64,000 nt of DNA. Source: Fibrobacter sp. (lineage in GTDB: Bacteria > Fibrobacterota > Fibrobacteria > Fibrobacterales > Fibrobacteraceae). Under the pieces are notes generated by a model. The model did no database searches. It saw only the letters and a list, made by a program, of their open reading frames with translations, and was not told where the DNA came from. Shown piece after piece: positions 1 through 64,000 of the stretch. The number at the start of each line of letters is the position of its first letter. Position 1 is the stretch's first letter. The position numbers and the translations under genes were made by a program. The stretch is from NCBI GenBank assembly GCA_024399015.1, contig JAKSIC010000001.1:310001-374000 (forward strand), read 5' to 3'.

Positions 1-65
1 ACGAAGACAACTCCATGATCGCCAAATTCAGCCATTTCGCGTACACGCCCTCCGCAGCCAACTAA
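1..65 (+). CDS. 3' end of an unidentified gene (partial)
   Basis: An open frame enters from the left edge and stops at TAA 63-65, giving the last 20 residues of a protein that ends in FAYTPSAAN. Too little is present to name the product. It lies 48 bp upstream of hisE on the same strand and may belong to the same transcription unit, although a possible promoter sits in the gap. Confidence 0.45.
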   Translation, partial: EDNSMIAKFSHFAYTPSAAN

Positions 66-84
66 TTTCTTTTTCTACATTTAG

Positions 85-107
85 CCTCGTATAAAATCTA
101 AACGAGG
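85..107 (+). promoter_or_regulatory. inverted repeat around a possible -10 box and the hisE ribosome site
   Basis: CCTCG (85-89) and CGAGG (103-107) flank a TATAAAAT stretch (90-97). The right arm contains the GAGG that would serve as the ribosome binding site of hisE six bases before its ATG. A folded transcript would hide that site. No clear -35 box is visible. The regulatory reading is inference. Confidence 0.3.
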
Positions 108-113
108 TCAATT

Positions 114-374
114 ATGACATTTGAAGAAATCTACGCGCTGGTTTGCGAACGCAAGAGAACCATGCCCGAAGGCAAGAGCACTACCGAACTGTTTAAGAAG
201 GGTGCTCACGGTATCGGCAAGAAGCTGGTGGAAGAAGCCGGCGAAAGCTGGATGGCCGCCCGTTACGAAACTCGCGACGACCAGGCTCTGGAACTGTCCC
301 AGGTGCTCTACTATGTTGCCTGCATGATGGCAGAAAAAGGTCTCACCCTCGAAGAAGTGTACGCTAAACTATGA
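114..374 (+). CDS. hisE: phosphoribosyl-ATP pyrophosphatase HisE
   Basis: This 86-residue protein has the usual length of stand-alone HisE, the all-alpha MazG-like enzyme that hydrolyses phosphoribosyl-ATP to phosphoribosyl-AMP in the second step of histidine synthesis. The diagnostic KKLVEEAGE stretch (about residues 36-44) supplies acidic metal ligands, followed by a second helix with acidic residues (ALELSQVLYY). It is not fused to HisI, unlike in enterobacteria. The ATG has GAGG six bases upstream. Its stop overlaps the hisG start by 4 bp (ATGA), so the two are probably translationally coupled. The family assignment is secure. Confidence 0.93.
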   Translation: MTFEEIYALVCERKRTMPEGKSTTELFKKGAHGIGKKLVEEAGESWMAARYETRDDQALELSQVLYYVACMMAEKGLTLEEVYAKL

Positions 375-1210
375 TTAAGGTAGCTCTCCCGAATAAGGGC
401 ATGCTCTTTGAACCCACCCAGGAACTTTTGAAGGCCTGCGGTTACAAAGCATCCAAGCCCTACAAGACATTGACCCAGATCGACACCAAGAACGGTATCG
501 AATTTTTCTTCCTCCGCCCCAGCGACATCCCGATGTACGTGGGCAAGGGCATCATCGACGCCGGCATTACCGGTATCGACTTCAACGCCGAAGCCAAGAG
601 CCCGGCGGTTAAGGTTCTGGACCTGCCTTTCGGCGCTTCCAAGATGTGCGCTGCAGTTCCTAACGAAAGTCCCATCCAGTCCCTGGACGAACTGAAGAAC
701 GCAACTATCGCCACCTCCTTCCCCAACATTGTTGAAGGCTACTACAAGAAGCCCATGAACTTTGTTGTCCTGGAAGGCGCCGTGGAAATCTCCGTTAGCC
801 TCGGTGTTGCCGACGCTATCGTGGACGTGGTGGAAACCGGTACGACTTTGAAGCAGGCTGGCCTCCGTATTATCGGTGAACCCCTGTTCCGTTCCAACGC
901 AGCCCTCTACTGCAACCCCCAGAAGACCGACCTCGAAGAAGTCAACACCCTTATCCGCCGTATCCAGGGTAAGCTTGTTGCCCAGTCCTACATGATGATC
1001 GAATATGACTGCCCCGCAGAAGTTCTCGATCAGGCTGTAGCTCTGACTCCGGGTCTGGACGCTCCTACCGTTGCAAAGCTCCACGGCCGCGACTGGTACT
1101 CCGTAAAGGCCATGGTGCCCCAGGAAGATGCCAACGCCATCATGGATAAGCTCTGGGACGCAGGCGCACGCAGCATCTTGCTCTTCGGTATCAAGTCCGC
1201 TCGAATCTAA
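371..1210 (+). CDS. hisG: ATP phosphoribosyltransferase HisG, long form
   Basis: HisG catalyses the first committed step of histidine synthesis, joining ATP and PRPP. At 279 residues this is the long form: a two-lobed catalytic part (about 1-205) with the PRPP-binding VVETGTTL motif, then a C-terminal ferredoxin-like HisG_C domain (about 207-279) that binds histidine for feedback inhibition. It therefore should not need HisZ. The start overlaps hisE by 4 bp. The protein ends at IKSARI. Nothing is missing. No other his genes follow, so the remaining pathway genes must lie elsewhere. Confidence 0.95.
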   Translation: MIKVALPNKGMLFEPTQELLKACGYKASKPYKTLTQIDTKNGIEFFFLRPSDIPMYVGKGIIDAGITGIDFNAEAKSPAVKVLDLPFGASKMCAAVPNESPIQSLDELKNATIATSFPNIVEGYYKKPMNFVVLEGAVEISVSLGVADAIVDVVETGTTLKQAGLRIIGEPLFRSNAALYCNPQKTDLEEVNTLIRRIQGKLVAQSYMMIEYDCPAEVLDQAVALTPGLDAPTVAKLHGRDWYSVKAMVPQEDANAIMDKLWDAGARSILLFGIKSARI

Positions 1211-1228
1211 TCTCGTACTAACCCTACG

Positions 1229-2461
1229 ATGGAATCATTAGCTTACTTAGCAAGACAACCCATCCTTGACCGGGATGGGAAGATTTACGCCTATGAGTTG
1301 CTGTTCAGGGACTCCCCGACCAGCGATACGGCGATTATTGCCAGCGACGTCCTAGCAACCGCCCAGGTGCTGGAAAATGTGCTGAACAACATCGGCATCC
1401 AGCGCCTCATCGGCAACAACAAGGCTTTCGTCAACTGCAGCCGAAACATGCTGCTAGACAACTTGTTCGGCCTCCTGAATCCCAAGTACTTTGTACTGGA
1501 AGTCCTGGAAGACGTGGAAGTGGACGACGCCGTGGTAAAGGCTATCCAACGCTACAAGTCCCTGGGTTTCGAAATCGCATTGGACGACTTCATCTTCAAT
1601 GACGAATTCATCCAGCGCTTTAAGCCCTTGTTCCCCTACGTCAACTATGTTAAGATGGACGTGGTGGACAATAGTCTGGAAGCCATGACCAAGGCCGCAG
1701 GATTCTTCCAAGTTCTCGGCATCAAGCTTCTCGCCGAAAAGGTGGAGGACGAGGCAACCTTCAAGCGTTGCCAGGACGCAGGCTACGATTACTTCCAAGG
1801 TTTCTTCTTTGCAAAGCCGGAGCTTGTCACTGGTCGTAAAATCGACGCCACCTCCGCAACTATTTTGCAGTTGATCCTTTTGCTCCGCTCCCGCCCGTCT
1901 CTTGAAGACCTGTGTGAAAGCCTCAGCAAGAACACCGACATTGCCACCAACCTGCTTCGTTTCGTGAATTCCAATTCCGACACAAAGCACAGCCAGATTG
2001 AAACAGTCAAGGACGCCATCGTCTGGGTGGGCATGCGCAACATTCATGAATGGCTTATGCTCATGCTTTACGCACGTCCCGAAATGGGAATGACTCCCCA
2101 GGCATCGCCCCTGTTCCAGAACGTAAGCCAACGCGCCAAGTTCCTGGAAACTCTTGCCCGCGAAATGGATGGGCAGAACGATTCTTTCTGTGCAAAGGCA
2201 TTCATGGTGGGCCTCCTCAGCCGCATGGACGCGCTTGTACGCGCGCCGCTGGAAACAATCCTTCCCGACGCGCCCACCGACGACGAAATGCAAGAAGCGC
2301 TCCTCAACCGCACCGGCCGACTGGGTCAGTTGTTGCAACTTGCAGACGCCGTGGAACTGGACGATTCCCAGGCAATCCACTCTGCAATCATGGACCTCGG
2401 TCTTACCGCAACACAACTGAAGTATTGCATCACAGAATCCTACAGCTGGACAAATAACTAA
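1229..2461 (+). CDS. EAL-HDOD signalling protein (YuxH type)
   Basis: The 410-residue cytoplasmic protein opens with ARQPILDRDGKIYAYELLF, the hallmark of EAL-like domains of the YuxH family (about 1-195), followed by an HDOD helical domain (about 200-400). Many residues equivalent to metal ligands of active EAL phosphodiesterases are kept (YEL, VN, LEVLE, LDDF, KMD, AEKVE, FQG), but the DFGTG loop is replaced by DDFIFND. Cyclic-di-GMP hydrolysis is therefore uncertain, and it may act as a sensor or scaffold. It lies 18 bp after hisG and its TAA overlaps the recR ATG by one base, so it is in a run with unrelated housekeeping genes. Confidence 0.85.
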   Translation: MESLAYLARQPILDRDGKIYAYELLFRDSPTSDTAIIASDVLATAQVLENVLNNIGIQRLIGNNKAFVNCSRNMLLDNLFGLLNPKYFVLEVLEDVEVDDAVVKAIQRYKSLGFEIALDDFIFNDEFIQRFKPLFPYVNYVKMDVVDNSLEAMTKAAGFFQVLGIKLLAEKVEDEATFKRCQDAGYDYFQGFFFAKPELVTGRKIDATSATILQLILLLRSRPSLEDLCESLSKNTDIATNLLRFVNSNSDTKHSQIETVKDAIVWVGMRNIHEWLMLMLYARPEMGMTPQASPLFQNVSQRAKFLETLAREMDGQNDSFCAKAFMVGLLSRMDALVRAPLETILPDAPTDDEMQEALLNRTGRLGQLLQLADAVELDDSQAIHSAIMDLGLTATQLKYCITESYSWTNN

Positions 2462-3057
2462 TGAACGTTGAACCGCAAAGTTTGGAAGCCCTTATTGGCG
2501 AATTTGCAAGCCTTCCCGGCGTAGGCCAAAAGACCGCCCGTCGCTTGGCTTACCACATCTTGTCCCAAAGCAAGAGTGATGTGCAACGCTTTGCGGAAAA
2601 TCTGATCAACGCATCCACCAAGGTTCATCCTTGCCCGTGCTGCCACGCCTTTACTGAAGACGAAATTTGCAACACTTGCCGCGACCGCAGCGGGGCGAAG
2701 TCCATCTGCGTCGTGGAAAAAAGTTCCGACATCATTCCTTTTGAACGCTCTGGAATCTACAAGGGTCTTTACTTTGTTCTTGGTGGAACTATTTCTCCCC
2801 TGGACGGCATCGGTCCCGAACACCTCCACTTACCGCAATTGGTAAGTCGTATCAAGGAAGAAGGTATCGAGGAATTGGTTCTGGCCCTTGGTAGTAGCAC
2901 CGAAGCCGACAGCACCGCCCTTATGATTGACCGTCTGTTGCAAGGTGTTCCTGTAAAGCGTACCCGCCTCGCCCGTGGCATTCCTATGGGCAGCGATTTG
3001 GAATTTGTCGACGAAGTAACCATGCTCCGAGCATTCGAAGGAAGAGTAAGCCTATGA
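2461..3057 (+). CDS. recR: recombination mediator RecR
   Basis: RecR works with RecO and RecF to load RecA at gaps. The 198-residue protein has the family's normal length, with an N-terminal helix-hairpin-helix (LPGVGQKTARRLAYH), a four-cysteine zinc finger around CPCCHAF...CNTCRD (about residues 56-75), and a Toprim domain from about residue 80 onward (VVEKSSD, then ALGSSTEADSTA). The start overlaps the previous stop by one base and its own stop overlaps engB by 4 bp, indicating coupled translation. Confidence 0.95.
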   Translation: MNVEPQSLEALIGEFASLPGVGQKTARRLAYHILSQSKSDVQRFAENLINASTKVHPCPCCHAFTEDEICNTCRDRSGAKSICVVEKSSDIIPFERSGIYKGLYFVLGGTISPLDGIGPEHLHLPQLVSRIKEEGIEELVLALGSSTEADSTALMIDRLLQGVPVKRTRLARGIPMGSDLEFVDEVTMLRAFEGRVSL

Positions 3058-3770
3058 GTCCCGAAGTCAAAAAGAACGATCCGCAAAACGCTCCCAAAAA
3101 ACCGGTGGGCAAGTTAGCACGCCCCCTCAAGGTGACCGCCCAGGCTCCCGTTACTGTCGGTGGCTACAAGATTACTTCTGTAGAATTTGTCAAAAGCGCA
3201 GTCAGTCTGAACGGACTTCCCAAGGAACGTTTACCCCAAGTGGCTTTTCTCGGACGCTCCAATGTGGGCAAATCCTCTCTGATGAACGCCCTCATGGGCC
3301 GCAAAAACTTCGTAAAAGTCAGTTCCACCCCCGGAAAAACCCACGAACTGAATTTTTTCAAGGTCAACAAGGAATTTTTTCTAGTAGATTTACCAGGTGT
3401 AGGGTTTGCCAAAGTCAGCAATTCCAAACGTGACGAAATGTCGGACTTTATCCGCGAATACGTGGAAAAGTGCAAGGATCTGAAAGGTCTCGTCTATCTG
3501 GTGGATATCCGCCACGGAGGACACGACATCGATATCGAAACGGTGGAAAGCATCCGTGAAACCGGTTGCCCAGTATTGCTGATTGCAAGCAAACGCGACA
3601 AGGTAAATCAATCCGAACTGGCCAAGGGTCTTAAGCTTATCCAGGAGAACTTCGACCTCGAAGAAAAACCTCTCTGCGTAAGTTCCATTAAGAAAACTGG
3701 TCTGGATCAGCTGTGGAACGATATTCTTTACGCCATAAGCCGGAAGAATGAAGAAAAAGAAGAACGTTAG
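3054..3770 (+). CDS. engB: ribosome biogenesis GTPase EngB (YihA/YsxC)
   Basis: This essential GTPase assists large-subunit assembly. The G1 P-loop GRSNVGKSS is at residues 67-75, G3 is DLPGVGFAK and G4 is SKRDK. The family is usually about 200 residues. The 238 here include an extra lysine- and proline-rich N-terminal stretch of about 35 residues. The ATG overlaps the recR stop by 4 bp. The 3' end overlaps the next gene by 23 bp if the latter starts at its first ATG. Confidence 0.93.
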   Translation: MSPEVKKNDPQNAPKKPVGKLARPLKVTAQAPVTVGGYKITSVEFVKSAVSLNGLPKERLPQVAFLGRSNVGKSSLMNALMGRKNFVKVSSTPGKTHELNFFKVNKEFFLVDLPGVGFAKVSNSKRDEMSDFIREYVEKCKDLKGLVYLVDIRHGGHDIDIETVESIRETGCPVLLIASKRDKVNQSELAKGLKLIQENFDLEEKPLCVSSIKKTGLDQLWNDILYAISRKNEEKEER

Positions 3771-4629
3771 AAACTGGCAACGACTGACCGTCTTTGGAAA
3801 GATATTCCATAAGTTGGGTCTTTTTCTGCTGCATCGCCCTTCGGGCCAGCAGGTTGCTTTGTTTTGGAACGCCATAAAGAGTCTTTTCTCTTCTAATCGT
3901 AATTTCAAGACCGACACAAGAAACATCATCATGCAGACATTCTTTACAGGTGTGGAAATTTTCCCCATCCTGTTCATCGTGGCCACCTTGTTCGGTACCG
4001 TGGTGATTATCGAAGTGATTTCACTTATGGGCAAAATGGGTTTGTCCGATGTGGTGGGTAGTCTCATTGTGGTCGTGATTGTCCGAGAGTTGGGTCCCAT
4101 CCTCACCGCATTCTTGATTGCAGGTCGAAGCGGATCATCCCTTACAACCTACATCGGAAGCATGGTGATCAACTCCGAAGTGGACGCCCTGGCAACTATG
4201 GGCGTGGATCCCATCCGTTACCTTGTTATGCCAGGTCTCTTTGGCGGATGTATCGCCATGTTCTTTATGAACATCATCTTTAGCACCAGCGCCATCATTT
4301 CCGGATTCCTGCTTACCAAGGGTATCATATTCCTTACCGGAAACATCATCAACATTCAGTTGACCTGGTCCTATCTCAGCACAGAAATTCTCAATGCACT
4401 TACGCTGACCGACTTTGTCTTTATTGTTCTTAAGCCCCTCATCTTCGGTGCCATCATTACGACAAACGCTTGCTACCAAGCCTTGAATATTCCCCGCGAT
4501 GTGCGCCAGGTTCCCAAGGCAACTTCCCGTTCCGTTATTAAGTCCTTCCTCTATGTTGTGTGTGCCGACGTGGTTCTTTCCATTTTCTATTTCGTTGACT
4601 ACATCAATAACCTCAACACGCTTATCTAA
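3748..4629 (+). CDS. MlaE-family lipid ABC transporter permease
   Basis: The 293-residue inner membrane protein carries the MlaE/YrbE signature (ELGPILTAFLIAGRSGSS, then an EVDALATMGVDP cytoplasmic loop) with about five or six membrane segments. MlaE permeases move phospholipids between inner and outer membranes together with an MlaF ATPase and an MCE protein. Only the ATPase follows here, overlapping by one base. No MCE gene is next to it, unlike the second set at 31.7-35.2 kb. The lysine-rich N terminus (MKKKK) starts within engB. A later start near residue 10 is possible. Confidence 0.88.
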   Translation: MKKKKNVRNWQRLTVFGKIFHKLGLFLLHRPSGQQVALFWNAIKSLFSSNRNFKTDTRNIIMQTFFTGVEIFPILFIVATLFGTVVIIEVISLMGKMGLSDVVGSLIVVVIVRELGPILTAFLIAGRSGSSLTTYIGSMVINSEVDALATMGVDPIRYLVMPGLFGGCIAMFFMNIIFSTSAIISGFLLTKGIIFLTGNIINIQLTWSYLSTEILNALTLTDFVFIVLKPLIFGAIITTNACYQALNIPRDVRQVPKATSRSVIKSFLYVVCADVVLSIFYFVDYINNLNTLI

Positions 4630-5477
4630 TGCAAGACGAAGCTTTAAGACTTGAAAACGTGAGCCTTGCCTATAACGACCTTACAGGCAACATGTTCTCC
4701 CAGCCTCGCGCTGTGAGCTTTTTCAAGCATCGCGAGGATGACGAACAGAAAGAACTTATACGCAACGTCAACTTGACTGTAACTCGAGGCGAAACCCTTT
4801 GCATCGGTGGTGGTTCCGGCCAGGGTAAAAGCGCCTTGCTCAGAATCATTGCAGGCCTTGTCCGCCCCACCCGAGGAAACATTTATTACTTCGGTGAATA
4901 TATTCCTCCCGAACGGTTGACAGCTTTGGAAGTTGCAAAACGTCAGGTGGGTCTTGTGTTCCAGAACGGCGCCCTCATTTCAAACCTGAAGGTCCGGGAC
5001 AATATTGCATTGCCTCTGCGTTACCATAAAATGGGTTCCCCCGAGGAAATCGACGAAAAAGTCAAAATGGCCATGGATTTGATGCGAGTCCGTGAAGAGG
5101 CGGACATGTTCCCCCACCAGCTTTCCGTGGGTATGCAGAAGCGTGTAGCAATCGCCCGTTCCTGGGCAATGGACCCGAAGTTGCTTTTGATGGACGAACC
5201 TACTGCAGGTTTGGACAACTATAACCGTCGTAACCTGCTGCCGCTGATCGATAATATGCGTCAACTGTTTAAAACGACCATCATCATTGTGACCCATGAT
5301 CTTTTGATGACCAAGGAATTGAACTGCAACATTAGTTTCTTGCATAAGAAAACTTTGACAGAACCCCATTCCTTTGATTACTGGCTGAATTCCGACAGCG
5401 ATATTTCCCGAGCCTTGTTCCGAGATTTCACCAACACCGGAAGCAGCCCCACCCACTTTATTAACCCTAAGTTGTAA
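4629..5477 (+). CDS. MlaF-like ABC transporter ATPase
   Basis: This 282-residue ABC ATPase has Walker A GGGSGQGKSALL, signature LSVGMQKRVAIAR and Walker B LLLMDEPTAGLD, all typical of MlaF/Ttg2A. A 25-30 residue insertion before the first strand (around FSQPRAVSFFKHREDDEQ) and a C-terminal tail of about 40 residues are longer than usual. The start codon overlaps the permease stop (TAATG), so it is very likely the partner of the preceding MlaE. Signature SVGMQ replaces the common SGGM(Q/K). Confidence 0.88.
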   Translation: MQDEALRLENVSLAYNDLTGNMFSQPRAVSFFKHREDDEQKELIRNVNLTVTRGETLCIGGGSGQGKSALLRIIAGLVRPTRGNIYYFGEYIPPERLTALEVAKRQVGLVFQNGALISNLKVRDNIALPLRYHKMGSPEEIDEKVKMAMDLMRVREEADMFPHQLSVGMQKRVAIARSWAMDPKLLLMDEPTAGLDNYNRRNLLPLIDNMRQLFKTTIIIVTHDLLMTKELNCNISFLHKKTLTEPHSFDYWLNSDSDISRALFRDFTNTGSSPTHFINPKL

Positions 5478-5483
5478 TCGACT

Positions 5484-6485
5484 ATGTTCCTGCCTTTACC
5501 AGACGATTTTCACGCCCACCTCCGTCAGGGCGACTTGATGCCCGGCTATGTACGCGACCTCGTTTCCCAATTCGGCCGCGCCATCATCATGCCGAACACC
5601 GTTCCTGCAATGACCAGCGCAGCCGCCATTGCTGACTACAAGAAGCAGATTTTAGACGCAGCAGCACCGGTTCGTCCCGACTTTGAACCGCTTATGACCT
5701 TCAAACTGAATCCCAACTATACTGAACAGGATTTGAAGGATATGATGGCAGTCGGTGTCGTGGCGGGCAAGTACTACCCCGCAGGCGTTACCACCAATAG
5801 TGCCGATGGCATTAGCGATTTCGAAGCCGTGTTCCCTGTGGTTGCCATGATGGAAAAGCTTGGCCTCGTGCTTTGCGTCCATGGTGAAGAACCGGGCGAA
5901 TTCTGCTTGGATCGTGAACCCGCCTTTATCAAGCGTGTAGAAATTCTCGCCGAAAAATTCCCGAAGCTGAAGATTGTGTTTGAACATCTTTCCTGCGCAA
6001 AGGCTGTGGAAGCAGTAAAGCGTTTGCCCGCTAACGTAGCAGCAACCTTTACCGTTCATCACTTGATGATGACTCTGGATGACGTCATCGGAGACGCCCT
6101 CAGGCCTCATCATTTCTGCAAGCCGCTGCCGAAGAGGCCTGAAGACCGCGCCGCCATCCGCGAAGCCGCCTTCAGCGGCAATCCCAAGTTCTTCCTCGGC
6201 ACGGACTCTGCCCCGCACCAGCAGGGCAAAAAGGAATGCCCTTGCGGGGCAGCGGGCGTCTACAGCGCACCGGTAGCCATCCCCCTTCTCGTGCAGGAAT
6301 TCGACCGCGCAGGCGCCCTGGACAAACTTCCCAACTTCATTGCAGGTTTCGGTGCAGACTTCTACGGTCTCCCCCGCACCACAAAGCAGATTGAAGTCGT
6401 GAAGGAAAGCTGGACCGTTCCCGCAGTCGTCAACGGTGTAGTCCCCCTCGCCGCCGGCCAGGAACTCAGCTGGAAAATTATTTAG
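5484..6485 (+). CDS. pyrC: dihydroorotase PyrC (class II)
   Basis: PyrC closes carbamoyl-aspartate to dihydroorotate in pyrimidine synthesis. The 333-residue length and the DDFHAHLRQGD metal motif near the N terminus match the short Escherichia coli type. The lysine in VAGKYYPAG is the expected carbamylated bridge and LGTDSAPH supplies the catalytic aspartate. It starts 6 bp after the ABC ATPase, so it is likely co-transcribed, and a terminator follows about 55 bp downstream. Alternative: none serious. Confidence 0.95.
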   Translation: MFLPLPDDFHAHLRQGDLMPGYVRDLVSQFGRAIIMPNTVPAMTSAAAIADYKKQILDAAAPVRPDFEPLMTFKLNPNYTEQDLKDMMAVGVVAGKYYPAGVTTNSADGISDFEAVFPVVAMMEKLGLVLCVHGEEPGEFCLDREPAFIKRVEILAEKFPKLKIVFEHLSCAKAVEAVKRLPANVAATFTVHHLMMTLDDVIGDALRPHHFCKPLPKRPEDRAAIREAAFSGNPKFFLGTDSAPHQQGKKECPCGAAGVYSAPVAIPLLVQEFDRAGALDKLPNFIAGFGADFYGLPRTTKQIEVVKESWTVPAVVNGVVPLAAGQELSWKII

Positions 6486-6510
6486 ACGCAAGGGGAACCC
6501 ATTTCCCATC

Positions 6511-6538
6511 TCATAACTCATAATTCATAAATCGTAAT
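6511..6538. repeat. heptanucleotide tandem array, TCATAAN type
   Basis: Four consecutive 7-bp units: TCATAAC, TCATAAT, TCATAAA, TCGTAAT. It sits between the pyrC stop and its terminator. The reverse complement (TTAYGAR-like) resembles the array at 10774-10794. See the finding on heptamer arrays. Confidence 0.6.
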
Positions 6539-6539
6539 T

Positions 6540-6567
6540 AAAAAGGCCCTTCGGGGTCTTTTTTTTA
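6540..6567 (+). terminator. Rho-independent terminator after pyrC
   Basis: An AAAAGGCCC-TTC-GGGGTCTTTT hairpin, with one G-T pair, is followed by eight Ts. Confidence 0.8.
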
Positions 6568-6593
6568 TAGATTACCTTTAAGAGAACAAGAAA

Positions 6594-7370
6594 ATGTCAT
6601 TCATCAGAGCAATCCTTTACTACTTCATCACAGCTACCGCCATGGTGATAGCTGGTGTCCCCTACGTACTTATCCGTGGCGGGCTTATGGGCCAATCTCA
6701 GGAAAGCACCAAGATTTGCGTGAAGTTCTTCCAAATCATGTTCAAAATCTTCGGAATCAAGTTGAACATTGTTGGCAAAGAAAACATTCCCGAGACAAAC
6801 GACTACGTTATTGTGGCCAACCACCAAAGCTTCCTGGACATTAACGTCATCTGGCCAGGCATTACCAGTGCCTCTTTTATCGCCAAGGGCGAACTTTGGC
6901 ATATTCCCGTTTTCGGTTGGGTCCTTAACCACATCGGTTGCATCCCTGTAAACCACAAAGATCCTCGCAAAAATGCAGGCATGGGAAAACTGGTTAGCGA
7001 CCGTCTTTCCAAGGGTTATACCATTGCTGTTTTCCCCGAAGGTCACCGCAGTGCCGACGGACGCATGCTTAAATTCCAAAATGGAATATTTCGCATGGCG
7101 AAAGAACAACATTTCAAGATTTTACCAATTACATTAATAGGTACCGGAGATCGTCTTTCGAAGACGAGGTTTTCGTTGACCCCCGGTGACGTCACTATCG
7201 TGGTTCATCCGCTTCAGAAGCCGGAAGATTATGCCGACAAGCCCATGAACGACTTTAGAGACGAAATGCACGATTTGATAGAATCCGCATTGCCTTACAA
7301 GAAGCAAGAACAAGATGCTTGCAAGCAAGCGGAAGCCGCGGCTGACAGCGCCGCAAATAAGGAGGCCTAA
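6594..7370 (+). CDS. plsC: 1-acyl-glycerol-3-phosphate acyltransferase (PlsC-like)
   Basis: This membrane-bound enzyme would acylate lysophosphatidic acid to phosphatidic acid. The acyltransferase block I is NHQSFLD (the NHxxxxD catalytic motif) at about residues 77-83 and block III is FPEGHRSADG. An N-terminal hydrophobic helix (about 7-26) anchors it. The 258-residue length is normal, with an alanine/glutamate-rich tail. AAGAG lies before the ATG. RNase R starts 1 bp after the stop. Confidence 0.88.
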   Translation: MSFIRAILYYFITATAMVIAGVPYVLIRGGLMGQSQESTKICVKFFQIMFKIFGIKLNIVGKENIPETNDYVIVANHQSFLDINVIWPGITSASFIAKGELWHIPVFGWVLNHIGCIPVNHKDPRKNAGMGKLVSDRLSKGYTIAVFPEGHRSADGRMLKFQNGIFRMAKEQHFKILPITLIGTGDRLSKTRFSLTPGDVTIVVHPLQKPEDYADKPMNDFRDEMHDLIESALPYKKQEQDACKQAEAAADSAANKEA

Positions 7371-7371
7371 A

Positions 7372-9783
7372 ATGGCACAGCAGTTACCTACGGTTGAACA
7401 GATTGTCGCCGTACTTCGTGAAGAATCTATGGTGGGAAGCCGTCTTCGCGCTTCCCTCGGTCTCCCCAAAAAACAAAAAATGGCTTTTAAGCAGCTCCTG
7501 GCCGAACTTGTGGAACAGGGCGTTCTCAAGCGCACCAACCATAAGGAATACCAGATTGGCGATGGCGAACCGTTGGAAGAAAAACGTGAAAAGCGTCTCA
7601 AGAAGGTTGCCGAGCAAGGTGGTGAAGACAATCGTCGCCCGGGCGCCCGTAGCCGCCGCCAGACCGAAGACAAGAGCACCCGCGTACGTCGTGGCGTTCT
7701 CCATCAGGTCGGCGAAGAAGACTGGGTAGTTACCGAGTTGGAAACCGAAAAGGAATTCGAGATGTGCCACCGCCGTCAGGCTCCTGGCAAGGAAGGGGAA
7801 GTCATCAGCTTCACCCTGTATCCGCACCCGCGTCTCAAGCACAGCTACTTGGCTAAGGTGGATCATTCCGCTGATCTCATCTCCATGACCTGGAAGGAAA
7901 TCACCCAGAAGTTTATGGAAGAAGCAAACCTTCCCAAGGGCTTCAGCAAGGAAATCCAGGAATACGTTAAGAGCATCAAGGCTCCCACCGCAAAAGATTT
8001 CAAGGGCCGTGTTGACTACCGCAAGACAAACATCCTCTGCATCGACCCGGAAGGCGCCATGGACCATGACGACGCTATTTCCATCGAGCCTACAGAAAAC
8101 GGCTACAAGCTGGGCGTCCATATCGCCGACGTGAGCTACTACGTTCCCGAAGGAAGCGCTTTGGATGAAGAAGCTTTGGAACGCAGCTACACCCAGTACC
8201 TGCCCTGGACCGCAGTGCCCATGATTCCGGATGAACTTTCCAGCGACATCTGCTCTCTGCACGAAGATGTGGACCGTTGCGCCCACACCTGTATGATCGA
8301 GTTGGACAAGAACGCCAACGTTCTCAGCTGGGATTTCCATCGCAGTATCGTCCGCATTACCCGTTCCCTCACCTACCAGCAGGCAAAAAAGCTGTGGGAA
8401 GAAGGCGACGAGGAAATGAAGGTTCTCGCCGAAGTCACCGCAAAGCTTAAGGCAAACCGTACCAAGGATGGTCTCCTGGAATTCAAGAGCACCGAAATGG
8501 GCTGCCACTTCAACGAAGCTGGCGAACCTACCGACATTTATCCGCGCACCACAGACATCTCCAACTCCTGGGTTGAAGAATGTATGTTGATCGCAAACAA
8601 CTGCTGCGCCAAGGAACTGAAGAAGCGCGGTCTCCAGGGTATCTACCGTATCCACGAAGCTCCGGATACCAAGGACATCATGGAACTGTACTACATGTAC
8701 CCCAACCTGTTCCAGGGTTCTCCGGTGATGCTCCGCGAACTGGGCAAGCCCCGCAGTGGCGATACCAACTTGAATCCTACCGCATTCAAGCTGTACGAAC
8801 ATTTGGTGAAGAAGGCTGGCGACGACGAAACTCTCACCAACCGTATTCTCCGTAGTATGCAGAAGGCCCACTACGACAGCAACAGCTTCGGTCACTTCGC
8901 CTTGAATTGGCAGGACTACTCTCACTTTACCTCTCCGATTCGTCGTTACGCTGACTTGTGGTGCCATCGTGAATTGGCTCGCAAGGGTAAGGAGATTTCC
9001 GCCGAACGCAAGGAAAGCGTCATCGATGTTTGCGACTTGATTTCCGCCAACGAAATCAAGAACATGAAGGTGGAACGCCAGGCTATCAAGGTCTGCTCCA
9101 CATGGCTTTTGAAGGATCGCATTGGCGATGCTTTCGAAGCAAACATTACAGGCATCGAGGAATGGGGTATCTACGTTTCTATCGCAGATCCTATTGCAGA
9201 AGGTCTGTGCCGCTTCCGCGATATCGCAGGCGACGACTTCTACGTGTATAACGCAGACCAGGGTCTTGCATTCGGCAAGCGCAGCGGTCGCACCTTCCGC
9301 CGTGGTGACAAGGTCATGGTAACGCTTCTTCGCGTTGACCCGCTTCGCGGCCAGGTGGACTTCTCCATCACCGAAAAGCTTTCTCCGGAACCGAAGAAGA
9401 GCCGCCGCACCCGTCGCGATGTAGATGAGGATGCACGTAACTTCAACGAACGCATGGACCGCGCCGAAGCCGCAGAGGCTATGGGCTACCTGAGCCAGCC
9501 CGAAGACGATCGAGATTTCGACGACGATTACGCACCGGCTTACGCATCCGTAGGCTCACGTGGGCGCGGGCGCAAGGGACGTCGCGACTCTGACGAGCCT
9601 TCCTTCGAACGTACCGGTCGCGACGCCCGCGGCGGACGCGGAAGTTCTCGTGGTGGACGCGGTTCCCGTGACGACGATTCCCGCGGTGGAAACAGAGGCG
9701 GCAAAAAGTCTACAGGCGCCAAGGCCTTCGGTGAAAAACTGGCAAAAGGCCGTGGTGGACGCGGACGCAGCGGTCGACGTTAA
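7372..9783 (+). CDS. rnr: ribonuclease R
   Basis: RNase R is a processive 3'-5' exoribonuclease that degrades structured RNA. I chose the ATG at 7372 (803 residues) because AAGGAGG lies just upstream; an earlier in-frame start would overlap plsC. Domains in order: N-terminal winged helix (about 1-65), a basic linker, cold-shock folds, the RNB catalytic domain with DPEGAMDHDDAIS (metal-binding aspartates), an S1 domain (GIEEWGIYVSIAD), and a C-terminal tail of about 110 residues rich in Arg-Gly and Asp. The RGG-like tail probably binds RNA or ribosomes. Confidence 0.95.
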   Translation: MAQQLPTVEQIVAVLREESMVGSRLRASLGLPKKQKMAFKQLLAELVEQGVLKRTNHKEYQIGDGEPLEEKREKRLKKVAEQGGEDNRRPGARSRRQTEDKSTRVRRGVLHQVGEEDWVVTELETEKEFEMCHRRQAPGKEGEVISFTLYPHPRLKHSYLAKVDHSADLISMTWKEITQKFMEEANLPKGFSKEIQEYVKSIKAPTAKDFKGRVDYRKTNILCIDPEGAMDHDDAISIEPTENGYKLGVHIADVSYYVPEGSALDEEALERSYTQYLPWTAVPMIPDELSSDICSLHEDVDRCAHTCMIELDKNANVLSWDFHRSIVRITRSLTYQQAKKLWEEGDEEMKVLAEVTAKLKANRTKDGLLEFKSTEMGCHFNEAGEPTDIYPRTTDISNSWVEECMLIANNCCAKELKKRGLQGIYRIHEAPDTKDIMELYYMYPNLFQGSPVMLRELGKPRSGDTNLNPTAFKLYEHLVKKAGDDETLTNRILRSMQKAHYDSNSFGHFALNWQDYSHFTSPIRRYADLWCHRELARKGKEISAERKESVIDVCDLISANEIKNMKVERQAIKVCSTWLLKDRIGDAFEANITGIEEWGIYVSIADPIAEGLCRFRDIAGDDFYVYNADQGLAFGKRSGRTFRRGDKVMVTLLRVDPLRGQVDFSITEKLSPEPKKSRRTRRDVDEDARNFNERMDRAEAAEAMGYLSQPEDDRDFDDDYAPAYASVGSRGRGRKGRRDSDEPSFERTGRDARGGRGSSRGGRGSRDDDSRGGNRGGKKSTGAKAFGEKLAKGRGGRGRSGRR

Positions 9784-9799
9784 TTATATTGGAGACTAG

Positions 9800-10732
9800 A
9801 TGGCCTCTAGATCAAAAGTTATACTTTACGCTTCCTACCAGCTCGGGGATACCCTCCCCGGGTATGTCCGCTTTGCACTCAAGCATTTGGCTGAAACCGA
9901 TTTCACAGTCATCCTGTTGACGAACAAGCGAGAACTTTCCGAAGAAACCATGAAGTTCCTTAAGGAAAACGAAATCTCGCTTTACCTCACAGAAAACCAC
10001 GGTTTTGACTTTGGCATGTGGCGCAGGTTCCTTAAGGATCTTGCAAACGGACGCGGCAGTTTCGCAGGTCTGGAAAGCATTGAGCGTTTACTTTTGGTTA
10101 ACGACTCCATCGTCTATTTCCAAAATAATTTTGCAGACTTCATCAAGCGAGCAGAGGCAAGTACAGCCGACGTTATTTCTCTAACCCAGAATAACGAAGT
10201 TCGTCCGCACCTTCAGAGTTTCTTCATGTATATCAAGCAAGAAGCACTCGGTGCCTTCTACACCCACTTGCTGGAAACGCCAGAACAAAGCACCTTCTAC
10301 GATGTAGTGCGCCGTCTTGAAATCGGCCTCGCCGACATTTTTGACGAAGCCGAAGTTCGCATGGCAGCACTTTATCACACCGACACTCAGGTGACTTTCG
10401 CCTACCAGGAACTCATCGCCCAGGGCGCAGGTTTTGTGAAACGCAAACTCTTGCAAAAGCGCTTCAACTTCAAGGAAAAGATTCACTTTATCCGCAAAGG
10501 TGCCTACAACGCCCTGAACGCAGATTACATCGCCATGGCAAAGAATGCCGGTCTCGCTCCCGACTTCAAGGAAGAATGGCTCCCGCAGCACATCGACAAC
10601 ATCGTCAAGCAAACTGCCGATAAGCTCTGGGAAAAGCCCTTTGAAAAACTGGGTTGGCCCATTCTCAAAAACGTCATCAAGGCCAAGTACAAGATCCTCG
10701 GCAAAAAGCTGGAAGGCGACGAGTATAAGTAA
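9800..10732 (+). CDS. RgpF-like (rhamnan synthesis F) glycan protein
   Basis: The 310-residue protein resembles the RgpF/rhamnan synthesis F family: an N-terminal VILYASYQLGD strand, the segment GFDFGMWRRFL, then LLLVNDSIVYF, the order seen in these glycosyltransferase-like proteins. Family members help build rhamnose-glucose cell-wall polysaccharides or lipopolysaccharide side chains. It is soluble and has no signal peptide. It starts 16 bp after rnr with GGAG upstream and is followed at once by a terminator. No other polysaccharide genes are adjacent, so the substrate is unknown. Confidence 0.7.
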   Translation: MASRSKVILYASYQLGDTLPGYVRFALKHLAETDFTVILLTNKRELSEETMKFLKENEISLYLTENHGFDFGMWRRFLKDLANGRGSFAGLESIERLLLVNDSIVYFQNNFADFIKRAEASTADVISLTQNNEVRPHLQSFFMYIKQEALGAFYTHLLETPEQSTFYDVVRRLEIGLADIFDEAEVRMAALYHTDTQVTFAYQELIAQGAGFVKRKLLQKRFNFKEKIHFIRKGAYNALNADYIAMAKNAGLAPDFKEEWLPQHIDNIVKQTADKLWEKPFEKLGWPILKNVIKAKYKILGKKLEGDEYK

Positions 10733-10762
10733 AAAAGACTCCCTTCGGGGAGCCTTTTTTAC
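10732..10762. terminator. bidirectional terminator
   Basis: An A6-GACTCCC-TTC-GGGGAGCC-T6 hairpin can stop the plus-strand gene ending at 10732 and also transcripts of the minus-strand gene ending at 10830. Confidence 0.8.
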
Positions 10763-10773
10763 AATTATAAAGT

Positions 10774-10794
10774 ATGAATTACGAATTACGAGAT
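10774..10794. repeat. heptanucleotide tandem array, ACGAATT type
   Basis: Three 7-bp units ATGAATT, ACGAATT, ACGAGAT lie between two convergent genes. The units are related to the reverse complement of the array at 6511-6538. Confidence 0.5.
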
Positions 10795-10829
10795 TTTCAA
10801 AAAATTGAGGGTTTCTCCATCAAGCATTT

Positions 10830-11381
10830 TTAAAATGCGTATTGGGCATTAACAACTATTGTAGATGGCGTCTCAGAAGGCCAGAAGAACATACTGGTCA
10901 ACTTCACATTAAAACCAATATGTTCATTGATATCATAATTCACACCCAAAGCCCAAGAGACCATCTGGGGGTCGCCATACGAGTGTACAATATTAAAAGC
11001 AAATCCCACGATGCCGTGCAAATTCTTTCCACCAACAAAGAAATCAACAGGAACACGAATATAGCCCATATCATAAGCCAAGCTAGCCTGCATATAGTTA
11101 CGTCCAGTATATCCCAAATGAACACGCGCACCAAGACCAAGCCCGATAAAGCCGCCTTCCAAGTAAAATCGAACCGCTCCTTGAGGAATAGCCGTTCTTG
11201 TTTCTGATACAACTTTTTCTCTGTTGTACGTTTCCGATTCATCGACCGTAGATTCCGAGTTGGAAGATGGCAGGGCAACTCCATCGCCTACGTATTCAAC
11301 ATTGCCGTATCCATTACCAGTCTCTTCACCAGCAAAAACGGCAACTGCGCAGAAGGCTAGAACCAACAACAATTTTTTCAT
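10830..11381 (-). CDS. small outer-membrane beta-barrel protein
   Basis: The 183-residue protein starts with a clear signal peptide (MKKLLLVLAFCAVAVFAGEE). After a short acidic serine-rich linker there is a barrel-like region (about 70-183) of alternating hydrophobic strands (VRFYLEGGFIGLGLGARVHL) ending in QYAF, an aromatic C-terminal residue as in BAM substrates. AGGAG precedes the ATG. I do not recognise a specific family. It is probably a porin-like or structural outer-membrane protein. Confidence 0.6.
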   Translation of the reverse strand: MKKLLLVLAFCAVAVFAGEETGNGYGNVEYVGDGVALPSSNSESTVDESETYNREKVVSETRTAIPQGAVRFYLEGGFIGLGLGARVHLGYTGRNYMQASLAYDMGYIRVPVDFFVGGKNLHGIVGFAFNIVHSYGDPQMVSWALGVNYDINEHIGFNVKLTSMFFWPSETPSTIVVNAQYAF

Positions 11382-11425
11382 TTCATTCTCCTATTAACTT
11401 CCCAAATACTTTGTAGCGCAAATAA

Positions 11426-11460
11426 TAAAAAATCCCTCGATATTACTCGAGGGATCTTTA
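11426..11460 (-). terminator. terminator after yidC
   Basis: A perfect 9-bp stem ATCCCTCGA/TCGAGGGAT is followed on the minus strand by a T-rich run. It lies 45 bp beyond the yidC stop. Confidence 0.8.
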
Positions 11461-11500
11461 AATTTCGACGACCGTTTTTCGTTTTGTCCCTACGGACAAA

Positions 11501-13345
11501 TTACTTCACAATCTGTGCGTCCTGGACTTTCTTGCCCTTCACAGTCTTGGGGGCAGAGCCGTTGTCCATGTTGCGGTGAAGAATCTTGTACTGAACAATT
11601 GTCCAAACGTTAGAGATTGTCCAGTAGAGAACGAGACCAGACGGCATCACCGCGCTGAAGAGGAACATCATTGCAGGCATCATCCACATCATCATCTTCT
11701 GCTGAGCAGGATCCATACCAGCGTTGCCCTGCATGGTCACCTTAGTCTGGAAGACCATGGTCACCAGCATAATGATCGGAAGCAAGGTAATACCATTAGG
11801 CATGAGGAACGGAATCTTGATTGCTTCGATAATGACGTCGCTCTTGCTCAGGTCGGTAATCCAGAGGAATGCCGGCATGCCGCGGAGTTCCACAGCGCGG
11901 CCAAGCACGAAGAACAAGCCCATGAACACAGGCATCTGGAAGAGCATGGGGAGGCAGCCACCGGTGCAGCTAGCCATGGGATTCACGCCTTCCTTCTGGT
12001 AGAGTTCCATGATAGCGGCCTGTTTCTTCTGCGGATCGCTACGGTACTTCACGTTGATTTCATCCAGCTGCGGCTTGAGCTTGCTCATAGCGGCAGTGGA
12101 CTTCAGCTGCTTCACAGTAAACGGAGTAGTGATACCGCGAACGAGAACAGTAATCAAGATGATTGCAACACCATAGTTAGGAATCATGGAGTAGAAGAGA
12201 TTCAAGAGCTTGAGGAGCACCTTGCAGATCCACACGAACCAGACTCTGGAACCCGGGAACCAAGAGGATCCAGTAGCAATGATCTTTTCGTAGCCAACGT
12301 CGTATTCTTCGATTTCGTCCCACTGCAGCGGGAGAACCATAAAGTTATAAGCCAAGGAATCAGCACGGAGTTCATCCTTCACCGTCAAGCGGTAGGTGCC
12401 CGGATCAGATTCGCTATCCATGACCTTGAACTTCTTTGCTTCAACCACGGCACGGGTAGGAGCGTCGAACTGAACAGTCATTGCAACATACTTGCGGCGG
12501 AGACCTGTCCAAAGGAGCTTGCCATCATTAAGAGTCCAGGAATCGCCCACAGTTTCACGTTCCACATAGTCAGTGTTGTTGTAGACGACTTCGCTGAAGA
12601 AGTAACCAGCGGCGTTCACGGTAGAACCCTTGGGGAGTTCTTCAGTTTCCTTCATGCCGCCTTTCCAGACCAGTTCGTAGTCATTGACGCGGAAACCCAC
12701 AAACTTGTTCACCTGGCGAACAGCAGCACCATTCTTGGTAAAGCCGAAGCTACGGATAACCTTGTTACCATTAACGTCGGCAAAGACGAATTCCACGGTA
12801 GCTTCATTATCAACAACAATCTTTTCTGGAGCGGAACCAGCATCAAACAAGACTTCGCTCAAATCAACGGGGCCAAGCTTCAGGTCCAGGGCACCGAGAG
12901 TGGTATCCTGAATGAGTTCCGGGAACTTGCCTGCGGAATCAGCCAAAGCCTTCACAATAACGCTCTGAATCTTTGCACCCTTGTTGGTAAGGGTCATAAT
13001 GAACTTGTCGGTTTCGACAGTCACTGTACGCTGTTCAATCTTTGCGGGAGCGGCCTCTGCAGCATCCTTTGCGGAGGAATCTGCGGCAACTTCAGCAGAA
13101 GCTGTTTCAGCAGGAGCGCCACCCAGAACTGGAGCGGCCTTCAATTCAGTATTGCCAGTCACCGGAAGAACCAAGGAGTTTGCAGTACCGGACTTTTCTG
13201 CCTGCAATGCAGCTACGGAATCTGCAGCGGCCTTCTTGGCAATCTGTGCAGCTCTAGCAGCTTCGTTGTTGGCAGAACTGGAAGCAAACCACCAGATCAT
13301 GATGACGACGATAAGAATAGTGCCGATGACGGTATCTTTCTTCAT
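11501..13345 (-). CDS. yidC: membrane protein insertase YidC
   Basis: YidC inserts proteins into the inner membrane alone or with SecYEG. The 614-residue protein has the Gram-negative architecture: an N-terminal membrane helix (about 7-24), an alanine-rich linker, a periplasmic P1 beta-sandwich (about 100-340), then the conserved five-helix insertase domain (about 370-590, including YGVAIILITVLVRGITTPF and a charged cytoplasmic helix pair), and a lysine-rich tail. Its ATG overlaps the yidD stop by 4 bp. Confidence 0.95.
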   Translation of the reverse strand: MKKDTVIGTILIVVIMIWWFASSSANNEAARAAQIAKKAAADSVAALQAEKSGTANSLVLPVTGNTELKAAPVLGGAPAETASAEVAADSSAKDAAEAAPAKIEQRTVTVETDKFIMTLTNKGAKIQSVIVKALADSAGKFPELIQDTTLGALDLKLGPVDLSEVLFDAGSAPEKIVVDNEATVEFVFADVNGNKVIRSFGFTKNGAAVRQVNKFVGFRVNDYELVWKGGMKETEELPKGSTVNAAGYFFSEVVYNNTDYVERETVGDSWTLNDGKLLWTGLRRKYVAMTVQFDAPTRAVVEAKKFKVMDSESDPGTYRLTVKDELRADSLAYNFMVLPLQWDEIEEYDVGYEKIIATGSSWFPGSRVWFVWICKVLLKLLNLFYSMIPNYGVAIILITVLVRGITTPFTVKQLKSTAAMSKLKPQLDEINVKYRSDPQKKQAAIMELYQKEGVNPMASCTGGCLPMLFQMPVFMGLFFVLGRAVELRGMPAFLWITDLSKSDVIIEAIKIPFLMPNGITLLPIIMLVTMVFQTKVTMQGNAGMDPAQQKMMMWMMPAMMFLFSAVMPSGLVLYWTISNVWTIVQYKILHRNMDNGSAPKTVKGKKVQDAQIVK

Positions 13346-13569
13346 ATCTTTTCCTTTTTAGGCGGTACAGGATCGTACCCACCTTTGCAAAATGGATTGC
13401 ACCTTAGAATTCTAAAAACCGCAAGATAGAAACCTTTGAAGACTCCGTGGACGCGGATAGCTTCAATTGCATACTGAGAGCAGGTCGGTTGGAAGCGGCA
13501 TACCCCACGAAAGAAATAGGGATGGACAATTTGGTATAGTCGAATAGGAGCGATTAACACGCTCCTCAT
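13342..13569 (-). CDS. yidD: membrane protein insertion efficiency factor YidD
   Basis: The 75-residue protein contains the diagnostic CRFQPTCSQYAIEAI cysteine motif and RCNPFCKGGYDPVP. YidD supports membrane protein biogenesis together with YidC. I used the ATG at 13569 (MRSVLIAPIRLYQ) because upstream codons overlap rnpA and show no family similarity. It lies 7 bp after rnpA and overlaps yidC by 4 bp. Confidence 0.93.
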   Translation of the reverse strand: MRSVLIAPIRLYQIVHPYFFRGVCRFQPTCSQYAIEAIRVHGVFKGFYLAVFRILRCNPFCKGGYDPVPPKKEKI

Positions 13570-13576
13570 GATCTGA

Positions 13577-13954
13577 CTAACCTTGTCCAGCGCCTTCACT
13601 TTGAACCTCTTGCGCAGGAGCCCATTCCATTTTCTTGAAAATTTTTTCCGCAGTGTCGCGGAAACGTTCCGAGGTGACCTCGTCGGCCTTATCATTAACA
13701 ATGATCATGGCCCAGACGGGCTTCTGAATATTTGGCACCATATTATAAAACAGGGGTCGCAGCAGTCTGCGGCACCTGTTACGGTATACGGCGTTGCCGT
13801 TTTTCTTTTTCGCTAAAAAGCAGAAACGACAAAAACCGTCCGGACTGTCAATCCACCTCATCGAAAACGATGAACCGCGGACGTACTTTCCCTGGACGGC
13901 TACTTGCCGGTAAGCGGGCTGGTTGGGCAGCCTATAAGAACGTAGACTGGCCAC
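13577..13954 (-). CDS. rnpA: ribonuclease P protein component
   Basis: RnpA is the protein cofactor of RNase P, which trims tRNA 5' leaders. The signature is NAVYRNRCRRLLR (the RNR helix, about residues 53-65) preceded by the FCFLAKKKNG strand. The start appears to be GTG at 13954, 15 bp after rpmH, giving 125 residues; an internal ATG 32 codons later would remove conserved sequence. The RNA subunit gene is not in this window. Confidence 0.85.
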   Translation of the reverse strand: MASLRSYRLPNQPAYRQVAVQGKYVRGSSFSMRWIDSPDGFCRFCFLAKKKNGNAVYRNRCRRLLRPLFYNMVPNIQKPVWAMIIVNDKADEVTSERFRDTAEKIFKKMEWAPAQEVQSEGAGQG

Positions 13955-13969
13955 GAGCCAATTCCCAAA

Positions 13970-14125
13970 TTACTTCTTGTAGATGGTGTCGCTAACGGTC
14001 AAGCGCTTGCGGCCCTTGGCACGACGACGGCTCAAAACAGCACGACCCCAACGGTCTTCCATACGGGTGCGGAAACCATGCTTGTTAGCGCGCTTACGAT
14101 TGTGAGGCTGGAATGTTCTTTTCAT
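13970..14125 (-). CDS. rpmH: 50S ribosomal protein L34
   Basis: This short frame encodes 51 residues starting [19 protein letters not shown], the universal L34 sequence, with the [13 protein letters not shown] end. Order rpmH-rnpA-yidD-yidC is the classical bacterial arrangement. dnaA is not adjacent on the upstream side, where a GGDEF gene is found instead. Confidence 0.97.
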
Positions 14126-14284
14126 TGTAGTAACCTTTATTAAAAGTCAAAAATTTTTCGGTTTGCAAAGTTAGTAATTATTCGAGATAAATCAAGGGGT
14201 AGTTTCCGCCTAAAAGCAACTTTTAACGCCACCACAAGGCATTCCCCAGCACCCTTTCAATTTATCAACAATCTATTAACATAT

Positions 14285-15370
14285 TTAATTTTCCACCATG
14301 CTGCGGAGCTGATTTTTACCCTGGGACTTGGCAACTCTCATCAACTCCTCGACCTTGGCGAGCATCTGTCGGTAGTCTCGGAAAGACCTGTTTCCGCAAA
14401 ATGCGAAACCTCCGCTAACTGTCACCTGGATGTGGGGGAAATCCTCCCAGCGAGTCTGGATGACGCTTTTACGGATTTTGTCAGCCTTGGCATAGGCCTC
14501 CACCTCAGAAGAGGCTTCGATGACATATACAAAGGTATCGCCATCATAGCGGCCCACGCATTCGTTGCTGGAAAGATCAGCACTGCTATCCAGCAAATGA
14601 GCTACGGACATGATCACCTGGTCACCGAAGGCATGTCCGAAAGTTTCGTTCACGCGCTTCAGGTTGTCGATGTTCAACATCAGCAGATAGAAATCGTTTC
14701 TACGATGCCACACCACGTTCGCAAGGAATGAACTCATGTGGCGACGGTTGTAAACTTCAGTCAGGGAATCCCTGGAAGAAAGGTAGTCCATACGAGCCAG
14801 GAGTTTCGCATTCTTGGCACGTTCATGGGCGTAAGCGGACACCGTCAAAGTGGAGATGGAGAATACGGCGAATCCAGAGAACAAAAGCGAGACCACCATA
14901 TCCAGGTAGGAATCATCTCTACCTAATTCCGAAAGGACCCATTCCGGGTGAACCCAGGAAAGCCCCACCGCAGTAAGCTGCAGGACCATGGTCACCACGA
15001 AAGCAATTACCTTGTATGCAGATTTTTCCGTGTAGGCAATAAGCATAAGGGACGCCACAAAATACAAGGGCAAGCCGCCGGTAAAACCGCCACAGAAAAG
15101 GAACAGCAAGGGCAGGATGCAGCCGCCCAGGACAAGGCACATCACCAAATAGCACTGGGAATAAAAAGAAGACTTGTAAGCAAAAACGGCCACAATAATG
15201 CAGACCAAAGCACATCCCACGCTGCCGATGGAAGCGGCGGAGTTCATGTTTTCGTAAATGGTGAAAATGGCAGAAAGAATGGCGACAATAATCACCACAG
15301 CCAACGTAGACCAAAAGAGCTTTCGCTCCAAGGTGTTCTGCTTCTGCCAAAATTCCTTCAACGCTTTCAT
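14285..15370 (-). CDS. membrane GGDEF-domain protein with degenerate active site
   Basis: The start at 15370 (MKALKEFW, with AGGGAT upstream) gives 361 residues. Around six membrane helices fill residues 15-180, then a GGDEF domain (about 195-361). The motif that should read GG(D/E)EF is DGDTF in GRYDGDTFVYV, so the catalytic glutamate and first glycine are changed. No RxxD inhibitory site is visible just before it. It is therefore unlikely to make cyclic-di-GMP and may bind a nucleotide or act as a receptor. Other landmarks are intact (DSLTEVYNRR, LMLNIDNLKRVNETFGHAFGD without gaps). Confidence 0.85.
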   Translation of the reverse strand: MKALKEFWQKQNTLERKLFWSTLAVVIIVAILSAIFTIYENMNSAASIGSVGCALVCIIVAVFAYKSSFYSQCYLVMCLVLGGCILPLLFLFCGGFTGGLPLYFVASLMLIAYTEKSAYKVIAFVVTMVLQLTAVGLSWVHPEWVLSELGRDDSYLDMVVSLLFSGFAVFSISTLTVSAYAHERAKNAKLLARMDYLSSRDSLTEVYNRRHMSSFLANVVWHRRNDFYLLMLNIDNLKRVNETFGHAFGDQVIMSVAHLLDSSADLSSNECVGRYDGDTFVYVIEASSEVEAYAKADKIRKSVIQTRWEDFPHIQVTVSGGFAFCGNRSFRDYRQMLAKVEELMRVAKSQGKNQLRSMVEN

Positions 15371-15573
15371 GCCAATCCCTTTTTTACAAAGATAATATAG
15401 TTTGCCAATTATTACTTTAGGCAAAATCTTATCTTATTTTTTTAATACCAAATATGTTCAAATACATCCTTTTATGAGCCTACTTTATGGCCTCCCCCAG
15501 CCACCTTTTCGTCTTTCTTTAACTATATTGTTGAAAAACACCTGAATGGTTAATATTTAATCGGTAGGCAAAA

Positions 15574-16095
15574 ATGGAACTTACTCCGCTGGACATCCGT
15601 AATCAAAATTTCCACAAGAAGAACTTTGGCGGTGTAGACCCCGAAGAAGTCAAGGCTTTTTTGGAAACCGCCGCCAACGCTTTTGAACAAATGTCCAGAG
15701 AACGCACCGATCTCACCGAACGTCTCAAGGTGGCCGAAGAACGCGTCAATTACTACCGTCAAATTGAAAAGACCATCCAGGACGCCGTGGTCACCATGCA
15801 GCGCACCGTCGACGACGTCAAGGCTACCGCCGAAAAGGAAGCCGAAATCATCGTTGCCGAAGCAAAGGCCCGTGCAGTCCGCGAAGTGGAAAACACCAAG
15901 CAGGTTGCCGAAAACCTTCGCGCCGAAATCGAACAGCTCAAGCAACTTCGCGCAAATTACTTTATCCGTTGCCGTGCCCTGATCCGTGGTCAGGAAGATT
16001 TGCTCGCCGCCATGGAAAACGACCAGAAGGAACTGGAAGCCTTGGAACAGCAGCCCAAGCGTCAGAACCCGCCCATGGGAAAAGTCCTCGCCTAA
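15574..16095 (+). CDS. DivIVA-domain coiled-coil protein
   Basis: The 173-residue protein begins ELTPLDIRNQNFHKKNFGG, the DivIVA lipid-binding N terminus (about 1-35), followed by long coiled coils (about 35-150). DivIVA proteins recognise curved membrane and organise poles or division sites, mainly in Gram-positives; homologues also occur in Gram-negative lineages. GGTAGG lies before the ATG. The next gene (DUF167) follows by 30 bp, as in several genomes where divIVA and YggU-like genes are neighbours. Confidence 0.85.
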   Translation: MELTPLDIRNQNFHKKNFGGVDPEEVKAFLETAANAFEQMSRERTDLTERLKVAEERVNYYRQIEKTIQDAVVTMQRTVDDVKATAEKEAEIIVAEAKARAVREVENTKQVAENLRAEIEQLKQLRANYFIRCRALIRGQEDLLAAMENDQKELEALEQQPKRQNPPMGKVLA

Positions 16096-16125
16096 TCAAG
16101 GCCCGGCCCCACGAGACGTCCCCGC

Positions 16126-16350
16126 ATGAGAATAAACATCAAGGTACACGCCCGCAGCAAACGCGAATCCGTCACGCCCCAGCCCGACGGAAGTTTCAAG
16201 GTCGAAGTCAAGGCTCCACCTGTAGAAGGCGCAGCCAACGAAGCCATTTGCGAATTGTTGGCAGAACATTTTAAAGTTCACAAGCGCGATGTCCGAGTGG
16301 TTCTCGGCAGCACCAACAATAAAAAAGTCGTAGAAATTGACGGGATCTAA
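16126..16350 (+). CDS. DUF167 (YggU-like) protein
   Basis: The 74-residue protein matches the DUF167/YggU family: RINIKVHARSKRESV, PPVEGAANEAICELLAEHF and VVLGSTNNKKVVEI are the three conserved blocks. The biochemical role is unknown. There is no obvious ribosome site, so translation may depend on the upstream divIVA. The stop codon is inside the loop of the terminator at 16340. Confidence 0.9.
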   Translation: MRINIKVHARSKRESVTPQPDGSFKVEVKAPPVEGAANEAICELLAEHFKVHKRDVRVVLGSTNNKKVVEIDGI

Positions 16351-16366
16351 ACGATCCCGTTTTTTA
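16340..16366. terminator. terminator between convergent genes
   Basis: An 8-bp perfect stem ACGGGATC/GATCCCGT has the TAA of the DUF167 gene in its loop, then six Ts. It also reaches the stop of the opposite gene at 16364. Confidence 0.85.
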
Positions 16367-17500
16367 TTGGTCGAATTTCCCGTATTCACAGCCCACATTA
16401 AGGGCTTCAATCTCATCAATGAGTCTGTCGTTCTTGTAGAGCTTCACGGTTCCCTTTCCATTGCCACCGTTCCACAGGCGGTTATGACGTTTTTCGCCCT
16501 TCGGTGATTCATAATTCACCAACAGCATGTCCTTCTTCTCGCAAGTGATGTCCGTAACCATTTTCGTACACCATGTACGTTGTTCCACGTGCCAAACAAT
16601 CTGGTCTTCGGTTTCCTTGCAATCAAAGAAAGTTCTTGTATTTGTCCAAAACTTTGAGAAGTTGAATTCGTAACATTTCCCTTCGTAGTAGAACGCAGAA
16701 AGCAATTTCCTATCTAGGACCAAAGGGCCAACCTTGGGGCGACCTCCCCCAATATCGAACACACTATTTTCCAGTTTCCTTCCAGTAATTTTGCTGGTCA
16801 GATTATTGGACGAAAGCCAAACCCAAGGTGATGTAAAATCCTTGCCCCAGTTTTTATCTGCATAGCCATAACATGTTTCCGGAGTCACTAAATATTTTTC
16901 ACCGTTGTATTCAATTTCTCCAGAGTAGAAAGATTTCATTCCTTCAGCATGCCAAAACATTTCAAACAGCTGTAAGGTCCTGAAAATCTTTGACGCACCG
17001 TAACCAACATTAAATGGAATCTGCTTATCAATTTTCAAATTCCACTTGATGGTGCCATCATTGCACATATACTCAGGATGATTTTTAAAGTCTTCTTCAG
17101 ATACTCTGACGCAACCGTAGGATTCCGTTTCCGAGAGATAGCAATCACCAGCCTTTACTGAGAAAGGAGCGGACTTTTCTATGCAAACCTTATTCCAGCC
17201 AAAAAAACGATGAAGTTGTCGAGCATCCTCGCCCCAGGTTCCCACTTTAACCATCAAGTAGGAAGGTTTCTTACCAGCCCTCTTGTTTTCTTCCAACTGA
17301 CCGAACACAGGTTCATCACCACCCAGTTCCGGATTACAAATAAAGAATTCTAAAAAGAATGGTTTTTCTTCACCAGTTCTTGCACTGATTGCAGTAAATG
17401 AGTGCCACCACCAGTCATAACCGCAACGGGCTTGACCACGTACTAGCATATACTCATTTCTTGAAATATCCTTTTTACAGAACACAAACACCCCCTGCAA
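16364..17500 (-). CDS. tocopherol-cyclase-like protein
   Basis: The 378-residue protein resembles the tocopherol cyclase (Tocopherol_cycl) family: an N-terminal CGYDWWWHSF block, a central GYADKNWG followed by WVWLSSNNL, and a late ETEDQIVW...CEKKD stretch. The NWG...W.W block is the most conserved part of plant VTE1. A fermentative anaerobe is not expected to make tocopherol, so the substrate is unknown. Related proteins in Firmicutes and Bacteroidetes carry the same name. An alternative start is the methionine at codon 18. It is convergent with the DUF167 gene and stands alone. Confidence 0.7.
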   Translation of the reverse strand: MQGVFVFCKKDISRNEYMLVRGQARCGYDWWWHSFTAISARTGEEKPFFLEFFICNPELGGDEPVFGQLEENKRAGKKPSYLMVKVGTWGEDARQLHRFFGWNKVCIEKSAPFSVKAGDCYLSETESYGCVRVSEEDFKNHPEYMCNDGTIKWNLKIDKQIPFNVGYGASKIFRTLQLFEMFWHAEGMKSFYSGEIEYNGEKYLVTPETCYGYADKNWGKDFTSPWVWLSSNNLTSKITGRKLENSVFDIGGGRPKVGPLVLDRKLLSAFYYEGKCYEFNFSKFWTNTRTFFDCKETEDQIVWHVEQRTWCTKMVTDITCEKKDMLLVNYESPKGEKRHNRLWNGGNGKGTVKLYKNDRLIDEIEALNVGCEYGKFDQ

Positions 17501-17529
17501 AAATTATATGTCTAATCTTTTTAGATAAT

Positions 17530-18678
17530 TTACGATTTTTTCGTAATGAGCGTGGTCATAAAAGAGGCTAGCGCAAGAGATACTCCCGCAAGTACGGTAC
17601 CGTTCCAACCCCACAAAGTCCAGAAGGATCCCGCAAGGAATGTACCCAAGGAACCACCCACAAAGTAAGTGGTCATAAAAATGGTATTCATTCGGCTGGT
17701 CGCTTCAGGGTACAAGCGCATTACGGAGCTCTGGTTCCCAAGCTGGATAAATTGCATTCCAATATCGATGGCGATAATGCCCGCAATTATTGCAACATAG
17801 CTGGAACCGCCAAAATAAAACATCGCCCATGCAGAAATCATAAGGGCAACACCACCATTACTAAAGCGTTCCACGCCATAACGGGCAATGTATTTTCCAA
17901 TGCGAGAAGCAGTCAAGGCACCAGCGATTCCGCAAAGACCAAGGAGTCCCACAGTCTTACTGTCTTGATAAAACGGAGCCTGCTTCATACGGAATGCTAG
18001 ACAAGCCCACAACGCAAGAAAAGAACCGAAGGCAAAACCGGAACGAATGCTGTAGACGCGCGCCTTGGGAAACTTCACGAAAAGTTCGCCAATGGATTTC
18101 AGCATACTGAAGAACGTTCCTCGGTAGGTTACCGGCACATTCGGCAGCGCCTTGTACACAACCATTGTAGAAACAAGCATCATCGCAGCGGCAATCAAGA
18201 ACATGGCTCGCCAGCCCAGCCATTCGCCCACAAGGCCGCTGCATACGCGCGACGCAAGAATTCCCGTAAGCAATCCGCTCAGCACCATTCCTGTTTTCAG
18301 TTCCTTTTCTTCAGGCTTTGAAAACAGGGAAACCATCGGCATAAAAATTTGCGGTGTCACGGAGCAAACACCTGTAACAAAAGAACCTACCAAAAGCAAA
18401 TGTACATTGGGAGCTGCATAAATTGCCATCAAGCCGAAAATCAGCAAAGAAAAATTCACCAGCACAATACGGCGACGGTTAATCATATCGCCCAAAGGCA
18501 CAATAAACAAAAGCCCCAGAGCGTAACCAACTTGAGTCAGCACCGGCATCAAGTTCACATAAAATTCCGACACCGCCATATCCTGCCGAATCATATTCAG
18601 CAAAGGCTGGCAATAGTAAATGTTCGCCACCGAGACGCCCGCCATCACAGCAAGCATCAACGTTAATGAACGAGGCAT
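17530..18678 (-). CDS. MFS transporter
   Basis: The 382-residue protein (start at ATG 18678; an upstream TTG at 18738 is possible) has about 12 membrane helices. The A-loop between helices 2 and 3 reads GDMINRRRIV, an MFS motif. SVANIYYCQPLLNMI near the N terminus is characteristic of the YfcJ/ YnfM-like group of predicted drug or sugar-phosphate efflux carriers. The substrate cannot be read from the sequence. It starts 7 bp after the acyltransferase stop, so the two probably share a transcript. Confidence 0.8.
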   Translation of the reverse strand: MPRSLTLMLAVMAGVSVANIYYCQPLLNMIRQDMAVSEFYVNLMPVLTQVGYALGLLFIVPLGDMINRRRIVLVNFSLLIFGLMAIYAAPNVHLLLVGSFVTGVCSVTPQIFMPMVSLFSKPEEKELKTGMVLSGLLTGILASRVCSGLVGEWLGWRAMFLIAAAMMLVSTMVVYKALPNVPVTYRGTFFSMLKSIGELFVKFPKARVYSIRSGFAFGSFLALWACLAFRMKQAPFYQDSKTVGLLGLCGIAGALTASRIGKYIARYGVERFSNGGVALMISAWAMFYFGGSSYVAIIAGIIAIDIGMQFIQLGNQSSVMRLYPEATSRMNTIFMTTYFVGGSLGTFLAGSFWTLWGWNGTVLAGVSLALASFMTTLITKKS

Positions 18679-18685
18679 TCCAGAA

Positions 18686-19816
18686 TTAGGCTTCAGCTCG
18701 ACCAATTTTCTTCGCCACAAAATTGACACAAAATTCAATTACCCAGGAACAGGCAAAAGAACTTCCCAACACAACAAGATAAACCAAAGGAGAATACTTC
18801 AGAGCATAGGAGAACGGCTGGAAGTAATAGAAGCAGAAGAAGCTATGGATTAACCAAATTCCCATGGACTGCTTTCCAATGACCACTAGAATTTTTTTCA
18901 CAATGTTCATCTTGCAAATCACAAGAGCTACGGCAAGTACATAAACAAAACCGTAAATAGTATCATACTGGTCAAGTCCCCAGGCATTCGACTGATACCA
19001 ACCCACGCGTAAAATCGGGACCATAACAAGAAGTGCAAAGCCTAAGAAAATTCGTGCAAAAGTTCTACCCCTGAATTTATTCAAGATTCTTTCGTAGATA
19101 TCATACTTTGCGGCCCAGGCGCCAATCATGAACATAGGAAGCAGGATTAGAACGATAGACAATTTCTGCCAAGCCAAGGAAATACGAAGATAAATGAGTG
19201 GATCACAGGAACCAATAAAGTACAGGAATACTCGTTCAACGAACAAGCCCCCCAAAAGAATCAGTACAATATCGCTATAGAGCGAACTACGCTTACGATT
19301 AAAGAAAGCCATGACAATAGGCGTCAACAAAACAAGGATTGCATAACTTGTCAGGTACCACCATTCAGGATTGAAGGAGGTATCGATAAGAAGAAAATTT
19401 TTAACCCAGTCTGCAGGATTCTTCGTAATCACAGACTTACCAAGAATCAACCCCATGGGAACGAATACCAAAAAGATGGGCCAGAACTTGAAATAAAGTT
19501 TCTTTAATCGGCGAGCGAAAAAGGACAAGTAAGTTTGAGTATGATCTCCAGAACGTTCTTGCGCCAGCTGCCTAGAAAAGCTTCTATAAATTCCAAAGCC
19601 CGCGAGAACCGTAAACATGGGAACACAGATTTTACCGAACAAGGAAACATACCATTCAACAGATGTTCCTCCTGGCAGAGAAAGCAATGGTTGATAAGAC
19701 ACACCAACCAATCGATTGGGGAAAGCAAACACATGATGCATCAGCATCATCATAATTGCAAAACCCTTAATCGCCGTAGAATCTTCCCTGCGAATTTCGT
19801 AAAACCACTTTCTCAT
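18686..19816 (-). CDS. acyltransferase family 3 membrane protein
   Basis: The 376-residue protein (ATG 19816 chosen over a TTG 12 codons earlier) has about ten membrane helices and the acyltransferase-3 hallmark histidine near the N terminus (MMLMHHVFAF) with a YFARRLKK-like basic loop (FFARRLKKLYFKFWP). Such enzymes O-acetylate or succinylate surface polysaccharides and lipids. The specific acceptor is unknown. It is the first gene of a two-gene unit with the MFS carrier. Confidence 0.8.
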   Translation of the reverse strand: MRKWFYEIRREDSTAIKGFAIMMMLMHHVFAFPNRLVGVSYQPLLSLPGGTSVEWYVSLFGKICVPMFTVLAGFGIYRSFSRQLAQERSGDHTQTYLSFFARRLKKLYFKFWPIFLVFVPMGLILGKSVITKNPADWVKNFLLIDTSFNPEWWYLTSYAILVLLTPIVMAFFNRKRSSLYSDIVLILLGGLFVERVFLYFIGSCDPLIYLRISLAWQKLSIVLILLPMFMIGAWAAKYDIYERILNKFRGRTFARIFLGFALLVMVPILRVGWYQSNAWGLDQYDTIYGFVYVLAVALVICKMNIVKKILVVIGKQSMGIWLIHSFFCFYYFQPFSYALKYSPLVYLVVLGSSFACSWVIEFCVNFVAKKIGRAEA

Positions 19817-19860
19817 CAAAAACCTAAACTTGTTCAAATTCAATAATCGCAATCAAATAT

Positions 19861-19898
19861 AAAAATCCCCGAGGGTTTAGCCTTCGGGGACTTTTAAT
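19861..19898 (-). terminator. terminator after leuS
   Basis: The TCCCCGAGGG-TTTAG-CCTTCGGGGA hairpin has one mismatch and is flanked by A- and T-runs on both sides, so it can act in both directions. Confidence 0.75.
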
Positions 19899-19942
19899 TT
19901 TAAGATTTGCGACGAAATCGCCGCGCAGTAGAAGGCGAGCGA

Positions 19943-22630
19943 CTACTTAACAACGATATTCACCAGCTTACCCGGCACGGCAATAACCTTAACCACAGTC
20001 TTGCCAGCAGTAAACTCCTTCACGCGGTCATTTTCCATGGCCAGTTTTTCCAAAGCAGCCTTGTCCATGTCCTTGGCGACATTTGCCTTGGCGCGGAGCT
20101 TGCCGTTCACCTGGAACACGACTTCGACGGTGTTTTCCACAGCCTTGCTTGCGTCGGCTTCAGGCCATGCCACATTTGTGAGGGAGCCTTCGTGACCCAG
20201 GATGCTCCACATTTCTTCGGCGATGTGGGGTGCAAAGGGCTGCAGGAGCTTTACGAAGGTTTCGCAAGGTTCGCGGTAGCGCTTGTCCATCTTCATCATT
20301 TCGTTGTTGAAGATCATCAGCTGGCTGATAGCGGTATTGAAGCTCATGTTTTCAATGTCGCTTGTAACCTTGATGATGGACTGGTGCATAATCTTCTGGA
20401 TTTCTTCCGGAGCGGCTTCGTCAACGAAGACGGGAGCTGCATCGTCGTCACCCACCACAGAACGCCATGCGCGGCCCAGGAAGCGGTTCATGCCTTCGAT
20501 GCCCTTGGTCTGCCAAGGCTTCACGGCATCCAGAGGACCCATGAACATTTCGTACAAACGAAGGCTGTCTGCACCGTAGTCGCGAACCACGTCGTCCGGG
20601 TTCACAACGTTCTTCAGGGACTTACTCATCTTGGCAACGATCTGCTTCAGTTCGATGTCGGTACCCTTCTTGAAGAACTTGCCGTTCTTTTCTTCCACTT
20701 CGTCGGTGGGAACCTTGGAGCCGGCTGCGTCTTCGTATGCGAAGGCAAGAATCATACCCTGGTTAAAGAGCTTCTGGAAGGGTTCGTCGGTAGAGACGAG
20801 GCCCAGGTCGAAGAGGACCTTGTGCCAGAAACGGCTGTACAGCAAGTGGAGCACAGCGTGTTCTGCACCGCCCACATAAAGGTCAACGGGCATCCAGTAC
20901 TTTTCAAGTTCCTTGGCCAGGAATGCGTCGCCGTTGCAGGCGTCGATATAGCGGAGGTAGTACCAGCAGGAACCAGCCCACTGCGGCATGGTGTTGGTTT
21001 CGCGAACGCCCTTGCGGCCGTTCTTATCTACAACGTTGAGCCATTCGGTTGCGTTGGCCAGCGGAGACTGACCGCCGTCACCCGGCTTGTAGTCCTGCAG
21101 GTCCGGCAGCTGCACAGGGAGTTCTGCATCGTCGACGGTAGAGATTTCGCCATCTTCCCAGTGGATGATGGGGAACGGTTCGCCCCAGTAACGCTGACGG
21201 CTGAAGAGCCAGTCACGGAGCTTGTAGTTCACGGTAGCCTTACCGATCTTGTTGGCTTCCAGCCATTCGATCACCTTAGCCTTGCCAGCTTCCTTGTTGA
21301 GGCCGTTGAGGCAGAGGGTGTCGTTCTGGCTGTTGATGTAGGTGCCGTCGGCAGCCCAGCATGCTTCGCCAGCGAGAACCTGGGGCTTCACGTCTTCCGG
21401 GCAAGAGGCGTCCGGTTCCATGATGCAAATAACAGGCAGGTTGAACTTCTTTGCAAATTCGAAGTCGCGGGTATCGTGGGCGGGCACGGCCATGATAGCG
21501 CCGGTGCCGTATCCAGTCAAAACGTAGTCAGCCACCCAAACCGGAATCTTGGTGCCGGTCAGCGGGTTGATGGCGTAGGAGCCAGAGAATACGCCGGTCT
21601 TTTCCTTGGCCAGTTCGGTACGGTCCAGATCGCTCTTGAGGGCGGCAGCATGAACGTAGGCTTCCACAGCTTCCTTCTGTTCCGGAGTAGTGAGGGTCGG
21701 AACCAGCTTGTGTTCAGGAGCCACCACCATGTAGGTTGCGCCAAACAGGGTATCGCAACGGGTGGTATAAACGCGGAGCTTGTTTTCGGTGGGCTTGCCG
21801 TTTGCATCAGCGATTGCGAAATCCACTTCTGCACCCTGGCTCTTACCGATCCAGTTCTTCTGCATGTCCTTCACGCCCTGGGGCCAATCCAGCTTGTCCA
21901 GGCCCTTCAAAAGACGGTCGCCATAATGGGGGATACGCATGAGCCACTGCTTCAGGTTACGGCGTTCCACTTCCTTGGTGCCGCACTTTTCGTGAGAACC
22001 GTCGTTCAGAACTTCTTCGTTTGCGCAAACGATCTTGCAGTGCTTGCACCACCAGACCTGAGCGTCGGCGTAGTAAGCGAGACGCTTGGAATCCTTGAAC
22101 TTGCGAACTTCTGCTGCACCCTGAGCCTGAACATCGGCGGGGATGGGCAGTTCTTCGATGGGGCGGCCCTTCTGCTGGACCTCATCGAACCAGGTGCCGT
22201 AAAGGCGCTTGAAGATCCACTGGGTCCACTTGTAGTACTTCGGGTCGGTGGTGTTCACTTCCTTTTCCCAGTCATAGCTCAGGCCGAGGCGCTGGATCTG
22301 ACGGCGGAAATTGTCGCAGTTCTTCTTGGTGGTGATTGCCGGATGGGTACCGGTCTGAATTGCATACTGTTCAGCGGGGAGACCGAAGGCATCCCAACCC
22401 ATGGGGTGCAAGACGTTGAAACCCTTGGAACGCTTGTAGCGGCAAATGATATCCGTTGCGGTGTAACCTTCGGGGTGACCAACGTGGAGGCCTGCGCCAC
22501 TGGGATACGGGAACATGTCCAGACAGTAGAACTTGGGCTTAGACTTGTCAGTGCCAGTCTTGAAGGTCTGATGTTCAGCCCAGTAAGCCTGCCACTTGGT
22601 TTCAATTTCTTGCGGATTGTACTTTGCCAT
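19943..22630 (-). CDS. leuS: leucyl-tRNA synthetase
   Basis: LeuS charges tRNA-Leu. The ATG at 22630 ([15 protein letters not shown] upstream) gives 895 residues; an earlier in-frame codon adds 34 residues with no family likeness. The class I HIGH motif is HVGHPEG inside [12 protein letters not shown] (about 45-55), a CP1 editing domain lies at about 230-440, and KMSKS is present as [10 protein letters not shown] (about 635). The zinc-ribbon-like insert CKHCKIVC...EKCGTKE is also seen. Nothing is missing. Confidence 0.97.
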
Positions 22631-22694
22631 TTTGTTATTCCTTACGAAAGCGGGGCGAGCCCCACCCACATTTAAAATTTTACGGTGGAAAAGA

Positions 22695-22729
22695 TAGAAA
22701 AAGAAACGGCCCCGCATTGCGGAACCGTT
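22695..22729 (-). terminator. terminator after the small lipoprotein gene
   Basis: AACGG-CCGC/GCGG-CCGTT forms a two-step stem with small bulges followed on the minus strand by TTTCTTTTTC. Confidence 0.7.
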
Positions 22730-22756
22730 CAATCTACAGGATTTCTTAAGCCATTC

Positions 22757-23218
22757 CTACTCGTCGGCGTTTGTTTCGTCCTCTTCCTTCAAATCATTGA
22801 TGGTCTTTTTTCGCCATTTTTCATTATCGCAAATAAAATCAACACCGTAGCCATACTTTGGATTACCGATCCAAACCTGAGTTTCAGCACCATCCTTTGC
22901 GGCGGCACATGATTCTTCAGGACCCATGGAGTCGCGCTTTTCCCAAACACCTGAAACACATTCATAATAGTCGTAACCATCACTAGATGCATAGTTAACA
23001 TTCTTCGCAAACATTCCGTTTGTCGAGTCATTGCAAACGCCTCTTGTATCGGCGAAAATTTGTTTTTGTGCTTCGGCAAAATCCTGAACTTGGTCGCTGT
23101 CTCCAGACTGGGTTACAGTCGTCTCACTATCATTTGAGCAAGCAGCAAGACCAAGAGAAAGCCCAGCAACAACGGTAATGGTGCGAGCAATGTTCTTCAA
23201 TTGAAAATCTTTACGCAT
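22757..23218 (-). CDS. small lipoprotein of unknown function
   Basis: The 153-residue protein has a signal peptide ending in the lipobox LAAC (cysteine at about residue 27), so it should be lipid-anchored. The mature part has cysteines that may pair (CNDSTNG, YYECVSGVWEK, CAAAKDG, FICDNEKW). The segments YECVSGVWEKR and ICDNEKWRK resemble short repeats often found in Fibrobacter surface lipoproteins, comparable to YFCVGGEW in the lipoprotein at 58528. GGAGG precedes the ATG. The sequence ends in an acidic tail. No function is assigned. Confidence 0.65.
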   Translation of the reverse strand: MRKDFQLKNIARTITVVAGLSLGLAACSNDSETTVTQSGDSDQVQDFAEAQKQIFADTRGVCNDSTNGMFAKNVNYASSDGYDYYECVSGVWEKRDSMGPEESCAAAKDGAETQVWIGNPKYGYGVDFICDNEKWRKKTINDLKEEDETNADE

Positions 23219-23309
23219 ATATCCTCCAAACCTTTAAGAGTTCTAAACTTGACTCTAACCAAGAATATACACAATTCACATTGCCCCAATAACCACAAAA
23301 AACTTACAT

Positions 23310-23613
23310 TTTTACATCCGAATCGTTATCGGTCTCGTTCTTGGTGCTAGCCTTGGCATGATTTTCCCGAAGCTAACCGCTATCAGTCTTTTCGGCACAA
23401 TTTTCGTAGGCGCCCTCAAGGCCATCGCTCCGATCCTGGTTTTTGTTCTTGTCAGTAGCGCCATCGCAAACGCCAAGGGCGGTGTAGGCTGTCGCCGTCG
23501 GTTTCATTCTCGGTGTGGTACAGGACTCCTGCGAAACCGCACTGAATTCCAGCGGTGATGTATTCTTTGCAGCCACTGCAGAATACCGCGACCTCAAGAA
23601 ATCTGCAAAATAA
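23310..23613 (+). pseudogene. sstT: remnant of a serine/threonine symporter SstT gene
   Basis: Codons 23310-23489 read IRIVIGLVLGASLGMIFPK then FGTIFVGALKAIAPILVFVL and SSAIANAKGG, the start of SstT-type sodium:serine/threonine symporters. From 23494, in a different frame, [19 protein letters not shown] to [11 protein letters not shown] reproduces the family's C terminus. About 300 middle residues are gone and the two ends meet with a frameshift near 23490. No start codon fits the true N terminus. This cannot make a transporter. It suggests loss of serine/threonine uptake at this locus. Confidence 0.8.
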
Positions 23614-23620
23614 TCCTTCG

Positions 23621-23640
23621 TGGTGAATTATTATTCACCA
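23621..23640. promoter_or_regulatory. 8-bp palindrome upstream of an outer-membrane protein promoter
   Basis: TGGTGAAT-TATT-ATTCACCA is a perfect inverted repeat ending 5 bp before the -35-like box at 23645. No T-run follows, so it looks more like an operator than a terminator. Confidence 0.4.
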
Positions 23641-23644
23641 TGAT

Positions 23645-23673
23645 TTGCGTTTTCACGTTTGTTTTGTTATAAT
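23645..23673 (+). promoter_or_regulatory. promoter with leaderless geometry (-35 TTGCGT, -10 TATAAT)
   Basis: TTGCGT (23645-23650), a 17-bp spacer and a perfect TATAAT (23668-23673) lie 6 bases before the ATG at 23680. Transcription should begin at or next to the A of the start codon. No Shine-Dalgarno sequence is present. Confidence 0.55.
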
Positions 23674-23679
23674 TCTAGT

Positions 23680-24621
23680 ATGCACTTCGGTAAGTTCAAT
23701 TTCGTTGCAGCAATCGTGCTCACCATGTCCCTTGGCGCTTTCGCCCAAGGATATTTTCCTGGTTCCGGTGAAGAAGAAGACCCGAACGCATCCAGCTGCG
23801 TGGGCGACGGTTGCGGCCTAACCTTCCCTAACCAGGAATCCGCATCCAATGTTGAGGACGAAACTTCCGCTACAGTAATCGACAGTACCGCAGCAACCGA
23901 TAGCACTGTTGTCAGCGACAGCACCAAGGCAACCGCAAGCGCAGAAGAATATGAAGACGCCGATGAAGAAGATGACGGCCGTCCTTACTACATCAACGAA
24001 TCCGCGTCCGAATACGCGGCCCGCAAGGAGGGTTTCTCCAAGTCTCTGACCTTCGGTGTTCGCGCTGGCGGTGGCTTAAATTTCACATTCGGCAAGAAAG
24101 CTTCCGGATGGAATATGGATTTCGAAGGCAACGCAGGCATTGCAGGTCGCCTTCCCCTTTACAGAAAAACTTTAGGCGTTCAGGCAGAATTGAACTTCAC
24201 CTACCGCCATTATAACTACGCAAACGACGTCAGCTACGGCCACAACGAAGCTGAAATCAAGGAAATCATCGTTGATATTCCTATGATGCTTCAGTACTTC
24301 TTTGATGAAGACGGTCTTTTCATCAACTTCGGTCTAAATCTTGGTCTAAAAATGGGCGGTGAATCCACATTCCGCCAGACCATCGATACCGAAGACCAGT
24401 ACGCCAAGGATAAAAGAAGCAATACCCTCCCGACCTCCGGTGTTGAAATCGGCGGTATTGTCGATATTGGCTACCCCATCACCCGTTGGATGATCGTAGA
24501 CTTGCGTATTGTACAGAATTTCACCAACATGTTGGACATGGATTATATCGCAGAATCCACTGTTATGGGGTCTAAGCTCTACACATTGCATACAACATTG
24601 GGACTTTTCTTCCCATTTTAA
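23680..24621 (+). CDS. outer-membrane beta-barrel protein (first paralogue)
   Basis: The 313-residue protein has a signal peptide (MHFGKFNFVAAIVLTMSLGAFAQ), a serine/threonine/acidic linker with repeated DST units (about 30-115), and a C-terminal barrel (about 125-313) ending in FFPF. The barrel resembles the PorT/OMP_b-brl_2 class. GLNLGLKMGG matches GLNLGLKLNG in the next gene, so the two are tandem duplicates that have diverged mainly in the linker. The ATG at 23680 was chosen from its position relative to the -10 box. The role is unknown. Confidence 0.65.
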   Translation: MHFGKFNFVAAIVLTMSLGAFAQGYFPGSGEEEDPNASSCVGDGCGLTFPNQESASNVEDETSATVIDSTAATDSTVVSDSTKATASAEEYEDADEEDDGRPYYINESASEYAARKEGFSKSLTFGVRAGGGLNFTFGKKASGWNMDFEGNAGIAGRLPLYRKTLGVQAELNFTYRHYNYANDVSYGHNEAEIKEIIVDIPMMLQYFFDEDGLFINFGLNLGLKMGGESTFRQTIDTEDQYAKDKRSNTLPTSGVEIGGIVDIGYPITRWMIVDLRIVQNFTNMLDMDYIAESTVMGSKLYTLHTTLGLFFPF

Positions 24622-24707
24622 CGTCTAGTTAAGTAAAAAAAAATTTCAACTCTATTTTTTCCCGTTGAATTTATTTTTAGGGGCGTATACCCCCCGTTTT
24701 GGATTGT

Positions 24708-24713
24708 TATTAT
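24708..24713 (+). promoter_or_regulatory. -10-like TATTAT six bases before an ATG
   Basis: TATTAT ends 6 bases before the ATG at 24720, the same spacing as for the preceding paralogue. The -35 region (GTATAC, 24685-24690) is poor. A GGGG-CGTATA-CCCC inverted repeat covers 24680-24693. No ribosome site is seen. Confidence 0.35.
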
Positions 24714-24719
24714 TGGATT

Positions 24720-25556
24720 ATGAATTTTAAGAAGATTTCGTTAATCGCTTCTATGGCTATGGCTTTGTCTATGCCAGCCTTTGCCCAGGAAGATTCTGCT
24801 GACGACGAATGGGTTTCCGCACCACAAGCCGGAGAATCCGAAAACGCAGCATTTGACAGCACAGCCACTTACGACGGCACATCCGACGCTGAATTTGCCG
24901 ACGACGAAGAATACGCCAGTGCCTATGCCCGCTACAAGGCCCAAACCACCAAAAAGACCGAAATTGAACGTCAACGTACCGAAGGTTTCGCTCGCCCCGT
25001 GATGCTGGGCGTCCGCGCCCAGGGTGGCATCAACACCTTCTTCGGCGAAAACTCTGACGGTTGGGAAATCGGATTTCAGGGTGGTGCAGGCATTTTGCTG
25101 AAGATGAACCTCGGCATCAAGAATTTAAGCCTGGTTCCGGAACTCACCTTCAACTATCGCCGTTACACTTACGAAAAAGACATGAGCGATGGTCTTTATA
25201 CCAACGAAGCCGTCATCAACGTAATCGTTTTCGAAATCCCGATTATCATCCGATACACTTTCGAAGACTATGATTTCTTTGTTGGCCTCGGTTTGAATCT
25301 CGGCCTTAAATTGAACGGAACCTCAACCTTTACAAGTAGCGGTGGTACCCGCGAAAACACCGTGGCAACCTCCGGTATGGAAGTGGGCGGCGCACTTGAT
25401 CTAGGTTATATGATGACTAGAAACGTTCACCTCAACCTTCGCGTAGTTCAATGCTTCACCAGTTTGCTGAACAAGACCTTGGTTGATGAACCAACTTTCT
25501 ATGAATCTTCGTTGAACACCTTCCAGACAACAATCGGCATTAGCTACTTGTTCTAA
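24720..25556 (+). CDS. outer-membrane beta-barrel protein (second paralogue)
   Basis: This 278-residue paralogue of the preceding gene has a signal peptide (MNFKKISLIASMAMALSMPA), an acidic linker (about 25-75) and a barrel (about 90-278) that ends in SYLF. Shared blocks include the EGFARPVMLGVRAQGGINTF/EGFSKSLTFGVRAGG pair and a late ATSGMEVGGALDLGY/PTSGVEIGGIVDIGY pair. The linker contains EYASAYARYKAQ, also partly present upstream as EYAARKEGF. Function unknown, probably outer-membrane structural or binding. Confidence 0.65.
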   Translation: MNFKKISLIASMAMALSMPAFAQEDSADDEWVSAPQAGESENAAFDSTATYDGTSDAEFADDEEYASAYARYKAQTTKKTEIERQRTEGFARPVMLGVRAQGGINTFFGENSDGWEIGFQGGAGILLKMNLGIKNLSLVPELTFNYRRYTYEKDMSDGLYTNEAVINVIVFEIPIIIRYTFEDYDFFVGLGLNLGLKLNGTSTFTSSGGTRENTVATSGMEVGGALDLGYMMTRNVHLNLRVVQCFTSLLNKTLVDEPTFYESSLNTFQTTIGISYLF

Positions 25557-25569
25557 GTTCAAAAAGAAA

Positions 25570-25606
25570 TTAAAAAAGGCTCGGATTTTCCCCGAGTCTT
25601 TTTTCG
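25570..25606. terminator. bidirectional terminator
   Basis: A7-GGCTCGG-ATTTTC-CCGAGTC-T6 lies between convergent genes and can serve both. Confidence 0.8.
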
Positions 25607-25655
25607 TTTTGTCGCGACGGCCTTGCGGCCAACAAGTTGACCACACTCAGAAAAC

Positions 25656-28577
25656 CTAGCGGCCGATACTTGCCGCGTTCAATTTCTTACGGAGCTTCTG
25701 AATTTCGCGTTCAATCAGGCGCTTTTCCACAGCGAAGAATTCTTCGTTTTTCTGGATAGCATTCTTATAGATAACATCAGCCAAATCCGGTTCGCCAGCC
25801 ATAAGAGCCACAAGCACGCAGTTGCGAAGGAACAGCTGATCCATTTCACCCATTTCATAACGGTCGTAGAAATCAGCTACAGCAAGAGCGCCCTTGGCAT
25901 AATCCTTTGCGCGAGCCGCTTCAAGAATGTTGAATTCATCAGCGAAGCTCTGAGGCATGGCACCTGCGGCAACCAAGTCACGAATCTTCACGTAGACTTC
26001 ATTGGTATCGCGAGCTTCCATAGGAACAGTGCGGATCCATTCTACATATTCTTCACGGAACTTCTGGTAGTCCGCAGAGATTTCAAGGGACTCGATTTTT
26101 GCACTATCAAGATTCTTCAGGTCTTCGGCATAGGCCAGCAGGGCGCGCTTTCTATATCCGTCTTCGCCATTTTCCATCATAGCCTTGGCGCGGGCCGGGC
26201 GGCGCAAGGCGTAATCTTCCGGGCTCAGGTATTCCTGCCAGCAAACTTCGCAGGAATCGAACATCTGAACAATGTGAGCTTCGGAGTGAACAAAGCGGGC
26301 TTCTTCAGCGCGGTTATCCACCATAGGAACAAAGATACTGTTAGGTTCTACGCCTTCAAGCAAGGAGGCAACCATCTTGTTGGTGAAGAGGAAGTTTCTT
26401 TCACCGAAGAATTCCGGATTGCGATGAATGCGGTCAAATTCCTTGATTAAGACAGAGTCGGTGCTGAAGCGGCCGATGCCCTTCTGGTAAACCGGTTCGT
26501 CACTAGCAATCATGATGATGTCCGGTTCATCGGTGGACTTGTACAAGCTCACATAGGGGAAAGTCATGTCCAAAGCCTTCAAGATATTCAGGAACATCAA
26601 GTCGTTGAATTCGTAGGTTTGAATCCACTGAACCCAAAGTCCGCCCGGCTTCATGTAGCGGCGCATCTTGGCGTAGAATTCATGTGCGAACAAACCTGCC
26701 ACGCCGCTAACCCAGGGATTGGAGGGCACGCTGATAATCATGTCGTACTGACGACGATTGGTGTGGAAGAATGTAGTAGCGTCATCGATAAAGATGTGGA
26801 TGCGGGGATCATCGTAACCACGGGCGTTATACGGATAGAATCCCTTGGCCAAATCCATCATGGCTTCTTCAATTTCAACGCAGTCGAAATCCTTCAGCAG
26901 CGGGTCTGCCAAAAGATAATGGGCGCCCATACCGCTACCATAGCCCACCATGGCAGCATCGTAAGGTTCCGTCTTCACAGCCATGGGCATGAATGCAGTT
27001 GCTGCCTGGGTCAGTTCATCGCTGGAAATAGGCTGGGTACGATCCTTGCTCAAACTGGCGTCAGCCTTACCGTTGGTCTTTACATAGTAGTGAACCTTGG
27101 ATTCGTGGAAGCTGATGGTTGCTGTCTTACCGTCAATGACGCGGATCTTTTCATCGGGATGCATATTCTTGTAGGAACGGAACACGCCGGAAGTTACCAG
27201 ATGCGGATCGAAGTTCACAAAGAAGGCGGGCAGCACCATGGCGGCGGCCACCACATAGAACATCACATTGTGACGCCACTTCTTGCGGTACACAGCCAGT
27301 AGGATAAAGCCAATGGCGAAATCAAGAACAGCAGCAAGGACCAAGGCTCCCTTCAGCTGGAGGAGCGGCAACAGCAAAAGGCCGCCGCCAGCAGAACCGA
27401 GGATAGAACCCAAAGTATTCCAGCCATAAACCTTTCCGATAGGAGCTTCGCTCTTGAAAGCACGAGTCAAAATCAAGGTAATCAAAGGCAAGGTCATACC
27501 AGCGAAGAAACTGGTGGGAACCATCCAAAGCAAGGACAAGGCGTACTTGAACAAACTCCAGCAAACGTAACCGTCAGCCGTGGGATTGAAAATCTGGTTG
27601 GCCTCGTTCATCATGGCCCAGAAGGGCTCGTGGAAGTACAAGGTGCAAAGTGCAAAGAAGGCCATGAAAATCTGGGCCAGGGAAAGCACCACCAAGCTAT
27701 CCTTCTTCAGGAGCTTACCGCTGACAGCACTACCGATGGCAAGGCCCAAGATAAATGCAGAAAGCATCTGGTCGAAGCTGTGGCTAGAAGAACCCATCAG
27801 CAGGGAAAGCAAGCGGGTCCAGACAATTTCATAAACGAAGGAAGTCAAACCGGTGATAGCCGCAATCCAAAGCCACATGTTCTTGTGAGGCATGGGCAGG
27901 TTGTGTTCCGCAGCGTAGTCTTCGTTCTTGTCTTCAACTTCACCCTCTTCATCTTCCTGATAAACCGGCGAAGTCGTCATGCCGATAAAGCTAAACACCG
28001 CAGCCAGCAAGAAGTTGATGGAAGCAGCCACAATCAAGGTAGCGTGGTTACCGATGTTAGGAATCAGCAAATAGCTGGTGGCAAGAATACCGATAGCGGA
28101 GCCCAGGCTGTTGGTAAAGTAGAGCATGGGGAGAGAAACTTCTGCACCGCTCTTGCGCATAAGACCAGCAGCAATGAACGGGAAGGTCATACCCACCGCA
28201 ATCGCAATAGGCAACGTAGAACCCGTAGCAAGGACCACCTTGGCGATTTCAGCGCCTCGGGAGCTAAGCCCTGCGGTAAATTCAGAATCAAAGAAGAACC
28301 CTGTCAGCGCGTTATACAGCGGGTGGTACGCCACGCCGCCAATGCCGATGCCCAATTCCACCAAGCCGTATCCCAACAGCGGGCGCTTCGTCTTTGTGAC
28401 AAGCTTACCGGCAACAAAGCTACCGATGGCAAGGCCGCCCATGTAAATGCAGAGGGTAAGCACCTGGCCATAGCTGGAATGACCTAGGAAGAGTTTAAGG
28501 TAGCGAGCCCAGGAGCCTTCGTAAATCAGGCCTGCAAAACCGGACAACGCAAAGAGAAAATAAATGAGAATATTCAT
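25656..28577 (-). CDS. membrane-fused spermidine-synthase-like protein
   Basis: The 973-residue protein joins about 12-14 membrane helices (about 1-440; N-terminal LIYEGSWARYLKLFLGHS is typical of fused MFS/spermidine synthase proteins) to a SpeE-like methyltransferase fold (about 500-740). The SAM/dcSAM site is seen as MVGYGSGMGAHYLL, an acidic VEIEEAM after strand 2, and FIDDATTFF. The C-terminal 220 residues are helical and of unknown type. It is probably an aminopropyltransferase or another SAM-dependent enzyme at the membrane, but polyamine synthesis is not proven. There is no clear ribosome site, and a TATAAA lies 8 bp before the ATG. Confidence 0.8.
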   Translation of the reverse strand: MNILIYFLFALSGFAGLIYEGSWARYLKLFLGHSSYGQVLTLCIYMGGLAIGSFVAGKLVTKTKRPLLGYGLVELGIGIGGVAYHPLYNALTGFFFDSEFTAGLSSRGAEIAKVVLATGSTLPIAIAVGMTFPFIAAGLMRKSGAEVSLPMLYFTNSLGSAIGILATSYLLIPNIGNHATLIVAASINFLLAAVFSFIGMTTSPVYQEDEEGEVEDKNEDYAAEHNLPMPHKNMWLWIAAITGLTSFVYEIVWTRLLSLLMGSSSHSFDQMLSAFILGLAIGSAVSGKLLKKDSLVVLSLAQIFMAFFALCTLYFHEPFWAMMNEANQIFNPTADGYVCWSLFKYALSLLWMVPTSFFAGMTLPLITLILTRAFKSEAPIGKVYGWNTLGSILGSAGGGLLLLPLLQLKGALVLAAVLDFAIGFILLAVYRKKWRHNVMFYVVAAAMVLPAFFVNFDPHLVTSGVFRSYKNMHPDEKIRVIDGKTATISFHESKVHYYVKTNGKADASLSKDRTQPISSDELTQAATAFMPMAVKTEPYDAAMVGYGSGMGAHYLLADPLLKDFDCVEIEEAMMDLAKGFYPYNARGYDDPRIHIFIDDATTFFHTNRRQYDMIISVPSNPWVSGVAGLFAHEFYAKMRRYMKPGGLWVQWIQTYEFNDLMFLNILKALDMTFPYVSLYKSTDEPDIIMIASDEPVYQKGIGRFSTDSVLIKEFDRIHRNPEFFGERNFLFTNKMVASLLEGVEPNSIFVPMVDNRAEEARFVHSEAHIVQMFDSCEVCWQEYLSPEDYALRRPARAKAMMENGEDGYRKRALLAYAEDLKNLDSAKIESLEISADYQKFREEYVEWIRTVPMEARDTNEVYVKIRDLVAAGAMPQSFADEFNILEAARAKDYAKGALAVADFYDRYEMGEMDQLFLRNCVLVALMAGEPDLADVIYKNAIQKNEEFFAVEKRLIEREIQKLRKKLNAASIGR

Positions 28578-28640
28578 GGCGTAAATTTATACAAATACAC
28601 CATGAATGAAATGAAAATAAAAATTTAGAGAGTCTATCCT

Positions 28641-29264
28641 TTACGGATTATAGTGGTCAAAGGATTCCATCATGTCTATCACATACTTATCCGGATTATC
28701 CATCGGATTAACAGTGTAGGCTGTGACGACATAGAAATTACCCTTTTCCGTCAATTTAACCGCGGAACACTCACGGAAATCATCTTTACCCTCAAGGCAA
28801 ATCAGCCCATACCCGTTTTCCTTATTGAAGGAAGAAGAAAGTACGGAACCTCCTTTCAAGGGTTCATAATTCTCAAAAGAATTCTCGGCGTCCCACTGCA
28901 TAAAGTACATAACTACAGCAGAATCCGAAGCCATTGGAGGGGGCGTGAAGGAGCTATCGCGTTCAACCAGGGATCTTGTTGCTCCTCGAGCCGTCAAATT
29001 CAAACTAGGACTTTCTACTTCGCCCAAAACAAACTGAACTCTGAATACGCCATGTTCAATAGAATAAGTTGCTACCCTATAAGCCCACTGTTCATTTGGC
29101 ATAAACGGCAAAGTAAACTCCACCGGTTCCGGATGAGGAACCTGCAAATACGTGCCTCGCTTTGTCCACTTGTACTGGCCAATGCGAATAGCATCCTTGG
29201 AGGCACAACCTTCCAAAAGAATCAATGCAAAAAGGCCTATTACTAAAGCAAAATGTTTTTTCAT
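28641..29264 (-). CDS. lipoprotein of unknown function
   Basis: The 207-residue protein has a short signal peptide with lipobox LEGC (cysteine about residue 19). The mature part appears beta-rich (YRVATYSIEHGVFRVQFVLG) and carries a pair of cysteines (ICLEGKDDFRECSAV). It lies upstream of the P-II-like genes only by neighbourhood on the same strand, with 22 bp to the P-II-like gene end, so it could be the last gene of that operon. No family is recognised. Confidence 0.6.
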   Translation of the reverse strand: MKKHFALVIGLFALILLEGCASKDAIRIGQYKWTKRGTYLQVPHPEPVEFTLPFMPNEQWAYRVATYSIEHGVFRVQFVLGEVESPSLNLTARGATRSLVERDSSFTPPPMASDSAVVMYFMQWDAENSFENYEPLKGGSVLSSSFNKENGYGLICLEGKDDFRECSAVKLTEKGNFYVVTAYTVNPMDNPDKYVIDMMESFDHYNP

Positions 29265-29285
29265 ATCTAACCCCTTTTTCTTTGT

Positions 29286-29735
29286 CTACTTCTTCTCAGA
29301 GGGCTTCACGATGGAAGCCATTTTCTGGGTAAAGCGCTGAGCAAGAGAAGCATTTTCATCGTCCTTGGTGCCAGCCTTTTCTGCAGCGGCAGCCTTGGCT
29401 GCAGCGATTGCTTCGGGCTTCCAAGGAGTCAAGCCAACAACGTTATCAACGGGCAGAGAGAACGCAATGCCCTGGCCCATGGTATCAAGGCCAGCCTTCT
29501 GGTACAAGGAATGAAGAACAGCATCCTTGATTTTAGAATCCACCAGAATCATCACGATTTCCTTTTCCGGCTGGATTGCAATATGGAAGAAGGATTCCGC
29601 TTCCTTGTTTGCGGTACCGCGGGCATTCAGAATCGTACCGCCACGGGCGCCAGCTTCCTTGGCAGCGTCCATCACCATTTCGGAGAAGCCGTTATTCACA
29701 ATGCAAAAGATGACTTCGTGATTATATGCGCTCAT
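29286..29735 (-). CDS. P-II-like signalling protein (second of pair)
   Basis: The 149-residue protein has the ferredoxin-like P-II fold signature: AAKEAGARGGTILNARGT in the T-loop/B-loop region (about 23-40), then EKEIVMILVDSKIKDAVLH. A C-terminal lysine- and alanine-rich tail of about 45 residues follows. There is no tyrosine at the usual uridylylation site. P-II proteins sense ATP/ADP/2-oxoglutarate or other nucleotides and gate a partner, here plausibly the neighbouring DUF1538 membrane protein. Its ATG overlaps the stop of the other P-II-like gene by 4 bp. Confidence 0.75.
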   Translation of the reverse strand: MSAYNHEVIFCIVNNGFSEMVMDAAKEAGARGGTILNARGTANKEAESFFHIAIQPEKEIVMILVDSKIKDAVLHSLYQKAGLDTMGQGIAFSLPVDNVVGLTPWKPEAIAAAKAAAAEKAGTKDDENASLAQRFTQKMASIVKPSEKK

Positions 29736-30160
29736 TTTTCCTGTCTCCGAACCGCGTCGCGGTTATCGCTTAAAAAATTAAAGATGGACTTGCCGATAAT
29801 GCTTGCCATCGGAATCGTGTAGGCGATACCTCTGCCGCCAGGAATAGTATTGAACTTTTCCTCAAGGCTTTCAAGGGCAGCAGGCAAGTGGTCTTCGCCA
29901 ATAATGCTAATAATCAAGGCCCTGTCGGAATCCAGAAGGCCCATAGCCGTAGCGATTTCCTTGGGGGCGGTGCCCTTTCCGTAAACTACCGTCTGCATAT
30001 TCACGCCAAAAGACTGAATATGGTCCATGAAAAAATCGGCCTTGGCACGACTGACCACAGTCATCATGATTTTCAACTTGTTCATGGAAACGGCAGAATG
30101 ACCATCGGTAACAGCGCGGCCGCGTCTTCTTACGGGATTGAATCTTCCAATATCAGCCAT
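29732..30160 (-). CDS. P-II-like signalling protein (first of pair)
   Basis: The 142-residue protein has an N-terminal basic extension (about 1-25, RRRGRAV) then a P-II-like core: KLKIMMTVVSRAKADFFMDH, a VVYGKGTAPKEI loop, and RALIISIIGEDHLPAALESL. It differs strongly from the next protein, so they may form a heteromer or sense different ligands. It starts 7 bp after the DUF1538 gene with AGGTAAGG upstream. An internal start at codon 26 would still keep the core. Confidence 0.72.
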   Translation of the reverse strand: MADIGRFNPVRRRGRAVTDGHSAVSMNKLKIMMTVVSRAKADFFMDHIQSFGVNMQTVVYGKGTAPKEIATAMGLLDSDRALIISIIGEDHLPAALESLEEKFNTIPGGRGIAYTIPMASIIGKSIFNFLSDNRDAVRRQEK

Positions 30161-30167
30161 GCCTTAC

Positions 30168-31700
30168 CTACACAAAGTCAATAATCTGTTCATCATCCGC
30201 ATCCTGGATGCGACGCATCATCATACGATTACGGAGGGTTCTGGAAAGAATCGCCTTAAAGCCAAGAACCTGAATCGTAATCAACGGAGTCATGGCCACC
30301 ATGGCCACAATGCCAAATGCAAAATTCAAAATGGCATCGCCACCGCCGTGAACAGAAGCGCAGGCGCCAATAGCCAAAGGCAGAATAAAACTGGAAGTCA
30401 AAGGACCGCTGGCCACGCCACCAGAGTCAAAGGCAATGGCCGTATAAAGTTTCGGCACAAAGAAGGACAAACCCAGAGAAATAAAATATCCAGGAATCAA
30501 ATAGTAGATCAAGGGGAAACCATAAATCAGGCGAAGCATGGAAAGGCCAATGGAAATACCCACACCAACACTCAAAGCAATCAGCATGGAACGCTTGGTC
30601 ACCAAGCCACCGGTGATTTCTTCGACCTGCTTATTCAAAACATGAACCGCAGGTTCTGCAAGCACCACCACCATACCAATCACAAAACCGGAAATCACCA
30701 AGGCCTTGGAACTTTGTGCCAACTGCTGACCCAGTTCAAAACCAATAGGCATAAAGCCCACAGCCACAGCCGTAAGGAAAATCACCAAGCCAACAAAAGT
30801 GTAGATAATGCCAAAGCCAATCTGCATCAACTTGGTCTTGGTCAGTTTCAACACAAAGAACTGCAATGCCGTAAAGAAGGCTACAATCAGGCCCAGGGCA
30901 ACAATCACTTCCTTAGCCACCCTAAGAACAGTCGGCAAAAAATTCCTACCCAGGTTCGCATCAATGGAGTAGGCGCTTTCAGAAAGTTCGTAAGTCAAGT
31001 CGCCCTTGGCAAAAAGCAACAAGCCCATCAAGGCAAGAATAGGGCCCACAGAGCAAAGGGCAATCAAGCCGAAACTGTTTTCATTAGCATTGCGGCCGCC
31101 AATGGCACCGGCCACACCCACGCCCAACGCCATAATAAAAGGCACCGTAATGGGGCCCGTGGTAACGCCACCGCTGTCAAAAGCCAAGGGAACGAAAGTA
31201 GACTTGCCCATAGAAATCATCAGCATGCCCAACATGAAAAGCACCATGTAGAAGAAGATGATGATAGAAGACAAATCCTTCTTAAATACAATCTTGATAA
31301 TGGACAACAGCAGGAAAATTCCCACGCCAACGCCCACAACGCCAATCAATAGTTTCGGGTGTACTGCATTAGAAACCTGTTCTGCAAGCACCGACAAATC
31401 CGGTTCCGCAATGGTAATAAGCACGCCCATCACAAAGCACACAGAAACCAACAAAAGCAAACGGCGGGACTTTGCCAAACCGGAACCCACATGTTCTCCC
31501 ATAGGAGTCATGGCCAGGTCAGCACCCAAGTTAAAAAGGCCAATGCCAATCACCAGGAAAACGGCGCAAATGGCAAAAACAATCATCTGCTTAACGCTCA
31601 GGGTCACCAAAGGCGTATGGGCCACCAGAAGAACGATCAGCGTTATAGGCAACACCGATGCAAAGGATTCTTTCAGTTTAGCTAGCAGGGGACTCAACAT
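30168..31700 (-). CDS. DUF1538 multi-pass membrane protein
   Basis: The 510-residue protein contains two copies of the DUF1538 domain. Paired landmarks show the internal duplication: FDSGGVTTGPITVPFI and FDSGGVASGPLTSSFI, as well as IAEPDLSVLAEQV and LAEPAVHVLNKQV. About 12-14 membrane helices are predicted by eye. The family is thought to be transport-related but the substrate is unknown. Two P-II-like genes follow directly, and this suggests a channel or transporter gated by a P-II protein, as AmtB is by GlnK. It is the first gene of its operon. Confidence 0.82.
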   Translation of the reverse strand: MLSPLLAKLKESFASVLPITLIVLLVAHTPLVTLSVKQMIVFAICAVFLVIGIGLFNLGADLAMTPMGEHVGSGLAKSRRLLLLVSVCFVMGVLITIAEPDLSVLAEQVSNAVHPKLLIGVVGVGVGIFLLLSIIKIVFKKDLSSIIIFFYMVLFMLGMLMISMGKSTFVPLAFDSGGVTTGPITVPFIMALGVGVAGAIGGRNANENSFGLIALCSVGPILALMGLLLFAKGDLTYELSESAYSIDANLGRNFLPTVLRVAKEVIVALGLIVAFFTALQFFVLKLTKTKLMQIGFGIIYTFVGLVIFLTAVAVGFMPIGFELGQQLAQSSKALVISGFVIGMVVVLAEPAVHVLNKQVEEITGGLVTKRSMLIALSVGVGISIGLSMLRLIYGFPLIYYLIPGYFISLGLSFFVPKLYTAIAFDSGGVASGPLTSSFILPLAIGACASVHGGGDAILNFAFGIVAMVAMTPLITIQVLGFKAILSRTLRNRMMMRRIQDADDEQIIDFV

Positions 31701-31742
31701 TTTAGACGCAATATAGCTTTATTGCAACTCCTTACGGAAGGT

Positions 31743-32345
31743 CTAAAGTGTTTCAACCACTTTCAATACTTCTTCTACGGCCTCCTGGGTAAATCCATCC
31801 AGAAGTTCAGAGACTATGGTGGCAAAGGCACGCATGTCTCCGTCGGCAAATTCCTTGGAACCGTCAAATCGCTTTGCCCAAAGATCGGAATCCCCGTTAG
31901 GCTTACGCATTCCCATCTGTACCGTCAAATGTGCGAACTTTCCCTCGGGCTTAATCACTTCCTCCAAGGCAACCACATGAATAGAAAATTCAAAGTCCGG
32001 CTTTGCAGTCAAAGCACTTTCCACATGCTGGAAAATACCAGACTGTTCGAAGCGCTGAGCCACAGACTGTTCAATCAAATGTTCCGGACGTGTAGCCCAA
32101 GAAGAATTATTATAGAACATAAAGTCATAGGGCGATTCCCTATAGACAATGTTATTTCTACGGTAAGCCGGATCGATTGTTGCGGTTTTTACAAACAACC
32201 TGTAGGCGAAAGGTTTTTCCACAACAGCCTTTCCTTCGGGAAGAACCACGGTATAGTAGCGCATGGCCTGGGGGGCTCCACCAAAGCAACCGTTCAATAC
32301 GAAAGCTGCAAAGGCACCACACAAAATCATCATCAACTTTTTCAT
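31743..32345 (-). CDS. ABC transport auxiliary lipoprotein (PqiC-like)
   Basis: The 200-residue protein has a signal peptide with lipobox LNGC. The mature part matches the ABC_trans_aux/PqiC type: RYYTVVLPEG, IVYRESPYDFMFYNNSSWA and FEFSIHVVALEEV. Such outer-membrane lipoproteins act with MCE proteins in lipid transport across the periplasm. It is the last gene of the MlaE-MlaF-MCE operon. Confidence 0.82.
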   Translation of the reverse strand: MKKLMMILCGAFAAFVLNGCFGGAPQAMRYYTVVLPEGKAVVEKPFAYRLFVKTATIDPAYRRNNIVYRESPYDFMFYNNSSWATRPEHLIEQSVAQRFEQSGIFQHVESALTAKPDFEFSIHVVALEEVIKPEGKFAHLTVQMGMRKPNGDSDLWAKRFDGSKEFADGDMRAFATIVSELLDGFTQEAVEEVLKVVETL

Positions 32346-32359
32346 CTTAAAACCTCACC

Positions 32360-33337
32360 TTACTTCTTTTCGCTACGAATCAAACTGGACGGCGAATTCT
32401 TAATCTTTTCACTGAACTCATTGAGGTTAGCCAGAATCTCGTTCAACTGAGAAAGGCTATTGTTAAAGGAGTTCTGATTCTTGTAAAGGAACAAGTCAAC
32501 ACCCTTGGACATTTCCTCAATAGAATGAATGGTCTTTACCAAATCGTCATTCATCTGCTTTGTATCCAAGGCAGCAAGTTTCTTCTGCAGATCAATCATG
32601 GTCTTCTGGATTTCCGCAGCAAGGTGAGCCTGCTCCATTTCATCGGAAGCAGTCTTCAAGGACTTGGTAATCTTCTCCAGATTCTTAACCGGTTCTTCCA
32701 AGGACTTCACAAAGGAACTTCCATTGGAAATCATACGATTGCTGTTCTGGACAAAGGCGTCCCCATGTTCAATCATAGTGCGGCCACTCTTAGAAGCGCT
32801 TTCCAAGTTTTCCAAGGTGCGGCTAATTTTTTCCGCATTATCCGCAGAAAGAACAGTATTCAAATTATTCACCAAGACTTCCACCTTACCGAAAAGAACT
32901 TCAGCCTGGCCTGTAATTTCATTAATGCGGTTGACACCCACCTTCACTTCGGATCCAGCAGGCAAATTGGGTTCGCTAATGTCACCTCCGGACAGAATCA
33001 AATAGCGGCTACCTGTCAAGGAAATCCTGCTGGTCATCTGCACTGAAGTACCGGCCTTAATAGGTGTTTCGGGGCTCACTTCAAACCAAACCTTCACCTT
33101 GTTCATGTCGGAAGAATCAATTTGAGCAGACTTCACGCGGCCCACATCAATACCACTCAACATCACGCGGGCATCCACAGAAAGCCCCTGCACTGACTCA
33201 TCAAAAACTGAGTAGTACATCACCTTCTGCTCTTTCAACTTACCTCCAATGAGGTAACCCAAGAAGCCTAAAATTCCCATAATGCAAAGCAACAGGAACA
33301 GGCCTAGTCTAATTCGTTCTGTACGTGTCGTTTCCAT
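32360..33337 (-). CDS. MCE-domain lipid-binding protein (MlaD-like)
   Basis: The 325-residue protein has one N-terminal membrane helix (about 9-29) and a single MCE domain (about 38-120: VQGLSVDARVMLSGIDVGRV). A long helical coiled-coil region follows (about 130-310). MCE proteins form hexameric periplasmic rings or tubes that carry phospholipid between membranes. The C-terminal coiled coil may build a tunnel, as in PqiB. It is followed by the lipoprotein with 14 bp spacing. It is 42 bp after the ATPase gene, and a palindrome lies in that gap. Confidence 0.88.
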   Translation of the reverse strand: METTRTERIRLGLFLLLCIMGILGFLGYLIGGKLKEQKVMYYSVFDESVQGLSVDARVMLSGIDVGRVKSAQIDSSDMNKVKVWFEVSPETPIKAGTSVQMTSRISLTGSRYLILSGGDISEPNLPAGSEVKVGVNRINEITGQAEVLFGKVEVLVNNLNTVLSADNAEKISRTLENLESASKSGRTMIEHGDAFVQNSNRMISNGSSFVKSLEEPVKNLEKITKSLKTASDEMEQAHLAAEIQKTMIDLQKKLAALDTKQMNDDLVKTIHSIEEMSKGVDLFLYKNQNSFNNSLSQLNEILANLNEFSEKIKNSPSSLIRSEKK

Positions 33338-33348
33338 ATCTTTCTGTC

Positions 33349-33370
33349 ATCCCGGGCACCGACCCGGGAT
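33349..33370. repeat. CCCGGG palindrome, dispersed-repeat type
   Basis: ATCCCGGG-CACCGA-CCCGGGAT is a perfect 8-bp stem between two genes of the same operon on the minus strand. The sequence matches the widespread TCATCCCGGGC...GACCCGGGATC intergenic palindrome that I know from several bacteria. On the plus strand a T-run follows, but that is the wrong direction for a terminator of this operon. Confidence 0.6.
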
Positions 33371-33379
33371 CTCTTTTTT

Positions 33380-34162
33380 TTAGTCCACAAATTCAAAGTT
33401 CAAACAATTCACATTTCCAAATTCATCAGGGCACTTTCTATCGAAGAAAGTCCGAATCTCCGGAATATTACTTTCCAGCCCCTGTTGCAACGTTCCATCC
33501 AAAAGAACCTCTCCTTGTTTCAGGAAAACGAATTTATCACAGATGGTCTTGATACTATCCAATTCATGGGTCACAATGACCACAGAAATTTTCAAGTCGT
33601 CACGAAGGGTCAAAAGCAATTCGTCCAAGGATCTTGCCGTAATCGGGTCCAAGCCTGCAGAGGGTTCATCACAGAAAAGCAATTCCGGATCCAGAGCCAA
33701 GGCACGGGCCAAGGCAGCGCGTTTCTTCATGCCGCCGGAAAGTTCCGAAGGATACTTGTTAAAGGCATGCATCATGTGAACCTTCTCCAAACGGTCCGCA
33801 ATGATTTCATCCATAATTTTCTTGGGCAGGTACGGCTTGTGTCGCTTCAAGGGCAAAGCCACATTCTCTGCAACCGTAAGGCTAGTCAGCAAGGCGCCAC
33901 CCTGGAAAAGAACACCCGTTCTCTTTCGCACGTCATCAGGAATAGGCGTCGTCGCCGGATAAGACGTGCCAAAAAAGGAGATATTTCCTCCTAGAGGTTT
34001 TTCCAACTGCAGAATATTATTCAGCAAGGTGGATTTACCGCAACCGGATCCACCAAGGATTACGCGAATTTCACTGGGAGCCACTTCGAAGCTCACATCC
34101 TTCAAGATTACCCTGCCACCATAACCGGCCTTCAGATGTTCCACTTTAAGTAAAGGAGTCAT
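33380..34162 (-). CDS. MlaF-like ABC transporter ATPase (MCE operon)
   Basis: The 260-residue ATPase (ATG 34162, GAGG upstream) has Walker A LGGSGCGKSTLL, signature LSGGMKKRAALARAL and Walker B ELLFCDEPSAGLD, with VIVTHEL as the switch region. It lies between the MlaE permease (8 bp upstream) and the MCE gene, so it powers this lipid transporter. It is not the same as the ATPase at 4629, whose signature differs. An earlier in-frame start is unlikely. Confidence 0.9.
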   Translation of the reverse strand: MTPLLKVEHLKAGYGGRVILKDVSFEVAPSEIRVILGGSGCGKSTLLNNILQLEKPLGGNISFFGTSYPATTPIPDDVRKRTGVLFQGGALLTSLTVAENVALPLKRHKPYLPKKIMDEIIADRLEKVHMMHAFNKYPSELSGGMKKRAALARALALDPELLFCDEPSAGLDPITARSLDELLLTLRDDLKISVVIVTHELDSIKTICDKFVFLKQGEVLLDGTLQQGLESNIPEIRTFFDRKCPDEFGNVNCLNFEFVD

Positions 34163-34170
34163 ACATACCT

Positions 34171-35229
34171 CTAGTAGAATACGAAGGAGAAAAGGGCATC
34201 CGCAAGAATAATTCCTGCGATGGAATAAACAACGCAAACCGTGGTGGCCTTACCTACAGCATCGGCGCCACCGCGGGCCTTAAAACCTTGATGGCAAGCA
34301 ATCAAAGTAACAATCCAGCCAAAGACCATGGACTTCACCACGCTCTTGAACAAAAGCAGCAAAGGCAGGTTCTCTCGAAGGCCCACCCAATAATTAGTAG
34401 GGGAAACCTCACAGAACCAGAACGCCACCAAGAAACCGGCAAAGCACCCGATCATGGACGCTACAAAGGAGAGAAGGGGTACCGCAATGGTCATAGCCTT
34501 AAAGCGGGGCACAATCAGGTACTGGATAGGATGAATGCCCATGGTACGCAAGGCCTTGATTTCTTCAGCCACGTTCATGCTGGCGATTTCAGCAGTAATG
34601 GAACTGCCCGAACGGCCAGCCAAAATAATAGCGGTAAGCATGGGGCCAAGTTCTGCAAACATCAAAAAGCCTACGCCTACGGAAAGGTATTCTCCGGCGC
34701 CAAAAGTGTTCAGCTGGGAAGCGCTCTGCAGCGACAACGTAAAGCCGATCAAGAACACCAGCAAAAACACAATGCCCGACGCCTCGCTACCCAGGCGCAG
34801 CAGTTGTTGCCCCACGCCGCCGAAAGGCAAGCGCTTCTTATCAAAGCGCCCCAAAAAAGTCCAGTAAAGGCTTTCGCTTAAAAGAAAGAGTAAGGTCTTG
34901 AGGGTGTCCAGCAGCCGGAACCCCGCATCCCCCAGGCGCTCCAGCGGGCCCATGGAAGCCCCCGCCTCAGCCTTCGGGATGTCAATTTTTCGAATTTGAG
35001 CGATTTCCGCCTTCATTTCGGGGCTGAAATGGGCCAAGCGCACATGGCGCCCGAATTTTTCCGCCGCCCCAGCCACCGCCGCAAAAAAGGCCCTGCTTTC
35101 GGAGCTAAAATCCGCAAAAACGGTTCCATCCAGCTCCAAATCAGAATTTTTCAGGATATGTAAGCACCGGGACAACCAAAAACGGTAATCCTTGGGGCTA
35201 AAACGCTCCGGCAAAGCAATTGTTGCCAT
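34171..35229 (-). CDS. MlaE-family permease with N-terminal extension
   Basis: The 352-residue protein (ATG 35229; a GTG three codons earlier is possible) has the MlaE core (about 100-352) with ELGPMLTAIILAGRSGSSITA and EEIKALRTMGIHPIQY. About 100 extra residues at the N terminus look like a STAS-type domain (DGTVFADFSSESRAFFAAV), as seen in some MlaE permeases. It is the first gene of the operon MlaE-MlaF-MCE-lipoprotein. Confidence 0.86.
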   Translation of the reverse strand: MATIALPERFSPKDYRFWLSRCLHILKNSDLELDGTVFADFSSESRAFFAAVAGAAEKFGRHVRLAHFSPEMKAEIAQIRKIDIPKAEAGASMGPLERLGDAGFRLLDTLKTLLFLLSESLYWTFLGRFDKKRLPFGGVGQQLLRLGSEASGIVFLLVFLIGFTLSLQSASQLNTFGAGEYLSVGVGFLMFAELGPMLTAIILAGRSGSSITAEIASMNVAEEIKALRTMGIHPIQYLIVPRFKAMTIAVPLLSFVASMIGCFAGFLVAFWFCEVSPTNYWVGLRENLPLLLLFKSVVKSMVFGWIVTLIACHQGFKARGGADAVGKATTVCVVYSIAGIILADALFSFVFY

Positions 35230-35356
35230 TATCTCCACACCCCCATATTAGCAATTTTAAGCATATTTAACCACTTTTTTTCTTTTTAAGGCTATCTACA
35301 TCACATTTTTCACTTTTTTTGCAACCTTTTATATATTCAGTGCATCCAAGAGGTAT

Positions 35357-35911
35357 ATGATGGTCGAAAAGGTTATAATTCAAAAGCTTAAGGAAGGCAG
35401 CCGCGAGGCTCTGGGTATGCTTTGGCAGTCCCATAGCAAGCAGGTCTTGAACCTTGCCTTCAGAATGATGAAGAATCGTGACCAGGCCGAAGACCTCCTG
35501 ATGGATGTTTTCGTGCAAGTTCCCAAGGCTATTCAAAGCTTCCGAGGCGATTCCGCCCTAGGAACATGGCTTTACAAGCTCACGGTAAACGCCTGCCTCA
35601 TGAAACTGCGCGCCCAAAAGCGACATCACGAACTTGAAGAACTGAATCTTGAGAATATCGTGGAAAATGCACTCGGAAAGCAGGAAAGTGCAGAAATTCT
35701 CAAGGATTACGACCCGGAATTGCTTCAGATGGGGCTAAATGCACTGCCCGCCGAAACAAGAAGCATGCTCTGGCTCAAGGATGCCGAAGACATGGACGTC
35801 AAGGATCTGGCAGACATCTACGAAATGCCCGTAGGAACCATTAAAGCCCGCCTTAGCCGCGGCAGAAACTTTGTGAAGAATTTTTTAAAGGAGAGGAAAA
35901 TGTATGCGTAA
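35357..35911 (+). CDS. ECF-type RNA polymerase sigma factor
   Basis: The 184-residue protein has sigma region 2 (MMKNRDQAEDLLMDVFVQV, then RGDSALGTWLYKLTVNACL) and region 4 (LKDAEDMDVKDLADIYEMP, then VGTIKARLSRGR). Length and layout fit group IV sigma factors. It is followed by a small one-helix membrane protein (8-bp overlap) and a Spy-like protein, so it is probably an envelope-stress sigma factor controlled by the next gene product. AAGAGG precedes the start. Confidence 0.9.
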   Translation: MMVEKVIIQKLKEGSREALGMLWQSHSKQVLNLAFRMMKNRDQAEDLLMDVFVQVPKAIQSFRGDSALGTWLYKLTVNACLMKLRAQKRHHELEELNLENIVENALGKQESAEILKDYDPELLQMGLNALPAETRSMLWLKDAEDMDVKDLADIYEMPVGTIKARLSRGRNFVKNFLKERKMYA

Positions 35912-36293
35912 CATCAATTTTTCTACCGACATCTCCGAAAACGATGATCTCGACAAGTTGGATTTCTCCAAGCTTGAAGAACTTACCCCTCGTGCAGATT
36001 CCTGGGATAAGGTTTGCGCCCGTCTCGATGCAGAACAGGCTGCACCCAAGAAGTCGAACATCATTTCTTTCCGTGCAATTTACAGCGCTATCCCGTTGGC
36101 AGCAAGCTTTGCTCTTGTGGGTCTCAGCGCATGGCTCGCAGCCTTCAATACTATCGATGACCAGACTATTTCCATGAGCACCATGGAATCCAGCGATACT
36201 GTCGCATGGTTCAACAGCCTGGGCGAAGACGATAGCGAAGACTTCGACCTTATGGAAAATTCAACTGCCATCAACTACTTGATGAAGGAGTAA
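35904..36293 (+). CDS. putative membrane-bound anti-sigma factor
   Basis: The 129-residue protein has one membrane helix (about 55-75; IPLAASFALVGLSAWLAAF), an N-terminal cytoplasmic part containing RADSWDKVCARLDAEQ and an acidic periplasmic tail. Its place directly after an ECF sigma gene, with an 8-bp overlap, argues for an anti-sigma role. No zinc-binding HxxxCxxC motif is present. The assignment is inference from context. Confidence 0.6.
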   Translation: MRNINFSTDISENDDLDKLDFSKLEELTPRADSWDKVCARLDAEQAAPKKSNIISFRAIYSAIPLAASFALVGLSAWLAAFNTIDDQTISMSTMESSDTVAWFNSLGEDDSEDFDLMENSTAINYLMKE

Positions 36294-36296
36294 ACT

Positions 36297-36956
36297 ATGA
36301 AGGGATCCGTAAAACTTTTCATCGCAAGCATGTTCGTGTTTGCTTGCGCCCTGGGCTTCTTTGCCGGTGCGCTCTGCTTCAACAACAAAGCACCTGCGCC
36401 CTGCGAAAAAGGCATGATGATGCCGCCCCCTCCCCCGGGATTTGAAGGCAAGGGTCCCCATGGTCCGCAGGGCCCTGGCTTCAAGCACGGTCACGGCCCC
36501 CGCCCGGAAATGAGCGAACGTCACCAAGGTGGCCGCGGCCCGAAGGTCGCTCCCGAGTTCCTGGATTCCCTCCTGCAGGTGACCCCGGAACAGAAGGCGC
36601 AGATCGAAAAGCAGCGTGCAACTTCCGACTCCACCACAAAGGCAATCCGCAAGCAGCGTCAGGAAGCCGAAAAGCAGCTCCGCGAAGCTATGGAAGCCGG
36701 CAGCGCCGACCAGATTAACGCAGCAAAAGCAAGCGTTCTCGCATCCCAGAGCGCCATGCTGGACCAGCGCGTCAACAGCTACAACGCATTGGCAGGAATC
36801 CTCTCCAAGGAACAGATGGAAAAGTTCCGCGCCTTCCATAACGAAAACATGAAGAACGTTCACGAGGGCCCCCACGGCCCCAAAGGCCACGGCCCGAAAC
36901 ACGGTCCCAAGCCCGGTCACGAAGGTTTCCCGCCTCCCCCGCCGCAGCACAAGTAA
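36297..36956 (+). CDS. Spy/CpxP-like periplasmic protein
   Basis: The 219-residue protein has a signal anchor (about 6-26), a proline/glycine/histidine-rich low-complexity stretch, then an LTxxQ-like helical core: VTPEQKAQIEKQR and ILSKEQMEKFRAFH, as in CpxP/Spy/metal-resistance (CnrR-type) proteins. The C terminus is again Gly-Pro-His rich. The histidines could bind metal. It is probably the periplasmic sensor or chaperone of the sigma operon, being 3 bp after the putative anti-sigma gene. Confidence 0.7.
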   Translation: MKGSVKLFIASMFVFACALGFFAGALCFNNKAPAPCEKGMMMPPPPPGFEGKGPHGPQGPGFKHGHGPRPEMSERHQGGRGPKVAPEFLDSLLQVTPEQKAQIEKQRATSDSTTKAIRKQRQEAEKQLREAMEAGSADQINAAKASVLASQSAMLDQRVNSYNALAGILSKEQMEKFRAFHNENMKNVHEGPHGPKGHGPKHGPKPGHEGFPPPPPQHK

Positions 36957-36979
36957 TTCCTGAGAAAAACTTAAACGAA

Positions 36980-37010
36980 GAAGTCCCCGGTTAATCACCG
37001 GGGACTTTTT
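36980..37010 (+). terminator. terminator of the sigma operon
   Basis: The perfect AAGTCCCCGG-TTAATCA-CCGGGGACTT hairpin is followed by TTT. Confidence 0.85.
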
Positions 37011-37083
37011 AACTAAGAGAGAAAATCTAGACTGCGGGGACTAAACACTCTAAATGTCCCTGGCAGTGTAGATGGGAAAATGA

Positions 37084-37212
37084 TTAAACGAGATTAGCAA
37101 TCAAAAGCAGAGCACTGCCGCTGATAACGAGCAAACCACTGAGGATAGCTTCAACCTTCGGGCCGTACTGCTTTGTAATGGTACGATTCTGAGCTTGAAA
37201 ACGCTGTTCCAT
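37084..37212 (-). CDS. 42-residue small membrane protein
   Basis: The frame encodes a short basic start (MEQRFQAQNRTITKQYGPKV) and one hydrophobic helix (ILSGLLVISGSALLLIANLV). AAGGAAGG lies 7 bases before the ATG, a good ribosome site, which supports real translation. It stands alone in the 500-bp gap between the sigma operon and pgi. No family is recognised. The rest of the gap (37213-37461) contains nothing that I can assign except AT-rich upstream sequence of pgi. Confidence 0.6.
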   Translation of the reverse strand: MEQRFQAQNRTITKQYGPKVEAILSGLLVISGSALLLIANLV

Positions 37213-37461
37213 AATTAACCTTCCTTTTCACCAAACAATGATAGGTTTCCCATCCCTATGTCTATAAATTACCTAATCACGTGAGCGGAAACACAGTCCT
37301 GTGGACAGGTTTTATGGACAGTTTATCAACGGTTAGTAGTACTTGGAATATTACCCAATGCCATATTACGACCGGGTTTATTCCATGTAAGAATATCATA
37401 AGAAGCATATTTTCTATATTTTACGCTGTATTTAACACCCGCTTAGCGGAAAGGATAAACA

Positions 37462-39123
37462 ATGTCTAAACTGACTGATTCTCAGGAATGGAAGGCTCTT
37501 GAAGCCCACTCCGAAGTAGCCAAGACCTGGCACATGAAGGAACTCTTCGCCAAGGACCCCAGCCGTGCTGCAAAGTTCAGCGCTGAAGCCTGCGGCCTCT
37601 TCCTGGACTACTCCAAGAACATCATCACCGACGAAACCATGGCAAAGCTCCAGGACCTCCTGAAGTCCGCCAACTTCGAAGACATCCGCGCTAAGTACTT
37701 CGGCGGCGAAAAGATCAACACCACCGAAAAGCGTGCTGTTCTCCACACCGCTCTCCGCTACAAGGGTAACGAAGCTATCTGCGTCGACGGCAAGGACGTG
37801 ATGCCGGAAGTCCGTGCAGTTCTCAAGCACATGGAAGAATTCACCAAGCTGGTCCGTACCGGCAAGTGGAAGGGTCACACCGGCAAGTCCATCAAGTATG
37901 TCGTGAACATCGGTATCGGTGGTTCCGACCTTGGCCCCGTGATGGTTACCGAAGCCCTCAAGCCCTATGCTGAAAAGCCGGCTGCAGGCGAAACTTCTCC
38001 GGAAGTCTTCTTCGTTTCCAACATCGATGGCACCCACATGGCAGAAACCCTGAAGAAGGTCAACCTGGAAGAAACCCTCTTCATCGTCGCTTCCAAGACT
38101 TTCACCACCCTCGAAACCATGACCAACGCACAGACCGCTAAGGAAGCCGTGCTCAAGGCCTTCAATGGTGACGAAAAGTCCATCGCAAAGCACTTCGTTG
38201 CTCTTTCCACCAACACCGAAGCCGTTTCCGCTTTCGGTATCGACCCGGCTAACATGTTCGAATTCTGGAACTGGGTTGGCGGCCGCTACTCTCTGTGGTC
38301 TGCAATCGGCCTCTCCATCGCTCTGCGTATCGGCTTCGACAACTACATGAAGCTCCACCAGGGTGCTTACGAAATGGATCAGCACTTCAAGACTGCTCCG
38401 GTGGAAAAGAACCTCCCCGCTATCCTCGCCCTCATCGGCGTGTGGTACAACAACTTCTTCGGAGCATCCAGCTATGCAATGCTTCCGTATGACCAGTACC
38501 TCCATCGCCTGGCTGCCTACTTCCAGCAGGCTGACATGGAATCCAACGGTAAGTTCGTTGACCGCGACTGCAAGCGCGTGAACTACCAGACTGGCCCGAT
38601 CCTCTGGGGCGAACCGGGTACCAACGGCCAGCATGCCTTCTACCAGCTGATCCACCAGGGCACCAAGATGATTCCTTGCGACTTCATCGCCCCGGCAAAC
38701 AGCCACAACCCTGTTGGCGATCATCACCAGAAGCTGCTCTCCAACTTCTTCGCTCAGCCGGAAGCTCTCATGAACGGTAAGACCCTCGACCAGGCTGCAG
38801 AAGAACTCCGCAAGGCTGGCAAGTCTGAAGAAGAAGTGGCATTCCTCGCTCCGCACAAGGTGTTCGAAGGCAACAAGCCGACCAACTCCATCATGATGGA
38901 CTACGTTTCTCCGGAACGTCTCGGTGCTCTCATCGCCATGTACGAACACAAGATCTTCACCCAGGGCGTTATCTGGAACATCAACAGCTACGACCAGTGG
39001 GGTGTTGAACTGGGCAAGCAGCTCGCCATGAAGATCCTCCCGGAACTGAAGGAAAACACCGAACTCAAGCACGATTCCTCTACCAACCAGCTCATCAACT
39101 GGTTCAAGAGCCATCAAAACTAA
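37462..39123 (+). CDS. pgi: glucose-6-phosphate isomerase
   Basis: Pgi interconverts glucose-6-phosphate and fructose-6-phosphate in glycolysis. The 553-residue length is that of the Escherichia coli type. Signatures include [38 protein letters not shown] and [20 protein letters not shown] lies six bases before the ATG. The codon use is strongly biased, suggesting high expression. In a cellulose degrader this gene feeds glucose into the main pathway. Confidence 0.97.
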
Positions 39124-39140
39124 GCGAAGCTTAGTTTTGT

Positions 39141-39168
39141 AGTGGTTAGTGGTTGGTGGTTAGTAAAC
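39141..39168. repeat. heptanucleotide tandem array, AGTGGTT type
   Basis: Four 7-bp units AGTGGTT, AGTGGTT, GGTGGTT, AGTAAAC lie 18 bp after the pgi stop. Confidence 0.6.
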
Positions 39169-39209
39169 AGGATTGCGGGTAAGAACTGCGCCTGATACTG
39201 TCGCTAGCA

Positions 39210-39242
39210 AACAACCCGTCCGGTTTATGCCGGGCGGGTGTT
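39210..39242. terminator. terminator after pgi and the antitoxin-like gene
   Basis: ACCCGTCCGG-TTTATG-CCGGGCGGGT forms a strong stem with one mismatch. It lies between convergent genes. T-runs are only moderate on both sides. Confidence 0.6.
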
Positions 39243-39273
39243 CTATTTAAATCAAGTTTTGCTTCGCAGGCAC

Positions 39274-39459
39274 TTATGGCTGGTACTTTTCGCGTTTGTC
39301 GCGAAGGGACTGAATTTCCGCCTGGACTCGCAATGCAGACTCTTGAGCTTCAGCATAGATTTTATCTGAAGACCAATTCTTTGTCCTCTCACAATGAGCC
39401 TCACGGATTTTATGAATATCCTCTACAGTAAAGTCTTTCGAGATATCTACTTTTTCCAT
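39274..39459 (-). CDS. small antitoxin-like protein
   Basis: The 61-residue protein has DFTVEDIHKIREAHCERTKN followed by an amphipathic helix, a pattern found in small proteins encoded beside PIN-domain toxins in Bacteroidetes and Fibrobacter. AGGAG lies seven bases before the ATG and includes the TAG stop of the upstream PIN remnant, so the two form one unit. The antitoxin assignment comes from this context and a remembered family pattern, not from a database match. Confidence 0.5.
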   Translation of the reverse strand: MEKVDISKDFTVEDIHKIREAHCERTKNWSSDKIYAEAQESALRVQAEIQSLRDKREKYQP

Positions 39460-39470
39460 AAACGATACTC

Positions 39471-39599
39471 CTAGTCTTCCTGATGTTCAATAAGGACCGT
39501 GGGCTGCACGATTGCCAACATAGATAAATCCTGATGCAGGTAGCTGATTACAGAAGTATCAGGATAGACCTTCAATTTTTTCTGGTTGTCATTAGACAT
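39471..39599 (-). pseudogene. PIN-domain toxin gene with in-frame internal deletion
   Basis: The 42-codon frame starts with KKLKVYPDTSVISYLHQ, the N-terminal strand and first catalytic aspartate of PIN-domain nucleases, then jumps to a C-terminal-like tail (QPTVLIEHQED). A normal PIN toxin is about 130 residues or more, so roughly 90-120 residues with the other acidic active-site residues are missing. The start (AGGAG) and stop are normal. It should be inactive as a nuclease. Confidence 0.55.
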
Positions 39600-39614
39600 A
39601 GCATCTCCTCTTAA

Positions 39615-39645
39615 AAGAAAAAAACACTTGATTTTCTCAAGTGTT
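39615..39645 (-). terminator. terminator upstream of the PIN remnant
   Basis: A perfect AACACTTGA-TTTTC-TCAAGTGTT stem is followed by a T-run on the minus strand. It separates the toxin-antitoxin unit from the gene at 39760. Confidence 0.8.
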
Positions 39646-39682
39646 CAGGAGACGATTTCTAACGCTCGGGATGTAATATAGA

Positions 39683-39710
39683 AAGCACCCTATTTTTGTA
39701 AAGGGTGCTT
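39683..39710 (-). terminator. possible terminator after the 133-residue gene
   Basis: The AAGCACCC/GGGTGCTT stem is followed by a weak TTTCTAT run on the minus strand. Confidence 0.45.
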
Positions 39711-39759
39711 AGGTAAAAGGTTTGTAATTTATGACTTTGCCTTTACAGCATCGCAGCTT

Positions 39760-40161
39760 CTACTTCAGCAGAATCTTGAGGAGGGATTCTGCTGTTTCAT
39801 TTTCGACAAAACGGATTGCGGTGACCGGCCTGTATTCGAAGGACATGTACTTCGTAAGCTGCAGGGCTGCGAACTTGTGGTCTTGAGAATAGCAGTAAGA
39901 AAGATCGTACATTCCATTTTCCGCAGGCAATAGATGGTCCATCTTTGAAGTCAATTGGCAAATTGTATCGTCGGGCAATTCCAGAAGTTCCTTGATTTTA
40001 TCTCCATTATCTGGATCCAGTTCCAGGTCGCCACCATCAATTTTTGACTTTGTCGGATTAAAGAAAAGCGTTTCCTTAAGGCCAAAGAAGGACTTCTTGA
40101 CAGAAACATTAGACTGGTTAAGAAGGGAGGTATCCATCTCCCTGTTATTTGTAAGACTCAT
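39760..40161 (-). CDS. unknown protein, longer copy of a duplicated gene
   Basis: The 133-residue protein has no signal peptide. Its last 80 residues contain MDHLLPAENGMYDLSYCYSQ and a LTKYMSFEYRPVTAIRFVEN stretch, identical at protein level to the gene at 40752. The first ten residues (MSLTNNREMD) also match. The 60 residues between are unique. The C terminus (SLLKILLK) differs too. No family is recognised. See the repeat entries. Confidence 0.55.
   Translation of the reverse strand: MSLTNNREMDTSLLNQSNVSVKKSFFGLKETLFFNPTKSKIDGGDLELDPDNGDKIKELLELPDDTICQLTSKMDHLLPAENGMYDLSYCYSQDHKFAALQLTKYMSFEYRPVTAIRFVENETAESLLKILLK
39787..39944. repeat. 158-bp direct repeat, copy A
   Basis: Identical to 40794-40951 except for one base (39802 T versus C at 40809). 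It covers most of the C-terminal coding part of the 39760-40161 gene. Confidence 0.9.
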
Positions 40162-40265
40162 TTTTCTTTCTCTTGTTTATAAAATTTGTGAAAGCCGCGC
40201 GCACGCCAAAACAAGCGCAAGTTCTTTGCGCGGCATAATTGCAATCTTTATGGGAGAAAGAAGGA

Positions 40266-40667
40266 TTAACAGAGCATTCGCTCTAGAGTATAGACGTAGT
40301 ATTCCTTCGGGTGTTCAAACGTAAGTGCAGTCGGAAATTCCGACCGCAAAACGGCACGTCCCAAAGCACCTCGAGCGCCTTTAAAATCGTGCCAGCCAGA
40401 AATTCCACGATAGGCGTTACGGCCACCGAATCCATCAAGGGAAACAACCCGCAGAATCCGGGTGGAAATATTCTGTGCAGGAGCGCGAGATTCCACATAC
40501 GCCGTTACAGGAAGAGCATCGCCATAACGCAACAAATGGTCGCCCTGCAATTCCTGTGCTTGACGGGAATCAACGAAACTTGCGTAGGCGCCAATATTAA
40601 TTCCGGCAAGTAACGCGAACACCGCACTTACCAAAATCATCGCAGCATTTTGCTTAAGCCACTTCAT
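40266..40667 (-). CDS. membrane-anchored or exported protein of unknown function
   Basis: The 133-residue protein starts with KWLKQNAAMILVSAVFALLAG, a signal anchor, and has a beta-rich outer part (VTAYVESRAPAQNISTRILR). It lies between the two copies of the duplicated gene. No Shine-Dalgarno sequence is seen, and a TATATT is 11 bp before the ATG. No family is recognised. It may be periplasmic. Confidence 0.5.
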   Translation of the reverse strand: MKWLKQNAAMILVSAVFALLAGINIGAYASFVDSRQAQELQGDHLLRYGDALPVTAYVESRAPAQNISTRILRVVSLDGFGGRNAYRGISGWHDFKGARGALGRAVLRSEFPTALTFEHPKEYYVYTLERMLC

Positions 40668-40751
40668 AACGAAACCACAATATAAAAAAAATATTAGTAT
40701 GACGTCTTAATTTTAGGAGCGGCTCCCCAAAAAAGCCGCTCCCATTCTAGG

Positions 40752-40973
40752 TTACTTTACAAAAGCCTTGTACAGGACTTCCGCTTCGTCACCTTCTGCT
40801 GTTTCATTCTCGACAAAACGGATTGCGGTGACCGGCCTGTATTCGAAGGACATGTACTTCGTAAGCTGCAGGGCTGCGAACTTGTGGTCTTGAGAATAGC
40901 AGTAAGAAAGATCGTACATTCCATTTTCCGCAGGCAATAGATGGTCCATCTCTTTGTCATTTGTTAGGCTCAT
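40752..40973 (-). CDS. unknown protein, shorter copy of a duplicated gene
   Basis: The 73-residue protein matches the start and C-terminal part of the 39760 gene but lacks its middle. It ends in GDEAEVLYKAFVK instead of SLLKILLK. The upstream DNA (40946-40996) is also similar to the region before the longer copy (40134-40185), so the duplication includes the start region. It is probably expressed. No function can be assigned. Confidence 0.5.
   Translation of the reverse strand: MSLTNDKEMDHLLPAENGMYDLSYCYSQDHKFAALQLTKYMSFEYRPVTAIRFVENETAEGDEAEVLYKAFVK
40794..40951. repeat. 158-bp direct repeat, copy B
   Basis: Second copy of 39787-39944 with one substitution. The copies are about 1 kb apart in the same orientation. 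Confidence 0.9.
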
Positions 40974-41078
40974 TTTCTTTCTCTTGTTTATGGAAATTTT
41001 TATGCGCGAAAGTGCGATCTCTTGAACAAGATGTAAAAAAGCATTAGGTCATGACAAGGCTGATTGTTCAAAACAAAA

Positions 41079-41115
41079 ACCTCGCCCAGCACTAGCTGAA
41101 CGAGGGTCTTTTTCT
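41079..41115 (-). terminator. terminator after the exported protein gene
   Basis: CCTCG-CC-CAGC-ACTA-GCTG-AA-CGAGG forms a two-part stem flanked by A- and T-runs. Confidence 0.7.
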
Positions 41116-41137
41116 TAAGGAGAGGATGAATAAAGTC

Positions 41138-41578
41138 TTAATTATCACCGTTGCGCATTTCAGTTTGTTCACGATCGATTGTGTAGGTCAGGTATTCGCG
41201 GAAATCACGATCAATGGTTACGCCTTCGAAATCTTCAATATCATCTTTCAACACGAACACGCCGGTTTCATTGAGCCATGCATTAATGTCGTAGTTTTCA
41301 AGAATGACACTAGTATTTCCTGCAGCCTTAGCCACCTTTTCGATTTTTTCTTTAGCTACCCAGCCCTTGCAGTCTGCAGCCTTTACTAAAGCGTCAGCTT
41401 CGACTTCCTTAAGAAGAGTAAGTTCGTCGGCAAAGTGTGCAGTGCAAATAACCTTGTCTCCACCACGCTGTGCCAGGATATCCAGATCTCCGAGTTTGGA
41501 CTTAACCATCTGAGAAGCAAAAGACATCGAGACCATTGTAGCGAGAACCAGAACCGTTGTCAGTTTAAGCGTTTTCAT
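41138..41578 (-). CDS. small exported protein of unknown function
   Basis: The 146-residue protein (ATG 41578, with AGGAGG upstream) has a signal peptide MKTLKLTTVLVLATMVSMSF. The mature part has two cysteines (VICTAHFADE, AADCKGWVAKEK) and an acidic C terminus. No known family. It is a single gene with its own terminator. Confidence 0.6.
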   Translation of the reverse strand: MKTLKLTTVLVLATMVSMSFASQMVKSKLGDLDILAQRGGDKVICTAHFADELTLLKEVEADALVKAADCKGWVAKEKIEKVAKAAGNTSVILENYDINAWLNETGVFVLKDDIEDFEGVTIDRDFREYLTYTIDREQTEMRNGDN

Positions 41579-41802
41579 GGTAAGCCTCCTTGTTGGTGAA
41601 CCTTCATCGGCCCGCATTTTTAAAGTACAAAAGGGCTTTTTCGCAGACCACAAAATGTTAAAAATTTTTGACAAAACTCATTCCAAGGTGGAATACGCAA
41701 GCTGTGGTCGCCCTAGACGGAATTTTGTACAGAGGTCGATAATTCGAGGGAATCCTGCAACGGCATAAGGGCACATTGGTAAACAACAAATGTGATGATT
41801 TT

Positions 41803-41832
41803 TTCGCAGACTACGTTGTGGCAAAGTATATT
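41803..41832 (+). promoter_or_regulatory. promoter-like element with leaderless geometry
   Basis: TATATT (41827-41832) is 6 bases before the ATG at 41839. TTCGCA (41803-41808) is a weak -35 with an 18-bp spacer. No ribosome site is present. Confidence 0.4.
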
Positions 41833-41838
41833 TTGAAC

Positions 41839-43812
41839 ATGAAAAATTTGAAGTTCGGAATTCTTGGTTGCGGCTACATTGCCGGTAAAATGGCGGAAGC
41901 CGTTAAGGTTTTAGAAAACAAGGGCATGGGCGTAGAACTGTACGCCGCGGCCGCAAGGGACCTGGGCAAGGCAGAAGCTTTCGCCGGGCAGTATGGAGCA
42001 CGGGTGGCTTATGGCAGCTACCAGGATTTGGCAGCCGATTCCAAGGTGGATTTAATCTACATCGCAACGCCTCACTCCCATCACTACAAACACGCAAAAC
42101 TCTGCATCAACGCAGGCCGAAATGTTTTAGTCGAAAAAGCTTTCTGCGCCAACGTAAAGCAATCTACTGAAGTCATTGCCTTGGCACATGATAAGGGTGT
42201 ATTCTTGTGCGAAGCCATGTGGACCAGATTCCTGCCTGCAGTGGATGTTGTTCGCAGCTGGATTAAGGCTGGCCGCATCGGCGAAGTGCAAAGTGTGGAA
42301 GCAGATTTTTCGCAGCCGCTGACCCATGTGGAACGCTTGATGAATCCGGCTTTGGCTGGAGGCGCCTTGCTGGACTTGGGAATTTACAGCTTGACATTTG
42401 CGGACTTGTTTTTGAATGAAGAAGGCTGCCGCGGCAACAACTCTAGTTGTGACTGCGCCGGGGTCGTTGGCAGGGATTGCGAAAACTATGGCGCACCCAT
42501 TGCAAACCTTGACGCTCGCTGTATCAAGACGGATACCGGCGTGGATGCCACTGACTGGATCAACATTACTTACAAGAACGGCAAGAAGGCTTACCTCAAG
42601 ACATCCCTTTGCAATCCTTGGCACAACGAAGGCATCATCTACGGAACTGCAGGTTACATTCGAGTTGTCAACTTGAACGACATGGAAGAATTGCAGGTAT
42701 ACGATAAGACAGGCACACTCGTAGATAGTGTGAAGCCAGAAAGAATTTGCAACTGCTACGAATACGAAGTACTGGCCTGCAAGAAGGCTATGGAAGCAGG
42801 TGCCAAGGAATGCGCCCAGATGACCCATTACAAGACCATGGAAATGATGGAACTGATGGACAATCTCCGCGACCGCTTTGGCGTAAGCTACCCCTTTGAA
42901 ATCGCACCCGGTGTCACTTGGGACCGTAGCGGAAACAAGTCCATTCTCCAGGTGTTCGATATCGAGAAGGGCAAGATTACTACCCTGAAGAAATTCGACT
43001 GCGTTATTGAAGCTCCCAACTGGAGCGCCGACGGAACCTACCTGACTTATAACAGCAACGGACGAATCTTCAAGTTGGACCTGGTTCGTGATGACCGCGG
43101 GGAACTTACCGCAGGCGAAATCACCGAAGTTCCAAGTTACTACGTGGACAACTGCAACAACGACCACGTTCTCGACCCCGATGGAAGCGGTTTGTACGTA
43201 AGCCACCACACCAAGGAAGATGGCCAGTCCCGCATCTACAAGATTTTCTTTGACGGGCGCGAACCTGTGCTGGTGACGCCGCTGGCCCCTAGCTACCTCC
43301 ACGGAATCACTCCCGATGGCAAGATGCTTGCCTACTGCGCAGAACGCAACGGGGAATACGACATCTACGCCATTCCCACGGCCGGCGGCAACGAAGTTCA
43401 ACTTACAACTGCACGCGGGTTGAATGACGGTCCTGAATACGATTGCAAAGGCGAATACATTTGGTTCAATTCCGTACGCACCGGCCGTATGCAGGCCTGG
43501 CGCATGAAGGCCGACGGCTCGGAACAAACCCAGATGACCGATGACAAACATTGGAACACCTGGTTCCCCCACATTTCTCCGGACTTGAAGAAGGTCGTCA
43601 TGGTGGCCTACACTGAAGTGGATGTGAAGCCTGGTGAGCACGTTCCCAACAAGAATGTGGAACTCCGCTTGATGACCGCCGACGAAAATAGCGCCACAGG
43701 CTTTGGCCCCGCAAAGACAATCCTGAAATTGTTCGGCGGACAAGGCACTGTCAACGTGAATTCCTGGGCTCCCGACAGCAAGCGATTCGCCTTCGTCATT
43801 TACGAGAAATAA
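41839..43812 (+). CDS. Gfo/Idh/MocA oxidoreductase fused to a TolB-like beta-propeller
   Basis: The 657-residue protein has two parts. Residues 1-350 are a Gfo/Idh/MocA oxidoreductase with a Rossmann start (FGILGCGYIAGKM), an EKAFCANVKQ site where EKP is usual, and a GGALLDLGIYSL strand. Residues 350-657 form a PD40/TolB-like propeller: APNWSADGTYLTYNSNGRIF, GPSYLHG-like APSYLHGITPDGKMLAYCAE, and NVNSWAPDSKRFAFVIYEK. In other bacteria the propeller part is a separate protein of about 280 residues. No signal peptide is seen, so it is probably cytoplasmic. A sugar-related substrate is likely but unproven. Confidence 0.75.
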   Translation: MKNLKFGILGCGYIAGKMAEAVKVLENKGMGVELYAAAARDLGKAEAFAGQYGARVAYGSYQDLAADSKVDLIYIATPHSHHYKHAKLCINAGRNVLVEKAFCANVKQSTEVIALAHDKGVFLCEAMWTRFLPAVDVVRSWIKAGRIGEVQSVEADFSQPLTHVERLMNPALAGGALLDLGIYSLTFADLFLNEEGCRGNNSSCDCAGVVGRDCENYGAPIANLDARCIKTDTGVDATDWINITYKNGKKAYLKTSLCNPWHNEGIIYGTAGYIRVVNLNDMEELQVYDKTGTLVDSVKPERICNCYEYEVLACKKAMEAGAKECAQMTHYKTMEMMELMDNLRDRFGVSYPFEIAPGVTWDRSGNKSILQVFDIEKGKITTLKKFDCVIEAPNWSADGTYLTYNSNGRIFKLDLVRDDRGELTAGEITEVPSYYVDNCNNDHVLDPDGSGLYVSHHTKEDGQSRIYKIFFDGREPVLVTPLAPSYLHGITPDGKMLAYCAERNGEYDIYAIPTAGGNEVQLTTARGLNDGPEYDCKGEYIWFNSVRTGRMQAWRMKADGSEQTQMTDDKHWNTWFPHISPDLKKVVMVAYTEVDVKPGEHVPNKNVELRLMTADENSATGFGPAKTILKLFGGQGTVNVNSWAPDSKRFAFVIYEK

Positions 43813-43833
43813 TTTTTTGTATTATTGTCTGCA

Positions 43834-44262
43834 ATGGCAGACATCGTTGAACAAATCAAGAAATTGTCCCCTTTGATGGATGAGGCTTCTGAAATTTTTC
43901 AGGAGTTGGCCACCTTCTTTGGGGACGGTTCCAAGATCGAAGTCAACCAGGGCGACTTGGCAAAGTTCCTCGGTCGCAAACGTCTCTACCGCGTTATCCG
44001 CTTGAAGGGCGAATCCTATAAGGATTGTGTTTACCAGCTAGTAGACGACCATCCGGAATCTATGGAAGCCTTGGGCATGCTCCGCTACTATAAGGCTCCC
44101 GCAGGTCGCATCCAATGGGAAGAAATCGAAAAGGCGGAAATCGCCATGGGTAAGGAACTGACCACAAACGCCTATGGTTGGATGCCCGACGCCTGGACAC
44201 TCTTCGAGGGCGGAGAACAGCACGAACTTGTAGCAATCCTCGCCTTTGATTTCGGCGACTAA
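43834..44262 (+). CDS. hypothetical protein
   Basis: The 142-residue soluble protein shows helices at the start (ADIVEQIKKLSPLMDEASEI) and a mixed alpha/beta region (KRLYRVIRLKGESYKDCVYQ). It is acidic. It lies 21 bp after the oxidoreductase fusion and before a terminator, so the two may be co-transcribed, though TATTAT is 9 bp before its ATG. No family is recognised. Confidence 0.5.
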   Translation: MADIVEQIKKLSPLMDEASEIFQELATFFGDGSKIEVNQGDLAKFLGRKRLYRVIRLKGESYKDCVYQLVDDHPESMEALGMLRYYKAPAGRIQWEEIEKAEIAMGKELTTNAYGWMPDAWTLFEGGEQHELVAILAFDFGD

Positions 44263-44265
44263 AAT

Positions 44266-44292
44266 AAAAAGCGGCTTTTCAGCCGCCTTTTT
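44266..44292. terminator. bidirectional terminator
   Basis: AAAAA-GCGGCT-TTTC-AGCCGC-CTTTTTT lies between convergent genes and overlaps the stop of the opposite gene. Confidence 0.85.
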
Positions 44293-46439
44293 TACTGAAC
44301 AAATTCAAACAAGGTTACGCCCGGAAGTTTTCCGCGACGGCTTTCCAAATATTCGCCAAAGGGCTGTTCAATCACCTGCTTTCTCAAGGAAGAAGCGTGA
44401 CGCAACACCGGCAATTCACCATTGTTCAAAACAACAAAGCCAGTGTGGGTAGCATCAATCTTTTCGGACTTTCCGATAAAGGCTACACCAATCACCATCA
44501 TAGGCCCAGAATAAGGTTTACTAGCAAATTCCAAAGCCTTGTCGAACGGCAAGTAACGAATGTCAGAAGGCACATCCTTTGCCTGACCATTCACCGTATA
44601 AGTCAAACCCTTAGCCTTGAAGAAATCGACCTTCGGCATGGTACGCTGAATGGTGGTATCGCCAGCCATGGGAATAATCTTCGCATACTTGGAATCAGAA
44701 ACCCAGTCAACCACCATGTAGTGCTTTCGATTCAGGTAGCTGATCTTTCCTGCCTTGTAACGAATTCGCTGCAGTTCCCAGAAAAGAGAATCTTCGTGAG
44801 TTGCGCGAGCCAAAGCCAAGGCGTGTTCCACAAAAGTCACACAGTCCACAGAATCCAAATAAACCAACGGCTTGGATTCCACATTACCAAGATAACCTTC
44901 ACCCATGGGGCCTAAACGGTAGGGCTTACCCTTAAGAGCTTTGGTGAAGTAATCCAAGCGTGCGTAAAGGCCACGAACATTCTGGCCATCTACCCAAAGC
45001 TTTTTCATTTCAAGCAAGGAGGCATAATTGTCATTGGTCTGCATCACCAAACGTGACCAAAGAGTATCCAAGACATCCTTGCAAGTTGCATCAGGATTCT
45101 TACCCGTCTCGTTCAAGTACATGGCCACAGAAAGGGTGTCGCCGTTCATGGTGAAGATGTAACCTACAAGAGCATGAGCTTCGCCAATGAAACCAGTCTT
45201 GAAACGGGTCAGCCAGGGATAAGGCAAATCCAGCTGACGCTTACCGCCCGTGCCAAGGCCGGGACCAGCAAAGCTATTGATGTAGTAACTACCCTTAGGA
45301 TGACGAGCCATCTTTGCCAAAAGCTTTGTTTCAACGGAAGGCATCAGCTTGTTCTTGGGAGAAAGTCCGCAACCATCCCAGACTTCAAAATCATCGGGGT
45401 TCAAGCCCATTTCATTAAGGAACTTTCGCTCCATGGCCTTGCCGCCTTCAACACTGCCTTCGCCAGCCATTTGTGCGCCAAGATTACGGAACAACGCCTC
45501 GGCATGGAAGTTCTGGCTACGTTGATTGATTTCATCGAGAATGCTGAGGAACGGAGCCGCGGAAAATTCGTACTTGGCAATTTCAATTCCAGAGGGAACA
45601 CCCTTTGTGGGAATATAGGTGACTCCACGTTCCTTGAGAGCGTACATGAATGCTGCATTAAAGAATCCCACAGGGTTTCTAATGGGGAGCACCAGCTGAG
45701 CAGAATCTACCTTAACACCAATAGTTCCACCAAGAGTGATTTCAGACTTTACCGGATCCAAAGCCCAGGTCCATTTTTTCTTTCTACCCGGAACAGTGGT
45801 CATCTCATTTTTCAAGGTCACATAACCAATGTCAGGAATAACCTCGGCAATGGCAAGCTTACCTTCTTTTTCCGCAGGTTTGAACCGAACCACAACACAG
45901 TTGTCATTGAAGTTCAACGGAGCAATTTCCGCACCATACCAGGCATCATAAAAGTTCTTGCGCCAGTGTTCAGCTTTCCACGGACCAGTATAATAGCTGG
46001 AATCCAAATCAACAGTGCCGCGAATAGTATCTACACCCAAGGCACGGATGGAATCAACCATGGCATACAGCATGTAGAACGGATCGGCATAGTAACGGCC
46101 AGAGAAATTCGGGTCTCCTTCGCCACGGATATTTACGGAACCATGGAAAGTTCCCTTCTGTACGCTACCGTTCAAGGACACATAGGTCTTGGGTTCATAA
46201 TCCAGGGGCAGGAAATGAATGGCCGTAGCCGTGGTCAAAGTCTTGAGGGTACTTGCCGGAGTAAACTTTTCGTCGCCACGAATGTTGGTCAATTCCTTAC
46301 CCGTCTTTACAGATCGGATAGAAAGACCATAGCGGGATCCCGGAACCAGGGAATCCACGTAGACCTGGAACGAGTCTATATCAATGGCCGCAAAAGCAGT
46401 CATTGCAATCAAGCAAACTAAGCTCAGAATTCTTTTCAT
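44292..46439 (-). CDS. dacB: D-alanyl-D-alanine carboxypeptidase (PBP4) fused to an amidase-like domain
   Basis: The 715-residue protein (ATG 46439) has a signal peptide, then a DacB/PBP4 peptidase S13 part (about 20-480) with STLK (about residue 63, catalytic serine), SQN in NQRSQNFHAEALFR, and KTG in RFKTGFIGEAH. From about 500 to the end it resembles DUF1460, an N-acetylmuramoyl-L-alanine amidase-like NlpC/P60-related domain, with the cysteine in YLDSVDCVTFVEHALALAR and later the histidine in ATHTGFVVLNN. The periplasmic fusion could trim cross-links or stem peptides. It follows aroA by 19 bp. Confidence 0.8.
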   Translation of the reverse strand: MKRILSLVCLIAMTAFAAIDIDSFQVYVDSLVPGSRYGLSIRSVKTGKELTNIRGDEKFTPASTLKTLTTATAIHFLPLDYEPKTYVSLNGSVQKGTFHGSVNIRGEGDPNFSGRYYADPFYMLYAMVDSIRALGVDTIRGTVDLDSSYYTGPWKAEHWRKNFYDAWYGAEIAPLNFNDNCVVVRFKPAEKEGKLAIAEVIPDIGYVTLKNEMTTVPGRKKKWTWALDPVKSEITLGGTIGVKVDSAQLVLPIRNPVGFFNAAFMYALKERGVTYIPTKGVPSGIEIAKYEFSAAPFLSILDEINQRSQNFHAEALFRNLGAQMAGEGSVEGGKAMERKFLNEMGLNPDDFEVWDGCGLSPKNKLMPSVETKLLAKMARHPKGSYYINSFAGPGLGTGGKRQLDLPYPWLTRFKTGFIGEAHALVGYIFTMNGDTLSVAMYLNETGKNPDATCKDVLDTLWSRLVMQTNDNYASLLEMKKLWVDGQNVRGLYARLDYFTKALKGKPYRLGPMGEGYLGNVESKPLVYLDSVDCVTFVEHALALARATHEDSLFWELQRIRYKAGKISYLNRKHYMVVDWVSDSKYAKIIPMAGDTTIQRTMPKVDFFKAKGLTYTVNGQAKDVPSDIRYLPFDKALEFASKPYSGPMMVIGVAFIGKSEKIDATHTGFVVLNNGELPVLRHASSLRKQVIEQPFGEYLESRRGKLPGVTLFEFVQ

Positions 46440-46458
46440 CGGCGTTTCTTGGCCTGTA

Positions 46459-47781
46459 CTACTTGGCGATACGCTGGAAGTCTTCAAAATACTTGGGATA
46501 GGTCTTGTTCACGCAAGCCGGATCAAGAATCTTGATGGGTACACCACCCAAGGCAACCAAGCTGAAACACATGGCCATACGATGGTCATTGTAGGTTTCG
46601 ATGGATGCAGACTGGAGTTCTGCAGGCGGAGTCACCGTGATGCTATCCATATCAGAAGAAACTTCAGCACCAACCTTGCGGAGTTCTGCAACGATAGCAG
46701 CGATACGGTCCGTTTCCTTCACACGCCAACTTGCAATGCCGCTAATCTTGGAAGTACCATCAGCAAACAAGGCCAGAACAGCCACCGTCATTGCAGCATC
46801 GGGAATATCATTCAAGTTCAAGTCAATCGCTTTCAACTTACCGGCAGGACCTTCGCATTCAACCCAGTCCGGGCCCATGGTAATCTTGGCACCCATCTTT
46901 TCAAGAACGTTGGAGAACTTCACGTCACCCTGGCAGCAGTTGCTACCCACACCAAGAACGCGAACCTTGCCATGAGCGATGGCGGCTGCAGCCAGCGGAT
47001 AGCTGGCAGAACTTGCATCGCCCTCCACCATGTAGTCACCCGGGCTCTGATAAACGCCCTTAGGCACATAGAAATCGGTGAGACCTTCGTGACGGACTTC
47101 AATACCGAATTCCTTCATCACATTCAAGGTCAGCAAAATATACGGGGCAGAAATCAGTTCACCCTCAACGTGAATATGCAATTCAGTTTCAGCGTAGGGA
47201 GCGCAAATCAGAAGCGCCGTCAGGTACTGGCTGGAAATGTTTCCGCGGACACTGACTTCGCCACCCTTAAGGCCATGAGCCTTAATGCAAACCGGCGGAT
47301 AGCCTTCAGTTTCCTTATAGGTAATATCCGCGCCCAAAGTATGGAGAGCGTCCACCAAGTCACGGATGGGGCGTTCCTTCATACGTTCTTCGCCACTGAG
47401 ATTAAATTCACCTTCACCAAGAGTCAATGCAGCACAAAGAGAGCGCATTGCGGTGCCGGCGTTGCCCAAATAAAGGTCGGCAACATTCTTGCCTTCTTCG
47501 TTCTTGGGAGCATTGAGGCAAGCGCCATTTCCCACAACCACCGCTTCGGTGAAATCTTCAGACATCTGAATATCGACGCCAAGTTTCTTGAGGGCTTCGC
47601 CCATATAGCGGGTATCGTCACTACGCAACAAGTTATGAAGCTTGGTAGTGCCCTTTGCCAAAGCGGAAATCAAAAATACACGGTTGGTAATGCTCTTGGA
47701 GCCCGGAACACGGACTTCGCCATTATAGGAACTAAGAGCGGGAAGTTGAATAAAACTGGGACGAAAAAAAGGTTCTGCCAT
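46459..47781 (-). CDS. aroA: 3-phosphoshikimate 1-carboxyvinyltransferase (EPSP synthase)
   Basis: AroA joins shikimate-3-phosphate and PEP in the shikimate pathway. The 440-residue length is normal. Motifs: VPGSKSITNRVFLISALA (phosphate-binding lysine), LYLGNAGTAMRSL, and the SSASYPLAAAAIA and DHRMAMCFSLVAL blocks. A TATAAT is about 15 bp before the ATG, so the leader is short. It is the first gene of a two-gene unit with the PBP4 fusion. Confidence 0.95.
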   Translation of the reverse strand: MAEPFFRPSFIQLPALSSYNGEVRVPGSKSITNRVFLISALAKGTTKLHNLLRSDDTRYMGEALKKLGVDIQMSEDFTEAVVVGNGACLNAPKNEEGKNVADLYLGNAGTAMRSLCAALTLGEGEFNLSGEERMKERPIRDLVDALHTLGADITYKETEGYPPVCIKAHGLKGGEVSVRGNISSQYLTALLICAPYAETELHIHVEGELISAPYILLTLNVMKEFGIEVRHEGLTDFYVPKGVYQSPGDYMVEGDASSASYPLAAAAIAHGKVRVLGVGSNCCQGDVKFSNVLEKMGAKITMGPDWVECEGPAGKLKAIDLNLNDIPDAAMTVAVLALFADGTSKISGIASWRVKETDRIAAIVAELRKVGAEVSSDMDSITVTPPAELQSASIETYNDHRMAMCFSLVALGGVPIKILDPACVNKTYPKYFEDFQRIAK

Positions 47782-47859
47782 ACCACAAATTTATAAATTA
47801 TAACCAGATTGTTTTAAGAAGGCTTGTTCAAATAAGGTCTATAACGCAACGAGGCATCA

Positions 47860-48774
47860 ATGTTTCTGAAAAAAATTTTCGGTTCCCAAAAGAAGGCTGC
47901 AAAAGTTGAAACTTCGGCCAAATCTGTTAAAGCACAAGAACCCGAGACTTTGTCTGTTTCCGAAGAAATGATTGCCGCAGCAGCCAAGGATCCCGTTAAT
48001 CCTTCTGACGATCTTGATGAAATTACTGAGCTGAAATTTACCGTACGTTTTTCAGATTGCGATGAGCACAGCCGCTTAAGACTTTCCCGACTTTTTCAAT
48101 TTACAGAGGAAGCCGCCCTGGCGGACGCACAGCGTAAAGGTTACGGCTTATGGAACATGCTGAATGCCGGCTACGGATGCGTGGTGACCCGAATGAAGTT
48201 GCGCTGGATTCACACTCCCGTGCTTGGCGAAGAATTGTACATCAGCACCTGGGCAAAGGAGAACTATAAGGACAAAGTAATCTACAAGGATTACATGGTC
48301 AAAGATGGCCGAGGAAACATTCTAGTAGAAGGAACCTCCTCCTGGCTGCTGGTAGATATGAAGACCATGAAGGCTGTTCCGCCATCCACCAGCCCCTTCC
48401 CCGTTCCTATTGAAGAAGGTCACGAAGCTCTGCCCGAAAAACTGGACATTCTCCCCATGGGTTTATTCCCGAAGGTTGTAAACCAGGTACAAGGCCGCAA
48501 TACAGACTTGGACATCAATCATCATGTGAACCATTGCCGTTATGTGGATTGGGTCCTAGACGCTCTGGACCGCTCCGAAATCAGGAACCGAGGCATCCGT
48601 TCCATACAAATGAACTACATCTACCAGGTCCCCCTGGGCGAAAAGGTAGACGTGGTCCGTTTCAAGGATTCCAAGCACCACGCCGTTTTGTTCGGTATGA
48701 ACGCAGAAGACATGAAGGGAAATCCCCTCAAGGCACGCTGCCATTTTCAGGCACGCATCGGTTTTAACGACTAG
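47860..48774 (+). CDS. acyl-ACP thioesterase-like protein
   Basis: The 304-residue protein has two hot-dog domains of the acyl-ACP thioesterase type (about 60-190 and 200-304), with FSDCDEHSRLRLSRLFQF at the start of the first and DLDINHHVNHCRYVDWVLD in the second, the latter holding the conserved Asn-His pair. About 60 extra N-terminal residues are lysine- and alanine-rich and look disordered. It would release fatty acids from acyl carrier protein. GAGG precedes the ATG. Its stop overlaps the next minus-strand gene by 4 bp. Confidence 0.82.
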   Translation: MFLKKIFGSQKKAAKVETSAKSVKAQEPETLSVSEEMIAAAAKDPVNPSDDLDEITELKFTVRFSDCDEHSRLRLSRLFQFTEEAALADAQRKGYGLWNMLNAGYGCVVTRMKLRWIHTPVLGEELYISTWAKENYKDKVIYKDYMVKDGRGNILVEGTSSWLLVDMKTMKAVPPSTSPFPVPIEEGHEALPEKLDILPMGLFPKVVNQVQGRNTDLDINHHVNHCRYVDWVLDALDRSEIRNRGIRSIQMNYIYQVPLGEKVDVVRFKDSKHHAVLFGMNAEDMKGNPLKARCHFQARIGFND

Positions 48775-49709
48775 GGTACGACGCCCACACCAGGAATCAC
48801 TTGAAATTCCACTGAACCATTTAAGTCCGTGCGATAGACCGCAGCGGTGTCGCCTAACACATATTTCAGTTTTTGAAGCACACTCTTCGTGGGGTGCCCG
48901 TACCCGTTATTTGCCCCCACACTAACAACAGCAAAACGAGGCGCCACCTGGGACAAGAACTTCAGAGAACTGCTTCCCGAAGAACCGTGGTGAGGAACCT
49001 GCAAAAGGTCTGCACCTAACGAAGGAGAAATTTCCAGAAGTCGACGTTCACTGATGGAATCCAGATCTCCTGTGAGAAGAATAGAGCCAAAACTTTCAGC
49101 ACCGCCTCGGCCACTAGTCGTCAGGCGCACATCCAAAACCACACTGGCCTCGTTTCCGCCCAAGGGTATAAATTCCGGAGGCCACATAGCCTGAAATTGA
49201 AAGCCAGTAGAATCCCTTCCACACAGGGAAAATGAATCGCCACGAACAACGGTATCCACAGAAATATTCAAACGATGAGCTAGTCGAAAAAGACTATCAC
49301 GAATAAAACCACCCGTGGTGTCTAGGCCCACATATAACCGTTTAACAACCGGCCCCCGAGACGACGGCAACACAGATGCAGAAGTCACGCCCAACTCAAA
49401 CAGACCGCCCACATGATCCCTATGGTAGTGGCTAGCCATCACCCACTGTAGCGTGTCTACACCTCGCGCCTGCAAACTATCCATCACCCCCACTGAGTCA
49501 GGTCCGGCATCATACATGGCGAACTTTCCGTCGTATTCAAAAAGGACCGCCAGCCCCTGCCCCACATCCAAGAAGGTCACCTTAGCAAAGTTCTCCTCAG
49601 CAAGCTCGTTGGACACATACATGCAGCCCACCAAGAATGCGCAAGCAAGCACCAAGGCCACGCCCCATTTTTTTAACCTACACCCTAGACGTACCACCTT
49701 TTTTACCAT
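48771..49709 (-). CDS. ComEC-type metallo-beta-lactamase-fold hydrolase
   Basis: The 312-residue protein has an N-terminal membrane anchor or lipoprotein-like signal (ALVLACAFLVGCM), then a metallo-hydrolase domain: VTFLDVGQGLAVL, MASHYHRDHVGGL, ILLTGDLDS and LLQVPHHGSSGSSS. This is the layout of the C-terminal nuclease-like part of ComEC/Rec2, found as a single gene without the channel. GGAGG precedes the ATG. Extracellular DNA hydrolysis is possible, but a role in competence is not shown here. Confidence 0.82.
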   Translation of the reverse strand: MVKKVVRLGCRLKKWGVALVLACAFLVGCMYVSNELAEENFAKVTFLDVGQGLAVLFEYDGKFAMYDAGPDSVGVMDSLQARGVDTLQWVMASHYHRDHVGGLFELGVTSASVLPSSRGPVVKRLYVGLDTTGGFIRDSLFRLAHRLNISVDTVVRGDSFSLCGRDSTGFQFQAMWPPEFIPLGGNEASVVLDVRLTTSGRGGAESFGSILLTGDLDSISERRLLEISPSLGADLLQVPHHGSSGSSSLKFLSQVAPRFAVVSVGANNGYGHPTKSVLQKLKYVLGDTAAVYRTDLNGSVEFQVIPGVGVVP

Positions 49710-49848
49710 AAAACCTCCAAAGTTTCAGCGTTCATACCATATACACGCAAGAAACTCGCCGACAAGCCCCCTTTCTCAGGCATTTTTTCGGCTTTTTTAC
49801 TATCTTTTAGTGAAATCGGGCAATGGCTCGAAGCGCAACGAGGAAATT

Positions 49849-50214
49849 ATGCAATTACCTAAGTACAAAAAGAAGAAGCGTATCAAGTTGAAAGTCTGTC
49901 AGGAACCGGGCTGCGGCCGTGAATTCTGGGGACACCCGATCGCCAAGTACTGCGAATTGCACCGCGACATCAAGCAGCGCCAGAAGCAGAAGAAGGATGT
50001 GGAAAATATCGAATCCAAGAACATCATCTTCCGCCACAACTACACCGAGTCCATGGACCTCACCTTCAAGTGCTGTCTCGAAGGTTGCAACGAAATGTTC
50101 ACCATCAAGGTGTTCCCGAAGCAGTACATCTATCCCCGTTTCTGCGAAGAACACCGCAACGACTTCAAGCGCGCCAACTTCCTGCGTATCGTTTCTAAGC
50201 TGAAAAACGACTAA
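49849..50214 (+). CDS. small zinc-binding-like protein
   Basis: The 121-residue basic protein has two similar cysteine/histidine units: CQEPGCGREFWGHPIAKYC followed by ELH, and CCLEGCNEMFTIKVFPKQ followed by RFCEEH. Each could hold one zinc ion. The linkers are lysine-rich, which suggests nucleic-acid binding. GAGG precedes the ATG at 49849; a frame extending farther upstream exists but has no ribosome site and covers the opposite gene. No family is recognised. It is followed by a terminator and tRNA-His. Confidence 0.6.
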   Translation: MQLPKYKKKKRIKLKVCQEPGCGREFWGHPIAKYCELHRDIKQRQKQKKDVENIESKNIIFRHNYTESMDLTFKCCLEGCNEMFTIKVFPKQYIYPRFCEEHRNDFKRANFLRIVSKLKND

Positions 50215-50257
50215 TTCGCGCAATTAACGCCGAAAAATCGATTTTTTATCAAAAATT

Positions 50258-50294
50258 AAATCGCCACCCTTGAAAATCGGGGTGGCTTTTTTAT
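50258..50294 (+). terminator. terminator overlapping the tRNA-His promoter
   Basis: GCCACCC-TTGAAAATC-GGGGTGGC is followed by six Ts. The loop contains the likely -35 box of the next promoter. Confidence 0.8.
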
Positions 50295-50297
50295 ATT
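50270..50297 (+). promoter_or_regulatory. promoter of tRNA-His
   Basis: TTGAAA (50270-50275), a 16-bp spacer and TATATT (50292-50297) place transcription start near 50304, about 8 bp before the mature tRNA. Confidence 0.55.
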
Positions 50298-50312
50298 TGG
50301 CACACATTCATG

Positions 50313-50386
50313 GTGGATGTAGCTCAATTGGTTAGAGTCCCAGATTGTGATTCTGGATGTTGTCGGTTCGAGTCCGGTCATCCACC
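50313..50386 (+). tRNA. tRNA-His (anticodon GTG)
   Basis: The cloverleaf is complete: acceptor GTGGATG/CATCCAC, D arm GCTC...GAGT, anticodon stem CCAGA/TCTGG with loop TTGTGAT (anticodon GTG), variable loop ATGTT and a T arm with loop TTCGAGT. G at 50312 and C at 50386 form the extra -1:73 pair that marks tRNA-His. No CCA is encoded. Two T-stem pairs are G-U. Confidence 0.95.
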
Positions 50387-50396
50387 CGAATAAAAA

Positions 50397-50426
50397 GAAG
50401 ACCTCGCGAAAGCGGGGTCTTTTTTG
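50397..50426 (+). terminator. terminator after tRNA-His (first)
   Basis: AGACCTCGC-GAAA-GCGGGGTCT is followed by T6. Confidence 0.85.
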
Positions 50427-50435
50427 CATATGATT

Positions 50436-50466
50436 AACCTCGCAGAAATGCGAGGTTTTCTTTTTT
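50436..50466 (+). terminator. terminator after tRNA-His (second)
   Basis: AACCTCGC-AGAAAT-GCGAGGTT is followed by TTCTTTTTT. It forms a tandem with the preceding one. Confidence 0.75.
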
Positions 50467-50502
50467 CCATCAGCAGCGATTCAAAACTTTGGACAAACAA
50501 AA

Positions 50503-50526
50503 ATCCCGCAGATTTCTCCACGGGAT
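50503..50526 (-). terminator. terminator of the FISUMP lipoprotein operon
   Basis: ATCCCG/CGGGAT stem, followed by a T-run on the minus strand, lies 17 bp after the stop at 50543. Confidence 0.7.
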
Positions 50527-50542
50527 CGTTCTCTTTTAAAAT

Positions 50543-52090
50543 TTAATCCTTAACACAGCGAACACTCTTGCTACCATCACCATAAGTACTGATACCATTA
50601 TTTCGATCAACTTCTGCAAACCAGGAGCTGTAGAGCATAACACATCCACAACAAGAGGTGCAATTTTCGAGATCGATTCTAAAGGTCAGCCAAAAACTCA
50701 CTGATTCTCCACCATAGGAATTATCATCTTCTACATATTTAAGACGATCTAAACGTTGTAAGTTATAAACGCTTTTGTTCACAGCATTCCATTCTTTCAC
50801 ACTGGGAATATGCCAACCTTCGGGGCAAATGCCATGATAGGTTACCGACGAATCCCGCATAGAAACCTCACTCTCAACTACGGCGGCTTCCCATGTGAAC
50901 AACGAGTCTCCACCGTATTTCAAATCTTCCGCCATCCACTCCACTTTCTTTTTTGAATCGGTTTCCAGAACAACAGTCTTATATTCCCTACCATCACGTT
51001 CATCCTTAAATGATCCGAACTCTACATCCACAAAATTCGTTGAACCATATCGTTCCAGACCCGGATACTTTTTCCAAACATTCGACTTGCAAATGTATGT
51101 GTGCGTACTGCATTCATCCACATCATCCATCTCGCACAACTTTGCCAGCTTTGTCTCATTTTCCTTTTGGCATGACCCATAAATGGGCTGCTCACTGGAA
51201 ATAAAACGTTCAATGTAGGGTTCATAATCTGGCAGGCTAGGAGGTTCGCATTTTTCAAGTACCGCAGCAGAACTATAGCTTGGTTTTTCCTTCCGACTTT
51301 CGACGTACAAACCCAGGGCTACCGACCGTCTCCAGGCGCCGTCCCAAGCCCCGTTCTTCGCGATGTTTCGGGCAATAGAATTCAATTTATCCATAGCCAC
51401 ATTGTCATTACCGATAAGAATTTCGGTCAAAACAGATGCCGCCATCAATTTAGCATCACCCGCCCTTTCACCATAGATGCTCATTTCATAAAAATGCAAT
51501 GAGTCTTCTTCAAAATTAAGCGTCCGCAAGACTTCCGATTCCGCCTGAGCCACGGCTTCTTCAATAGACGCTCCTTGAGAAACAAGGTAGCGCTCTCTTT
51601 CATAAGCCAAATGCCCCAAAACATTTAAATTCAAGGAATCCGGATGATCTAAATCTATCAAGGTCTTCAGACTTGAATCTGAGTTATAAATATCGTAACC
51701 ACTAGCAGAAATCAAAGCATAGCGACCACGCAACGCAACATCATTAAACACATAATTGCCATAATATTTTTCACCTACAGGGATAGCTACTCGACCCGGA
51801 TGATAAGTATAAACGACGCCCGTTTTTTTCATTCGTTCGTCCAGTTCATACAAATTGACAACAGCCTTTGAGCAAAAATTTTTCATCTTTAGAAGGCGGC
51901 CGGAAATATTCAAGGTACGTTCAGGACCCTCTATTTCCAGTTCATCCGGCTCATAAATACGATCTTCGGATATCCACTCTTCGCTGTTAGAAGATTCCGA
52001 GCCGAAAACACCCTCACCGGAACAAGCGAAATAAGACGTTGCCACAAATACCAGAGACAAGCCCCAAAAACTTTTGGCAATAATGTTCAT
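50543..52090 (-). CDS. FISUMP-domain surface lipoprotein (last gene of operon)
   Basis: The 515-residue protein (ATG 52090, AGGAGG upstream) has a signal peptide with a cysteine at ACSGEG, an N-terminal module shared with three other lipoproteins here (about 60-230: ELDERMKKTG, LNLNVLGHLAYERERYLV, QAESEVLRTLNF), a cysteine-rich middle and a C-terminal FISUMP domain (about 350-515) with REYKTVVLE, EWMAEDLKYGG, CPEGWHIPSVKEWN and final VRCVKD. FISUMP domains are abundant on Fibrobacter surface proteins and may bind polysaccharide, but the ligand is unknown. Confidence 0.82.
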   Translation of the reverse strand: MNIIAKSFWGLSLVFVATSYFACSGEGVFGSESSNSEEWISEDRIYEPDELEIEGPERTLNISGRLLKMKNFCSKAVVNLYELDERMKKTGVVYTYHPGRVAIPVGEKYYGNYVFNDVALRGRYALISASGYDIYNSDSSLKTLIDLDHPDSLNLNVLGHLAYERERYLVSQGASIEEAVAQAESEVLRTLNFEEDSLHFYEMSIYGERAGDAKLMAASVLTEILIGNDNVAMDKLNSIARNIAKNGAWDGAWRRSVALGLYVESRKEKPSYSSAAVLEKCEPPSLPDYEPYIERFISSEQPIYGSCQKENETKLAKLCEMDDVDECSTHTYICKSNVWKKYPGLERYGSTNFVDVEFGSFKDERDGREYKTVVLETDSKKKVEWMAEDLKYGGDSLFTWEAAVVESEVSMRDSSVTYHGICPEGWHIPSVKEWNAVNKSVYNLQRLDRLKYVEDDNSYGGESVSFWLTFRIDLENCTSCCGCVMLYSSWFAEVDRNNGISTYGDGSKSVRCVKD

Positions 52091-52110
52091 GATTCCTCCT
52101 AATCTCAAAA

Positions 52111-53676
52111 TTAATGGTCCTTCACACAGCGAACTGCAGCAAGAGATGTTAAATCTGCATCAAAGACCTTCGGAGGCAAATCGCTTGCATAATCATATCG
52201 GACCATTCCTTGCTTATACGAATTTTGATAGCCCACCATGGCAGCTTTTGTGCCAGACAAATCATTTACCCAAAGCTGAAAGCAACTTTTCGTTTCATGG
52301 TAAGCATAGTATTCCCTAGCAAGACAAATTCGTCCAAGCTTATCCATATTTTCCGCAAATCTGCCAATATCACCATCGGATGAAACTCCATTCCATTCTT
52401 CTACACTGGGAATGTGCCAACCTTCCGGACATGCACCCTGAGCAGAGCGGTGGCCGTCAGCAGCCTCACCCCAAACATACATGGGCGTATGATTATAGGT
52501 ATCAACCTCGCCCTCTTCATAACCGTAGGACAAATTTTCCGCCATCCAAGTTTCTTTGGTCCCGTCGGAATTTTCCAACTCTACCGTTTTGTATTTGCGG
52601 CCATCGCGTCTATCGGTCATTTCACCATACGCAATATTACTTTCAGAAGAAGCATCGGCAAGGTGCAGGAATCCTTCATACTTCACCCATATAGAATCCT
52701 TACAAATGAAGGGGCGCATAGAATCATCACATTCCCACTGCTTCTCGTATTCCGGAATCATTGAGCTTATGTGGATTGTTCTAATGGTATCCACCATGGT
52801 GCACACTACATCCATCTTAATAGAATTTTCTTCTGAGCAATTTCCGTAAAACGGCACCGATCTAGCAAACTTGTCCAAATACTTTTCGTAAGGCGGTACC
52901 TTTCCGCCCTTATAGCTTTCAAAAAAGGTGCGGCTAGCAGAACCGTAATTTGACGCAGATACCAATGCAGCAAGGTAAGTTTTTAAAGAGTCATTATTCC
53001 AGACGCCATCTTCCCCAATGTCAAAAGAAAAATCCGCCATACGGTCAACCACATCAAACATTCCACTCACATCAGATTGCAGAAGGAACAGCACAGACAC
53101 TGCCAGCAGCTTCGCATCAGCATCAGTTTCGCCAAAAATGTCCATCTGGTCAAACTGCGTTGAATCGATTCCGAAAGCAAGGGCATTCAACACTTCCGAT
53201 TCAGCCTGTTTTTTGGCGTCACCGATAGACAATCCATTTCGAACCAAATGCTTTTCTCGTTCAAAAGCAAGATGACCAAGCAAATTAATATTGGTAGAAT
53301 TACGATTTTCCAAATCAACCAAACTATTCAAAGTAATACGATCGGCAGATTCAAAATTCGTCAGTTCGCTTATAAAGCGACCATCAACTTGCATCCAAGC
53401 ATAACGACCCGTGAAAGGAATTTTCTCCAGATGGTACTCGCCCATATTATTGTCTATCGCGGTGTAATAATAGACACCTGTCTGATTCAGGGATTCATCC
53501 ATTTCGTACAAAGAAACTTTAGATCCTTTGACGAAAGGCCCCTTCTGGGAGAACCCTGAAATATTACGTTCATTTTTACCGGAAGAGCCCAAGTCCGATT
53601 CAGAACATGCCGAAAGGACAATTCCCATCAAGCCAAGCAATAGGCAAAGCTTACTATTCAAATTATTCTTCAACAT
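52111..53676 (-). CDS. FISUMP-domain surface lipoprotein (third gene of operon)
   Basis: The 521-residue paralogue (ATG 53676, GAGGTGG upstream) has lipobox LSAC. The shared module (about 35-250) reads KGPFVKGSKVSLYEMDESL, GRYAWMQVDGRF, NINLLGHLAFEREKHLV and QAESEVLNALAFG. The FISUMP domain (about 355-521) has KYKTVELEN, WMAENLSYGY, CPEGWHIPSVEEWNG and a final VRCVKDH. It overlaps the preceding lipoprotein by 14 bp. The two FISUMP genes are tandem duplicates. Confidence 0.83.
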   Translation of the reverse strand: MLKNNLNSKLCLLLGLMGIVLSACSESDLGSSGKNERNISGFSQKGPFVKGSKVSLYEMDESLNQTGVYYYTAIDNNMGEYHLEKIPFTGRYAWMQVDGRFISELTNFESADRITLNSLVDLENRNSTNINLLGHLAFEREKHLVRNGLSIGDAKKQAESEVLNALAFGIDSTQFDQMDIFGETDADAKLLAVSVLFLLQSDVSGMFDVVDRMADFSFDIGEDGVWNNDSLKTYLAALVSASNYGSASRTFFESYKGGKVPPYEKYLDKFARSVPFYGNCSEENSIKMDVVCTMVDTIRTIHISSMIPEYEKQWECDDSMRPFICKDSIWVKYEGFLHLADASSESNIAYGEMTDRRDGRKYKTVELENSDGTKETWMAENLSYGYEEGEVDTYNHTPMYVWGEAADGHRSAQGACPEGWHIPSVEEWNGVSSDGDIGRFAENMDKLGRICLAREYYAYHETKSCFQLWVNDLSGTKAAMVGYQNSYKQGMVRYDYASDLPPKVFDADLTSLAAVRCVKDH

Positions 53677-54862
53677 AATCCACCTCGTCACTTTCCCAAA
53701 AATCATTTGTATCGCAACGGAAACTTTTCACCATCCAGTAGCCATTTTTACAAGCCAAAACTTCAGCGTACCCAAAGTCCATAGAATCCTGGTTAGTTTC
53801 GCAACTGAAAATCTTATGAGATTCACTAGCACGTCCAAGCTCATACATCACCCCGTCTTTTTCCGCATCACAGTCACCAAGGCCATAAGCATAACCAACA
53901 AACGAGCTGATGTATTTTTCGTATTCCTTTTCTTCTCGATCTACAACGGAATCCTTCATACTAACATGAACATGATTTCCCAAGAACGATACTGCAGAAT
54001 ACGCCAACACATCAATCATCGGGCCACTCATTTTACCGTATTCTGCAAATTCACTAGCTATATCATCCAGAAGCATCTGCATTGATGTGCTTTCGTCAAA
54101 GCTAACCTCATTACCTTTTTCATCATAGAAGTGACACCCGCCTCTACAATACTGAAACTCCGGATGATATTCGGTTAGCCACGCATGTTGAGCCAAGTTA
54201 CCCAAAAGGGAAATATTTACGTTATCCACAATAACGCTTAGCGCCAACAGTCCATTATCTCCATTAGAACCGCTAAAGATATTCAGCTCTTCAGGATTGA
54301 CAAGCAATTCACCAAAACCAAATGCGTTGGCGATTTCTCTGTCGGCTTGTTTTTTCGCCGTTTCAAAATCAAGCCCCTTCTTAGCCAAAGCAAGAATTCG
54401 TCCATAGGTGAAATGAGTCAAAATATTGATGTTCACTTCATCCCGCTTTTCCACATTGGAAATCGCATTAAGTTTTACACGGGGAAAATCATCGTTTTCA
54501 TCCACATCGTGTTTATAATAACCTTCTGCACTCAGCAACGCATAAGGGCTTCTCAAGGATACACCATCAATGCGGAATTCGCCATCGTTGTTGCGGACCG
54601 TTCCAACAAAAATCCTATCAGTGGAAACAAGATTAGGACCATCGGTTTCTTCCAGAACAACAGTTGATCCTGTTCGCATGGGGCCTTTCTGAGAAACACC
54701 CGCGATGGTCTTATTTGTCACCGCATAGATGCCGGCATCCGTACTGGTTCCTCCAGCAGATTCTCTTTCCGAGCAACCACTGAATTGCATGGCAGCCAAA
54801 AGCAAGGCGACCCCCATCGCCACGCTCTTGGACTGCGTATTCCTCCAACCTCTAAACATCAT
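53663..54862 (-). CDS. surface lipoprotein with shared module but no FISUMP domain
   Basis: The 399-residue protein (ATG 54862, GGAGG upstream) has a signal peptide with a cysteine at FSGCSE and the shared module (about 45-250: KTIAGVSQKGPMRTGSTVVL, SPYALLSAEGYY, VNINILTHFTYGRILAL, KQADREIANAFGFGE). The C-terminal part is short and cysteine-bearing (GDCDAEKDGV, FSCETNQ, CDTND) and lacks the FISUMP motifs. It starts within the end of the TIGR02147 gene and ends within the next gene. Confidence 0.75.
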   Translation of the reverse strand: MMFRGWRNTQSKSVAMGVALLLAAMQFSGCSERESAGGTSTDAGIYAVTNKTIAGVSQKGPMRTGSTVVLEETDGPNLVSTDRIFVGTVRNNDGEFRIDGVSLRSPYALLSAEGYYKHDVDENDDFPRVKLNAISNVEKRDEVNINILTHFTYGRILALAKKGLDFETAKKQADREIANAFGFGELLVNPEELNIFSGSNGDNGLLALSVIVDNVNISLLGNLAQHAWLTEYHPEFQYCRGGCHFYDEKGNEVSFDESTSMQMLLDDIASEFAEYGKMSGPMIDVLAYSAVSFLGNHVHVSMKDSVVDREEKEYEKYISSFVGYAYGLGDCDAEKDGVMYELGRASESHKIFSCETNQDSMDFGYAEVLACKNGYWMVKSFRCDTNDFWESDEVDYVEE

Positions 54863-55691
54863 TTTTTTGTCCTCCACGAACCCGTTCTGTCAACGGGAAA
54901 AATTGCAAATTCAAACGATAAACCTGTTCTGTTTCGCCGTCACTCTGCACAATGTCTACTACCTGACGACGAAATTCTTCCAAGGCCTTGACGATACGTT
55001 CATATCCATTCTGGGTAATACCAACGGTAATGCCCGACATGTCTCGTTCCGAAAGAGGCAATTGCAAGGCATCCAGGGCCAGCTCCCCCATTTGACGCTG
55101 CAGATCTCGTGCAGCCACGGGAACAGCATCCACATTTCCCATAGAGATGGACTTGTCAGTTTGATGGAAGCTGCCGTTCTCATCCTTCTGCAAAAGGCCC
55201 GCTTTCTGCAAGAAATTCAAAGTCTCAGAAACTTCGAAAGCAGAGATGTAAGACTTGCAGGCCCGAGACATTTCCAGAGGCCTTGCGCCAGGCATAGCGG
55301 GAGCCAATTCTCGTAGAACCGAATTCTTCCAGGACTTGTAATAGTCAAATTCCTCTTCCCCAAGAACGCGCACTTTGTTGGCCTTGGCCATAGCGCACAT
55401 ATCTTCAAACAGAGCTTTCTTTGTGGCATCATCCTTAGCCAGGGAATAATTCACCATAGCGGTAAAGTAATCTGACCCAAACCCAATCAATCCCATCGCC
55501 TGGGCCACAGGAGCTGCGGCCACGCGACTCAAGTTCTTTTTCCCTTCGCAAACATACTTCAGGTATACGGCCGAAGAGAATCCGGCCTGTTTGGCAAACT
55601 CTCGCCAGGTAAAGGCGGAAGTGCGCTTTTTTTCATCGTAAAAGTCCTGAATGAACTTGCGATAGTCTGTATATTCAATTATCGGCTTCAT
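54852..55691 (-). CDS. TIGR02147-family (Fibrobacter paralogous) regulator-like protein
   Basis: The 279-residue protein opens IIEYTDYRKFIQDFYDEKK and carries an early helix-turn-helix-like stretch (FTWREFAKQAGFSSAVYLKY), then a long C-terminal part ending in NLQFFPLTERV. These are features of the TIGR02147 family, known almost only from Fibrobacter, where many paralogues occur. A regulatory role is likely from the DNA-binding-like N terminus. It is the first gene of the lipoprotein operon and overlaps the next by 11 bp. Confidence 0.82.
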   Translation of the reverse strand: MKPIIEYTDYRKFIQDFYDEKKRTSAFTWREFAKQAGFSSAVYLKYVCEGKKNLSRVAAAPVAQAMGLIGFGSDYFTAMVNYSLAKDDATKKALFEDMCAMAKANKVRVLGEEEFDYYKSWKNSVLRELAPAMPGARPLEMSRACKSYISAFEVSETLNFLQKAGLLQKDENGSFHQTDKSISMGNVDAVPVAARDLQRQMGELALDALQLPLSERDMSGITVGITQNGYERIVKALEEFRRQVVDIVQSDGETEQVYRLNLQFFPLTERVRGGQKNDV

Positions 55692-55698
55692 GTGTATA

Positions 55699-55727
55699 AA
55701 TATACCTAAGGCAATATTTAGACACAA
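55699..55727 (-). promoter_or_regulatory. promoter with leaderless geometry for the lipoprotein operon
   Basis: On the minus strand TTGTGT (55727-55722), a 17-bp spacer and TATATT (55704-55699) end 7 bases before the ATG at 55691. No ribosome site precedes the ATG. The region up to 55837 is very AT-rich. Confidence 0.55.
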
Positions 55728-55837
55728 GACTTTTTAGGACACAAAATTTAGTATTTTTTAATAAATTCAGCATTTTTATACAAAAATTTCAAAAACTTGT
55801 ATTTCTAGAACACATAAAAATATTCCTGGAATACAAA

Positions 55838-55862
55838 AAACCCCGGTTCATCACCGAGGTTC
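55838..55862 (-). terminator. terminator after the decarboxylase genes
   Basis: AACCTCGG-TGATGA-CCGGGGTT is followed by T6 on the minus strand, with one wobble pair. Confidence 0.8.
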
Positions 55863-55907
55863 TCTTTAATTTCGCGAGCGCGACTTTGCGGCAAGCGCCG
55901 CAGCATC

Positions 55908-57068
55908 TTAACTCAAGCGGCTAATCATGTAACCTGCGCAAACTGCAGTACCGATCACGCCAGCCACGTTCGGGCCCATAGCGTGCATCAGCAAGAAGTT
56001 CTGCGGGTCGTACTTAGCACCTTCAACCTGAGAAACACGTGCTGCCATCGGCACAGCAGAAACGCCAGCGGAGCCAATGAGCGGGTTCACCGGATTCTTC
56101 GGAGAGCACTTGTTCATGATCTTTGCAAGGAAGAGGCCTGCAGCGGTAGAGAAGCCGAATGCAACCACGCCCATAGCGATGATCATGAGGGTCTGCGGAC
56201 GGAGGAAGATGTCAGCAGACATGGTGAGGCCCACGGAAGTACCGAGGAAGATAGTCACAATGTTCATGAGTTCGTTCTGACCGGTCTTAACGAGACGATC
56301 AACAACGCCAGATTCCTTGAAGATGTTACCGAGCATGAGCATGATGATCAATGCAGATGCATCGGGCACGACGAGGATACAAACAACCATGACCATGACT
56401 GCGAATGCGATACGTTCAGCCTTGGAAACCTTGCGGAGAGACTTCATGCGGATCTTACGTTCTGCATCGTTAGTCATGAGGCGCATGATAGGCGGCTGAA
56501 TGAGCGGCACGAGAGCCATGTAGGTGTAAGCAGCAACGGCGATGGGGCCGATGAGATGCTTAGCCAGCTTGTTTGCAGTAAAGATGGAAGTCGGACCATC
56601 TGCACCACCGATGATACCGATGGAAGCAGCTTCGCCAAGAGTAAAGCCACCGAAAGCAACGGCGCAGAACATGGTAGCGAAGACACCGAACTGAGCACCA
56701 CCACCGAGCAACAGAGTGCGGGGGTTAGCAATCAGCGGTCCGAAGTCAGTCATGGCACCCACGCCCAAGAAGATAATGGGCGGGAAGAGTTCCAGGTGGA
56801 TACCCTGGCTGATGTAGTAATAGAGGCCTTCGGTCGGGACAAACATGCCCTCGATGCTCCAGCCACCATCGTAGAATCCCTTGGTGGGGATGTTCACCGC
56901 AAGAGCGCCCAATGCGATTGGCAAGAGCAGCAGCGGTTCGAACTTTTTCACGATTGCCAAGTACATCAGGACGAAGCTGACCAGCCACATCACCAGCATA
57001 GACGGGGTGATGTAAGCAAAGCCAGTGTCGCCAGCGAACTGGGCAACGGAGCTAAGAATTGAACTCAT
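55908..57068 (-). CDS. oadB: sodium-pumping decarboxylase beta subunit
   Basis: The 386-residue inner-membrane protein has about 9-10 helices and the signature [16 protein letters not shown], whose aspartate is essential for sodium transport in OadB/MmdB/GcdB. This subunit decarboxylates carboxybiotin and exports Na+. The C-terminal PMAARVSQ...[17 protein letters not shown] is also conserved. The substrate (oxaloacetate, methylmalonyl-CoA or glutaconyl-CoA) cannot be settled from beta alone. It is the last gene of a beta/biotin-carrier/gamma set transcribed on the minus strand. Confidence 0.92.
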
Positions 57069-57091
57069 TTATCTGTACCTCAGAGGCTAAA

Positions 57092-57463
57092 TTAAGCGAT
57101 GGTGAGGAGAGTCTGGCCGTCAACGACGGTATCGGTTTCCTTAACGGAAACAGAGTTAACAGTACCTGCGCAGGGAGCGACAACCGGGTTTTCCATCTTG
57201 AGAGCTTCGATGATTGCGACTTCCTGGTTTGCTTCAACCTTGTCGCCAACCTTGACCTTCAGCTTGAACACGGAACCAGCCAGCGGGCTCTTAACTTCGG
57301 TGCCACCAGCGACAGCAGGTGCAGCAGCGGGAGCAGGAGCAGCAACCGGTGCAGCAACCGGAGCCGGAGCAGCAGCCGGAGCAACTGCAACATTGGAATC
57401 AAGAACTTCAACTTCTACATCGTAGCTCTTGCCTTCGAAACTGATACGTACGGTCTTCTTCAT
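57092..57463 (-). CDS. biotin carboxyl carrier protein of the decarboxylase
   Basis: The 123-residue protein (ATG 57463) has a short N-terminal beta segment (KKTVRISFEGKSYDVEV), an Ala-Pro linker, then a biotinyl domain with EALKMENPVVAPCAGTV. The biotinylated lysine is in ALKM, where AMKM is usual. It carries the carboxyl group from the carboxyltransferase to the beta subunit. The separate gene resembles methylmalonyl-CoA decarboxylase sets rather than the fused OadA. Confidence 0.9.
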   Translation of the reverse strand: MKKTVRISFEGKSYDVEVEVLDSNVAVAPAAAPAPVAAPVAAPAPAAAPAVAGGTEVKSPLAGSVFKLKVKVGDKVEANQEVAIIEALKMENPVVAPCAGTVNSVSVKETDTVVDGQTLLTIA

Positions 57464-57518
57464 TTTTCTTTTTCCTGGCTTAATAGCCTGTTGAATTTTT
57501 AAAAGTTGTTCCTGATCC

Positions 57519-58346
57519 TTAGACGATGGTCCAAGCAGGAGAGTTAACATTCTTGTATGCGGTGACGCGGCAGGGCTGACCGAGAACCTGAGTTGCAGCT
57601 GCGGTCATGATCACTACCAGTTCGTCGTTGGTGAGGCCCGGATGTTCTTCCAGAGCGGCAATAGCAGCGATAGACAGGAATGCCTGGAGCTGCTTGTTGG
57701 TCATGCCCGGATGAACGCTCTTAGCATTGGGATCCCAGTCGCAGTGGGCGGGGCCAATGGTACGGGGAGCAGCGGCAGCAGGTGCTGCAGCCGGAGCAGC
57801 GGCAGGAGCAGCCTTGACTGCGGGTGCCGGAGCCTTGTCCACATTGAGGCCAAGCTTTGCCATGACGAAGTTCATCAGGTAGCAAAGCAAGCAAAGGCCG
57901 ATAATCACAGCCATCACTACGATAAGGCCAGTTGCCTGGAATTCAGCAAGCTTGCCGATAGTGAAGACTTCCTTTTCGCCCTGGCAGGTGCCTTCTACGA
58001 CATTGCCATTGCAGTATTCCTTGCCCAAGGTTGCCTTGGCGATGGGGAGCACCTTTGCAGATGCATCGTCCTGAGCCTTGAGGGCATTACGGGCAGTCAC
58101 GGACTGATCGTAAGTCTTGTAAAGAACCTGGTATCCACCGCCGTGGGCTTCGACAATTTCGAAGACAGCGGAATCGCCACCAGGAGTAAGGTCAAGCTGA
58201 GCCTGAACCTTTGCAGCATCAGTAGGAGACATCAAGCCGATCTGCTCGTCAAAACGTCCCTTAGCCTTTGCCGGGGTAGCCACTACAGCTTCTTCAGCAG
58301 CGGGAGCTACCTGGGATTCTGCAGTATTCTGTTGCGTTTCATTCAT
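57519..58346 (-). CDS. decarboxylase gamma/delta-like membrane subunit
   Basis: The 275-residue protein has a periplasmic or N-terminal soluble part (about 1-145, containing CNGNVVEGTC), one membrane helix (GLIVVMAVIIGLCLLCYLM, about 150-170), an Ala-Pro linker and a C-terminal helical domain (about 205-275: LQAFLSIAAIAALEEHPGL). The helix-plus-Ala-Pro architecture is that of OadG/MmdD. The long N-terminal part is unusual. It is the first gene of the set. The alpha (carboxyltransferase) gene is not nearby. Confidence 0.75.
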   Translation of the reverse strand: MNETQQNTAESQVAPAAEEAVVATPAKAKGRFDEQIGLMSPTDAAKVQAQLDLTPGGDSAVFEIVEAHGGGYQVLYKTYDQSVTARNALKAQDDASAKVLPIAKATLGKEYCNGNVVEGTCQGEKEVFTIGKLAEFQATGLIVVMAVIIGLCLLCYLMNFVMAKLGLNVDKAPAPAVKAAPAAAPAAAPAAAAPRTIGPAHCDWDPNAKSVHPGMTNKQLQAFLSIAAIAALEEHPGLTNDELVVIMTAAATQVLGQPCRVTAYKNVNSPAWTIV

Positions 58347-58412
58347 ATTGGATTTTATCCATTCTTTTAGGTGAACATTTTGATAAAAATCAACGATGGA
58401 AATGTAGTATAT

Positions 58413-58447
58413 AGACGAGAGGCGAAAGACGAGAGACGAGAGATTTG
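58413..58447. repeat. heptanucleotide tandem array, AGACGAG type
   Basis: Five 7-bp units AGACGAG, AGGCGAA, AGACGAG, AGACGAG, AGATTTG lie upstream of the gamma subunit gene. Confidence 0.65.
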
Positions 58448-58480
58448 TAGGGAAAACAAGGTGTTTTTTGCAAAAGGAAA

Positions 58481-58504
58481 GGTCCCGCGAGAATCTCGGG
58501 GACC
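58481..58504 (-). terminator. terminator of the phosphatase lipoprotein gene
   Basis: GGTCCC/GGGACC outer stem with an inner CGAGA/CTCG part, then TTTCCTTTT on the minus strand. Confidence 0.65.
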
Positions 58505-58527
58505 CAACATTTACAAACTATGAAAAA

Positions 58528-60786
58528 CTAGAGTTTCATAGTTCCAGAATCAAGGCCACGGACAGGCACATAACGAACCTTGCCTGCAGTATTGTAAATC
58601 ACCGCAACGCCGGCCAGGAAGTTCAGCCAATTGCGAGTTCCCTGGACGTCAAAGTAACGCAAATCGACCTTTTTCTGGGATGCATAAACAGTCAAGGGAA
58701 GAACCATCATATCGTGAGAGATATAGAAGCTTACCTTATTTAGCTTATACTGATTTGCCAAAATGTAATTGGTGATAAACTCCTGGCTACGAAGTTCCAG
58801 GTCATAGAAATTACCCGCAGGCGTTCCTCTATAAGCCCAGCTAGTTAGGTTTTCAATACCAGGTTCTCCTGCCTTAACATACCAGTTGCCATCAAGGCCA
58901 TCAAGAACCACAGCATTAGCACTTTGACCTACGCCAGAAGCAATGCTTTCGCAAGTTTCCAAGGTACGGGTATATCCGGAATAGGCAAAGGACATATAGC
59001 CCGCGCTCTTGAATTTTTCACCCACACTCTTCGCCTGAGCCTTGCCATTATCGGTCAAGTGACCCTTGGAACCAGTCTCGTTGGTACGTTCCGCATGACG
59101 AAGGACGAATACAACAGATTCATCTGCAGCCAAGCTCTTATAGACGTCCGCAACATCAGTGAAGTCCATAATATCGTCGCTCGTTGCCGCACGCCACAGC
59201 TTCTTCGAAGCCTCGTAGATGTAGCTCTTGTCCTTGTTGATTACACCCGGACGAATTGCCCCGTCGTACTTGGAAGTGTCTGCGCCAAGACCCACGGTGT
59301 CCTTTTCAATGTCCGTCGCCGTACGCCATCTGCCGAGGCTTGCATCACAGGTAAAACGAACTGTAGGAGCGCCTTCACAGGTATAATTGCAAGCAAAGAA
59401 GGAACTCTGGCTATGGCTAACATGCGTAACCATGCCGTCATTCTGGGCATTGCAAGCCGGGAACTTCAACTCGGTAGTCCAAAAACCACGGAGGTACTTT
59501 TCAAAATCAGGAACATCGCCTTGTTTCAAAACTTCCAAATTTTTTCGGATAGTCTGATAAGCATTGCTCGTATCCAGAACCATGAGCCAATCGGCAAGTT
59601 TTGCTCGAGAATCCCAGTCGCTCCAGCCACCGTTACCGCGAAGGCCGCCCACTTCCTGAATCGAAGTTGCGAAGTTCAGCATTTCCTTACCAGAGCCAAA
59701 ACGCTGCATCATTACAGAAACCGCAATGAGGGCTGCACTGAACTCATCGTCACCAAACAAGCTAATATCATCGGCAATCTTGTGCTTTGTCTGCGCTACG
59801 GACTGACCACCACCAAAGCCGCCGAAGCCACCTTGCTGTTGTTGCATAAAGGAGGCGTCATTAAATCCGTTAATCTTAATGCCGAAAGCATAAAGGACAT
59901 CCTTGAGCGCCTGTTCCTTTGCATAACGGATAGGCTGGTTGTTTCCGGTATTTTCAATAATCTTTAAAGTACGGGGAGCTTCCAGATGAGTCAGAATATT
60001 TACGTTAACGGAATCTCTTTCCGTAAGGTCCGTCACCGCAACCAGCTTAACCTGTTCTGAAGAAAGACCGCCAGTCAATTCGTTCTTGAAAAAACCGTCG
60101 ACTTCAACACGAACATAGGGAGAAACTAAATTCAAAGCATCAAAACTATAGCTACCATCAGAAGACGTAATGCAAGTCTTGCGGATTCGCGGAGAATCTG
60201 CCAAACGCAGCATACTGTCAAGTTCCACGATTGAAACGGATGTTCCATGGAGGAACGGTCCCTTTTCAGCAATACCCGCTACATTGACACCTTCTCGGCG
60301 ATAAGTCATGACGCCAGCAATGGAATCATAGCCAAAGCTACCAGGACCCTCCTCAAGGAGGGCTTCTTCCTCGGCACCTAAAATCAATGCGCCATCTTTA
60401 CAAGAAACGCCCAAAAGGTCGCCTGCATCCTTATTCCATTCGCCACCAACACAGAAATACAAAATCTTTTCCGCAGCAACCATGAAGGATTCACCTTCGT
60501 TTGCCGCAGTACATTTCGGCAACTGCTTTACATCAGAAACCGCAGTAGTATCTTCAACTACAGGTTCATCAGTAATCACAACCTCGGGAGCGCTAGAAGA
60601 GCTTCCCGTGTTAGATTGGGGATTCCCATTTCCGTTGCCATTGCCATTTTCAAAGTTTTCTTCGAACTCAGGCACAAAATGTTTGTGATCATCACAAGCA
60701 GTCAACAGGGCTACTGCAGACAACGCAACAAAAGCCCACTTAAATGGAGAGGAGTATTTATGCAAATCTTTCTTTCCAAACATCAT
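58528..60786 (-). CDS. surface lipoprotein with shared module and histidine phosphatase domain
   Basis: The 752-residue protein has a signal peptide with lipobox LTAC (about residue 31), an Asn-Gly and serine linker, a C-rich segment, the shared module (about 165-340: AGIAEKGPFLHGTSVSIVEL, DGFFKNELTGG, VNVNILTHLEAPR), and a C-terminal histidine-phosphatase domain (about 560-752) with FVLRHAERTNETG, YTRTLETCE and a second histidine in YISHDMMVLPL. FCVGGEWNKD and CDASLGRWRTA repeats also occur. It may dephosphorylate an extracellular substrate. Confidence 0.78.
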   Translation of the reverse strand: MMFGKKDLHKYSSPFKWAFVALSAVALLTACDDHKHFVPEFEENFENGNGNGNGNPQSNTGSSSSAPEVVITDEPVVEDTTAVSDVKQLPKCTAANEGESFMVAAEKILYFCVGGEWNKDAGDLLGVSCKDGALILGAEEEALLEEGPGSFGYDSIAGVMTYRREGVNVAGIAEKGPFLHGTSVSIVELDSMLRLADSPRIRKTCITSSDGSYSFDALNLVSPYVRVEVDGFFKNELTGGLSSEQVKLVAVTDLTERDSVNVNILTHLEAPRTLKIIENTGNNQPIRYAKEQALKDVLYAFGIKINGFNDASFMQQQQGGFGGFGGGQSVAQTKHKIADDISLFGDDEFSAALIAVSVMMQRFGSGKEMLNFATSIQEVGGLRGNGGWSDWDSRAKLADWLMVLDTSNAYQTIRKNLEVLKQGDVPDFEKYLRGFWTTELKFPACNAQNDGMVTHVSHSQSSFFACNYTCEGAPTVRFTCDASLGRWRTATDIEKDTVGLGADTSKYDGAIRPGVINKDKSYIYEASKKLWRAATSDDIMDFTDVADVYKSLAADESVVFVLRHAERTNETGSKGHLTDNGKAQAKSVGEKFKSAGYMSFAYSGYTRTLETCESIASGVGQSANAVVLDGLDGNWYVKAGEPGIENLTSWAYRGTPAGNFYDLELRSQEFITNYILANQYKLNKVSFYISHDMMVLPLTVYASQKKVDLRYFDVQGTRNWLNFLAGVAVIYNTAGKVRYVPVRGLDSGTMKL

Positions 60787-60794
60787 AATTGGAG

Positions 60795-60823
60795 AATATA
60801 AAAAGCCTTTACAGGCTTTCCAA
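60795..60823 (-). promoter_or_regulatory. promoter with a palindromic spacer
   Basis: Minus-strand TTGGAA (60823-60818), a 17-bp spacer and TATATT (60800-60795) end 8 bases before the ATG at 60786, with no ribosome site. The spacer holds a perfect AAAGCCT-TTAC-AGGCTTT inverted repeat (60802-60819) that could bind a repressor. Confidence 0.5.
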
Positions 60824-60916
60824 CGAAAAAATTGATTACAACGCCCAGATTAATGAATTTTGAGGCAATCTAGGGGATTTTTTACACTATTTGGTACGAA
60901 AGAGCCCTATTTCCGG

Positions 60917-62404
60917 CTAAAGCATGCTTCCCGTTTCCAGGAATTTCTGATGCATTTCGAAGGCACGGTTAATTGCCAGAGGCATGTGAACGCCCTTGGC
61001 GTGCTTCAGGCTGTATTCCAAGAAATCGCTCAGCGGTTCCTTGAAATTGGGGTGAGCGCAGTTCTTGATAATCAGTCGGGCACGATCTTCTGCAGCGAGG
61101 CCACGAAGGTCTGCAAGGCCCTGCTCCGTCACGAAAATCATGGTATCATGATCCGGATGATCCACGTGGCTTACGTAAGGAACCACGGAGCTAATAGTAC
61201 CGTTCTTTGCCACGGAAGGAGTCATAAAGAATCCCAGCAGGCAGTTGCGAGCAAAGTCTGCAGAACCGCCAATACCATTCATCATGGCGGAACCCGTCAC
61301 AAGAGAACTGTTCACGTTGCCAAAGATATCCACTTCCAAAGCGGTATTCATGGAGATAACACCGATACGTTTGATAACATCGGGACTGTTACTCACTTCC
61401 TGTTGGCGAATAATCAGATGTTTTTTCCATTCTTCAGCGTTGGCGACAAATTCCTTCTGGGTACTTTCAGACAAAGTAAGCGCAGTGCCTGAAGCAATAC
61501 CAAGCTTACCATTCTTCAACAACGGAAGAACCGCTTCCTGGATAACTTCGGTATAAAGGTCAATCTGACGAAGGCGACTGTCTGCGGCCATGGCGGAGAG
61601 AACAGCGTTTGCAACTTTACCCACGCCACTCTGGTAGGCAAGTCCCTTCAGGAGGCGACCCCGTTTTTCCTCGTAACGTACGAAGTCCAAAATGCGGTCG
61701 CCGATATTGCGGGAAATCTCATCAGGTTCAACAAAAGGCGTCACTTCATCAAAGCGGGACTGTTCCACAATGGCGACGACCCTGTTCGGGTTTACGCGGG
61801 CGAATGCATCGCCAACACGGTCTCTCGCCGCATCAATAGGCAAAGCCTTTGCATGGGGAGGAAGTTCCGGAAGTGCCACGTCGTGAATGCCGACGCAGGC
61901 TTCCCCAAAACGGGTGTTCAATTCCAGAATGATCTTTTCTGCGGATTCCAGGAAGGTAACGGAATTGCCGCCGGATGTAGAAAGGCACACGCGGCCATCG
62001 GGCAAAATCTGGGTCACTTCCACAATGGCAACCGTGGGACGGGGCAACGCACCCGTACGAATCCAGTAACCCATCTTACCCAGGTGAGCGTCAATGTACT
62101 TGATGGAACCGGAGTTGATAGCCTTGCGGAGAGCGGGATTGGACTGGTAAGGCATACGGAAGCTGACTGCGTCTGCTCGGGCAAGTGCTCCATCGCAGGA
62201 ATCACCGGTAGAAGCTCCGGAGAAAAGCGTCACCTGAAAAGGCTTTCCCTCAGCATGAAGTCGCTCGGCACGGGCAGCAAGTGCAGTAGGCACCACCTTC
62301 GGGTATCCGGCCAGCGTAAACCCGGAAACGCCAAGAACATCACCATCGTTAATAAGGAGAGCCGCTTCTTCTGCGGTGCACTTTTTGTCTTCAATCCAAT
62401 TCAT
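60917..62404 (-). CDS. acetyl-CoA hydrolase/succinyl-CoA:acyl CoA-transferase family protein
   Basis: The 495-residue protein (ATG 62404) matches the acetyl-CoA hydrolase/transferase family: GVSGFTLAGYPKVVPTAL, GSIKYIDAHLGKMGYWIR, VKRIGVISMN-like IKRIGVISMNTALEVDIFG (catalytic glutamate) and GIGGSADFARN. It can move CoA between succinate, propionate and acetate. In a succinate-forming anaerobe it could recycle CoA in the methylmalonyl-CoA/propionate branch. It is divergent from the GtrA gene, 28 bp apart, and no ribosome site is clear. Confidence 0.88.
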   Translation of the reverse strand: MNWIEDKKCTAEEAALLINDGDVLGVSGFTLAGYPKVVPTALAARAERLHAEGKPFQVTLFSGASTGDSCDGALARADAVSFRMPYQSNPALRKAINSGSIKYIDAHLGKMGYWIRTGALPRPTVAIVEVTQILPDGRVCLSTSGGNSVTFLESAEKIILELNTRFGEACVGIHDVALPELPPHAKALPIDAARDRVGDAFARVNPNRVVAIVEQSRFDEVTPFVEPDEISRNIGDRILDFVRYEEKRGRLLKGLAYQSGVGKVANAVLSAMAADSRLRQIDLYTEVIQEAVLPLLKNGKLGIASGTALTLSESTQKEFVANAEEWKKHLIIRQQEVSNSPDVIKRIGVISMNTALEVDIFGNVNSSLVTGSAMMNGIGGSADFARNCLLGFFMTPSVAKNGTISSVVPYVSHVDHPDHDTMIFVTEQGLADLRGLAAEDRARLIIKNCAHPNFKEPLSDFLEYSLKHAKGVHMPLAINRAFEMHQKFLETGSML

Positions 62405-62432
62405 GATACGACAAAATAAATATTTTTCGCAC

Positions 62433-62852
62433 ATGCTTCACTTCATTAAGTACAACATCATCGGCATCATGAACACCCTAATCACCCTTTTGGTGGTCTG
62501 GGTACTTCATCAGCTGCTGGACTGGAATTTGGAACTGTCCAATTTCCTCGGTTTCGTGGCCGGAGGTTGTAATAGTTACCTCTGCAACCGCACTTGGAAT
62601 TTCAAAAGCCATAACGACAAGAAATCCGAAATCATTCGATTCCTGGTGGTGTTCGTCTGCGCCTATGGAGTGAACCTCGCCGTATTGGAAGGCTGCGTCT
62701 ACGCCCTCGCCCACTTCAGCTGGCTTGCTGGTTTCAACGAGTTCGTATCAAAATTTATGAAGCCCAGCTATTTCGCCAACATCGTTGCAAATGTGGTCTA
62801 CGTTCTTGTAAGTTTCACTATGTACAAGAAATGGGTTTTTAAATCCAAATAA
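62433..62852 (+). CDS. GtrA-like membrane protein
   Basis: The 139-residue protein has four membrane helices and the GtrA signature FIKYNIIGIMNTLITLLV and WNFKSHNDKK. GtrA proteins are thought to flip lipid-linked sugars for surface polysaccharide. The ATG at 62433 was chosen since an earlier frame overlaps the divergent gene. No glycosyltransferase is adjacent. Confidence 0.85.
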   Translation: MLHFIKYNIIGIMNTLITLLVVWVLHQLLDWNLELSNFLGFVAGGCNSYLCNRTWNFKSHNDKKSEIIRFLVVFVCAYGVNLAVLEGCVYALAHFSWLAGFNEFVSKFMKPSYFANIVANVVYVLVSFTMYKKWVFKSK

Positions 62853-62874
62853 AATTTCGGCTTTATATACAACA

Positions 62875-62906
62875 AAAACGCCCGCCAGATGGCGGACGTT
62901 TTCATT
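62875..62906. terminator. bidirectional terminator
   Basis: AAAACG-CCCGCC-AGAT-GGCGG-ACGTTTT lies between convergent genes. Confidence 0.8.
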
Positions 62907-62932
62907 TTTAATTCCTTTGAATCTCGCGAGAA

Positions 62933-64000
62933 TTAGTCGAAGAACGGAACCAGTTCCACGCGGCGGTTCTTAGCGCGACCCTGCTTGCTCTTGTTGTCGG
63001 CAATGGGCTTTTCGGGACCATAACCCACAGCGCGGACGCGTTCTGCAGCAATGCCCTTGCTAATGAAGTAGTTCACAACAGTTTCTGCACGATCCTGAGA
63101 GAGCTTCTTGTTGGTTTCCGCAGAACCAGTGTTATCGGTGTGACCCTGAACTTCAAGCTTTGCATCCGGAATCTTGTTCATCAAGCGAACAATGTCATCC
63201 AAAGTTGCATAGCTGGGCTTGGTGAGCTTAGCGGAGTTGGTCTGGAAGGCAATACCCTTCTTCAACTGATCCGGGTCTTCCTTCTTGTTGACCGGGCAAC
63301 CCTTCTTGTCGATCTTCACACCAGCCACAGTGTTCGGGCACTTGTCTTCGTAGTCAGGCACGCCGTCGCGGTCGGTATCAAGGAAGCAACCAGTGGAATC
63401 AACCGGAGCATCCTTCGGAGTATTCGGGCACTTGTCGTAGCCATCAGGTACGCCATCCTTGTCTTCGTCAAGAGCGCAACCAGTGGAGTCAACTGCGAGA
63501 CCAGAAACGGTGTTCGGGCACTTGTCCTGAGCATCAGGTACGCCGTCCTTATCGAAGTCGAGAGCGCAACCGGTTTCATCAACAGCAGTACCTTCAGCAG
63601 TGTTCGGGCACTTGTCAAGACCATCAGGTACGCCATCCTTATCGCCATCGAGAGCGCAACCAGTAGAGTCAACCTTCACACCCTGCTTGGTGTTCGGGCA
63701 CTTGTCCTGGGCATTGGGAACGCCGTCAGCATCAAAGTCGTCATCGCAGCCATGTTCATCAACCTTGGCACCTTCACGAGTGTTAGCGCAAAGATCAATA
63801 CCATCAGCAACACCATCCTTGTCAGAGTCAACCGGGCAACCCACAGAGTCAACCACAGCACCGTTCGGAGTGTCAGCGCACTTATCCTGAGAATCAGCAA
63901 TGCCGTCCTTGTCAGCGTCAGCAACGCAACCAGTAGAGTCGACTACTGCACCCTGCAGAGAGTTCGGGCACTTGTCGAGGCCGTCAGGTACGCCGTCCTT
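62933..64000 (-). CDS. OmpA-family protein with thrombospondin type 3 repeats (5' end outside)
   Basis: The frame is open to the right edge, so the N terminus with the signal and any barrel is missing. The visible part has TSP3 repeats of 30 residues (unit such as DKDGVPDGLDKCPN), then a spacer, then an OmpA C-terminal peptidoglycan-binding domain (about the last 110 residues: LEVQGHTDNTGSAETN, GYGPEKPIADN, GRAKNRRVEL). It would anchor the outer membrane to peptidoglycan. The Asp-rich repeats bind calcium in related proteins. Confidence 0.9.
   Translation of the reverse strand, partial: KDGVPDGLDKCPNSLQGAVVDSTGCVADADKDGIADSQDKCADTPNGAVVDSVGCPVDSDKDGVADGIDLCANTREGAKVDEHGCDDDFDADGVPNAQDKCPNTKQGVKVDSTGCALDGDKDGVPDGLDKCPNTAEGTAVDETGCALDFDKDGVPDAQDKCPNTVSGLAVDSTGCALDEDKDGVPDGYDKCPNTPKDAPVDSTGCFLDTDRDGVPDYEDKCPNTVAGVKIDKKGCPVNKKEDPDQLKKGIAFQTNSAKLTKPSYATLDDIVRLMNKIPDAKLEVQGHTDNTGSAETNKKLSQDRAETVVNYFISKGIAAERVRAVGYGPEKPIADNKSKQGRAKNRRVELVPFFD
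63314..64000. repeat. tandem 90-bp coding repeats (TSP3)
   Basis: Seven full 90-bp units and one partial encode the 30-residue TSP3 unit with VDSTGC, DKDGVPD and DKCPNT. Two units near the right edge vary (DSDKDGVADGIDLC; DFDADGVPNAQDKC). Adjacent units are similar at DNA level, so repeat number may vary. Confidence 0.85.

Follow-up and report, generated by a model that had tools for sequence, protein, structure and literature searches.

A Fibrobacter DUF1538 membrane protein encoded with two divergent PII-like proteins: a possible cation/proton antiporter with a mixed PII-type regulator

Introduction

Control by PII proteins is textbook knowledge for ammonium and bicarbonate transport. GlnB and GlnK of E. 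coli are encoded apart and have many targets, and CPII of Thiomonas intermedia is a single PII-like protein whose partner transporter is unrelated to the one considered here. In the DUF1538 family of membrane proteins, we know of only one pair that has been assayed. This pair, UmpAB of Halomonas zhaodongensis, has measured Na+(Li+,K+)/H+ antiport activity, its two homologous halves acting together as a heterodimer (PMC5484666); its members were the only characterised DUF1538 proteins found in our literature search. The terms PII and P-II are absent from the main text of that paper, in which umpB (ORF4) is the last listed ORF of the cloned fragment (PMC5484666). A machine-learning study also placed DUF1538 within its 20 top Pfams for growth pH (PMC13255231).

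PII-type control of transporters is exemplified by SbtB acting on SbtA and GlnK acting on AmtB (PMC8352866), and mixed PII trimers have a precedent in E. coli, where GlnB and GlnK form heterotrimers (van Heeswijk 2000, cited in PMC5448240). In searches with most subscription journals outside their coverage, no literature tying DUF1538 to PII was found. Here, we describe a locus in which a DUF1538 gene is followed by genes for two PII-like proteins, designated A and B.

Results

Organization of the locus

The window, that is, the whole 64,000-nucleotide stretch of DNA analysed, comes from the rumen bacterium Fibrobacter and carries the trio on the minus strand in the order DUF1538, A, and B (Table 1). 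The first ATG of A lies 7 bp past the DUF1538 stop, and the 4-bp overlap of the two P-II-like genes reported in the initial annotation was confirmed, the A stop (29732) and the B start (29735) sharing ATGA. This overlap probably reflects translational coupling. Among the 78 related loci in which A and B are unfused, 76 have a possible B start at most 30 bases from the A stop; the count takes the candidate start closest to a 4-base overlap and so favours short gaps.

Table 1. Features of the DUF1538–A–B locus in the window
Feature	Position	Strand	Basis
DUF1538 two-repeat membrane protein, 510 aa, UmpAB-family, halves in one chain	30168..31700	-	Pfam PF07556
PII-like protein A, 142 aa, diverged paralogue, short T-loop (predicted)	29732..30160	-	AlphaFold2 + structure search, A-type HMM
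PII-like protein B, 149 aa, conserved type, C-terminal extension	29286..29735	-	Pfam P-II, B-type HMM
ATGA, A stop overlapping B start, 4 bp	29732..29735	-	sequence
DUF1538 C-terminal tail ADDEQIIDFV, candidate docking peptide for PII-like proteins	30171..30200	-	conservation

The Fibrobacter protein shares with UmpAB the DUF1538 family and the two homologous halves, but these are joined in one chain, followed by two PII-like genes. As in SbtA–SbtB, a transporter and a PII-like gene occur in one operon, and the fold of A is near that of SbtB (VIA-align Z-score up to 10.1), whereas DUF1538 is without clear similarity to SbtA, the PII-like proteins are two and unlike each other instead of one, and their T-loops look shorter. 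AmtB–GlnK likewise places a PII-type protein beside a membrane transporter (PMC8352866), but with one GlnK in place of A and B, neither of which has the canonical GDGK and RIRTGE loops. The best solved fold match to A is CPII of T. intermedia (5d4l and others), at 17–20% identity in the rows listed. Unlike GlnB and GlnK, the A/B pair keeps a constant place beside one transporter and is often fused.

DUF1538 membrane protein

The window protein matches Pfam PF07556 in two stretches (404.9 bits; cut-off, 22.6), and its halves align with each other (score, 238, versus 48 ± 8 for shuffles), bearing out the two-domain protein described initially. In 79 aligned sequences, the motifs AEP(D/A) and FDSGGV(T/A)(T/S)GP occur once per half, with nearly all of their columns invariant or 90% conserved. 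The protein scores far under the cut-offs of the UmpA/UmpB equivalogs NF041627 and NF041628 (151.3 versus 490 and 135.4 versus 500, respectively), so that its assignment as an antiporter is made at the level of the family. The earlier description of the substrate as unknown goes somewhat too far: UmpAB exchange Na+ (Li+, K+) for H+ (PMC5484666), which suggests, at the family level, a similar substrate for the window protein.

The AlphaFold2 model is all-helical (pLDDT, 90.1; pTM, 0.89). Foldseek with this model returned no solved structure at E ≤ 0.001, the SbtA chain 7cyf standing at rank 35 (E, 0.19), and the best VIA-align match (Z-score, 4.9) was not SbtA. Reading the substrate from the fold was therefore given up, as the confident model gave nothing significant with either program; the missing structural match is no proof of a new fold. 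A PDB sequence search gave zero matches, indicating that a close DUF1538 chain is not among the solved structures.

PII-like proteins A and B

B passes the Pfam P-II cut-off marginally (25.4 versus 25 bits), in agreement with the P-II fold first ascribed to it, and scores 166.2 with the B-type HMM versus 92.5 with the A-type HMM. A PDB sequence search with B gave P-II rows at weak scores (best E, 0.052), and 9p1x headed the list (E, 0.0023) when the query was the single PII from a Chelativorans plasmid. A remains under the Pfam cut-off (15.6 versus 25 bits), and a fold test was thus needed. Its AlphaFold2 model has a mean pLDDT of 80.6, with 81–98 in ten-residue blocks over residues 31–120, 63–65 in the first 30 residues, and about 57 after residue 120. 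The 50 best of 123 Foldseek rows at E ≤ 0.001 were PII or PII-like proteins, and the best solved fold relatives by VIA-align were CPII (5d4l; Z-score, 11.1; rmsd, 2.4; 86 aligned), TTHA0516, and SbtB. Because ferredoxin-like proteins unrelated to PII (BipA, NIF3, and spliceosome parts) also reached Z-scores of about 9, the family call for A needs Foldseek and sequence profiles as well; A scores 137.8 with the A-type HMM versus 34.9 with the B-type HMM. A PDB sequence search with A gave chance-level rows only (E, 1.8). Judged from its model, A has the PII (ferredoxin-like) fold, as the initial annotation had proposed.

Where the genome's own canonical PII reads IGDGKIF...IRIRTGE, A reads PGGRGIAY...IIG and B reads MGQGIAF...VVGL (by eye). 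The GDGK B-loop and the RIRTGE C-loop of that protein are absent from both, which sets them apart from canonical GlnB/GlnK. Their T-loops also look shorter than in the canonical PII (B, about five residues, by eye), and a plug of the GlnK–AmtB or SbtB–SbtA type may therefore not apply.

The two proteins do differ strongly, as first noted, at 22% identity, and are related by BLASTP (E about 1e-7 within an eight-sequence set), local alignment (score, 99, versus 28.6 ± 4.2 for shuffles), and profile-profile comparison (98.2%). By these measures A and B are homologous yet far apart. Over 78 loci, the median identity to the window protein is 42% for A and 61% for B. Their conserved motifs differ from each other; invariant or nearly invariant residues of A are V36, N54, Q56, G63, T64, G111, and G123, and its GGT motif is lost in the window's clade. 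In a tree of 143 sampled rows with few columns, the A and B labels change 2 times, versus 41 for shuffled labels, and A forms a coherent paralogue. The first PII domain scores better with the B-type profile in 11 of 184 two-PII census rows (of 185, one dropped for a domain-count mismatch; L191 and L201, with two clusters each, were left out), and single PIIs are B-type in 33 of 35, both exceptions being contig-end cuts. On the tree and the profiles, A behaves as a diverged paralogue.

Co-occurrence and copy number

Of 80 related loci, 78 retain the DUF1538–A–B order with A and B unfused, and the remaining two end at a contig edge. They were the top 80 among 580 candidates, which biases them to close relatives, unlike a single draw of 299 Bacillota genomes, in which DUF1538 occurs in 101 genomes, B-type PII in 103, and both in 100. 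The phylum of this draw was taken from the title of its seed MAG (Ruminiclostridium), and that of the Bacteroidota draw likewise (Bacteroidales). In the sole DUF1538-only genome, stop codons interrupt the gene, and the matches in the three PII-only genomes are weak. Chance adjacency is ruled out by these counts (78/80 loci and 100/101 DUF1538-bearing genomes), and the co-occurrence that the initial annotation proposed to check is very strong. The recurrence of the pairing in many gut bacteria suggests an ion transporter under a mixed sensor, not a chance gene cluster.

Among the neighbours of the 80 loci, no conserved family other than DUF1538 and PII was found, the commonest lying near 9. Mla/MCE-like genes are located upstream of the trio in the window. 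As a guide to function they were rejected, since outside Fibrobacter they do not lie meaningfully beside the trio; the Mla/MCE-like ATPase alone matches many unrelated ABC ATPases. In viral contigs, there were 71 pattern matches, and no relative was among them.

The initial annotation had envisaged a distinct arrangement; the trio is not singular, however, but belongs to a widespread cassette in which the number of PII domains varies from one to three. In many Bacillota, a single chain carries both A and B with their order unchanged, which suggests that they work as a unit. In our census (236 rows, loci with identical last 80 DUF1538 residues merged; DUF1538 copies of the drawn genomes taken from the matches listed), solo DUF1538 halves have one PII in all 11 loci not cut by a contig edge. 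Among the drawn Bacillota loci, split DUF1538 pairs have one PII in 22 and two in 22, and two PII domains accompany 45 of 46 fused transporters. One fused transporter has a single PII (L136/L289), and another (L200/L285) has no adjacent PII, its PII pair lying on another contig (L286). These statements exclude L150, L202, and L256 ('solo' with two PII, starting at a contig end), L244 ('solo' with no PII, ending at a contig end), and six rows with a cut DUF1538; L021, L119, L137, and L220 were counted as split and look like frameshifted fused copies. PII domain number thus rises with DUF1538 repeats, but not strictly: split pairs with one PII are as common as those with two, so that A is dispensable in many lineages and PII copy number is not strictly tied to repeat number.

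Three PII domains in one protein are found in some Fibrobacterota (30 best matches and eight more inspected, of 83 DUF1538-bearing genomes) and in one Bacteroidota genome. None of the four such proteins scanned passes the Pfam P-II cut-off (best, 23.7 bits, L137), and the three-domain call is based on profiles built in this analysis and profile-profile comparison. The third domain scores 13–28 bits (51 in L190), and all three domains exceed 20 bits in 3 of 7 triple rows.

C-terminal tail of DUF1538

In the 79 sequences, I507 and F509 of the tail are invariant, and D503 and I506 are conserved in at least 90%. Where DUF1538 is fused, 98 of 102 loci with two separate PII genes carry the tail motif, compared with 17 of 51 whose PII pair is fused and 0 of 6 with three PII. 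It is absent from split-pair loci with one PII (0/24), split DUF1538 with a fused PII pair (0/16), and solo DUF1538 with one PII (0/11); split DUF1538 with two PII genes has it in 2 of 10, both like frameshifted fused copies. The conserved ADDEQIIxF tail is perhaps a PII docking site, and many PII-linked DUF1538 members are without it. Covariation of the motif with those of A was discarded as evidence owing to too few trait changes (one independent pair, on starred branches), and its association with GGT loss in A is phylogenetically confounded.

Discussion

We propose, with confidence about evenly poised, that the trio comprises an antiporter of the UmpAB (DUF1538) family and its own mixed A/B PII-type regulator. 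The DUF1538 protein would exchange a monovalent cation for a proton, as expected from its family. B would be the conserved PII-like sensor, probably binding a small ligand, e.g., an adenine nucleotide, in an inter-subunit cleft, and A, encoded first, would be a paralogue derived from duplication that has lost part of the ligand pocket in this lineage. Both may assemble in a set ratio on the transporter's cytoplasmic side, perhaps at the ADDEQIIxF tail, and upon a change of ligand state would slow or release ion exchange. More tentatively, and with the balance tilted against it, an obligate PII complex might track the DUF1538 repeats (one type with lone halves, A and B with two-repeat proteins, and a single-chain three-PII pseudo-trimer in other Fibrobacterota), with A binding the transporter and B sensing the ligand, and with a shift from homo- to hetero-oligomer alongside an asymmetric antiporter.

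The known PII-like proteins are mostly homotrimers, and A and B could each form their own, respond to different signals, and visit the same transporter without ever mixing. Their low identity and different conserved motifs agree with this, and even a fused A–B chain could give one A trimer and one B trimer. The many genomes that fuse the two in one chain, at 1:1 and in fixed order, and the closeness of the genes where unfused argue against it, and we regard such separate trimers as rather doubtful.

We hold it to be about as improbable that DUF1538 carries bicarbonate, another anion, or a divalent ion, with the PII pair reporting the carbon/nitrogen state like SbtB or CPII. The ions that the assayed UmpAB exchange for H+ are Na+, Li+, and K+ (PMC5484666), and the link of DUF1538 to growth pH (PMC13255231) points the same way. 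On the other side stand the best fold relatives of A, namely CPII (with structures containing AMP, ADP, and bicarbonate), TTHA0516, and SbtB, the poor likeness of solved structures to the DUF1538 model by Foldseek and VIA-align, and, as far as we are aware, the single assayed pair in the family.

That the pair controls a transcription factor or an enzyme and is merely co-transcribed with DUF1538 is unlikely: PII proteins have many targets and one genome has DUF1538 and the PII pair on separate contigs, but DUF1538 is the sole conserved partner while other neighbours vary freely, and B-type PII accompanies it in nearly all drawn DUF1538-bearing genomes. Ordinary duplication leaving B functional and A as a neutrally decaying copy is very improbable, since A, despite its lower conservation than B in close relatives and its lost GGT motif, is retained in 78 of 80 related loci with invariant or nearly invariant residues of its own and as a coherent paralogue group.

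An antiporter under a mixed A/B regulator would be new, as no report of PII control of cation/proton exchange was found in the literature searched. PII gating itself is already known, and DUF1538–A–B would represent a previously unlinked form of it. Loci that pair a single transporter family with one, two, or three PII domains offer a natural series for studying how PII and transporter symmetry are matched; an unnamed family would gain a likely function, and the ADDEQIIxF tail is a motif for mutation. If the proposal is true, a sensor mixed by design would tie the energy or metabolite state of the cell directly to Na+, K+, or pH balance, and would do so across a wide range of bacteria from gut and rumen.

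The trio in the window and the predicted fold of A

The initial annotation described a two-repeat DUF1538 membrane protein followed by two strongly differing P-II-like genes, and this description is borne out by the two Pfam repeats and by an A/B identity of 22%, with an alignment far better than that of shuffled sequences. A genome scan detected a single DUF1538 gene, and a P-II scan recovered B and one canonical PII on a different contig, missing A.

Features in and around the trio
Feature	Position	Strand	Assignment
Mla/MCE-like ABC operon	31743–35238	minus	trio lies 42 bp downstream
DUF1538 protein, 510 aa	30168–31700	minus	Pfam, two repeats, 404.9 bits
PII-like A	29732–30160	minus	Pfam P-II, 15.6 bits, below cut-off of 25
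PII-like B	29286–29735	minus	Pfam P-II, 25.4 bits, barely over cut-off of 25
Small lipoprotein-like protein	28641–29264	minus	21 bp past the stop of B
Fused membrane/spermidine-synthase protein, 973 aa	25656–28577	minus	NCBIfam NF037959, over cut-off

The P-II fold claimed for A was likewise upheld, by structure prediction. The model of A, calculated from an alignment of 79 A proteins, showed a mean pLDDT of 80.6, with ten-residue blocks of 81–98 across residues 31–120, and all 50 Foldseek matches shown of the 123 at E ≤ 0.001 were PII or PII-like. The top matches in a second structure comparison were CPII (Z-score, 11.1), TTHA0516 (10.6), and SbtB (10.1), followed by unrelated ferredoxin-like proteins (~9). 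Strands 2 and 3 of the model are connected by a short stretch of ~16 residues including a small helix, and the long T-loop of canonical PII would therefore be absent in A.

Co-occurrence of DUF1538 and PII

Co-occurrence of the trio in other genomes, a check proposed at the outset, was confirmed. A scan of genome contigs turned up 580 related loci, of which the best 80 were kept; these came chiefly from gut Clostridia and Bacteroidales, with a few Erysipelotrichaceae-type MAGs and two Fibrobacter. Two PII genes, each on its own, come after DUF1538 in 78 of these 80 loci, the remaining two (L050 and L065) reaching a contig edge after the first PII gene. DUF1538 is present in 83 of 167 Fibrobacterota genomes. 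Draws from the phyla to which a Ruminiclostridium MAG (here Bacillota) and a Bacteroidales MAG belong held it in 101 of 299 and 8 of 198 genomes, respectively. In the reciprocal search of the same 299 genomes with the B-type profile, 103 were positive, 100 of them with DUF1538 (Fisher p = 6e-75, kinship ignored). The sole DUF1538-only genome has stop codons within the match, and the three PII-only genomes gave weak E-values (1e-7, 5e-7, and 2e-11). DUF1538 was also matched by seven unannotated phage records (H10–H16; four from human faeces, three from Listeria); most are short, so that stray host DNA is possible.

Architectures with one, two, or three PII domains

DUF1538–PII architectures (Bacillota, 112 distinct drawn loci, the 10 not listed being cut at contig ends)
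Source	DUF1538	PII	Loci
Bacillota	fused	two-domain protein	44/112
Bacillota	fused	two separate genes	1/112
Bacillota	fused	none adjacent; pair of same type on another contig	1/112
Bacillota	split pair	one	22/112
Bacillota	split pair	two-domain protein	16/112 (L220 resembles a frameshifted fused copy)
Bacillota	split pair	two genes	6/112
Bacillota	split pair	none	1/112 (broken copy)
Bacillota	solo half	one	11/112
Bacteroidota	split pair	two genes	2/7
Bacteroidota	fused	two	2/7
Bacteroidota	fused	two-domain protein	2/7
Bacteroidota	fused	three domains	1/7
Other Fibrobacterota		three-PII protein	6/7
Other Fibrobacterota		single	1/7
Plasmids, Peptoclostridium, Paraclostridium, Vescimonas	fused	one ~222–224-aa protein	
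Plasmids, Methylocystis, Chelativorans	split pair	one	

The plasmid records of named genera cover a similar spread of architectures. Pfam P-II stretches number two in the Peptoclostridium and Paraclostridium plasmid proteins and one in that of Vescimonas; the profile built here finds two PII domains in all three. In genome G388, no PII adjoins the DUF1538 gene (L285), and a different contig (L286) carries a PII gene of this two-domain type, the two being together in the genome and apart in the locus. Two tandem units of split-pair DUF1538 and PII occur in each of L191 (G307) and L201 (G273).

A chain of ~376–416 aa with three PII-like domains lies downstream of a long DUF1538 (630–708 aa) in L190/L288, L123/L287, L124, L132, L135, L125, and L137, the last with an interrupted DUF1538; these loci belong to Fibrobacterota of other families and to a single Bacteroidota genome. 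None of the four three-PII proteins scanned exceeded the Pfam P-II cut-off, and profile–profile comparison supported homology of the outer domains (third, 96.4%; first, 94.2%). It is possible that this chain is a covalent PII pseudo-trimer.

With profiles made from the two-PII loci and then applied to the same sets, the first domain is A-type in 173 of 184 and the second B-type in 184 of 184. Single PIIs are B-type in 33 of 35, the two A-type ones being contig-end cuts. In a tree of 143 domains, built on few columns and with several long branches, the A label changes 2 times versus 41 when shuffled. From these profile classes and tree changes, B appears to represent the general type, and A a single ancient duplicate. 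A GGT-like motif, whose stretch in canonical PII forms part of the ligand pocket region, is found in 176/184 B, 33/33 evaluable single, and 57/184 A domains, and a B-loop-like GxGIAF pattern in 129/184 B and 107/184 A.

The transporter and its C-terminal tail

AlphaFold2 gave a confident, all-helical two-repeat model of the DUF1538 protein (pLDDT, 90.1; pTM, 0.89), for which structure searches found no clear likeness to solved structures. The studied DUF1538 pair, UmpA and UmpB, is described in PMC5484666 as a heterodimer exchanging Na+, Li+, and K+ against H+. The window protein is far from both equivalogs. Its tail residues Ile507 and Phe509 are invariant in 79 aligned sequences. Among loci with a fused transporter, a tail of this kind is found in 98/102 where A and B are separate, 17/51 with a fused PII pair, and 0/6 with three PII; in split pairs with two PII genes (2/10), one PII (0/24), or a fused PII pair (0/16); and in 0/11 solo loci with one PII. 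The tail and A motifs give a shared signal, confounded by kinship.

Origin and neighbouring genes

The nearest named relatives of the window DUF1538 among the best 80 of 580 loci are from Fibrobacter MAGs (80–83% identity), which places the window in a Fibrobacter genome. Fibrobacter DUF1538 nests within gut Clostridia in a 42-row clade (support, 100) that includes Bacteroidota, and those of other Fibrobacterota families lie far from it. The best aligned piece has a median identity of 61% to the 78 non-Fibrobacter loci among the best 80, and of 31% to 16 overlapping loci from 7 genomes of other Fibrobacterota. Transfer of the cassette from phylum to phylum within the herbivore gut is probable. 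No other gene travels with it, as the commonest neighbour family is near 9 of 80 loci. The Mla/MCE-like operon includes an ABC_trans_aux lipoprotein by Pfam, and its permease, ATPase, and MlaD-type genes were named by eye from sequence; no MlaD- or permease-type genes adjoin the trio in other fetched loci. The membrane/spermidine-synthase gene downstream has a homologue in 19 fetched loci, mostly Fibrobacter. For the small lipoprotein-like protein, neither Pfam nor NCBIfam gave a match at E ≤ 1.

Proposed function

PII-gated transport as such is already known. The literature searched contained no paper tying DUF1538 or UmpAB to PII; public annotation of the plasmid records names the DUF1538 neighbour a P-II family nitrogen regulator. 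The SbtB trimer, according to PMC8352866, docks onto the cytoplasmic face of SbtA. Since fusion of A and B fixes their ratio at 1:1, the stoichiometry fits one mixed A/B assembly, mixed PII trimers having a precedent in Escherichia coli GlnB/GlnK as cited in PMC5448240, and equally fits an A trimer together with a B trimer. The three-PII chain agrees with a covalent pseudo-trimer. Copy numbers in solo and fused loci are consistent with a single PII domain for each DUF1538 repeat; split pairs carrying one PII do not require such a ratio. By analogy with GlnK–AmtB and SbtB–SbtA, the simplest account is that the trio would constitute a cation/proton antiporter with its own dedicated mixed PII regulator.
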